Positions 1-35,536 of a stretch of 35,536 bases of DNA are shown here, piece after piece. The stretch comes from an uncultured Desulfobacteraceae bacterium (GTDB lineage: Bacteria > Desulfobacterota > Desulfobacteria > Desulfobacterales > Desulfatirhabdiaceae): positions 1 to 35,536 of the forward strand of contig CAIMCT010000569.1 in the NCBI GenBank assembly GCA_903839535.1, read 5' to 3'. Positions within the stretch are counted from its first letter, which is position 1, and each line of letters opens with the position of its first letter. The translations under genes were made by a program, and so were the position numbers. The notes under the pieces are model-generated. The model saw only the letters and a list, made by a program, of their open reading frames with translations, searched no databases and was not told where the DNA came from.

Positions 1-4
1 GCCT

Positions 5-147
5 TGATCATCGTTTCGGCCAGTTGGGTTTATTTCGTAGGGGCGAATCTTGTATTCGCCCTTTCGATAGGGCGAATACAAGATTCGCCCCTACTATTGC
101 CTGATGGCGGCGATACGCGGATAAATGCCTGGCCGAAACGATGATCA
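5..147. repeat. Nested palindromic repeat (MITE/REP-like)
   Basis: The outer arms are a perfect 19-bp inverted repeat (5-23 against 129-147, TGATCATCGTTTCGGCCAG). Inside lies a perfect 26-bp hairpin (37-62 against 69-94) with a 6-base loop, whose core is GTAGGGGCGAATCTTG. Short GC-rich palindromes of this look are common dispersed repeats in bacterial genomes. The nesting suggests that one palindrome landed inside another, but this is inference. No gene is seen in 1-202 apart from this structure. Confidence 0.8.
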
Positions 148-202
148 CTGCATAGAAAAAAATCTGGTTCAGACAATGGGGTATTCTTTGTTGGATATCA
201 CC

Positions 203-628
203 TTACCGTGTGACATCACCCATGATCTGATCGACGGTGTATGGGCAGGTGTTAGGGAATGCTGTTTCTGGTAAGCCAGTTTCAGCAGATGCGATTTCAG
301 CGGCATCCAAAAAAGCTTCAGGCAATGTTTCTCTAACATTGCTTTTTAAGCCTGGATTATCTTTAAGAAGGCGTTTGATTTCCTTTCTCTGGGTAATTAT
401 AGTACTTTGCCAGCTTCGCCCCCTTCGTTCCGGCTGATAATCCCATTTCAGAAGGTGCATCATCAATACTGTCAACCGACTTATCAACTCCCGTTTCTGT
501 GTTTTGCCCATACTTTCGATTTCCTCAATCAGGTTGATAACATCAAGCTGTGACAGCGCCCCGGCCTTCAGAATCGCAGCTTGTTCCTGTGTCCACAGGT
601 AAAAATCTTGTTCGTAAGTGCTGATCAT
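203..628 (-). CDS. DUF29 family protein
   Basis: The 141-residue product starts MISTYEQDFYLW and matches the general look of the DUF29 family: an N-terminal YEQDFYLWTQEQA segment, then a helical region with LIEEIESMG and LLKWDYQPERRG. The family is small, helical and of unknown function, and is frequent in cyanobacteria and sulfate reducers. I chose the ATG at 628 because it follows a GGAAGGGA ribosome site and overlaps the stop of the upstream HTH gene as ATGA; a longer reading frame reaches 712 but lacks this support. The overlap suggests translational coupling with the HTH gene. A toxin/antitoxin-like role is possible only by analogy with the gene arrangement. The family call is fairly sure; the function is unknown. 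Confidence 0.8.
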   Translation of the reverse strand: MISTYEQDFYLWTQEQAAILKAGALSQLDVINLIEEIESMGKTQKRELISRLTVLMMHLLKWDYQPERRGRSWQSTIITQRKEIKRLLKDNPGLKSNVRETLPEAFLDAAEIASAETGLPETAFPNTCPYTVDQIMGDVTR

Positions 629-831
629 AGTGTCCCTTCCTTTCGCAGAAAAATCCGGTAATCCATATTCAATGCTTCTGAAAATAGCTTGGCATCTTTC
701 TCGCAAATGCATCGTTTATTATTTTCCATTTCGGAGATGCGTCGCTGTAAAATGCTGGCCTTTTTGGATAACTGTTTTGGGGTTATCAAAAAAGAAAACC
801 CGAATCCCATGCAAAAGGAAACGGGTTTCAA
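625..831 (-). CDS. Small XRE-like helix-turn-helix protein
   Basis: A short product of 60-68 residues contains the central part of a Cro/C1-type (XRE) DNA-binding domain: TPKQLSKKASILQRRISEME reads as helices 2 and 3, followed by a helical AKLFSEALNM segment. The first helix looks weak or replaced (MGFGFSFLI). The start is uncertain: TTG at 831 or ATG at 810, neither with a clear ribosome site. Its TGA overlaps the ATG of the DUF29 gene (ATGA at 625-628), which argues that it is real and co-transcribed. It may be the repressor or partner of the DUF29 protein. It could also be an N-terminally damaged copy of a larger HTH protein. Confidence 0.55.
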   Translation of the reverse strand: MKPVSFCMGFGFSFLITPKQLSKKASILQRRISEMENNKRCICEKDAKLFSEALNMDYRIFLRKEGTL

Positions 832-881
832 ATCATCATATTTCAGGTGCGCTGTAATTCAGCACGCGCCTATCATAGCCC

Positions 882-918
882 ATAAGGTAATACCCTCTCT
901 ATTCTCCTGTTACCTTAT
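882..918. repeat. Small inverted repeat
   Basis: A perfect 9-bp inverted repeat (ATAAGGTAA at 882-890, TTACCTTAT at 910-918) with a 19-base loop covers the stop of the Ig-like fragment and lies about 50 bases upstream of the HTH gene. It could be an operator for the HTH protein. No T-run follows, so it is not a typical terminator. Confidence 0.35.
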
Positions 919-1205
919 ATTCCACCATAAGGCCCAATAGTGAATACCGTTGGGATATTGATCGTTCCATCCGTACTTTTTGTCAGATTGGTGACAATCA
1001 CATTTGATGAACCAATGGAAAATTCGTAAGTGACAGGAGTACCACTTGGGAAGCGATTCCTAAGGTCGTTTCCTTCGATGGTTGTTGTGCCGCTATTATT
1101 GAGTTTCAGCGCTATGGCGCTTCCGGATTCAGGAACTAAATTTCCGCCCCCATCCCTTGCCGTAATGGTTATGCTTGCCCCACCGGATGGAATGCTGCCG
1201 GACAT
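915..1205 (-). pseudogene. Fragment of an Ig-like surface repeat protein
   Basis: The frame encodes 96 residues with the character of a bacterial Ig-like (invasin/big-domain) module: SGGASITITARDGGGNLVP, then alternating beta-strand-like stretches ending FTIGPYGGI. The open frame extends upstream only to a TGA near 1250 (reading ...SDYLSTIQITDMSG) and contains no convincing start or ribosome site. There is no signal peptide, which such proteins need. I therefore read it as the C-terminal stub of a larger extracellular protein, broken by rearrangement. A small intact gene starting at the ATG at 1205 is the alternative. Confidence 0.4.
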
Positions 1206-1261
1206 ATCTGTGATTTGAATGGTGGAAAGGTAATCGGATAGACGGTGTCAAAAAGATTTAT

Positions 1262-1843
1262 TTAATCGCGAATCAATACCAATATGCTATTTTTGAAGAA
1301 AAGAGATTTTGAACAATAATCCCCATAACACCAGTGGGTATCTGTACCGGTGGCGGTTGTGGTATTTGATACATTACGAGGTTCGCCCCAAGCATTTTTG
1401 CATTGTTGCATGCTCATTCCTATTTTAATCTTTTCAAGCTCTACCGGGACCTCCGAATTTTTGATTTTTTGAAATCCAGGCTTAGACTCTATTTTTTTTA
1501 TAATAGCTTCTCTTTGGATGTCGGCTTTCTTTTCTGTTTCAAGACGTTTTGGTCCTTCTGCCTTTGCCTTTTCTGCTTGACCGGCATTTTTAGTAATCCA
1601 ACTTTCGGCAACGTATCCAGACTTTCCGCTTTCAGTCCGTGCTTTATACCAACTGTCTTTAAAAACAATGACTGTTAATTTGTCACCTACCTTTAAATCT
1701 TCTAAACTTTCGCTATTTATATTTGGTTGTTCCCGAAGTGCTACCGGGAATATCACATATAATATTTCAGCAGGATATCCGGACTTTTCATATCCTCCAA
1801 TTGAAAATAACAATATCAATACCATAATCACAGATTTTTTCAT
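1262..1843 (-). CDS. Exported SH3-domain protein with BamE-like C-terminus
   Basis: The 193-residue product starts with a signal peptide (MKKSVIMVLILLFSIGG). Residues about 29-85 form a bacterial SH3 (SH3_3/YgiM-like) domain: ALREQPNINSESLEDLKVGD, then a DSWYKA core and SGKSGYVAESW. A charged Lys/Glu-rich linker follows. Residues about 138-193 (IKIGMSMQQCKNAWGEPRNV) resemble the SmpA/OmlA (BamE) fold seen in many small periplasmic proteins. It probably acts in the periplasm and binds cell-wall or protein ligands; the exact role is unknown. The ATG at 1843 is preceded by AAAAAGGATTCCTGA, an acceptable ribosome site. It stands alone, with unrelated neighbours. Confidence 0.7.
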   Translation of the reverse strand: MKKSVIMVLILLFSIGGYEKSGYPAEILYVIFPVALREQPNINSESLEDLKVGDKLTVIVFKDSWYKARTESGKSGYVAESWITKNAGQAEKAKAEGPKRLETEKKADIQREAIIKKIESKPGFQKIKNSEVPVELEKIKIGMSMQQCKNAWGEPRNVSNTTTATGTDTHWCYGDYCSKSLFFKNSILVLIRD

Positions 1844-1984
1844 TCAGGAATCCTTTTTTTATGGAAGTCTTACCAGCCATTCGTTTCCAGATATCAGTCA
1901 GAACAGGAATGATATTGGTGTAGGATTTAGAAGTATACATTTTAAACATATTGTTATTTCATGCGTTCATGATAATTACCGGAG

Positions 1985-2058
1985 ATATTGAGCAAACGAT
2001 TTGAACAGCAAACAAACAAAACCATGTCAATCAATATATCAATACCCGTCCCCTATTT
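1985..2058. repeat. 74-bp direct repeat, copy 1
   Basis: This stretch is repeated at 2804-2877 with 71 of 74 bases identical by my count and constant register (offset 819). Read on the minus strand it begins at the stop codon of the DUF6398-like gene. The same relation holds for copy 2 and the nucleotidyltransferase gene. I recall similar sequence near IS200/REP-type elements in related bacteria, but cannot verify this here. Confidence 0.85.
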
Positions 2059-2568
2059 TCGCTCTGGAAGATATGGGATAAGCCCTTTCGTATATGCAGC
2101 AAATTGGATATCACGGGGTAGGCTCCGGGCATCCACGATAAACCCATCGAGCATGATCGTCCAGGCCAAGGAGTTGCCCTCCATTTTGCTGGGACGGTAC
2201 CACTGCGGGTCCATCTGTCTCATGGCCAACGCGTCCCGTACTACTTTCGACTTGGCGGCTCCCGTGCTTTTACTGATGCCAAAGGCCGCACACAACTCAG
2301 CCGCAAGCATTGACGGAGTCTGACTTTTATCAAACAGAAAATTCACAAACCCCAAAGCATAGACAATCCCGCATGCCCAGGTCTGCACATAACCCGTTAC
2401 AAGTGGAGAAGGACGTTGGCGGCACAACGCCGCCGTGGCTTGACGCGCCAATAGCGCATATTCCTCGTCCAGATGGGTGGCGCAGAACGTATCCGTCAGA
2501 GCTACGATCGCGTTGAAAATGTTCTGCATCGGTTTCGGAACTTTTTCCGATCTGCTGATTCTGGCCAT
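2053..2568 (-). CDS. DUF6398-like protein
   Basis: The 171-residue product is mostly helical and begins MARISRSEKVPKPMQNIFNA. It has the general look of the DUF6398 family: an N-terminal helical pair with FCATHLDEEY, a central GYVQTWACGIVYALGFVNFL, and SMLAAELCAAFGISKSTGAA, which resembles a helix-turn-helix, ending in a WYRP/MLDGF region. The family is often found with plasmid pRiA4b ORF3-like proteins and has no known function. An in-frame ATG is preceded by GAGGAAGAA, a good ribosome site. The C-terminus stops exactly where the 74-bp repeat begins, so the natural tail may have been trimmed. Confidence in the gene is high, in the family moderate. Confidence 0.65.
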   Translation of the reverse strand: MARISRSEKVPKPMQNIFNAIVALTDTFCATHLDEEYALLARQATAALCRQRPSPLVTGYVQTWACGIVYALGFVNFLFDKSQTPSMLAAELCAAFGISKSTGAAKSKVVRDALAMRQMDPQWYRPSKMEGNSLAWTIMLDGFIVDARSLPRDIQFAAYTKGLIPYLPERK

Positions 2569-2620
2569 TCTTTCTTCCTCTTGTGATCTATGCTGTGAAC
2601 GGGTATAACCTGAACTTTCC

Positions 2621-2800
2621 TGGTTCTAACGGATTTTGTGGTTCTGCCACCGGGTGCAGTGTTTGTTATGAGATAATCTATGAATTTTCAGGCTCCGGAA
2701 TGACTGAAATGTCCTCGAAAGATTTTCCTGAACCGCTTCCGAGATCATTTTTAATTCATAAGCACCTGAAAATACATGACCACAAAATCCGGTAGAATCA
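2621..2800. mobile_element. MITE-like element with terminal inverted repeats (copy 1)
   Basis: The ends 2621-2642 and 2779-2800 are inverted copies of each other (22 bp, two mismatches), with the core CGGATTTTGTGGT. The 180-bp interior carries no convincing gene. The ends resemble those of the element at 17444-17640 (shared TAACGGATTT core with similar flanks), so both probably belong to one non-autonomous family. I could not identify a target-site duplication. Confidence 0.6.
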
Positions 2801-2803
2801 TAA

Positions 2804-2877
2804 ATATTGAGCAAACGATTTGAACAGCAGACAAATAAAACAATGTCAATCAATATATCAATACCCGTCCCCTATTT
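2804..2877. repeat. 74-bp direct repeat, copy 2
   Basis: This is the partner of 1985-2058 (three mismatches, no gaps). It begins three bases beyond the terminal repeat of the element at 2621-2800 and overlaps the stop codon of the nucleotidyltransferase gene. Confidence 0.85.
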
Positions 2878-3184
2878 CCTGTCCGGTGCTTTTAATTTCA
2901 TCAATCAACATGCCACCATCTGCATAGTCTCCAGGGGTAAATGGTATTGGCTCAATCCGGCTGTCTATTCCGCGTCTCAGCGGAACAATGCGTCGTCTGT
3001 CCAGATATCTATCTCCTTTAAAAGCTGATGAAATCACAGCAATGTCGATATCGCTGTCTTCTCTTGGTGTCCCTTTCATATAAGAGCCAAACAACAACAC
3101 CCTTTCAACAGGGATATTATTTTCTTTTAATCGATCAATATATAGTCTTATCAAATTGATGACAAAAGCTTTTGAATAAGCCAT
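2858..3184 (-). CDS. Minimal nucleotidyltransferase (MNT/KNTase-like)
   Basis: The 108-residue protein has the polymerase-beta-type nucleotidyltransferase signature LLFGSYMKGTPREDSDIDIA, i.e. GS followed by the DxD metal-binding pair. Small MNT proteins commonly act as antitoxins that AMPylate HEPN toxins, or as orphan transferases. I chose the ATG at 3184 (MAYSKAFVINL) because GGAAGG lies about 10 bases upstream; the longer frame to 3283 has no such support. No HEPN partner is visible next to it: downstream is the repeat/MITE cluster and upstream is the 3' end of echF. The last residues (GDGY) are encoded by the 74-bp repeat, so the C-terminus was probably altered. Confidence 0.8.
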   Translation of the reverse strand: MAYSKAFVINLIRLYIDRLKENNIPVERVLLFGSYMKGTPREDSDIDIAVISSAFKGDRYLDRRRIVPLRRGIDSRIEPIPFTPGDYADGGMLIDEIKSTGQEIGDGY

Positions 3185-3301
3185 TTTTTCAACCTTCCAA
3201 TTTGCTGTAGTTTCTTCTCTGAAAATACCATTGTACATTTTAACATGATTCAGCAATGTCTTTCGACGGGCTTTCGTAATCATCGGACTTGTTCTGTTCG
3301 C

Positions 3302-3676
3302 TCATTCGTTTTTCATCGCCATAGGGATATTATGGTTGTTATTGATCTCGCCTCTAAGGAAGATAACTTCCTTCTCCTGGACCGGCTTGCGGTAGTCGCA
3401 TTTCTGTTGAAGGCTTCCGGACAGGCAGGATTCGGCACATACGCCGCAATAGACGCAGGCCGATGGGTTACATGACCACGTTGCAGCTTTTTTATCCACC
3501 GTGATGCACTGGGAAGGGCATTTAGCGGCACAGACACCGCAGAATGTGCAGCTACGAATGTCGTTATAAATCACGCCCCGTGCATTTTCAAAGGCAGGCC
3601 TGACAACATAAGGATAGCGCCGGGTAGCCCGCTTACCGATAAAGTTTCTCATGATGGTTGGTGTCATCTCGAACAT
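3302..3676 (-). CDS. echF: Ech hydrogenase subunit F, 2x[4Fe-4S] ferredoxin-like
   Basis: The 124-residue protein carries two ferredoxin cluster motifs, CTFCGVCAAKCP (Cys 43, 46, 49, 53) and CVYCGVCAESC (Cys 74, 77, 80, 84), plus adjacent Cys 57 and 69. It matches the NuoI/EchF-type electron-input subunit of group 4 [NiFe] hydrogenases, which passes electrons from reduced ferredoxin to the small subunit. A strong ribosome site (AAGGGGGGAAACGCC) precedes the ATG, 15 bases after echE. It is the last gene of the echABCDEF operon. The C-terminal ~35 residues are charged and unremarkable. Confidence 0.92.
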   Translation of the reverse strand: MFEMTPTIMRNFIGKRATRRYPYVVRPAFENARGVIYNDIRSCTFCGVCAAKCPSQCITVDKKAATWSCNPSACVYCGVCAESCLSGSLQQKCDYRKPVQEKEVIFLRGEINNNHNIPMAMKNE

Positions 3677-3691
3677 GGCGTTTCCCCCCTT

Positions 3692-4768
3692 TTACCTTTC
3701 CGTGCAACTGATGCATGGATCAATGGACAGGACAATCACCGGAACGTCTGACAGCCACATACCGGGCAGCATAGCCAGAAGCGCAGGCACATTGGCGAAG
3801 GTCGGAGTCCGGACCCGCAGCCGTTCCAGGTTTTTCTTGCCGTTTGCCTTGATGTAGTAAAAAACCTCGCCGCGCGGCTGTTCCACCCTGGAAATGACCT
3901 CGCCTTCAGGTCTGCCCTTGGCTTTGACGGCCAATTCCCCCTCCGGCAATTTGGCGATAGCCTGCCGAATAAGATCAATGCTCTGAAGGGTTTCGCGAAA
4001 GCGGACCTTGCACCTGGCATAGCAGTCGCCATCTGTTTCCACCACAGGCTCGAAATTGATTTCGTTGAATGCCGCGTACCCGAGCATCCGCATATCCTGT
4101 GCTATTCCACTGGCGCGAAGGGTCGGGCCGACCAGCCCCAGCTCATAAGCCTGTTTTCCGGTCAGAACTCCCTTTCCCACCGTGCGCTTCATCACTGTGT
4201 AGTCGGTCATGATTGTGGTTTCCAATCGCTTGATCTCCCTTTCGACATCTTTAAGCTCCGAGAGAATCCAGTTTACATGTTCCGGACTAATATCCTTTCT
4301 CATGCCGCCAATGACGCAGACAGAGATGATAATACGGTTGCCGGTGGTGGCTTCGTCAATATCGAGAATTTTCTCCCGAATCTTCCAGCATTGCATAAAA
4401 AGGCTCTCGAATCCGAAGCTGTCCGCAAAAAGCCCAAGCCACAGGAGATGGCTGTGTATCCGATGCAGTTCTGACCAGATGACCCGCAGAAACCTGGCCC
4501 GTGGAGGCACTTCAATACCCATCAACTCTTCGATGCCCTGGCAGTAGCACATGGCGTGAATCATTGAGCAGATGCCGCAGATGCGTTCCACCACATAGAT
4601 CATCTGATGAAAATCCCGGATTTCCGCCAGTTTCTCAAGGCCACGGTGTACAAACCCGAACGCTGGAATGGCTTCCGTGATGACTTCATCCTCCAATGTC
4701 AGTTTTAGATGCACCGGTTCCGGCAATACTGGGTGCTGGGGTCCAAAAGGGATAATCGTCTTTGACAT
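3692..4768 (-). CDS. echE: Ech-type [NiFe] hydrogenase large subunit
   Basis: The 358-residue product belongs to the NuoD/HycE/EchE family and keeps both nickel-binding Cys pairs: ERICGICS (Cys 64 and 67) and DPCISCTER at the very C-terminus (Cys 352 and 355). These are absent from true complex I subunits, so this is a hydrogenase. GPQHPVLPEP near the N-terminus is typical. The protein ends three residues after the last ligand Cys, with no long C-terminal extension, so there is no obvious endopeptidase-cleaved tail, as known for Ech enzymes. It holds the H2-forming [NiFe] site, facing the cytoplasm. The start lies 21 bases after echD. Confidence 0.94.
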   Translation of the reverse strand: MSKTIIPFGPQHPVLPEPVHLKLTLEDEVITEAIPAFGFVHRGLEKLAEIRDFHQMIYVVERICGICSMIHAMCYCQGIEELMGIEVPPRARFLRVIWSELHRIHSHLLWLGLFADSFGFESLFMQCWKIREKILDIDEATTGNRIIISVCVIGGMRKDISPEHVNWILSELKDVEREIKRLETTIMTDYTVMKRTVGKGVLTGKQAYELGLVGPTLRASGIAQDMRMLGYAAFNEINFEPVVETDGDCYARCKVRFRETLQSIDLIRQAIAKLPEGELAVKAKGRPEGEVISRVEQPRGEVFYYIKANGKKNLERLRVRTPTFANVPALLAMLPGMWLSDVPVIVLSIDPCISCTER

Positions 4769-4789
4769 GATGCGTTCTCTCCAGGTGCT

Positions 4790-5164
4790 TCACAAAGGGG
4801 GTTTTGTTTTGATTACCACATATTTGCAAAAAGGTGTCTTCTTCACTTCCTCTTCCAGATACAGCGTGCGGTCGTAGTCAATGGCCAACCCCTGGAATCG
4901 GATACCAAACAAGTCCTGTATCTCGTTTTCGACCAGAAAGGCTGCAAAATAGACAGGGGAAATGCTTGGCACGGGACTGTCTTTAGGCGCGGTCAGCCGC
5001 AGGTGTTTTAACTGAAAATCTTTGTCAAAGTGATATAGAATATCTACCGTAGTCTCATCAATTTCAACACAGGATAGCGTTACGAACCGATAGCCCTCGA
5101 CTTTCATCTTGGCAGTTTCGCCTACCACATTTTCCAGGCTGATGGAAACCACATGTTCTATCAT
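4790..5164 (-). CDS. echD: Ech hydrogenase subunit D (NuoC-like)
   Basis: The 124-residue protein resembles the 30-kDa (NuoC) subunit: GYRFVTLSCVEI and HLRLTAPKDSPVPSIS, then the FLVENEIQDLFGIRFQG motif that is diagnostic of the NuoC/EchD family. It is a peripheral structural subunit joining the large subunit to the rest of the complex, without cofactors of its own. It lies between echC and echE, with gaps of 42 and 21 bases, in the standard Ech order. Confidence 0.9.
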   Translation of the reverse strand: MIEHVVSISLENVVGETAKMKVEGYRFVTLSCVEIDETTVDILYHFDKDFQLKHLRLTAPKDSPVPSISPVYFAAFLVENEIQDLFGIRFQGLAIDYDRTLYLEEEVKKTPFCKYVVIKTKPPL

Positions 5165-5206
5165 TGCATTGCCTCCACAGGGCTGTTTGTACTCAAAACA
5201 AGAAAT

Positions 5207-5632
5207 TTATTTTTTTAATTTTTCAAGGCCAAGAACTACGCCGTCTATAATGGCTTCGGGTTTTGCGGGACATCCCGGGACATAGACATCCACTGGAATA
5301 ATTTTGTCCACGCCGCCAACTACGTTGTATGCTTCCCGGAAAATACCGCCTGTAAGACCGCAAGCCCCGATTGCAACAACCACCTTTGGATCCGGTATCT
5401 GATCATAAAGGTTGCGCAGAACCTTCTTGTTCCGATGATTGACCGTGCCTGTGACGAGAAAAACGTCCGCATGCATGGGGTTGCCAACGTTGATCATGCC
5501 AAATCGCTCCACGTCATAAACTGGAGTCAAGCAGGCCAGAACTTCAATGTCGCAGCCGTTGCAACTGCCGCAATCAAAGTGCAGCACCCATGGCGACATT
5601 GTTCTGGCTCTTGTGAGAATTTTATTAAACAT
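5207..5632 (-). CDS. echC: Ech hydrogenase small subunit (NuoB-like)
   Basis: The 141-residue protein is a NuoB/EchC-type small subunit that carries the proximal [4Fe-4S] cluster. Ligand candidates are in FDCGSCNGCDIE (Cys 21, 24, 27), GACG (Cys 91) and VPGCPAKPE (Cys 121). I chose the ATG at 5632 (MFNKILTRARTMSPW) because AGGAGG lies about 10 bases upstream; the frame runs on to 5704, into the 3' end of echB. It relays electrons between EchF and the [NiFe] site in EchE. The gap to echB is 14 bases. Confidence 0.93.
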   Translation of the reverse strand: MFNKILTRARTMSPWVLHFDCGSCNGCDIEVLACLTPVYDVERFGMINVGNPMHADVFLVTGTVNHRNKKVLRNLYDQIPDPKVVVAIGACGLTGGIFREAYNVVGGVDKIIPVDVYVPGCPAKPEAIIDGVVLGLEKLKK

Positions 5633-5646
5633 TATGGCAAAACCTC

Positions 5647-6504
5647 CTATCGTGCATACAACCAGACAAGATTTACCAGGGATAGCGACACTCCCATGGC
5701 CCAACCGTATCCGAGCATCCAGCGCCAGTTCAATCGGGCGGAAACGTTATCAATCCAGATTTCCAGAAAATACGTCAACCCAACGAGCAGAATCGCACCT
5801 ACTGGGTTTGTGGTCCAGAATAGGGAGCAAAGTCCCAGAACAAGCACGGTTTCGTACCAGTGGGCGATTTCGGTCAGCGCCAGAAATGATCCGGAATAGT
5901 CCGTGAGCAGTCCCTTGACAAGTTCCTGATGCGCATGGTGCGAAGTGGATAAATCAAAAGGTGATTTGCGAAGTTTGATGGTAAGAACAAAACTCAAAAC
6001 AACGAACATAAACGGGAGTTTCAGAAGAACCGGCTGGTTCCAGGCATAGACGGATTCGATTTTGAAACTGCCGGTCAGAAGGTAGATGCCCACAACAACA
6101 AATATGAGCAGCGGCTCATAACACAAAATTTGCAAGAGTTCCCTGTGGGCGCCTGCCTGACTGTAAGGCGAAGTGGAGGAAAAGGCGCCTACGACAAGAA
6201 ATACCGCTCCCACTGCCTGAATGAACAGGATAAGCAAAAGGTCGGAGCGAAGGAAAAAAAGAACAACCGAAATAGAAGCGGCAGTCATATAGGCATTGGC
6301 GCAAAACGCCTGCCAGACATTAACCACCATTTTCTCTTTTCCAAAAAGCTTGATGACATCGTAAAACGGCTGAAGCAACGGCGGGCCGATGCGGGACTGG
6401 AAGCGCGCAGTGAGAATTCTGTCAAGTCCGGCAATCAAACCGCCGAGCAAGGGACCAGAAGCAAGGCCGGCAAGTATCATAATAATACCCTGGCTTGTTG
6501 TCAT
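5647..6504 (-). CDS. echB: Ech hydrogenase membrane subunit B (NuoH-like)
   Basis: The 285-residue, multi-pass membrane protein belongs to the NuoH/EchB/HycD family. The family signature RKSPFDLSTSHHAHQELVKG lies in the loop that contacts the peripheral arm, and ARFQSRIGPPLLQPFYDVIK near the N-terminus is also typical. It anchors the hydrogenase module in the membrane and takes part in coupling electron transfer to ion movement. Its ATG overlaps the echA stop (ATGA, 6501-6504), indicating translational coupling. Confidence 0.93.
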   Translation of the reverse strand: MTTSQGIIMILAGLASGPLLGGLIAGLDRILTARFQSRIGPPLLQPFYDVIKLFGKEKMVVNVWQAFCANAYMTAASISVVLFFLRSDLLLILFIQAVGAVFLVVGAFSSTSPYSQAGAHRELLQILCYEPLLIFVVVGIYLLTGSFKIESVYAWNQPVLLKLPFMFVVLSFVLTIKLRKSPFDLSTSHHAHQELVKGLLTDYSGSFLALTEIAHWYETVLVLGLCSLFWTTNPVGAILLVGLTYFLEIWIDNVSARLNWRWMLGYGWAMGVSLSLVNLVWLYAR

Positions 6505-8432
6505 AACGCACCTCCTACAATCAGGGTCAGCAGCACGCCGGCGGCCAGGTTGATCCAGATTGTCAGCTTCTTTTCGCCGAATATGTTCGAAAGGTAGTAG
6601 TTCCCGGCCTCTGCTTTAACTAATTGATTCATTGGTCCCATAAAGACTCTATGCTCTGCTGTCTGAATGCCGCTGAGATAGGGCGCACAGATACGCGCTT
6701 TAGTCGCCCCCCTGACAGCCAAAATCGATTGCAAAAAACCCATGACAGCTATCAGGCAAAGCGGAAAAGCAGCAAAGATGCCGTAGGAATTCTCCAGAAC
6801 ACCGTCGTTCAGGGTATAGGGTGGAACATAATTCAGACTCATGGAAGGGGTGAACAATCCCGTGTATAACCATGGCACTGCAATGCTCAGAATCCCTGCT
6901 CCCGCGCAAAGCGACAATAAAGCAGCCCAGGTGACCACTGGCTGCTTCTCGAGCTTGAACTTTCCTGCAAATGGATCGCTCATCAGTGTTCCCGCCCATC
7001 TTGCCCAGTACATGGCAGTAAGAGCGCTGCCAATTGCTGCAAGGATGATTACAAAAATATTCCTGGCGGCAGCCTCCATGGCCATCCATTTGCCAAGGAG
7101 CAGGCCAAATGGCGGCATTATCATCATCACAACACCCATTACCGTAATTAGCGCCGTCAAGGGCATTTTGGAATACAAACCGCGCATGTCTTCGATATCG
7201 CGGCTTTCAATATGCTGTTCAATCGTACCCACACAGAGAAAAAGCAATGCTTTGGTTATGGCGTGGAAAATAATGAGCAGAATAGCTGCGGTTATGGACT
7301 CTGGAGTATTGAGGCCAGCACATGCAAAAATAAGCCCCAGATTGCTTATGGTGGAATAGGCCAGTACTTTTTTGCCATTGCTCTGCCCAACCGCCAGCCC
7401 GGCGGCGGCCAGAAAGGTGAATGCGCCAAAGAGGGCTATGCATTGACTCAAAAAACTTCCGTGCATGGCCGGAGCCAGTCGAAGCACCAGATATACACCG
7501 ACCTTTACCATGGTGCTGGAATGCAAAAGGGCGGAGACCGGTGTCGGCGCGACCATTGCTCCTATCAACCAGCTTTGCATGGGAAATTGAGCGGATTTGG
7601 TGAATGATGCAAAACAAAGAAGCGCCAATGCCAGAAAGGAAAGTCCGGTGCCGGGAGGCGTACGGATAATCTGCTGCACGTCGGTGCTGCCCAGGTTGTG
7701 ATAGATCATCATCATCGCCACAGTGAAAGCCAGGCAGCCCAGATTGTTCATCCACAAAGCCCTCACGGAATTCCGGATGGCCTCTTTGTTTCCGTCATGT
7801 CCGATTAGCAGAAAAGAGCAGAGTGTTGTGGCTGCGAGGAAGAAGTGGATAACAATCATATCATTTGACAGCACCAGACCGTTCATGACACCCAGAAAAA
7901 ACAGCATGACAAAGAAAAAGCGGGGCTGCTTAGATGTTGACAGCTTCAGGTGTTCTTCGTGGTTTTTCATATAGGGAATGGCTTGAAAACAGATGATTGA
8001 GCCTATAATGGAAATGATCAGAACCATGATAAGCGAGAGATTATCACAATAAAAAGCCTGAGTGACAGACCGGAACATCTGTTGGCCCTCAATCATTCCA
8101 GAAGATATTATTATCTCGAACCAGACCACCAAAACGATCTGTAAAACGGCTGGAACAATGACCAGCAGACTGCGATGCTTGAATCCGAAATACAGTATGG
8201 CGAACATCAGAATAAAATCCGGAACCCGAATGAGATCATGCACCCCAAGTCCGAAAAGGATTTGAGGTGTAAATGCGAATGGAACGTATGGGATAAGAAG
8301 CAATGAACTTACAATCAGAATGCAGCCGGTTGTCAGAATCATGAACGACCTTACCTGGCTGGGTATTTTAAAAAAACAGGTCAACGACGCAATAAATGGC
8401 AAAAAGATAAGGACGTAAGTAAGTTCTTTCAT
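6501..8432 (-). CDS. echA: Ech hydrogenase membrane subunit A (NuoL-like antiporter)
   Basis: The 643-residue, highly hydrophobic protein belongs to the NuoL/MrpA/EchA antiporter-like family. The conserved core SAQFPMQSWLIGAMVAPTPV and SALLHSSTMVKVGVY carries the lysine/histidine track used for ion translocation. It is the first gene of the ech operon. The ATG at 8432 is preceded by TGGGAGGATAAAAATACC, a clear ribosome site. The start lies 216 bases from the end of the upstream kinase gene, so the operon may have its own promoter, but I could not identify a convincing one. Confidence 0.93.
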   Translation of the reverse strand: MKELTYVLIFLPFIASLTCFFKIPSQVRSFMILTTGCILIVSSLLLIPYVPFAFTPQILFGLGVHDLIRVPDFILMFAILYFGFKHRSLLVIVPAVLQIVLVVWFEIIISSGMIEGQQMFRSVTQAFYCDNLSLIMVLIISIIGSIICFQAIPYMKNHEEHLKLSTSKQPRFFFVMLFFLGVMNGLVLSNDMIVIHFFLAATTLCSFLLIGHDGNKEAIRNSVRALWMNNLGCLAFTVAMMMIYHNLGSTDVQQIIRTPPGTGLSFLALALLCFASFTKSAQFPMQSWLIGAMVAPTPVSALLHSSTMVKVGVYLVLRLAPAMHGSFLSQCIALFGAFTFLAAAGLAVGQSNGKKVLAYSTISNLGLIFACAGLNTPESITAAILLIIFHAITKALLFLCVGTIEQHIESRDIEDMRGLYSKMPLTALITVMGVVMMIMPPFGLLLGKWMAMEAAARNIFVIILAAIGSALTAMYWARWAGTLMSDPFAGKFKLEKQPVVTWAALLSLCAGAGILSIAVPWLYTGLFTPSMSLNYVPPYTLNDGVLENSYGIFAAFPLCLIAVMGFLQSILAVRGATKARICAPYLSGIQTAEHRVFMGPMNQLVKAEAGNYYLSNIFGEKKLTIWINLAAGVLLTLIVGGAL

Positions 8433-8648
8433 GGTATTTTTATCCTCCCAATCTGGGGATTAAGTCACGGCATGAACGAAGTTTGCATAGCGTGTCAAGC
8501 CGATCCAACCTGTGAAGAAACACCTCTTTGATCTTGAGCATTTTCTACCGTAGTAAAGCATGATAAAAACAAAAAAGCAAAAAAAAAATGTGCTGTCGAG
8601 ATCACTCTTTGACAGGAGGCAGGAAAAAAACTGCATCCGCCCCCTTCT

Positions 8649-10535
8649 TTAGGGAAGGTGGCAGACAAACGTACTGCCCTCACCGATGCGGCTGCTGACA
8701 GAAATAGCGCCTTTCAGTTGATCCAGAATTTCTTTGACAATCACCAGCCCCAATCCCGTTCCCGTTTCTGTAAAATCTTTGGCATTTTCCGCCCTGTAAA
8801 ATTCTGAAAACAATCGCGAAAAATCTTGTTCGGGAATGCCGATGCCGGTATCTGTCACTTCCAGCCGGATGCCGCCTTCCTCGGCGCGAGTCAGGCAAAC
8901 TGTCACCTTTCCGCCTGGCGGCGTATATTTCAGAGCATTGGAAATCAGATTGGTGAACAGGTCGTCCAGCAGCCGGTCGGTGGCCATAACAGCGGGCAGA
9001 TTCTCATCAATCCGAAAGATGATGTCTATGGTTTTTTCCCGCGCCTGAGACTCAAACAGACCAGACAAAACCCGAAGAACCTCCGGAGCCTGAACCCGAT
9101 GCAGCGCATCAGGGTTCAAAGCAGTCCGACGGATGCTCAGACTGAGAAGGTCCTTAACCAGGCTGTCCAACAGTTCCAGACGCTTTTCGCAGCGTTGTAC
9201 GGTTTCTTCCTGCTTGACGTTCATTTCACCCAGATAACCCTTTTGCAGTATCTTGAGCATACTGATAACCGCATGCAGGGGAGAGCGCAGTTGATGAGCG
9301 GCCTTTTGCAAAAACCATATCCGGTTGAGTTGCGTGTTGAGTTTTTCGATTTCCATTGCGGTCAGGTCCGCCATCAGCGCAAAGAACTGCACATCGCTTT
9401 CTGTAAAAGAGGCACCAGCACCGCTGTAAACGCAGAAGACTCCGAGAATTCTCTTTTCCACACGAAGGGGAAGGCAAATCAGGGACGCAATTCCCTCTTG
9501 CCGGATATCTTCGGGATATGCAAAATAGTCACGTTCCTCGATATGGCCGATGGCATAAACAGCACCATCAATGATTTTTCGATTGATCGGACTCTTTTGA
9601 ATATCAATGCTCTCTTTGGATTTGATGTAATCTTCGCTAAGTCCATAAGTTGAGGCGAACCGAAGTTTCTTGTGCTGCTCATCCAGTAATTTGATGGAGC
9701 AAGCCTTTACTCCCATGATGCCTGCAGCCAGGCGGGTAGCCGAATCCATTAGGACTTTGGACTCCGTACTCATTCCCATTTCCTTGACCATATCGTAGAG
9801 GGCTGTCAGCTTGGTGTTACTGGCATCCAGTGCTTTGGAGAGCCTCAGCAGTTCTCTGCCTTTGGTTCTGAGGCTCAGTTTGAGGGTTGTCACCAGAAAT
9901 GCCGTGATCAAAACCGCTGCGACCAATGTTGCATAACGGACTATGCCAATAAAATCATTGGCGACCGAGTTGCCATCGTGAGGCAATATAACATGCTGAT
10001 ACCATAAAGGAAAGATGGGAGAATGCACCCCTTGCTGAAGCCATAGAAGCACTCCCAGGGCCAGCAAAACCAGAACCCCGTAAAGATAGCAACTCAACGG
10101 CTGCAGCAGGATGCCCGTCAAAATGATATGAAAGATTACAAACAACGCCAGCGGGCTACATACACCGCCCGAATACCATATCGCCAGGCAAAGTGCTAAA
10201 AGGTCGAGCGAAATCTGAGTATGGGCGAAAATGTTGAATCGAAGAACATCCTGGGCGCGAATGAAGGACGAATCGGAGTCGGGATGCACACCTTGTGATT
10301 TAAAAGGCGAGAGTCTTCTCCATATAAACAGAAACAGCAGATTATAGCAAAAAACACCTGAAAGAAGAACCAACAAAGGCAGTGGCAGCCATTGCCAAAA
10401 TAAATAACTTGCGCCGCACCCTGCAAAACCGAATACAACCACAGCCCATCTGAGCCTGATCAGCCAGGGGAGCCGTTCGATCAGCTCCTTACGGAAGAAC
10501 AACTGTTCCTTGACCAGTACATATCCCGGTTGCAT
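8649..10535 (-). CDS. Membrane sensor histidine kinase with GAF domain
   Basis: The 628-residue protein has about six membrane helices in residues 30-220, a short coiled coil (220-255), a GAF domain (about 258-395), a HisKA domain with phospho-acceptor His 414 in HQLRSPLHAV, and a HATPase domain with an N box (NLISNALKY) and G boxes (DTGIGIPEQD, GTGLGLVIVK). The start at 10535 (MQPGYVLV) is chosen because CGGGAGATCAACC precedes it; the frame runs on to 10586. It lies 91 bases downstream of a receiver-only regulator on the same strand, so the two are probable partners. Its position directly upstream of the ech operon makes a link to hydrogenase expression or activity possible, but this is inference. 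The ligand is unknown. Confidence 0.88.
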   Translation of the reverse strand: MQPGYVLVKEQLFFRKELIERLPWLIRLRWAVVVFGFAGCGASYLFWQWLPLPLLVLLSGVFCYNLLFLFIWRRLSPFKSQGVHPDSDSSFIRAQDVLRFNIFAHTQISLDLLALCLAIWYSGGVCSPLALFVIFHIILTGILLQPLSCYLYGVLVLLALGVLLWLQQGVHSPIFPLWYQHVILPHDGNSVANDFIGIVRYATLVAAVLITAFLVTTLKLSLRTKGRELLRLSKALDASNTKLTALYDMVKEMGMSTESKVLMDSATRLAAGIMGVKACSIKLLDEQHKKLRFASTYGLSEDYIKSKESIDIQKSPINRKIIDGAVYAIGHIEERDYFAYPEDIRQEGIASLICLPLRVEKRILGVFCVYSGAGASFTESDVQFFALMADLTAMEIEKLNTQLNRIWFLQKAAHQLRSPLHAVISMLKILQKGYLGEMNVKQEETVQRCEKRLELLDSLVKDLLSLSIRRTALNPDALHRVQAPEVLRVLSGLFESQAREKTIDIIFRIDENLPAVMATDRLLDDLFTNLISNALKYTPPGGKVTVCLTRAEEGGIRLEVTDTGIGIPEQDFSRLFSEFYRAENAKDFTETGTGLGLVIVKEILDQLKGAISVSSRIGEGSTFVCHLP

Positions 10536-10626
10536 TGGTTGATCTCCCGCAAGAAAGTAAACATAGGCATGACCGAATGACTGCAATCTTACCGAATGAT
10601 CGTAATCTTATCGGACGGCCCAGAGG

Positions 10627-11058
10627 TCAGACTGAAGATTGATTCATTTCCATTTTATGTTCAGTAAGAATTTTTTCCATGACGATCAGCAGGTCTTCGG
10701 GATCGATGGGCTTTTCAATAAAATGGGAAATGGGCCAGGATTCGCCCAGAATGTGTTGAAATTTCTCCGAGCCTTCTTCAGCCATTTTCTGAGGAAATGA
10801 CGTGGCCATGATGATGGGGATATTCCGGTACTCAAGTTGATGCTTGAGTTTATACGCCAGATCAAATCCATCGGTATCGGTCGCCATCATCACATCCAGA
10901 ATGATCATATCCGGAATCTTGGCTTCAATTTTCTCATAACCCTGTTTCCCATTATAGGCCACGCGGACCCCATACTGGCGACTTTCCAGAATGATACGCA
11001 TGGACTCCACCAGATCCTTGTCATCGTCAATAACCAAAATGTCTGTTATGCAACTCAT
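10627..11058 (-). CDS. Single-domain response regulator (receiver only)
   Basis: The 143-residue protein is one receiver domain: acidic pocket DDD at 11-13, phospho-acceptor Asp 55 in MIILDVMM, a Thr switch in IIMATSF and Lys in FIEKPID. The C-terminal ~20 residues carry no DNA-binding domain, so it acts through protein contacts or phosphotransfer. The ATG at 11058 follows AAGGGGACATTAT. It is co-directional with the downstream histidine kinase, which suggests a two-component pair. Confidence 0.9.
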   Translation of the reverse strand: MSCITDILVIDDDKDLVESMRIILESRQYGVRVAYNGKQGYEKIEAKIPDMIILDVMMATDTDGFDLAYKLKHQLEYRNIPIIMATSFPQKMAEEGSEKFQHILGESWPISHFIEKPIDPEDLLIVMEKILTEHKMEMNQSSV

Positions 11059-11168
11059 ATAATGTCCCCTTATGATGATTTGGCAATTTTAAAAGTATCA
11101 TAGCGTTTCTCGGCATCCTTCAAACAGCCGAAAATCAGGCTATTGTGAGTACTGAATATGAATCCGAA

Positions 11169-11831
11169 CTATATAATGCCAAAAGACTTGGCCAAGATTC
11201 CCAATGCACCTAAAAACGATACGCTGATCGCTATTCCGAACATCTGCAGTGTAAATGAGCGCTGCCGGGCATCTCGGACATCCAGTTTGTCTCCCATACG
11301 CTCAATGGATGCAGCGATCTGTTCAAAATGCCGGCTCACATCGCTTTTGAAGTCTTTCAGTTCTCCGGTAAGCTGATCGAAGCGTTTATCCACCAGCTCA
11401 AAACGCCGGTTGACATCGCTTTTGAAATCTTTCAGTTCACCGGTAATCTGGTCGAATCGTTTATCCACCAGCTCAAAACGCCTGTCCACTTGTTCGAAAC
11501 ACCTGTCCACCTGTTCAAAACGCCTGTCCACCTGTTCAAAACGATTGTCCACCTGTTCAAAACGCCTGTCCATCTGTTCGAAACGCTTGTCCACCTGTTC
11601 AAAACGCTTGTCCACCTGAACTTCAAAATAATCCATCCGCTTTTCAAGCGCAATCAGTCGGTTATTGGTATCTTTAACTCCGATACTCAGATCTTTAATA
11701 TTCAAATCGGTTTGATCAAACCGACTTTCCAGATGCCTCAAATTCGGTAGAAAGGTTGTTATGATAAGTTCTGCATCACGCGGCAGTTTCTGCCCGACCA
11801 AACTTTCACCTATGCTGATTTCGTCTGTCAT
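11169..11831 (-). CDS. Heptad-repeat coiled-coil protein with C-terminal membrane anchor
   Basis: The 220-residue protein consists of a short N-terminal region, a long coiled coil and one C-terminal membrane helix (about 193-216, LQMFGIAISVSFLGALGILA). Residues 73-121 are seven copies of a heptad of the type VDRRFEQ (21-bp repeats, 11469-11615). Residues 122-171 are two copies of a 25-residue unit starting VDKRFDQ (75-bp repeats, 11319-11393 and 11394-11468). The topology suggests a rod on the cytoplasmic side held by a tail anchor. The function is unknown. The ATG follows AGAGGATACAGAC. The repeats make copy-number change likely between strains. Confidence 0.8.
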   Translation of the reverse strand: MTDEISIGESLVGQKLPRDAELIITTFLPNLRHLESRFDQTDLNIKDLSIGVKDTNNRLIALEKRMDYFEVQVDKRFEQVDKRFEQMDRRFEQVDNRFEQVDRRFEQVDRCFEQVDRRFELVDKRFDQITGELKDFKSDVNRRFELVDKRFDQLTGELKDFKSDVSRHFEQIAASIERMGDKLDVRDARQRSFTLQMFGIAISVSFLGALGILAKSFGII

Positions 11832-12057
11832 GTCTGTATCCTCTAAATCGTTGTCATGAAACTCCCTCCAACCGCAGATAAGTGCGATGTTTTCTGATCC
11901 GATCCGGCTTCTTTCTCGGTAAAAAATTTCAGGGACTGCACTGGGTAACCCAGCATCAGATTCTTGAAATTCTGATCATCTGTGATTTTACCTTTCTGAA
12001 CTCCGGAGAGCAACTGGAAAATTATGCAATCTTAATGTTGTTTGTGATTTCAAAGGA

Positions 12058-12146
12058 TTCCCCCCTTTGGAAAAGGGGGGCCAGGGGGGATTTAGGAGGC
12101 TATCCACCTGAAAAATCCCCCTCGATCCCCCTTTTCCAAAGGGGGA
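12058..12146. repeat. Long palindromic repeat
   Basis: Arms of about 35 bp (12058-12093 against 12111-12146) share the core CCCTTTGGAAAAGGGGG and pair with only a few mismatches around a short AT/GC-mixed loop. Palindromes with this core are familiar as dispersed repeats in bacterial genomes. This one sits in a gene-free gap. Confidence 0.75.
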
Positions 12147-12197
12147 AGTATCATTTTCATATATGGGGTGATCGAATTTAAGAAAGACACCTTTTGA

Positions 12198-12278
12198 GGC
12201 TACCCACATAAGGCGAGACAGATTGGCTGCTCCAGTAAGTACTTGAGAGTAAAAGCGATCCAGCTTATGTGGGTGGCC
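12198..12278. repeat. Stem-loop with 15-bp arms
   Basis: GGCTACCCACATAAG (12198-12212) pairs with CTTATGTGGGTGGCC (12264-12278) with one G-T-type mismatch and a 51-base loop. The role is unknown; it may be another small palindromic element. Confidence 0.6.
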
Positions 12279-12303
12279 CTTTATCATGTTGTATCAAAAA
12301 ACA

Positions 12304-12334
12304 TTGACTTCTCGGTCGTTACATCGGATATAAT
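12304..12334 (+). promoter_or_regulatory. Possible sigma70 promoter
   Basis: TTGACT and a perfect TATAAT are separated by 19 bases, which is longer than ideal. It points toward the TPR/FGE-fold gene at 12559, with about 215 bases of leader that includes the hairpin at 12407-12434. Confidence 0.3.
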
Positions 12335-12406
12335 GAAACAGCTTTAATGCGGGTCAGACCAAGCTATTTCACTGAAAATTCACATCATTAAATAAATATT
12401 TGAGGG

Positions 12407-12434
12407 TAAAAAGGGCCTTAAAGCGGCCTTTTTA
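12407..12434. terminator. Hairpin of terminator type
   Basis: TAAAAAGGGCC and GGCCTTTTTA form a stem with one bulged G around TTAAAGC. The stem ends in T-rich sequence on one strand and A-rich on the other, so it could terminate in either direction. It lies within the leader of the gene at 12559 and might act as an attenuator; evidence is weak. Confidence 0.4.
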
Positions 12435-12558
12435 TCCCCGAAAAGAAGCTTTCAATGGAACGGCGATGATATGTGCTATAGCTAATATATTTTTGCAAGA
12501 GGCTCATCCGACATACAATTAGTCCGCTGATTCATGTTCGATCAAAGAGAGGTAAATC

Positions 12559-14538
12559 ATGTCCAATTATGTGTGGGGTTCCCGCCTGTCCTATCAGGAT
12601 TATATCCAAGCCAAACAATTCGTGGGGGACATCACCGGAGCGTCACGGGAAGCTGGTCGCCGGGTTTACATGGAGATATCACGGCAGATGCTGGAAATCG
12701 TTGCTTCTCAGGAAGCGCTGGCGCGGGAGCAAATCACTGTTGCAGAACAATCGACGCGCGCCGCGCAGGAAGGTTTCGAGATGCTGAGTTACGGCATCAC
12801 CGAAATTTCTTCCGGCGTATCGGAATTGAACGCCATGTTCCACTGGGGTTTTTCCGAGATGCTCGCGCAGCTCGGGCACATGAACGACACCCTTTCCGAA
12901 TTGGTGAAAGTCGCCAAGACCCCTTTGCATACAGCGGCTTTCAACCACTTCGAGATCGCGCGCGAATCTTTTCGGCAGGGGCTCTACAAGGAGACTTTGA
13001 AAGAATTGGATAAAGCCGTTTCGGGTGATCACACCTCACCAGGCTACAGGCTGGAATGGCGATTCCATTACCTGCGCGGCATTATCCGTCTGGGTTTTAC
13101 AGAATGCGATTTTTCCCTCGTAAAATTAGCTGAGGCTGAGCAAGCTTTTTTGGCTGCCGCCCGCTACGCCAAAACTGATTATCCCCAAGATGCGGGTCGC
13201 GCCTTTTTGTCCGCTGGCTGGGCAAGCTATTGCCAGGGAAAAATGGCCGATGCACTGGCTCATACCGAGCAGGCAATGTCTGTACATCCGGGCCTTGCTG
13301 AGGCGTTTTTCCAGGCGGCCAAAGTACTCATGGCCCAGGGAAACGCTCAAAAGGCCCTATCGCTTCTTGGCAAAGCCATCGAATCCGACCGGTTCTACGT
13401 CCTCAAGGCCGCAGGGGATGGTGATTTCAAGAAACATGATGCGAAGCTTCGAAATTTTCTGGAGGCCATGCGCCGGGAAAAGTACCGCCAACTTGCGCCA
13501 AAAATCACCAAGGCGATTGAAACCCTTCGTGGATATAAGCTTACTAAAGGCTCAACTGGGGTGAAAAATAGTCTGGAAAAATTGTTGGCTGAAGGCACAT
13601 CCTGGCCATTGATGGATATTTTGGGATTGGATGCCGGGTGGAACAAGATCGCCGGAAAAGAGAGGCTGTTGATCTCAAAACTGCCGGTTGTTATCACCTC
13701 TGCTGAACAGGTGGTTCTGGAAGCAGAAACGTATCAGGAAAGAGTGTGCGTCAAACCCGACGCGTCTTTCCGGAAGATGGCATGTGATATGGAAACCAAA
13801 ACCCGCATGGTGGAAAAGAAAATATTGAGGAAATACGCCACTGATGTCGAACGGTTTGAAATTCGTTCTTTAAATGGTCCGGTAATTGCCAGCATGGATT
13901 TTTGCCGCATACCAGCCGGAACTTTTCTTATGGGAGAGCAGGGGACGCTGCATCAGGTGACTCTGACCAAAGATTTTTATTTGGCGCGGTATCCCGTTAC
14001 CCAGACGCTGTGGCAAGCCATCATGGGAAACAATCCAAGCCATTTCAAGGGAGAAAACCATCCAGTTGATCAGGTTTCCTGGGAAGATGCTCAGGAACTC
14101 ATCACGAATTTAAATGAAAGAACAGGAGAAAACCTGTATCGGCTGCCCACAGAGGCAGAGTGGGAATATGCATGTCGGTCCGGAAGTTCCGAAACCTATT
14201 GCTTTGGGGATGATGAAAATCTTTTGGGAGAATACGCGTGGTACAACAACAATTCAGAACAGAAAACACATCCTGTGGGGGAAAAAAAGCCCAATGCCTG
14301 GGGTTTGTATGATATGCACGGCAACGTGTGGGAGTGGTGCCAGGATTGGTATGGAGACTATTCGCAGGGTTCAGTGACCGATCCTGCCGGGCTATCATCT
14401 GGTATCCGCCGTGTGTTCCGCGGCGGGAGCTGGTTCTACGGCGCTGACTACTGCCGGTCAGCCATCCGCTTCAGGTGCAGCCCCAGCTACAGCTACATCA
14501 TCCTCGGCTTCCGCCTCGCTGCATTTCCTGTTTGGTGA
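12559..14538 (+). CDS. TPR / FGE-fold protein with DGR-type variable C-terminus
   Basis: The 659-residue protein has three parts. Residues 1-120 are long amphipathic helices with FGDI-like and SSGVSELNAMFHWGF segments. Residues about 125-290 are TPR-like repeats. Residues about 440-655 are an FGE-sulfatase/C-type-lectin-like domain (IPAGTFLMGE, LPTEAEWEYACR, DMHGNVWEWCQDWYG, RVFRGGSW, GFRLA). In many bacteria this fold is the scaffold of proteins diversified by DGRs rather than an enzyme. Here codons 14434-14505 are almost all NNC (TTC, TAC, GGC, GAC, TGC, AGC, ATC), as expected if AAC codons of a template had been mutated at adenines. The ATG follows AGAGAGGT. A role as a variable ligand-binding or conflict-related protein is inferred; there is no signal peptide, so it is probably cytoplasmic. 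Confidence 0.85.
   Translation: MSNYVWGSRLSYQDYIQAKQFVGDITGASREAGRRVYMEISRQMLEIVASQEALAREQITVAEQSTRAAQEGFEMLSYGITEISSGVSELNAMFHWGFSEMLAQLGHMNDTLSELVKVAKTPLHTAAFNHFEIARESFRQGLYKETLKELDKAVSGDHTSPGYRLEWRFHYLRGIIRLGFTECDFSLVKLAEAEQAFLAAARYAKTDYPQDAGRAFLSAGWASYCQGKMADALAHTEQAMSVHPGLAEAFFQAAKVLMAQGNAQKALSLLGKAIESDRFYVLKAAGDGDFKKHDAKLRNFLEAMRREKYRQLAPKITKAIETLRGYKLTKGSTGVKNSLEKLLAEGTSWPLMDILGLDAGWNKIAGKERLLISKLPVVITSAEQVVLEAETYQERVCVKPDASFRKMACDMETKTRMVEKKILRKYATDVERFEIRSLNGPVIASMDFCRIPAGTFLMGEQGTLHQVTLTKDFYLARYPVTQTLWQAIMGNNPSHFKGENHPVDQVSWEDAQELITNLNERTGENLYRLPTEAEWEYACRSGSSETYCFGDDENLLGEYAWYNNNSEQKTHPVGEKKPNAWGLYDMHGNVWEWCQDWYGDYSQGSVTDPAGLSSGIRRVFRGGSWFYGADYCRSAIRFRCSPSYSYIILGFRLAAFPVW
14419..14535 (+). 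other. Putative DGR variable region (VR)
   Basis: It starts at RGGSW and runs to the stop codon. Fixed residues expected in such VRs are present (RGGSW, CRSA, GFRLA), while the positions normally encoded by AAC in a template now read F, Y, G, D, Y, I, F, C, S, S, Y, Y and I, each with a final C. Such biased variation is what adenine-specific mutagenic retrohoming leaves. A small CCGG-based hairpin follows the stop codon (about 14548-14565). No template repeat was found in the window. Confidence 0.65.
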
Positions 14539-14732
14539 TGCCAGCTCCGGCCTTCTTCCGGGTTATTGTTGAACTTGATGATATTGCCATAAGTATTTGT
14601 TTTATAAATTAAAAAATTACCACTACCTGTTAAGTACCACCTCCTAATGAATTGACGAATATGAGTCAATCACAAAACGAACAGTGGTTTCTTTTCCTTG
14701 ACATTGCTTCTTCTTGTGAGTATTTGAAGATC
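14539..14732. other. Intergenic, no gene seen
   Basis: Between the variable-region gene and the phosphatase remnant there is AT-rich sequence without a supportable gene. No reverse transcriptase, avd gene or template repeat, which often follow a DGR target gene, is present here. Confidence 0.6.
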
Positions 14733-14882
14733 ATGGAAATTCTCTATTTAATTCGACAAGGTCAGGTCTCTTTCGGGCAAAATAAATATGACCGGCTATC
14801 GCCCGTAGGAATTCATCAGGCGCAGATACTCGGGGAATATCTGGCCGGCATCCACATATCGTTTAGCCAAGCTAATGCATAA
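14733..14882 (+). pseudogene. Remnant of a histidine phosphatase gene
   Basis: The 49 residues starting MEILYLIRQGQVSFG and continuing YDRLSPVGIHQAQILGEYLA match the N-terminus of the histidine phosphatase (phosphoglycerate mutase-like) family. The catalytic RHG is changed to RQG and the frame stops after about a quarter of a normal domain, so it cannot be active. The hybrid kinase gene starts 11 bases later. I take it for a decayed gene truncated when the neighbouring region was rearranged. Confidence 0.7.
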
Positions 14883-14893
14883 AGGCCGCTATC

Positions 14894-17287
14894 ATGCCAG
14901 AGGAAAATAAAGAAAAGCGTTTGCATAACTTCAGGGTGATCTACGGTATCGCCCTTACTTTCATTGCTCTAACAATTCTGTCCTCGTCCTTGATGATGCA
15001 GTACGCCATCCAGCTCAACGGTAGTGACTCGCGGGTCATAAACCTCTCCGGCCGGCAGCGGATGCTAAGCCAGCGCCTGACCAAGTGCGTTTTGGCCTTG
15101 GGATATGTGACCGAATACGAGGATCAAACGAACAGGATTGAGGAGATTTCCGAATCCTTTGCCTCGTGGAATATGGCCCACCTGGGCCTGCAATACGGCA
15201 ATGAGCAAATGGGTTTGCCGACGCGGCGGAACTCTGCGGAAATCACGGCGCTGTTCGCAGAGATGGAACCGTTCCACGCCGCCATGTCAGATGCTTTGGA
15301 AGGTCTGCTGGCGCAAGTGAAGGAGGGACATTGCGTCCCAGCCACCGTTCATGCTACGGTGGATGTGATGCTGCGCAACGAGTCACGATTCCTGGAACTG
15401 ATGGACAAGATCACCTTCCAGTTTGACAAGGAGGCCAAGGATCGGATTAGCTCGATGCAGAGCCTGGACTGGATCATACTGGTGGTTGGGTTGCTGGTTC
15501 TGCTGCTGGAATTCCTGCTCGTGTTCCGCCCCTCGATCACGCAGATTGCGCTGATGATGACCTCGCTCAAGCAGCAATCCAATCAGCTCCAGGAGGCCAA
15601 CGGCCGCTTGCAGGTGTCGTTGGAGCAATCGCTGCGTTTGATGGAGGCCGCCAACGCCGGCAGCGCCGCCAAAAGCGAGTTCCTGGCCAACATGAGTCAT
15701 GAGATCAGAACCCCCATGAATGGGGTTATCGGCATGACCGGGCTGTTGTTGGATACCGAACTTGACGATGATCAGCGACGCTATACCGAAATCGTGCGCG
15801 CCAGCGGTGAATCTCTGCTCTGTCTGATAAACGACATTCTTGATTTCTCCAAGATCGAGGCAAAGAAATTCGACCTGGAGACGATGGACTTCGATCTGTC
15901 GAGCCTGCTGGACGACTTTGCAGCCACCTTGGCCATGCGGGCGCACGAGAAGGGGTTGGAGCTGCTCTGCTCCGCTGATCTGAATGTGCCGACTCTATTG
16001 CGCGGTGATCCGGGCCGTCTGCGCCAGGTTCTCACCAACCTGGCGGGTAACGCTGTCAAGTTCACCCATGCAGGCGAGGTTGTGGTCAGCGTATCACTGA
16101 AAGAAGGGAGCATGGAGCAGTGGGAGGGCGAAACTGTACTTCTGCGCTTTTCGGTGCGCGACACGGGTATCGGCATTCCCAAAGACAAAATCGGCCTGCT
16201 TTTCGACAAGTTCAGCCAGGTGGATACCGCAACCACTCGGCAATACGGTGGCACCGGGCTGGGCCTGGCTATCTCCAAACAACTGTCCGAGCTGATGGGT
16301 GGTGAGTCTGGTGTTAGCAGCGAAGAAGGCAAAGGCTCGGAGTTCTGGTTCACCGCACGCTTTGAGAAACAAGCTGCGGAGGCGCATGCGGAAAGTATTC
16401 AGCCCGCCGACCTGCACAATGTACATGTATTAATTGTAGATGATAACGTCACCAACTGCGAAATTTTGTCCACCCGTATGGTCTCATGGGGCATGCGCCC
16501 GATGGATAAGCAGGACGGCCCAAGTGCTCTCCGCGCCCTCTACCTGGCGCTGGAAGAGAACGACCCCTTCCGCATTGCCGTGATCGACATGCAAATGCCG
16601 GACATGAACGGCGAGGACGTTGGTCGATCAATCAAGGCGGACAAATTTCTGACTGACACCAGGATGGTGATGCTAACATCCATGGGAATGCGGGGCGATG
16701 CCAAGCGTTTCCAGGAAATTGGTTTTGCAGCATACACGACCAAGCCAGTACGGCACCAGGAACTGAAGATGGTGCTATCTCTGGCGTTGACAAATCTGGA
16801 TGGAACAGCGCCGATGCAGCAGCCGATCACCACGCGCCACACTGCCCGCGAGATGATCTATCTGTTCGCCGGCCGCAAGGCGCGCATTTTGCTGGCCGAG
16901 GACAACATCACCAATCAAATGGTGGCGCTGGGCATCCTGAAGAAACTGGGTCTGCGCGCAGATGCAGTAGCCAACGGAGCGGAAGCGCTCACCACCTTGG
17001 CGACCCTGCCCTACGACCTGGTGCTGATGGACGTTCAGATGCCCGAAATGGACGGATTGGAGGCGACAAGGATAATCAGGAACTACGAATCAGGCATTAC
17101 TAATGATGACGGCGGAGTTCACCTACCACATACCATTCCGATTATCGCCATGACGGCTAACGCCATGCATGGCGACCGGGAGCGCTGCCTTGAGGCTGGC
17201 ATGAACGACTACATCACCAAGCCGGTATCGCTCCAGGCGTTGGCGAAGGTGCTGGATAAATGGCTTCCCCGAAAGGGGATGCAGTAA
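14894..17287 (+). CDS. Hybrid sensor histidine kinase with two receiver domains
   Basis: The 797-residue protein has a membrane helix (about 14-37), a periplasmic sensor with the PilJ/NarX-type motif [12 protein letters not shown] (50-61), a second membrane helix (193-211), and a coiled linker. A HisKA domain follows with His 269 in [14 protein letters not shown], then a HATPase domain (N at about 382-386, [21 protein letters not shown]), receiver 1 (acceptor Asp 565 in [11 protein letters not shown]) and receiver 2 (Asp 713 in [11 protein letters not shown]). All key residues are present. A separate phosphotransfer domain is not visible, so an external Hpt is expected. By eye it is richer in G and C than its neighbours, which fits acquisition from another source. 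The output pathway is unknown; there is no co-directional partner nearby. Confidence 0.9.
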
Positions 17288-17443
17288 GGTTTTTAATAGT
17301 GAAAATCAGAAGCCTGAGCCGTCCCTTCACCACCTTTTCCTTAAGCAAATCCCGATTAACGCTGTGTATCTTGCCGCAGTCAAAAAGTGGTTCATCGCGG
17401 ATTAGTGGGAAAACCATACCCTGCAAACAGTCGCAGCTTGAAG
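17288..17443. other. Intergenic, no gene seen
   Basis: The stretch between the hybrid kinase and the terminal-repeat element at 17444 has no supportable gene. Reading frames here lack start signals and family resemblance. Confidence 0.5.
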
Positions 17444-17640
17444 TTTTCCTGATTATAACGGATTTGGGGGATTTCAACATGCCATCTTGAAAAATAATTT
17501 GAAATATATTTTCAATTACTATTATTTTTATTATAAATACAACATGTTACTCTTACCATGCAAACCTTATGCAATAAATCAGCAATACTTATAACCTATT
17601 GATAATACAATCAACCCCCAAATCCGTTATAATCAGAAAA
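17444..17640. mobile_element. MITE-like element with terminal inverted repeats (copy 2)
   Basis: Ends of about 26 bp (17444-17470 against 17615-17640) are inverted copies with the core TTATAACGGATTTGGGGG. The interior is AT-rich and non-coding. The ends resemble those at 2621-2800. The right end runs into the reading frame of the AbiEii-like pseudogene. No target-site duplication is evident. Confidence 0.7.
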
Positions 17641-17978
17641 TTACTATGGGATCAGCTTGTCCGTCATCAGTGGATAGAACCTTTTTATTTAGTTGGAGGT
17701 ACATCTCTGGCACTTCATATCGGACATCGGCAGTCTGTTGATTTTGATTTCTTCACATCCCGCAATTTCGACACCCGTGAAATAATTGGAAGGCTCCGCA
17801 ATCTGGGAGAATTCGAGTTGTTCCATGAAAGCTGGTAACACTTTGAACGGCTCGGTGAATAATGTCAGAATCTTTTTTTTTCAGCTACAGATATCCGTTA
17901 ATCGGAAAACTTCATAAGCATGTCTGCCTATCTGTTGCCGATCTGATTGATATTGCTCTGATGAAACTTGAAATGTAA
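17641..17978 (+). pseudogene. Frameshifted AbiEii-like nucleotidyltransferase
   Basis: The reading frame WDQLVRHQWIEPFYLVGGTS continues to SVDFDFFTSRNF, the nucleotidyltransferase core of the AbiEii/AbiGii family, a toxin or antitoxin partner in abortive-infection systems. It stops at 17836. Homologous sequence continues in other frames: TLNGSVNNVRI, then after the T-run at about 17871-17880, YRYPLIGKLHKHVCLSVADL and LIDIALMKLEM, ending in TAA at 17976-17978. At least two frameshifts are therefore needed, one in a homopolymer. The protein would also be short for the family (usually well above 200 residues), and the N-terminus is encoded by the neighbouring terminal repeat. No AbiEi partner is seen. 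Confidence 0.7.
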
Positions 17979-18315
17979 GGATGATACGAAATATCGTTGA
18001 AATTTTACAATTTTTGCCGATAACTCTCGTTTTGCATTCGGTGTTTTAGGTGAAATCTCTTCTTTAACCAGACGATGATACATGACGCGCAATCAGCAGA
18101 TAAACACCCACCCAATATGGTTATTCGAATCGCTTTTTCAAATAAGCAGATGGTTAATTTCCAGTGTATTGCTGATAAAATTGTTTTTATTAAATATTCC
18201 GGTATGCCAATTGCTTGTACATTTTTAGCCGTAAGCTGACCTTAGTTTGGTGCTGGATTCCTCTTTCGGCAAAACACCAATTGTGTCCCCCCTTTAATAT
18301 GAGGATTTTCGCTTT
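17979..18315. other. Intergenic, no gene seen
   Basis: About 340 bases with no supportable gene, repeat or RNA. They presumably hold the promoter of the HDOD gene, but I saw no strong -35/-10 pair. Confidence 0.5.
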
Positions 18316-19908
18316 ATGCATTTCGACAAATCTTTATCGGACAAACTGACCAAATTAAAGCACATTCCGACGCTTCCCCATATTCTTCTGCAACTGATCA
18401 AAGCCTGCGATGCGGACAGTGGCAGCCTAAAAGAAATATCCAGGATCATCGAAAAAGATCCGGCGCTTACCAGCCAGCTTCTAAGACTGGTAAACTCTGC
18501 GTATTATTCAAAAAATAACAAGATCAGCAGCGTTGATGGAGCCGTCACCTTTATAGGTACGAATGCCATCAAGAACATCGCCATCTGCAGTTCTGTTCAC
18601 GAAGTTTTCCATAAAGTCAAATCGCGAGCAGGCTTTAATTTAAAACACTTCTGGTGGCACTCATTAAAGTGTGCAATCCTGGCAAAATTGATCGCACAGA
18701 AACTGAAATTCCATGATCCGGATGAAGCTTTCTTATTCGGAATGCTCCACGACCTCGGCAAGATCATTCTTTGGATAAATTTTCCGGCACAATATGCGGA
18801 TCTACTGGAAAAACGAAAGGACCAACCCGACTTAATTCTGGCAGGGGAAACCCAGTTGGGCGCCAATCACGCTGAAATCGGAGCCTGGCTGCTGAAAGAA
18901 TGGAATTTTCAACACGATATCGCCGATGCGGTTCTTTGTCACCACCATTCTCAGTACAGTATGCTAAACGCGCCTCCTTTAGCCCAATTTGTATATGTGG
19001 CGAATTTATTGAGCAATAATTCCGATCAGAAAATCAAAGAAGGCTTATCTGCGTCTCAAAAGATATTTGGATTTACTCAATCTGATGCTGAAGAATTCTT
19101 GCGCCGGGCAGATGAAGAACTTAGAACAATGGCCGAATCTTTAGACATTGAGATAGAGCCATTCAAGGCCAATGGTTTTGAGTATTCGGAAGATGATCGC
19201 GCAAGTGAAATACTCCTTACCAAAGAAGTGCGGGATCGGTCGCTATTACTAAGTACCGTCCAGAATCTGGTGGGTGCAACCGATGAAACTGCGATATGGA
19301 GGGAAACATCTCAAGGTCTCCATATCCTTTTTGGATTCACCTCGATTCATTTCTTTGCCTACGACCTTGAGAACAACGGTCTTCGGGGGGTTACACTTCA
19401 GGATGCCACGAAATCCTCTGTAATCAAAGAACTGATTGTCCCGATTAGGATGGAAGAAAGTCTGTTGATTGAATGTCTTCAAACTCGAATGATCACCGAC
19501 TCCTTCAACCGGTCCACGGACCCTGCACCCAGCATATTGGATAAACAAATCATTCGACTTTCAGGCAAGGATGGAATCGCCTGTATCCCCATGGTCGCAT
19601 ATAACGAAAATGTAGGTGTGATTGTACTTGGTCTGGATATCATGGAATTTTCAAGCCTCGGATCTCAATTCAAACTCCTTCAAATGCTGGCGGATCAAGC
19701 CGCTGTCGCTATTCGTGTTCATCATATCGGGCGGTCTCAGTTGAAACAAGCGCAATTGAAGCAACTGATTGCTGCACCATCAATGTCTGAAAATATTGTT
19801 CATAAAGTCAATAACCCACTGATCATTATCAAGAACTATGTGAAAAGCATAGTGAATAAATTTACCAGAGACAATATGTCTCTGGATGCAACCAAAATCA
19901 TTAATTAA
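18316..19908 (+). CDS. HDOD-GAF protein, truncated before the kinase domain
   Basis: The 530-residue protein has an HDOD domain (about 15-205; KHIPTLPHILLQLI, DPALTSQLLRLVNSAYYSKN), a linker, and a GAF domain (about 320-470). The last segment includes SENIVHKVNNPLIIIKNYVK, which is a HisKA-like helix with a His. The usual HATPase domain is missing. Two tandem TAA codons end the frame (19906-19911) and the reading continues as IDRAAQTQSLQH, which resembles the rest of the HisKA helix pair. HDOD proteins act as scaffolds in signalling and motility control, so the remaining part may still work. The ribosome site is weak (GAGGATTTTCGCTTT). Confidence 0.8.
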   Translation: MHFDKSLSDKLTKLKHIPTLPHILLQLIKACDADSGSLKEISRIIEKDPALTSQLLRLVNSAYYSKNNKISSVDGAVTFIGTNAIKNIAICSSVHEVFHKVKSRAGFNLKHFWWHSLKCAILAKLIAQKLKFHDPDEAFLFGMLHDLGKIILWINFPAQYADLLEKRKDQPDLILAGETQLGANHAEIGAWLLKEWNFQHDIADAVLCHHHSQYSMLNAPPLAQFVYVANLLSNNSDQKIKEGLSASQKIFGFTQSDAEEFLRRADEELRTMAESLDIEIEPFKANGFEYSEDDRASEILLTKEVRDRSLLLSTVQNLVGATDETAIWRETSQGLHILFGFTSIHFFAYDLENNGLRGVTLQDATKSSVIKELIVPIRMEESLLIECLQTRMITDSFNRSTDPAPSILDKQIIRLSGKDGIACIPMVAYNENVGVIVLGLDIMEFSSLGSQFKLLQMLADQAAVAIRVHHIGRSQLKQAQLKQLIAAPSMSENIVHKVNNPLIIIKNYVKSIVNKFTRDNMSLDATKIIN

Positions 19909-20016
19909 TAAATTGACCGCGCCGCTCAGACCCAATCACTCCAACATAACCCAACCCATTTTGCAAAAAAACAGATTACCTTGCTATGCGCTGCTGATCT
20001 GTACTTACGCCGATAA
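19909..20016 (+). pseudogene. Remnant of the HisKA segment after tandem stops
   Basis: In frame with the HDOD gene, after TAA TAA, the codons read IDRAAQTQSLQH... FAKKQITLL and end at TAA 20014-20016. Related kinases read INEEIDRVAQ here, so GAA GAA became TAA TAA. No ATPase domain follows. Confidence 0.5.
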
Positions 20017-20075
20017 TCTTGATTGTTGTTTACATGTTTGTTATAAACAGAAAAAATGAATGGGGCTGATAACGA

Positions 20076-20113
20076 AAGTATGAAGTATGAAGGTTTTTTC
20101 ATACTTCATACTT
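20076..20113. repeat. Perfect 16-bp hairpin of ATACTTC-type repeats
   Basis: AAGTATGAAGTATGAA (20076-20091) pairs perfectly with TTCATACTTCATACTT (20098-20113) around a 6-base loop. A third ATACTTC unit follows on the right. It lies in the leader of the ABC-F gene. Confidence 0.8.
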
Positions 20114-20161
20114 CATACTTCTATAGGTCTAACCCTTTGGATATTTACAGAAAGTTTATCC

Positions 20162-22012
20162 ATGATCAGTGTTGAAAATCTTACTAAAAGTTTTGGAAAA
20201 TATCTTCTTTTTGACGGTATCAGCTTTAAACTCAATTCTCGCGAGCGGATCGGCCTGGTTGGTCGAAATGGTCATGGGAAAACCACATTGTTCAGGCTGG
20301 TTGCCGGTATGGATCAGGCGGATTCAGGAACCATTCTGACACCGAAGAATTACCGCATCGGCTATGTTCAGCAGCACATCGATTTTTCGATGCGGACGGT
20401 TCTGAAAGAGGCCATGACTGGCCTGACGGACAGCGAAAAGGATCATTCCTGGAAAGCCGAAAAAATTCTGGCGGGTCTGGGCTTTTCCCTTGCCGACATG
20501 CAGCAGCCTCCGGAAACGTTTTCCGGCGGCTTTCAGGTCCGCCTGAATTTGGCAAAGGCATTGGTCTCGGAGCCGGACCTGCTGCTTCTGGATGAACCCA
20601 CCAATTATCTGGACATTACCTCCATTCGATGGATTGAGCGATTTCTGCTCAACTGGCCCCACGAGCTGATGCTCATCACCCACGACCGCAGTTTCATGGA
20701 CAAGCTGGTAACCCATACACTGGGAATTCATCGCCAGAAAGTCCGAAAGATCGCAGGAGACACCGGAAAATACTATGCCCAGATTGCCCTGGATGAGGAA
20801 GTGTACGAAAAAACCCGGCTGAACGATGAAAAGCGCCGCAAAGACATTGAGCTGTTCATCTCACGGTTCAGGGCCAAGGCCAGGCTGGCCAACATGGTGC
20901 AGTCCCGCATCAAGACTCTTTCCAGGATGACCCGGCAGGAAAAACTGGACAAGGCCAAAAACCTCGAATTTTCATTTCAGACCCAACCCTTTTCCGCCAA
21001 GCATGTGTTGACGGTCCATGATCTCGACTTTGGCTTCGACTCCAATACACCCCTGATCCAAAACCTTGATTTTTCGATACAATCCGGAGAGCGGATTTGC
21101 GTGATCGGGAAAAACGGCAAAGGCAAAACAACTCTGCTCAAGCTTCTGGCCGGCTCCCTGACTCCCCAGAAAGGCGATATTGTTTTTCATCCGGCAATCG
21201 TTTCCGGCATTTTTGAACAAACCAATATTCAGTCGCTGGTGGACAGCCGGACCGTTGAGGAAGAAATTCTCTTTTCCCATCCTCATGTGGACCGTCAACT
21301 TGCCCGAAACATCTGTGGAGCCATGATGTTTGGCGGCGAAACTGCTCTAAAGAAAATCGCCGTTCTTTCCGGCGGCGAAAAAAGCCGGGTTATGCTGGGA
21401 AAGATTCTGGTTACGCCGGTAAATCTGCTGCTCCTCGATGAACCCACCAACCATCTGGATATGGAGTCCTGCGATGCACTTCTGGAAGCCATCGACAGTT
21501 TTGACGGGACGGTGATCATGGTCACACACAATGAACTATTCCTGCATGCCCTGGCTGAACGCCTTATTGTCTTTCACCATAACGGGGTATCCATGTTTGA
21601 AGGCGGATATCAGCGGTTTCTGGATAAAAACGGGTGGGAGGATGAAGCTTCGGAATCAGTGAAGCTTCTGGAAGCACCTTCCATGGATCGGCCGTCTTCA
21701 AAAAAAATGCGCAAACTTCGCTCTGAAATTATTACCCGCAGATCCAAAAGTCTGAAGCCCATGGAAACCCGTCTTTCCGCCATTGAAACCGAAATCGAAC
21801 ACCATGAAGCCAAAATCGCTAATTTCAGCGATGCCATGATGGCCGCAACCCAGGAAAATGACGGCCCCAGAATCGTCAAGCTTTCCCAGGAAATCCATCA
21901 TTCCCAGCAACTGATTGAATGCCTTTTTGGCGAACTGGAAACCCTCACCGCCTCTTATGAGACAGGTAAAAAACTGTTTGATCAACAACTTGCCGAGATC
22001 GAACCGATTTGA
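20162..22012 (+). CDS. ABC-F family ATPase
   Basis: The 616-residue protein has two ABC nucleotide-binding domains and no membrane segment, as in ABC-F ribosome-associated factors (Uup, EttA, YheS-like). Domain 1 has GRNGHGKTTLF (34-44), FSGGFQVRLNLAKAL and LLLDEPTNYLD; domain 2 has GKNGKGKTTLL (about 316), LSGGEKSRVMLGK and LLLDEPTNHLD. The linker between the domains is charged and helical, as expected for the tRNA-contacting element. The last ~80 residues form a coiled coil. I chose the ATG at 20162 (MISVENLTKSFG) over an upstream one at 20087 that lies inside a hairpin. It stands alone. A role in easing ribosome stalls is likely from the family; antibiotic resistance is possible. Confidence 0.9.
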   Translation: MISVENLTKSFGKYLLFDGISFKLNSRERIGLVGRNGHGKTTLFRLVAGMDQADSGTILTPKNYRIGYVQQHIDFSMRTVLKEAMTGLTDSEKDHSWKAEKILAGLGFSLADMQQPPETFSGGFQVRLNLAKALVSEPDLLLLDEPTNYLDITSIRWIERFLLNWPHELMLITHDRSFMDKLVTHTLGIHRQKVRKIAGDTGKYYAQIALDEEVYEKTRLNDEKRRKDIELFISRFRAKARLANMVQSRIKTLSRMTRQEKLDKAKNLEFSFQTQPFSAKHVLTVHDLDFGFDSNTPLIQNLDFSIQSGERICVIGKNGKGKTTLLKLLAGSLTPQKGDIVFHPAIVSGIFEQTNIQSLVDSRTVEEEILFSHPHVDRQLARNICGAMMFGGETALKKIAVLSGGEKSRVMLGKILVTPVNLLLLDEPTNHLDMESCDALLEAIDSFDGTVIMVTHNELFLHALAERLIVFHHNGVSMFEGGYQRFLDKNGWEDEASESVKLLEAPSMDRPSSKKMRKLRSEIITRRSKSLKPMETRLSAIETEIEHHEAKIANFSDAMMAATQENDGPRIVKLSQEIHHSQQLIECLFGELETLTASYETGKKLFDQQLAEIEPI

Positions 22013-22046
22013 CATATACTGCGAACAGGCGTAATCTTTCGTCGTA

Positions 22047-22091
22047 GAGTCGGCATCCTGCCTGCTGCAGCAGCCGGCAGGATGCCGGCTC
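22047..22091. repeat. GC-rich hairpin
   Basis: Arms of 21 bp (22047-22067 against 22071-22091) with two mismatches form a stem with a 3-base loop and the core CGGCATCCTGCC. It follows the ABC-F gene by 35 bases and could end transcription or be a REP-type dispersed repeat. There is no T-run. Confidence 0.6.
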
Positions 22092-22110
22092 CACCTGCGC
22101 TTTCCTCCCC

Positions 22111-22170
22111 CAGCGGTGAAGGGTTGGGGTGGGGGTTCAAAAGTTAAGATTATGACCGTTGACAGTATAT
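22111..22170. repeat. 60-bp direct repeat A, upstream of archease
   Basis: It matches 24241-24300 in constant register (offset 2130) with about five mismatches. The shared core is GGGTTGGGGTGGGGGTTCAA followed by AAGTTAAGATTATG. It covers the region just before the archease start. Confidence 0.85.
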
Positions 22171-22181
22171 TAGGACCAAAA

Positions 22182-22595
22182 ATGATTTACAGACGCATCG
22201 ACCCGACAGCAGACTGCGGTATTCAGGTATTTGGGAAGGATTTAAAAGGGCTTTTTGAAAACGCCGGGTTGGCTCTTTTCGATCTGATTGCTGATGTCAG
22301 CCTCGTAAAACCTGGCTTCGAATATCCGGTTCAGGTAACCGGATCAGACTGGGCGGATCTCATGGTCAACTGGCTACGGGAACTCCTTCACTTCTGGTCA
22401 GGAAAGGAACTGATAGTAAAGAAAATCAAGGTGATAGAAATTTATGAATACCAGTTGAGCGCAAGAATTAGCGTTGGCGCATTTGATGCCGCAAAACACC
22501 GACTGAACCATGAAATCAAGGCCGTCACCTATCATCGCATTCAGGTAACCAACACTCCAATAGGGTGGGAAGCCATTGTCATTTTAGATGTTTGA
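22182..22595 (+). CDS. Archease
   Basis: The 137-residue protein is of archease size and has the family signature HEIKAVTYHRIQV together with TADCGIQVFG near the N-terminus. It ends VILDV, which places an Asp where archease binds its metal. Archease activates RtcB by promoting guanylate transfer and multiple turnover. The usual His of the HTAD motif reads Pro here (DPTAD). I chose the ATG at 22182 (MIYRRIDP) because TTAGGACC lies just upstream. An ATG at 22152 lies inside the direct repeat and would add ten residues of doubtful value. rtcB starts 170 bases downstream on the same strand. Confidence 0.88.
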   Translation: MIYRRIDPTADCGIQVFGKDLKGLFENAGLALFDLIADVSLVKPGFEYPVQVTGSDWADLMVNWLRELLHFWSGKELIVKKIKVIEIYEYQLSARISVGAFDAAKHRLNHEIKAVTYHRIQVTNTPIGWEAIVILDV

Positions 22596-22764
22596 TCAAA
22601 TAAAGGAGTAAGGCGCTGATCACCACAGAACACCAGTTTATATTTTGCAATGCCAAAAAACTCTCCAAAATTTCGGACCAATCTCTTTCCGAAACAGCAA
22701 CGACAATTCACCATTCGACCAAATCCAAACAGCAATCTCTGGGGTTTTGACAACAAGGACAACT

Positions 22765-24204
22765 ATGACGATCGCACTGAAACAGATTGACGACTACCGG
22801 TGGGAGATTCCCCAAACCGGGGACATGCGGGTTCCGGGTATTGTGTATGCCAGCTCTTCCCTGCTGACGGCCGAAGACAGTCAGGAAGCTTTTACGCAGG
22901 TGGCCAATGTTGCGACCCTTCCCGGAATCATCAAGGCATCCATGGCCATGCCGGACATGCACTGGGGCTATGGATTTCCCATCGGCGGGGTTGCGGCTTT
23001 TGACTGGGAATCCGGCATAATATCTCCGGGAGGCGTTGGTTACGACATCAACTGCGGAGTGCGCCTGGCCGGCACTTCTCTTACGGAATCGGAGGTTCGT
23101 CCCAAGCTCGAAGCGCTGGTAAATGCTTTGTACCAGAACATTCCCTGCGGTGTCGGATCGACCGGTTCAGTAAAGTTGTCCGCATCCGATGAAAAACAGG
23201 TTCTGAAAACCGGTAGCCAGTGGGCGGTTCGCCAGGGTCTTGGAGAAGAGGCCGACCTGGATCACACCGAAGATGGCGGATGCCTGCCCGATGCAGACCC
23301 TTCCGAAATCAGCGAGCGGGCCCTTGACCGGGGCAGAAAACAGCTCGGCACCCTTGGTTCCGGAAATCATTTCCTTGAGATTGGCGTGGTGGATGCCATT
23401 TTTGACCAGGATACCGCAAGAGGATTTGGCCTGTTTGAAGGCCAGGTCACCGTGATGTTGCATTCAGGGTCCAGGGGTCTGGGATATCAGGTCTGCGATG
23501 ATTATCTGGCGCTGATGAACAAGCTGTCCCACAAGCTCGAATTCCGGCTTGCGGACCGGCAACTGGCCTGCGCCATGATCGGCTCCGAGGAAGGCATGAG
23601 CTATTTCAGGGCCATGTCCTGCGCCGCCAATTACGCATGGGCAAACCGTCAGGTTCTGATGCACCACAGCAAAAGAATTATTGAAAACATTTTGGGAATC
23701 GGGCCGAAAAACCTGGGGTTTCGTTTGATCTATGATGTTTGCCACAATATCGCCAAAAAGGAAGTTCATGAGATAAGCGGCAAAACCCAGACCGTCTGCG
23801 TTCATCGAAAAGGCGCTACCCGCTCTTTTCCGCCGGGACATCCTTCCCTTCTCGGAAATTATCGCCAAATTGGTCAGCCTGTAATCGTCCCCGGAGACAT
23901 GGGAACAGCTTCCTACGTTCTGGTAGGAACAGAAAAGGCCATGGTCGAGACCTTTGGATCCACCTGCCACGGCGCAGGCCGCGTACTTAGTCGGACCGCC
24001 GCCAAGAAGGCCAGTAAGGGCCGCTCCATTCACAGGGAGCTGGAAGACAAGGGCATTCTGGTGCGGTGGACTGGAAGGTCCACGCTATCAGAGGAAATGC
24101 CAGATGCCTATAAAGATGTTTCCCAGGTGGTGGATGCTGTTCACGGCGCCGGCATTTCCAGAAAAGTGGCCAGACTTCGTCCTATCGCAGTTGTCAAAGG
24201 CTAA
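22765..24204 (+). CDS. rtcB: RNA-splicing ligase RtcB
   Basis: The 479-residue protein is of the long, archaeal-like RtcB type. Key residues are visible: GYDINCGVRL (Asp 94, Cys 97, manganese site), GTLGSGNHFLEIG, HSGSRGLG, and STCHGAGRVLSR with the His 402 that receives GMP. It ends with the typical RLRPIAVVKG. The enzyme joins RNA 2',3'-cyclic phosphate or 3'-phosphate ends to 5'-OH ends, using GTP. I chose the ATG at 22765 since AAGGACAACT precedes it; the frame runs on to 22645. With archease upstream it forms a self-contained RNA-repair pair. It lacks the sigma54 regulator (RtcR) known from enterobacteria. Confidence 0.94.
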   Translation: MTIALKQIDDYRWEIPQTGDMRVPGIVYASSSLLTAEDSQEAFTQVANVATLPGIIKASMAMPDMHWGYGFPIGGVAAFDWESGIISPGGVGYDINCGVRLAGTSLTESEVRPKLEALVNALYQNIPCGVGSTGSVKLSASDEKQVLKTGSQWAVRQGLGEEADLDHTEDGGCLPDADPSEISERALDRGRKQLGTLGSGNHFLEIGVVDAIFDQDTARGFGLFEGQVTVMLHSGSRGLGYQVCDDYLALMNKLSHKLEFRLADRQLACAMIGSEEGMSYFRAMSCAANYAWANRQVLMHHSKRIIENILGIGPKNLGFRLIYDVCHNIAKKEVHEISGKTQTVCVHRKGATRSFPPGHPSLLGNYRQIGQPVIVPGDMGTASYVLVGTEKAMVETFGSTCHGAGRVLSRTAAKKASKGRSIHRELEDKGILVRWTGRSTLSEEMPDAYKDVSQVVDAVHGAGISRKVARLRPIAVVKG

Positions 24205-24232
24205 GGCAACTCCAAAAAAAAATTATTATGCT

Positions 24233-24253
24233 CCCTCTCCCAGCGGGGGAGGG
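24233..24253. terminator. Hairpin after rtcB
   Basis: CCCTCTCCC and GGGGGAGGG form a 9-bp stem (one G-T pair) with a 3-base loop. It lies 29 bases after rtcB, at the start of direct repeat B, and may act as a terminator; there is no strong T-run. Confidence 0.4.
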
Positions 24254-24300
24254 TTGGGGTGGGGGTTCAAAAGTTAAGATTATGTCCGTTCGCAGTATAT
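24241..24300. repeat. 60-bp direct repeat B, downstream of rtcB
   Basis: This is the second copy of 22111-22170, in the same orientation. Together the copies bracket the archease and rtcB genes. No gene follows copy B on the plus strand; the minus-strand TPR gene ends ten bases away. Confidence 0.85.
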
Positions 24301-24309
24301 CCATACTGA

Positions 24310-25248
24310 TTAGAAAGGAATTTGTACAGAAAGCTGGAGACCGCCTCTGATGCCTGAAACTCCTATTTTGGTTTTTTCTTTCAAAGATTCAATAAATCCT
24401 TTGATTTTTTTATCGTTGAATTTATGTGCGCTGGTGATACCACCGTAAATATTTCCCGCGTAAAACCCAAATTCAACCGCAGCAATAACGCTACCAAGAG
24501 CGGGGTTTCCCTGACCAAAAGCCTCCCATGAGGCCAAAATCAGGGCGCCATTCAACAAAAACGCTACCAGTGCGTCCTGATAGCGTTCGCAGTAAAAAAA
24601 ACCGCCACCCGGCAGAATGGACAAAACACCTGCCACCTGGGGATTTTTCCTGGGAAGCAACACGTCTTTTTCCAGCTCTGTTGAGAGCATATCCACGACA
24701 TACCGGCTCTGGTTCTTCAGACTGATTTTCTGAAAAACCGACATTGCCTTTTCAAATTCTCCGCGTTCAATATAAATCCAGCCCATCGCATTTTGAGCTT
24801 CATCCCGGACATCAGTATCATCAGTCTGCATCAGCAAGTTATGAAGGGTGATGATCGCATTTCCCGTGTCATGCAGTCGCAGACAGCAGCCAGAAATCAT
24901 GAAGGCGGACTGGACGGACAACGGTGTATTCGGAAATCGATTTTGGATTTCAGTGAAGGCCGTTATGGCTTCCTGAAAACGCTCCCTGTGAAAATCGGAC
25001 ATTGCGATGGAAAACATGGCTTTTTCCACCCGCGTATCCTCCGGGAAAAAATGCATAAAACGTTTGTATTCCCCGATCGCGGTTTCATAATCCCCGCGAG
25101 CAAAACAGATTTCAGCATACTGGTACTGCTGATCTGCCTCTATGGTCACCTGATTTCCAGCATTGGCATATCCCGTGAACAGGAAGGTGACAAGGAAAAA
25201 AAGAGCAGATGGAGAAACACAGCAACGGTTTTGAATCATCATCACCAT
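24310..25248 (-). CDS. Exported TPR protein with hydrophobic C-terminal half
   Basis: The 312-residue product has a signal peptide (FFLVTFLFTGYANAG, cleavage after about residue 30) and tetratricopeptide-like repeats in residues 40-180 (QYQYAEICFARGDYETAIGE, then FHRERFQEAITAF). A C-terminal part has PGGGFFYCERYQDALVAFLL and glycine-rich hydrophobic stretches, typical of small envelope TPR proteins in Desulfobacterota. It is likely periplasmic or outer-membrane associated; the role is unknown. Several ATGs cluster at the start (MVMM). An AAGG ribosome site lies best for the third. Confidence 0.75.
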   Translation of the reverse strand: MVMMIQNRCCVSPSALFFLVTFLFTGYANAGNQVTIEADQQYQYAEICFARGDYETAIGEYKRFMHFFPEDTRVEKAMFSIAMSDFHRERFQEAITAFTEIQNRFPNTPLSVQSAFMISGCCLRLHDTGNAIITLHNLLMQTDDTDVRDEAQNAMGWIYIERGEFEKAMSVFQKISLKNQSRYVVDMLSTELEKDVLLPRKNPQVAGVLSILPGGGFFYCERYQDALVAFLLNGALILASWEAFGQGNPALGSVIAAVEFGFYAGNIYGGITSAHKFNDKKIKGFIESLKEKTKIGVSGIRGGLQLSVQIPF

Positions 25249-25319
25249 GCCTTAAAAAAGCAAGCGGTTAGGCTGCCGTGAAATACCTGGAGTGGATGAT
25301 AAAGGCTTTGACATCCTTC

Positions 25320-25412
25320 TGTCCCCAAAAGTAGTTGACACTTTTTTGATGAGCTAAAATATATAAAACAGGCAGCCTCAAAATAATGGATAGGCTCAGA
25401 AAGTATCAACAA
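25320..25412 (+). mobile_element. Possible end of an IS3-like element (remnant)
   Basis: TGTCCCCAAAAGTAGTTGAC followed by a good promoter (TTGACA, 17 bases, AATATA) and an ATG soon after looks like the left end of an insertion sequence. No transposase frame follows: the metalloprotease gene ends at 25440. The evidence is resemblance only. Confidence 0.25.
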
Positions 25413-25439
25413 GGACATGAAGGATGCCCGAAAACGTTA

Positions 25440-26858
25440 TCAGTCAGAAACAGCACCAAATTGCTTAACTACAAAGTAGCTATTCTCCGCAGTAGAAAGA
25501 GACGGATAGTATTCCAAGTCCACCCATAGATGAGTAGTTCCATCCGGAAACAGAACATCAGGAATATGGATTTTAAAATCGGCGGATAATGTTGACGCTG
25601 CACATGGGAAAGAAGGATTTTTTATAATATTATAATTTTTCAATCTGAACAGTATCGACTTAGGATAATTAAGATTGAACTCATAAACTAAATCGGCCCA
25701 AAACGATGATGTCTCAATATATGAAAGATTGGGTATATGGAGCAATAAACTTTCGTTTAAAGTTGCCTTGCACTCTACTGCATCAGGCCATCCCATGTCC
25801 TTGAAAATACCCAACGTAACAGGGCCTGGATCATGAGTAGATAGGCCTGATGATATTGCATAAACCATCAGCCTGTTTTCCCCGCCTTTAAAAGTATCGT
25901 AGTCCAAATGGGAGTAACTTGATCCGGAACTCCATGTTGAAGGAGCATACACTTTTACTCGCTGGCCGCTATTGGCCGCCATTGCTTTGGCCCCATGGAA
26001 CCAGATGTTATTGGAGGTCAAAGCTCTGCCCAGCGCAGCGGAGGGATTAGCATAGACACCAGTATCAATAAGCAGCTTGCCTGCGCCATCTTTCATGAAT
26101 GTATCGTAAATATTAGGATAACCAGTACTATTACCCCAACTGCCTGTTCCATTCGAATTCAACAAGGAACCCGAAAAGTTGAGGCCGTGCGCTATTTCAT
26201 GTAGAACAACCGACATTAAGTCAACTTTACCCTTGGGCGTTAAGCCATCCGTTCCGTAATACCAGGTAAAGTTGCTGTTGTAGGTAATGTGCATGTCAAA
26301 TCCACTTGACTTTAGATCTGAACCATGCAAAGCATTCGCCAACGATACCGAATACCATGTATTCGTGAGAGGCGCGCCAGTAAAATTTCTAAATCTTGCG
26401 CCTCCGCCAGAATATCCTAAAATGCCGCTTTCACTTAAATTTGACCAGCATGCATTAATAGCTATTGGCACTGAAGACTGCAGAAGGCTGCCCCATAAGG
26501 CCGCTGCGGCATTAAAAGAGGCTTTTGCTTCCTCCGGGAAAGTAGCGCAAGTTTTACCCCAAAGGTCAGTTCCGCCATTAGCCACATAAGTTATAGAAAA
26601 AGTTGCGGTAGCCGTTTCCGGTAGGGTGAGCATATCAAACCGCGCTGGTATGCGCTCCTGGTCGGGAGGGGGATTCATATCCATTCTGAGTACTACCGCA
26701 GGAATGGCGTTGTATAACGTATTCCCATCGCTGGAAAGCTGCGGTTCCAAAGGCTTTGGTCCAAAAGACTCAGCAGCGGACACCGCCGATATTGAGAGTA
26801 ATAATGCTAAAACAAATATCACGATTGTGTAACTAAATTTGAACAATTTATTATTCAT
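25440..26858 (-). CDS. Secreted zinc metalloprotease with two C-terminal repeat modules
   Basis: The 472-residue protein has a signal peptide (NNKLFKFSYTIVIFVLALLL, cleaved near SAVSAAES). In the middle it carries the zinc-protease motif HEIAHGLNF (HExxH), with VDLMSVVL just before. The region resembles secreted zinc peptidases with a fold of the metzincin kind, but the third ligand is not clear. Residues about 365-470 contain two similar ~55-residue modules: LHIPNLSY...FWADLVYEFN and IHIPDVLF...HLWVDLEYYP. I chose the ATG at 26858 because GGAGGCGGAT lies directly upstream. It stands between the TPR gene and the molybdenum locus; no regulator is seen. The substrate is unknown. Confidence 0.8.
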   Translation of the reverse strand: MNNKLFKFSYTIVIFVLALLLSISAVSAAESFGPKPLEPQLSSDGNTLYNAIPAVVLRMDMNPPPDQERIPARFDMLTLPETATATFSITYVANGGTDLWGKTCATFPEEAKASFNAAAALWGSLLQSSVPIAINACWSNLSESGILGYSGGGARFRNFTGAPLTNTWYSVSLANALHGSDLKSSGFDMHITYNSNFTWYYGTDGLTPKGKVDLMSVVLHEIAHGLNFSGSLLNSNGTGSWGNSTGYPNIYDTFMKDGAGKLLIDTGVYANPSAALGRALTSNNIWFHGAKAMAANSGQRVKVYAPSTWSSGSSYSHLDYDTFKGGENRLMVYAISSGLSTHDPGPVTLGIFKDMGWPDAVECKATLNESLLLHIPNLSYIETSSFWADLVYEFNLNYPKSILFRLKNYNIIKNPSFPCAASTLSADFKIHIPDVLFPDGTTHLWVDLEYYPSLSTAENSYFVVKQFGAVSD

Positions 26859-26932
26859 ATCCGCCTCCCTCATTTCATCAATCTATTGATGGTTAAATTA
26901 ATTATTTCCTGAACTAATCATAAAAACTGGCA

Positions 26933-28042
26933 TCACAGTTCATTAATGGTACAACCCATAGAGGCTTCAACGCGTTTTTGTGCTTCAATGGCACTATCAC
27001 GGCATCTCAGGATACCCCGCCGAGCACCGGAATTGGTACCATATTCCTGCAATTTTGCCTGAAAACGTTCTTCCATGTTAATTTTTTGATCCTCCTGAAT
27101 CCATTTATCCGCCAGAAAAACCACCTCGGCTTCTGTGATCGGTGCTTCTTTATTGACCGTGTAATCCATATGAACCTCAACAATATCGGCAATGCTGAAA
27201 AACTCCATTTCCCGAAGAATATTAGCCCCTTCGACGGCGTGGTGGGGACATCCCCTGGCCAGATCATGAACCAGAGCTGCAGAAACCGCTCGTTCAATGT
27301 TCAACCGACAGCCGGCTGTATTCAGCGCCGTTGCAATATGTTTGGCCAGATCAGCTACTGCCCGGCAATGGTTAATGACTTTTTGCGAAACAGCCTGACG
27401 GATCATGAGCGCCCGGCATTCGGTGTCGGAAGGAATATCGTAGTGATCCATGCAGCCAAGCGCCCATACATAGTCATTAGACGTATCGATATCCTTCAGA
27501 ATAAACCGATCAACAACCGGCACGTTTATCGCGTCGGCTTCATATCCGTTCAAAAAGCTCTGAAGGCCGCCCTGTACTGTCCAGGTTTTAATGGCTTTGA
27601 TATGGATTCCGGAAATCAGGGGAGGATGTCCGCGCTCTTCCAGAAAAGTCGGATAATAAATGCTGGCCTTCCCATGCATGAAGGCATTTTGCAAATCAAT
27701 CAGGCTCTGGTGTCTGACTAAGGGAATATCCACCGGATGAATGAAAAAACCGGCGCAATCCTTCGAAATATCTGAGACACCGGCAACAACCGATGAAAAC
27801 ATGCCATGAGCAAAATCGGGATTGAATACCGCCCTTGCACCACAACACTCCGCGAGCGCCATGACATCACCGGCCCGATGCCCTGCCACTACCCGGATAT
27901 CCTGAATGCCTGCCGAACGGTAAAGTGCGATGGCGCGCTCCAGAAAAAACTTTCCTTCCAGTGACAGGAGAGGCTTGAAATCTCCCATCCTGGATGACAG
28001 ACCTGCCGAGAGAATGATGGCTGTTATAATCGGTGTTTCCAT
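26933..28042 (-). CDS. MocA-like nucleotidyltransferase fused to HD domain
   Basis: The 369-residue protein has an N-terminal MobA/MocA-like NTP transferase domain (about 6-190) with the signature ILSAGLSSRMGDFKPLL and a VDIPL motif. Residues about 220-345 form an HD hydrolase domain (VINHCRAVADLAKHIA, AALVHDLARGCPHHAVEG). MocA-type enzymes add CMP or GMP to molybdopterin to give dinucleotide cofactors. The HD domain may remove or cleave nucleotides. The fusion is known from sulfate-reducer molybdenum-hydroxylase clusters. It starts one base after the XdhC stop (TAATATG), so it is translationally coupled. It is the last gene of the minus arm. Confidence 0.87.
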   Translation of the reverse strand: METPIITAIILSAGLSSRMGDFKPLLSLEGKFFLERAIALYRSAGIQDIRVVAGHRAGDVMALAECCGARAVFNPDFAHGMFSSVVAGVSDISKDCAGFFIHPVDIPLVRHQSLIDLQNAFMHGKASIYYPTFLEERGHPPLISGIHIKAIKTWTVQGGLQSFLNGYEADAINVPVVDRFILKDIDTSNDYVWALGCMDHYDIPSDTECRALMIRQAVSQKVINHCRAVADLAKHIATALNTAGCRLNIERAVSAALVHDLARGCPHHAVEGANILREMEFFSIADIVEVHMDYTVNKEAPITEAEVVFLADKWIQEDQKINMEERFQAKLQEYGTNSGARRGILRCRDSAIEAQKRVEASMGCTINEL

Positions 28043-28043
28043 A

Positions 28044-29069
28044 TTACTTCACGGAACGAGCGTGAATCAGTTCCGCCACGATGCTGACAGCTATTTCTTC
28101 TGGTGTTTGGGCACCAATGGAAAGACCGATGGGACAATGCACTTTTTGAAAATCCTTGGTGGTAAACCCTTCATTTTCCAGAGACTGGTAAATAGCGTCC
28201 CTTTTTTTCCGTGATCCGATCATACCAATATATCCTGCCGGTGTTTTAAGCGCCTGCTGAAGAACTGTTTTATCATGAAGATGACCGCGTGTCAAAATGA
28301 CAAGATAACTGTCTGCGTGAATTTCAAGACCCTCAAAAGCAAGCTCGAACGAAGCCGGAACCCGCACATCATCAGCATCTGAAAAGCGGCTGGTGTTGGC
28401 GAATTCCATCCGGTCATCAAGAACCACGACATCAAACCCGACCCTTTTGGCAAGAATGGCTGTTTGAAGGCTGACATGGCCTGCACCAAAAAGATAAACA
28501 GTTCCCGGCACCATTACCGGTTCGACAAAAAACCTTCGGTCGTCGGACTGAATCAGGATGGGCGCGCGCAGCTTTTTGGGAATGAAATCAATTTCCATTT
28601 TGAAGTCCGGAATACCAATAACCACGCCATCCTCGCACAAAACAGCACGCCTTACCTGTAGAACTCCGGATTCCAGCAACTCGGTGACCATTAGCCCTTT
28701 TTGGCGTTGATCCAGCACCTGAAGCAAACTTGAAAAGAACAAACGATTTGTTTCATCTGGAGCAATTGAATCTATCAGGATTTCCAGTTTTCCGCCGCAG
28801 ACCATATCCATGGCATCGGCGATTTCAGAAGTCAGATCAAAGGATATGGTCACTGCACCCGGCTTGCATAGCATTTCACGGGCGGTCTCCATGACACGGG
28901 CTTCAATACGCCCCCCGCCTATGGTTCCCACCACATATCCATCGGCGCCTATCATCATCCGCGTTCCGGTGGTGCGTGGCGTGGATCCTTCCTGACTCAA
29001 AATCAGAGCCATGACAAGCGGTTGTTTCTTGCTCAACGTTTCGTTAACGGCGCTAACCCATTTTCTCAT
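28044..29069 (-). CDS. XdhC/CoxI family cofactor-insertion protein
   Basis: The 341-residue protein has the XdhC N-terminal motif (AVNETLSKKQPLVMALILSQ, EGSTPRTTGTRMM, GTIGGGRIEARV) and a C-terminal Rossmann-like domain (VYLFGAGHVSLQTAILAKRV, VVVLDDR). XdhC proteins bind the molybdenum cofactor, help with its sulfuration or modification, and hand it to the large subunit of molybdenum hydroxylases. Here the target is probably the enzyme encoded at 32598. The ribosome site is strong (AAAGGAGTGTAAATC). It lies 106 bases downstream of the MoeA-like gene. Confidence 0.92.
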   Translation of the reverse strand: MRKWVSAVNETLSKKQPLVMALILSQEGSTPRTTGTRMMIGADGYVVGTIGGGRIEARVMETAREMLCKPGAVTISFDLTSEIADAMDMVCGGKLEILIDSIAPDETNRLFFSSLLQVLDQRQKGLMVTELLESGVLQVRRAVLCEDGVVIGIPDFKMEIDFIPKKLRAPILIQSDDRRFFVEPVMVPGTVYLFGAGHVSLQTAILAKRVGFDVVVLDDRMEFANTSRFSDADDVRVPASFELAFEGLEIHADSYLVILTRGHLHDKTVLQQALKTPAGYIGMIGSRKKRDAIYQSLENEGFTTKDFQKVHCPIGLSIGAQTPEEIAVSIVAELIHARSVK

Positions 29070-29175
29070 GATTTACACTCCTTTCGATTGATTCATAGCA
29101 GTTCATGAACTCATAAACGCTCATGTCATGGTCCATGCCGGCTGCCATGAATGACCAAAATATATAAAAGTCTCA

Positions 29176-30198
29176 TTAGCCTTTACCGAAACTGCACCGT
29201 GGATAATGACAGGAAGGGCAACTGGCGCAAAATCCGCCGTGCCCCAGAGCAATAATATCTTCACGCTGAATCGTTTCGCCGGCAAGTATCCTGGGTATGA
29301 TCAAATCAAAAATGCTGGCCTTGAAATACATCACACAACCTGGCAGCCCGACAATCGGCACATCGCCTATGTAGGCCAGCATGAACATGGCACCAGGAAA
29401 CGCCGGGGCCCCATAACTGACCACCCGCGCCCCTGTGGCGCGTATGGCGGCAGGAGTCTGATCATCAGGATCAACGGACATTCCGCCAGTAACTGCAACC
29501 AGCCCCGCGCCGTGCTCGATAAACGACTGAATGGCTCCGACTGTCATGGCCACATCATCTGAAACCAGAACCTGATCCATGACCGTACTGCCGAGCTCGC
29601 CAAATTTATCGCGTAAGACCGGTCCGAATTTGTCTGTAATCCGTCCATGAAATATTTCGCTTCCCGTGGTGACGATCCCAACCTGAAGCGACCGGAATGG
29701 CTTGATCTCTACAACTGGATAATTCTGAAGACAGATGGATTCAACCGCCTTTATTTTTTCTTCGCGAGTCATCAGGGGAATGATCCGCGTTCCGGCCACA
29801 GGACTGTTGGCGGCGACGGCTTGATGGGTGTGCAGGGTGGCGAACACAACTTCTTCAATGGAATTAATGCTAAACAGCGCGGCTGTGTTGATCTTCAGCA
29901 GACCGGCAGCCCCGGCTATGAGGTTGACGCGCCCCTCGGAAGTTTCGCTTAGTTCAATTCCAGGTCCGGCTGCAGCGCGTGCAATCCGGATGGCGGCATC
30001 ATCTTCGTGAATGTCTCCTGGACCCATGTCCATCACAAAAACATGCTCCTTGCCCATGTTCAGAAGGGCGGAAATATCCTGAGCCTGAATTACATGCCCT
30101 TTCCTGAAAGCACATCCTTTGAATTCACCCGGAACAATGCTGGTGATATCATGGCATAACAGCATTCCCAACGCATCCTCTACCGGGATCGATCTCAT
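29176..30198 (-). CDS. MoeA-like molybdopterin-binding protein with Cys-rich tail
   Basis: The 340-residue protein has an N-terminal MoeA-like part (PVEDALGMLLCHDITSIVPG) and a MoCF-binding domain (about 170-320) with GIVTTGSEIFHG, VTGGMSVDPDDQTPAA and IVGLPGCVMYFK. These are features of MoeA/MoaB family proteins that add molybdate or activate the pterin. It ends with an unusual tail, HGGFCASCPSCHYPRC, holding four Cys and two His in a pattern that could bind iron-sulfur or zinc. The ribosome site AAAGGAGAGTTATC supports the start. It is the first gene of the minus arm and is driven by the divergent promoter at 30327-30355. Confidence 0.85.
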   Translation of the reverse strand: MRSIPVEDALGMLLCHDITSIVPGEFKGCAFRKGHVIQAQDISALLNMGKEHVFVMDMGPGDIHEDDAAIRIARAAAGPGIELSETSEGRVNLIAGAAGLLKINTAALFSINSIEEVVFATLHTHQAVAANSPVAGTRIIPLMTREEKIKAVESICLQNYPVVEIKPFRSLQVGIVTTGSEIFHGRITDKFGPVLRDKFGELGSTVMDQVLVSDDVAMTVGAIQSFIEHGAGLVAVTGGMSVDPDDQTPAAIRATGARVVSYGAPAFPGAMFMLAYIGDVPIVGLPGCVMYFKASIFDLIIPRILAGETIQREDIIALGHGGFCASCPSCHYPRCSFGKG

Positions 30199-30326
30199 GA
30201 TAACTCTCCTTTAAATCCATTATATTTCGTAAGTTATGGGCTGCTTTTTGAATGTGTTGAATCATGTATTGATTAACAAATCATGGCTATTATACGACCA
30301 CGTCGTTCATTATTACAAATTGTTTC

Positions 30327-30355
30327 CGTATAATTTAAAACAATCGTTCTGTCAA
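30327..30355 (-). promoter_or_regulatory. Sigma70 promoter, minus arm
   Basis: On the minus strand a perfect TTGACA (30350-30355) and TATACG (30327-30332) are 17 bases apart. The start of transcription would be near 30320, about 120 bases before the MoeA-like gene. Confidence 0.65.
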
Positions 30356-30357
30356 TC

Positions 30358-30386
30358 TTGACGTGTCATATTATAGCTGTTATATA
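30358..30386 (+). promoter_or_regulatory. Sigma70 promoter, plus arm
   Basis: TTGACG (30358-30363) and TATATA (30381-30386) are 17 bases apart. It drives the histidine phosphatase and molybdenum-hydroxylase genes. Its -35 lies two bases from the -35 of the opposite promoter, so one regulator could control both arms. Confidence 0.7.
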
Positions 30387-30481
30387 GCTTTTTGTTCACT
30401 CCAGATGACAGACGACATAGAGCCGTTTTTCCCGTCATCCGTTGTCTGATTTCGGTCAATGAGAAACACTGGCGTTTTAAA

Positions 30482-31126
30482 ATGATAACTCAAAAGATTT
30501 TTTCCGGAATCAAGCTTTATCTGATGCGGCACGGTGCAATCGAGACCACGGAAGAAAAATGTTTTGTCGGACAGATTGACATACCGCTCAGCCTCAATGG
30601 CAGGAAACAGTCCGAGTGGCAGGGCCAACAGCTTAGAGACATTCCATTTTCCAGGGTGTGGTGCAGCGACCTGAAAAGGGCTTGTGAAACTGCTGCAATT
30701 GTCTTACGAGATCGAGGTCTTGCGATATTACCGGCTCCTGAACTGCGCGAGATTGATCTTGGTCAGTGGGATGGGATGGCCATGTCGCAAATTCGCGATC
30801 AATTTCCGGATATATGGCAAGCGCGGGGGGAGGATATCGGTAACTTCCGGCCGCCAGGGGCAGAGAGCTTTGCTGACCTTCAGCAGCGGGTGGTCCCGTT
30901 TATACGGCGTATTGTCGCCCAATCGTCCGACAATACGCTGATTGTCACCCATGCGGGTGTCATCCGGGTGCTGCTTTGCCAGGTGCTGGAGATGCCGCTT
31001 TCGAATCTTTTTAGGATTCACCTGGATTATGGGGGAATAACGATCATCAAAGATATCAATGGCATGTATCAGGTCAAGGCGGTCAATATCTACCCTGTCC
31101 TGCTGACAACTGACAACTTAACTTAG
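30482..31126 (+). CDS. Histidine phosphatase family protein
   Basis: The 214-residue protein has the catalytic LYLMRHGAIET motif (His 17), the acid residue region APELREIDLGQWDG, and the second His in VTHAGVIRVLL. It is closest to the alpha-ribazole phosphatase/phosphoglycerate mutase-like branch (CobC-type by sequence), but no cobalamin genes are nearby. It is the first gene of the plus arm and lies 9 bases before the FAD subunit, whose ribosome site overlaps its stop codon. Together these point to a role in the molybdenum locus, for example removal of a phosphate from a cofactor precursor or the substrate; this is inference. Confidence 0.82.
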   Translation: MITQKIFSGIKLYLMRHGAIETTEEKCFVGQIDIPLSLNGRKQSEWQGQQLRDIPFSRVWCSDLKRACETAAIVLRDRGLAILPAPELREIDLGQWDGMAMSQIRDQFPDIWQARGEDIGNFRPPGAESFADLQQRVVPFIRRIVAQSSDNTLIVTHAGVIRVLLCQVLEMPLSNLFRIHLDYGGITIIKDINGMYQVKAVNIYPVLLTTDNLT

Positions 31127-31135
31127 GAGAACATA

Positions 31136-32014
31136 ATGCTCTTACCCAAATTTGATTTCCATGAACCCAAGACATTGAATGAAGCATGTCAGATACTGGC
31201 GGCTTATGGCGTAAAAGCCAAGCTGATTGCCGGCGGAACAGATCTGATGGTCAACATGAAGAAAAAAATCCTGTCTCCGGAGCAGGTGATTTCAATTTCA
31301 AGAATCGGGGAATTGAAGAAACTGGATACATCCGGTGACAGCATCCGGATCGGCTCCTGCTTTACGGTAGCAGATCTGAGTACATCGGATGCTATCCAAA
31401 AGCACTTGAGTGCGCTTGGCGAAGGCGCAAAAAACCTGGGAACCCCTTTGATCCGGAATCTGGCAACCATCGGCGGCAATCTGGGGTCGGCAAGGCCTGC
31501 TGCCGATCTGCCTCCAGCGCTGATGGCTTATGGCGCACAGGTTGTCCTGAACAGCCTTTCCGGCGAAAGGACGCTGTCCCTGGATAAGTTTTTCCTTGGC
31601 CCCGGTTTCACTGCCGCAAAACCTGATGAAATTCTCTCCGAGATTCAGATACCATCCCTGCCGCCCCACTCCGGCGCAGGCTATATCAACATCGGCATCA
31701 GAAAGGGGCAGGACTGCAACCTAGTGAACGTGGCATCCTTTATTGCGCTGGATACGGACGGAACCATCAGGAATGCGCGGATCGTGATGGGATGCGTTGG
31801 CCCTATCCCCTTGCGGGCCAGTTCTGCGGAAAAGATGTTAATCGGCCAAAAGCCGGAAAGTGCGCTTTTTGCCAGAGCTGGAGCCGCCGCAAGTTTGGAC
31901 AGCACCCCAATTGACGACTTCAGGGGCACTGCCGCCTACAAAAGAGACATGGTTGGGGTATTGACCCGAAGAACGCTCGACATTGCATTCCGCGAAGCCA
32001 CCCATCGCCAATAA
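31136..32014 (+). CDS. Molybdenum hydroxylase FAD-binding subunit
   Basis: The 292-residue protein is of the CoxM/XdhB type. FAD-binding motifs are KLIAGGTDLMVNMKKK and TIGGNLGSARPAADLPPALM. It carries electrons between the 2Fe-2S subunit and an external acceptor. It lacks the extra Cys-rich insertion that marks the 4-hydroxybenzoyl-CoA reductase beta subunit. The ribosome site AGGAG is placed within the preceding stop region (TTAGGAGAACATA). The 2Fe-2S gene starts 13 bases downstream. Confidence 0.92.
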   Translation: MLLPKFDFHEPKTLNEACQILAAYGVKAKLIAGGTDLMVNMKKKILSPEQVISISRIGELKKLDTSGDSIRIGSCFTVADLSTSDAIQKHLSALGEGAKNLGTPLIRNLATIGGNLGSARPAADLPPALMAYGAQVVLNSLSGERTLSLDKFFLGPGFTAAKPDEILSEIQIPSLPPHSGAGYINIGIRKGQDCNLVNVASFIALDTDGTIRNARIVMGCVGPIPLRASSAEKMLIGQKPESALFARAGAAASLDSTPIDDFRGTAAYKRDMVGVLTRRTLDIAFREATHRQ

Positions 32015-32027
32015 AGGGAGAGTACTC

Positions 32028-32492
32028 ATGAAAAAATTGATTAATCTGACCATCAACGATCAACATTATGAAGTGGCTGTGGAGCCTAACCAGACCCTGG
32101 TCGATTTGCTTCGTTATCAACTGGGGCTGACTGGAACCAAAAAAGGATGCGAGATGGGAGATTGCGGCTCCTGCACCGTAATCCTGGACGGCAAAGCTGT
32201 CAATTCCTGCCTTGTTCTGGCTCTTCAGGCCGACGGCCGCAGCATCCAGACCATTGAAGGTCTGGAAACCGGAGAGGGACTGCATCCAGTCCAGGAAGCA
32301 TTCGTGGAAAAAGGCGCCATCCAGTGCGGATTTTGCTCATCCGGGATGATTCTTTCCGCAAAAAATCTTCTGGATCAAAAATCAAATCCAAGTGAAATCG
32401 AGATACGAAGGGCGCTGGCCGGAAATCTCTGCCGGTGTACCGGATATCAGAAAATCATTGAAGCCGTCAAATCCGTACCACAGGCTAATTAG
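32028..32492 (+). CDS. Molybdenum hydroxylase 2Fe-2S subunit
   Basis: The 154-residue protein is of the CoxS/XdhC-small type with two [2Fe-2S] clusters. Ligands are Cys 41, 46, 49 and 61 (GCEMGDCGSC and a following Cys), and Cys 100, 103, 135 and 137 (QCGFCSSG and CRC). It moves electrons from the molybdenum site to FAD. I chose the ATG at 32028 since AAAGGGAG lies directly upstream; the frame runs on to 31983. It lies between the FAD and molybdopterin genes. Confidence 0.95.
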   Translation: MKKLINLTINDQHYEVAVEPNQTLVDLLRYQLGLTGTKKGCEMGDCGSCTVILDGKAVNSCLVLALQADGRSIQTIEGLETGEGLHPVQEAFVEKGAIQCGFCSSGMILSAKNLLDQKSNPSEIEIRRALAGNLCRCTGYQKIIEAVKSVPQAN

Positions 32493-32597
32493 GAATTAGG
32501 AATTTACAAATCATCCTCAAATCGCCCTAAAATATTCAAATGGGCAATTCGTAATTCATAATTCATAATTCGAAATTATAAAATATGGAGATATCTC
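32493..32597. other. AT-rich spacer with short tandem repeats
   Basis: The spacer between the 2Fe-2S and large-subunit genes holds repeats of the type AATTCATAATTC around 32546-32575 and a GGAATTAGGAATT run at its start. The ribosome site of the large subunit gene (GGAG) is at the right end. No gene is seen. Confidence 0.5.
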
Positions 32598-34958
32598 ATG
32601 AGCGAATATACAGTCATTAACAGCAGGGCCGTCAGGGTGGATACGCCGGACAAAGCCACGGGAAAAGCTGTTTTCATTGATGACATGACCATGCCGGGAA
32701 TGCTTTATGGCGCATTGCTGCAAAGCCCGCTGGCGCATGCCAGAATTGTCAGTATCGATACATCAAAGGCCAGGAATCTGCCAGGCGTCAAATCCGTTGT
32801 CACCGCGGCGGAGGCTGGTTTGGTCAAGTATGGTGTCAGTCCAGCCAGATACGACGAAACTCTTTTTTGTCACGAAAAAGTCCGCTATGTCGGGGATGAT
32901 ATCGCAGCCGTTGCCGCTGTGGATATGGAAACCGCACTGAAAGCCGTATCCCTGATAGAGGTCGAATATGAAGAGCTGCCTGCCGTATTCACCATTGAAG
33001 AAGCCATGAAAGCAGGTGCGCCGGTTCTTCATGATAACTATCCGGGGAACATTTGCGCCGAGGTGCATTCGGAATTCGGAAATGTAGAAGAGGCATTAGC
33101 AGACTGCGATCTGATCAAGACCACGACGTTCCAAAACAAGCGCCAGGATGCGGCTTTCATCGAACCCCAGGGGTGCATCGCATCATATGACCTTTCCGGA
33201 AATCTCACCCTTTACAGTTCTACTCAGGTTCCTCATTATGTTCAGCGAACAGTGGCTATGGTACTTAAACTTCCGGTAGGGAAAGTCCGGGTGGTCAAGC
33301 CTTATGTGGGAGCTGGATTTGGCATCAAGGCCTCGGCCAATCCCCTGGAACTCTCCGCCTGTCTTCTGTCTATGAAAACCGGAAAACCGGTCAAGATGAA
33401 TTACAACCGGGAGCAGGTCTTTCAGTATGGACGGGCCAGACATCAGTTCACTCACACCATGACAACCGGCGTAAAAAAAGACGGAACGATCATGGCGCTA
33501 AAACACCTCTGTTATCTGGACGGCGGAGCCTATTCCAGTTTCGGTATTGCAACGGTCTATTATGCAGGTTCGCTTCTGGGTGGTCCGTACAAATTGCCCA
33601 ACATGAAATACGATGGATACCGGATATACAATAACAAGCCTGCCTGCGGCGCCATGAGAGGTCATGGTGGAGTAGCGGCCAGAGCCTGCTGGGAGCAGCA
33701 GCTCGACATGATCGCCGAAGAACTTAAAATAAGTCCAATCGAACTGAGACTTAAAAACATGATGGTCGCGGGAGATGTCACCTGCAACGATCTGAATATG
33801 AGCAGTCTTGGGATGAAAGAATGTATCGAAGCCGTAAAAGATGGCTCCGAGTGGACTGCTAAAAAAGGGAAATTGCCCAAAGGCAAAGGGATTGGCATGG
33901 CCTGCGGTTTTTTTGTATCCGGGGCCGGATATCCGATCTATCGTTCGGATACGTTTCATGGCACCGTGATCGTCAAGCTCACGGAAGATGGCGGAACAGC
34001 TCTGGTCTATACGGCATCTGCCGAGATCGGACAGGGATCGGATACTACGTTTGCCATGATTGCCGCTGAAGCTTTGGGAATACGCCTGGAAGATGTCCGG
34101 CTCGAATCAGGGGACACCGATTTCGGCGTTGATCTTGGGGCCTATTCCAGCAGGCAGACACTGATGACAGGCCATGCCGTCAAGGAAGCCGCAGAAGATG
34201 CCCGTCGGCAGGTTCTTGAAGTTCTTGCCAAAGAGCTGAATGTTCCGGTTGAGAACATGGATATTAAAAACAGCCTGATCGAATTCAAACAGGGAAATGT
34301 AGATTTCACAGGGCTTCGGACCCGATACAGTAAGGAGCACCGGGGCTGGAACGACAATCCGGCGGATGGTCCGCTCACCTTCAGGGAAGCATCCAGAATT
34401 GCTTATCTTTCCAAAGGCAGCATTGTTGGTACCGGCAAATACAAGCCCCCCGAGCTTGGCGGCAAATACAAGGGGGCAACCGTGGGAACATCCCCGGCTT
34501 ATGGATGCTCGGCCCAGATCGCAGAAGTGACGGTGGATGAGGAAACCGGCCAGATCACTGTGGACAGGATTACCGATGCCCACGACTGCGGTTTGGCTAT
34601 TAATGTAACCTCAGTTGAAGGCCAGATGGAAGGTTCTGTTTCAATGGGACTGGGAGAGGCATTATTCGAGGAAGTCAAGTTTGACAAGAAGGGCCATGTC
34701 ATAAACGCAGATCTGGCGGAGTACAAGATTCCCACCATGCTTGATATGCCGCAGATCAAGACCATTATCGTGGAAAGCAACGAACCAAACGGACCTTTTG
34801 GCGCCAAGGAAGTCGGTGAGGGCGCTATCATGCCCACCATACCAGCTATCCTGAACGCTGTTTATGATGCCATCGGCGTGAGGATTCACGAACTTCCAAT
34901 GACACCGGAGCGGGTATATCTGGCAATCCAGGAAGCGAAAAAAGGCAAAACAGGCTAA
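32598..34958 (+). CDS. Molybdenum hydroxylase molybdopterin subunit
   Basis: The 786-residue protein belongs to the xanthine dehydrogenase/aldehyde oxidoreductase family (CoxL/XdhA-like). Motifs are LLQSPLAHARIVSID at the N-terminus, VGAGFGIKAS, GAMRGHGGVAARA, AEIGQGSDTTF, and GPFGAKEVGEGA, in which the Glu is the expected catalytic base. It binds the molybdenum cofactor and hydroxylates or dehydroxylates a carbon next to a heteroatom or carbonyl. The substrate cannot be named: similarity in parts to 4-hydroxybenzoyl-CoA reductase and to nicotinate/xanthine dehydrogenases is too general. The ribosome site GGAGATATCTC supports the start. Confidence 0.93.
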   Translation: MSEYTVINSRAVRVDTPDKATGKAVFIDDMTMPGMLYGALLQSPLAHARIVSIDTSKARNLPGVKSVVTAAEAGLVKYGVSPARYDETLFCHEKVRYVGDDIAAVAAVDMETALKAVSLIEVEYEELPAVFTIEEAMKAGAPVLHDNYPGNICAEVHSEFGNVEEALADCDLIKTTTFQNKRQDAAFIEPQGCIASYDLSGNLTLYSSTQVPHYVQRTVAMVLKLPVGKVRVVKPYVGAGFGIKASANPLELSACLLSMKTGKPVKMNYNREQVFQYGRARHQFTHTMTTGVKKDGTIMALKHLCYLDGGAYSSFGIATVYYAGSLLGGPYKLPNMKYDGYRIYNNKPACGAMRGHGGVAARACWEQQLDMIAEELKISPIELRLKNMMVAGDVTCNDLNMSSLGMKECIEAVKDGSEWTAKKGKLPKGKGIGMACGFFVSGAGYPIYRSDTFHGTVIVKLTEDGGTALVYTASAEIGQGSDTTFAMIAAEALGIRLEDVRLESGDTDFGVDLGAYSSRQTLMTGHAVKEAAEDARRQVLEVLAKELNVPVENMDIKNSLIEFKQGNVDFTGLRTRYSKEHRGWNDNPADGPLTFREASRIAYLSKGSIVGTGKYKPPELGGKYKGATVGTSPAYGCSAQIAEVTVDEETGQITVDRITDAHDCGLAINVTSVEGQMEGSVSMGLGEALFEEVKFDKKGHVINADLAEYKIPTMLDMPQIKTIIVESNEPNGPFGAKEVGEGAIMPTIPAILNAVYDAIGVRIHELPMTPERVYLAIQEAKKGKTG

Positions 34959-34973
34959 AGACAGCAACGATTC

Positions 34974-35007
34974 CGCTGGTTCCCATGTTGGAGTTTGGGA
35001 ACCAGCG
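34974..35007. terminator. Perfect 12-bp hairpin between large subunit and ThiF gene
   Basis: CGCTGGTTCCCA pairs perfectly with TGGGAACCAGCG around a 10-base loop. No T-run follows, so termination is uncertain. It may instead stabilise the upstream mRNA or lower expression of the ThiF gene. Confidence 0.5.
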
Positions 35008-35021
35008 AGAAAGCACATATT

Positions 35022-35536
35022 ATGGATATTCAAAATTTATGTTCCGAGGAAGCTATCCGATACAACCGGCAGCTTGTCCTGCCTGAAATCACCTTGCAAG
35101 GTCAGATCAAGCTGAAGCAGGCCAGGGTTTTGATTGCCGGTGTTGGGGGGCTTGGCTCTGTTTCAGCATACTACCTGGCAGCCGCCGGAATTGGTTCAAT
35201 CCGGATTGCCGACTGTGACTGTGTTGAATCTGGAAACCTGAATCGCCAGATCATTCATGGAACCGGCGATATCGGAAAGCCCAAGACGCTGTCCGCGCTG
35301 GAAAAACTCCGAAACCTCAATCCTTATTGCGATGTCGAGCCGATTCAGGAATTGATTTCGGATGAAAATATTCTGCCTATGGTGGAAGGCTGCACTGTCA
35401 TTCTGGATGGAACAGACAATCTGAAGGCTCGAAAAATTCTCAATCGAGCCTCCATTCTGAAAGACATTCCTTTCATTTACGGAGGAGTCGAAGGGTTTAC
35501 CGGAATGGTGAGTACATTTGTTCCCGGACAGACTCC
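35022..35536 (+). CDS. ThiF/MoeB family adenylyltransferase, cut by window end
   Basis: The first 171 residues are present (frame open at the window edge). AIRYNRQLVLPEITLQGQ and the dinucleotide-binding VLIAGVGGLGS are typical for the MoeB/ThiF/HesA family, which adenylates the C-terminus of a ubiquitin-like sulfur carrier such as MoaD. The LNRQIIHG and ILDGTDNLKARKILN segments also match. Next to a molybdenum hydroxylase it most likely acts in molybdopterin synthesis. The ATG at 35022 has a weak ribosome site (GAGAAAG). The C-terminal half is outside the window. Confidence 0.88.
   Translation, partial: MDIQNLCSEEAIRYNRQLVLPEITLQGQIKLKQARVLIAGVGGLGSVSAYYLAAAGIGSIRIADCDCVESGNLNRQIIHGTGDIGKPKTLSALEKLRNLNPYCDVEPIQELISDENILPMVEGCTVILDGTDNLKARKILNRASILKDIPFIYGGVEGFTGMVSTFVPGQT

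Follow-up and report, generated by a model that had tools for sequence, protein, structure and literature searches.

Solo ends of a TIRYT-type mobile element at the 3' ends of unrelated genes in an uncultured Desulfobacteraceae bacterium

TIRtrons and their TIR-associated tyrosine transposases (TIRYTs) are characterized, in Di Nocera 2013 (PMC3733652), by terminal inverted repeats (TIRs) with the motif GGGGWSAS and by dispersed TIR families. According to a second account (PMC6006769), most TIRYTs belong to TnpA_REP subclass 2.1 and have a C-terminal helix-turn-helix (HTH). The HTH types of TIRYTs are Bac_DnaA_C, HTH_23 or HTH_28. Among other dispersed repeats, the termini of GTAG REPs give TAG stop codons and are located no more than 20 bp from ORF ends, as also set out in PMC3733652. 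Here we describe a repeat family in an uncultured Desulfobacteraceae bacterium, starting from two copies in a 35,536-nucleotide stretch of its DNA (contig CAIMCT010000569.1, positions 1 to 35,536; hereafter the window). G, C and L numbers denote genomes, contigs and loci, respectively, G000 being the genome to which the window belongs.

The first-pass annotation had reported a direct repeat with 71 of 74 bases in agreement, placed exactly at the 3' ends of two unrelated genes. Alignment of the two copies (Table 1) reproduced the 71/74 identity, and both copies do overlap the stop codon of a minus-strand gene and supply its last codons. The word "exactly" holds only in part, as the two genes enter the repeat at different offsets: a single codon and the TAG of the DUF6398 gene come from the repeat, the stop being repeat bases 4-6, whereas the nucleotidyltransferase gene uses a different frame of the repeat, reading the codons ATA GGG GAC GGG TAT (IGDGY) before TGA at bases 18-20. 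The outer tip contains a stop in each of the three frames within 28 nt, and any gene running into the tip therefore ends there. The innermost part of the repeat was matched by BLAST in its own genome to the window pair only, and copy 2 has its inner edge (position 2804) where another dispersed repeat also has an edge, whose matches stop at about 2803-2809, so that 74 bp need not be the unit length. This second repeat fills the gap between the two genes, meeting or overlapping the inner edge of copy 2, with inverted arms at 2610-2642/2779-2811. Elsewhere in the window, positions 1-150 hold a high-copy repeat with 85 genome matches (both strands counted), several of them at contig ends, which includes a GTAG-tagged 29-nt inverted repeat (GTAGGGGCGAATCTTGTATTCGCC...).

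Table 1. Repeat copies, the genes that they end, and the adjoining dispersed repeat (window positions)
Feature	Position	Strand	Remarks
Solo TIR copy 1	1985..2058	-	Outer tip (AAATAGGGGACGGG) at 2058; reads away from DUF6398 gene
Solo TIR copy 2	2804..2877	-	Outer tip at 2877; reads away from nucleotidyltransferase gene
DUF6398 gene, 171 aa	2053..2568	-	PF19935, E 5.1e-41; last codon and TAG stop supplied by copy 1
Nucleotidyltransferase gene, 141 aa	2858..3283	-	NTP_transf_2, E 6.9e-10; last five full codons and TGA from copy 2
Separate dispersed repeat, ~190 bp	2620..2809		16 own-genome matches, itself included

The two copies belong to a dispersed family. A BLAST search of the repeat against its own genome (5.66 Mb in 580 contigs) gave 22 matches, and a 22-base core allowing up to 3 mismatches was found at 23 sites, 13 of them perfect, while the reversed pattern, used as control, gave 0. 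With no more than 1 mismatch allowed, the core occurs in 26 of the 389 genomes searched in the order, own genome included (control, 0). A 60-base consensus matches 6 of 57 genomes, again with its own among them. Individual copies are between about 28 and 74 nt long and have only the outer tip in common.

A Y1/IS200-type transposase between corresponding ends is also present. The single PF01797 gene found in the genome lies on C540 as an intact ORF (G000:C540:2667-3668; 36.6 bits against a cut-off of 23), with HVH at 59 and YIHLNP at 118, which we take to be the HUH/Y1 signature motifs. A perfect right end follows immediately after its stop codon. The left end, upstream of the gene, matches in part: the inner portion (ATTGATTGACAT...TGTCTGC) is present and the outer tip is damaged, its best core match having mismatches at 10 of 22 positions, so that an active source is not seen in this genome. 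At two loci of relatives, L094 (G174) and L088 (G182), a perfect left end and a perfect right end are spaced at transposase length, with Pfam confirming L094 only. A protein search of named genomes led to 39 fetched loci, which span Desulfobacteraceae, other deltaproteobacterial bins, Nitrospirae and more distant bins. Inverted repeats surround the transposase gene in 17 of the 19 loci examined for TIRs, a count made without a shuffled control, and GGGACG stands at the outer end in 16 of these 17; one of the two loci without flanking TIRs begins at a contig edge. Several genomes also carry short elements made of paired ends. The C-terminal HTH signals (HTH_23, E 0.019 and 0.005; Bac_DnaA_C, E 0.24 and 0.0081) all fall below Pfam cut-offs, the match to the RAYT family NF047646 (REP_Tyr_transpos) reaches 66.6 bits, under the curated cut-off of 80, and phmmer against PDB gave hits to unrelated transcription factors only, at E 0.15 or worse, and none to a solved TnpA_REP structure. 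The repeat is the TIR of an element with an IS200-like HUH/Y1 transposase, of the described TIRYT/TIRtron kind, and the window copies are solo ends of that element.

Some loci show further features. At L010:2211-2619, HicA (PF07927) and a HicB-like partner (UPF0150, under cut-off) directly adjoin the transposase's right end, and at L094:2350 (G174) the transposase element adjoins an ORF ending YDMHGNV that may represent a cut protein of the sulfatase-modifying-enzyme type. Tandem units of AATCAATATGTTGATTGGTTTTTC lie inside the element at L029:1501-1653 (G000:C250) and at L045 (C273).

Tips are concentrated at gene ends in the Desulfobacteraceae genome. Counted by hand, 15 of 24 are at a gene's 3' end, the gene running into the tip or stopping just before it; the tally comprises the 23 core sites and a diverged uvrB copy at C540:180, excludes C250a, C273 and C429, and includes thiS and a receiver fragment of <90 aa. 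The chance per tip is 0.018 over all positions and 0.115 over intergenic or last-30-nt positions, as estimated from the 31 genes called mechanically in the window, and against the latter value 15/24 has P 3.8e-9. A mechanical count placed 15 of 23 tips at gene ends, with a membership differing from that of the manual tally, and 17 of 76 in relatives; another gave 13 run-in genes plus 2 tips after an intact stop, of 23. Run-in genes are present at 13 of 23 tips here versus 5 of 75 in relatives, as expected if many of the copies in this genome have been kept as stops. Among the genes that Pfam names are uvrB, glyQ (tRNA-synt_2e), thiS, a pyridine-nucleotide oxidoreductase (which we take to be lpd), histidine kinases, a glycosyltransferase and a RAMP protein. 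Another is presumably uvrA, judging from its ABC domain and C-terminus, the gene at C250 is putatively ABC-like, and that at C107 has orthologs and no Pfam hit. Two of the histidine kinase genes (L027 and L030; sites C198 and C281) are 85% identical over 700 nt upstream and unrelated downstream, and the tip, which is the same in both, lies at the same codon; these sites may represent one event, and we gave up counting them as independent, which seemed doubtful.

Orthologs without the element indicate what the insertions altered. The comparison covered nine sites, each set against one to three relatives, and 20 stretches in total. Of the nine, thiS has its own stop intact; at the other eight the element has replaced the gene's own tail within its final ten or so codons. 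The DUF6398 protein lacks about 8 C-terminal residues of the relative in G006. The DUF6398 tails read GLIPYLPERK versus GLIPSIPGLADMEKTTK, and the uvrB tails HIKAINRERLLI versus HIKELRKTAIFTA. The end of the GlyQ protein is unaltered (KK). The nucleotidyltransferase comparison was read from protein ends, the match at the DNA level being weak (score 27). Offsets from the natural stop differ by tens of bases between sites. A short element between glyQ and glyS (L033:1470-1600; G000:C511) has CTTCTGAAAAA on both sides where relatives have it once, a possible duplication that would be unexpected for Y1 transposition. Target-site duplication as a general feature was rejected, since the doubled CTTCTGAAAAA is seen at glyQ only and there is none at lpd, where the tail was replaced; an apparent repeat at C107 is better read as a diverged left end.

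Had one sequence simply been duplicated locally, with no mobile element involved, one would expect no copies beyond the window pair, as the first-pass annotation recognized; the matching of the inner repeat part to the window copies alone would fit such an origin. However, the 22 BLAST matches and 23 core sites are spread over many contigs and recur in other genomes, and the flanks of the window copies do not align past the repeat. These copies exclude local duplication as the source of the outer end, and we regard such an origin for the pair as scarcely credible, although it may apply to the inner ~15 bases. The same annotation had offered a shared 3' module acting in RNA processing, with the repeat serving as a terminator or processing signal in the transcript, and its location in 3' ends, in the orientation of the gene at most gene-end sites of its own genome, would suit that role. 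Against this, the window copies folded as RNA do no better than shuffles (z -0.52 and -1.25), they have no Rfam match, a terminator scan found 0 terminator-like sites in them, and the copies vary in length and have only the outer tip in common. With folding, Rfam and terminator scan all negative, we rejected this module as very improbable. The paired inverted ends do give long hairpins on folding (z -9.0 and -8.1).

The more serious question is whether the placement reflects where the element inserted or which insertions lasted. We think it probable that a TIRYT-type HUH/Y1 single-strand transposase once moved a small element, a TIRtron, whose left-end TIRs are the solo repeats seen here, that insertions at gene ends survived, and that ends supplying a stop were kept. 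The transposase would have moved ends or end pairs in trans; insertions in gene bodies would have been purged, and those within a gene's final ten or so codons, or a little beyond its stop, would have survived because the tip can close translation cleanly in any frame. A tip serving as a gene's stop codon would then have been kept while the remainder of the element decayed, leaving solo ends with their tips facing genes. As 13 of the 23 cores are perfect, the solo ends may instead be recent rather than old and selected. A serious rival, if the less likely one, is that the TIRYT chooses gene 3' ends, so that placement reflects insertion and not survival. The cue might, for instance, be a purine-rich target in which a T lies three bases ahead of GGGACGGG, or single-stranded DNA close to transcript ends. 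In relatives, 14 of the 70 tips without a run-in gene lie within 40 nt past an intact sense stop, compared with 5.2% of intergenic positions (P 1.2e-5), an excess suggesting that insertion itself may favour gene ends, but the null is one without selection and tips of one genome are not independent; the same count in the genome studied here is 2 of 10 (P 0.08). Flanks are purine-rich at -11 to -7, with T at -3 in 78% of 23 tips here and 87% of 76 in relatives, but this T and the G/A at -1 may be the element's own bases. The first-pass proposal of an element that targets gene ends is supported as to the mobile element and partly as to targeting: the 3'-end enrichment is strong here and weaker in relatives, but insertion tolerance and the three-frame stop can explain the placement without targeting. 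Both accounts fit; the loose offsets from the natural stop, together with the three-frame stop in the tip, lead us to favour survival and retention. A combined version, in which the TIRYT prefers gene 3' ends and the TIR has become a standard replacement 3' end in this genome, a three-frame mobile stop-codon cassette retained by selection at uvrA, uvrB, glyQ and many other genes unrelated to one another, seems doubtful to us.

Transposon ends can turn into permanent gene ends, as in the case shown here. The TIRYT family, with young and old copies across an order, offers natural sites for separating insertion preference from survival. For annotation there is a warning, in that the last residues of several proteins of this genome, such as IGDGY, derive from a mobile element.

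Among known systems, TIRtrons and TIRYTs are closest: the HUH/Y1 transposase, the flanking TIRs with a G-rich outer motif and the dispersal of TIRs singly and in pairs are shared, and a C-terminal HTH, with its weak signals here, may be. The motif here, GGGGACGG, matches 7 of the 8 positions of GGGGWSAS as published, with G in place of A at position 7. The sequence past the motif, by contrast, is particular to this family, and solo ends act as stop codons here, a role unmentioned for TIRs in the accessible parts of PMC3733652 and PMC6006769. The Y1_Tnp domain (PF01797) is shared with IS200/IS605 elements, which PMC2817692 describes as lacking TIRs, whereas the element here has them. In the non-subscription literature searched, we saw neither TIRs described as stop codons nor this TIR family reported from sulfate reducers. 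GTAG REPs and REPINs, with their RAYTs, are likewise Y1-transposase-associated repeats near gene 3' ends. However, each GTAG REP unit is a GTAG-tagged palindrome, whereas the solo ends here are non-palindromic and only pairs fold, and GTAG precedes the motif in some copies only, the four bases before GGGACGGG being variable. Stop codons from GTAG REPs have already been published (PMC3733652), and the repeat described here is a tidy example of a phenomenon known from related repeats.
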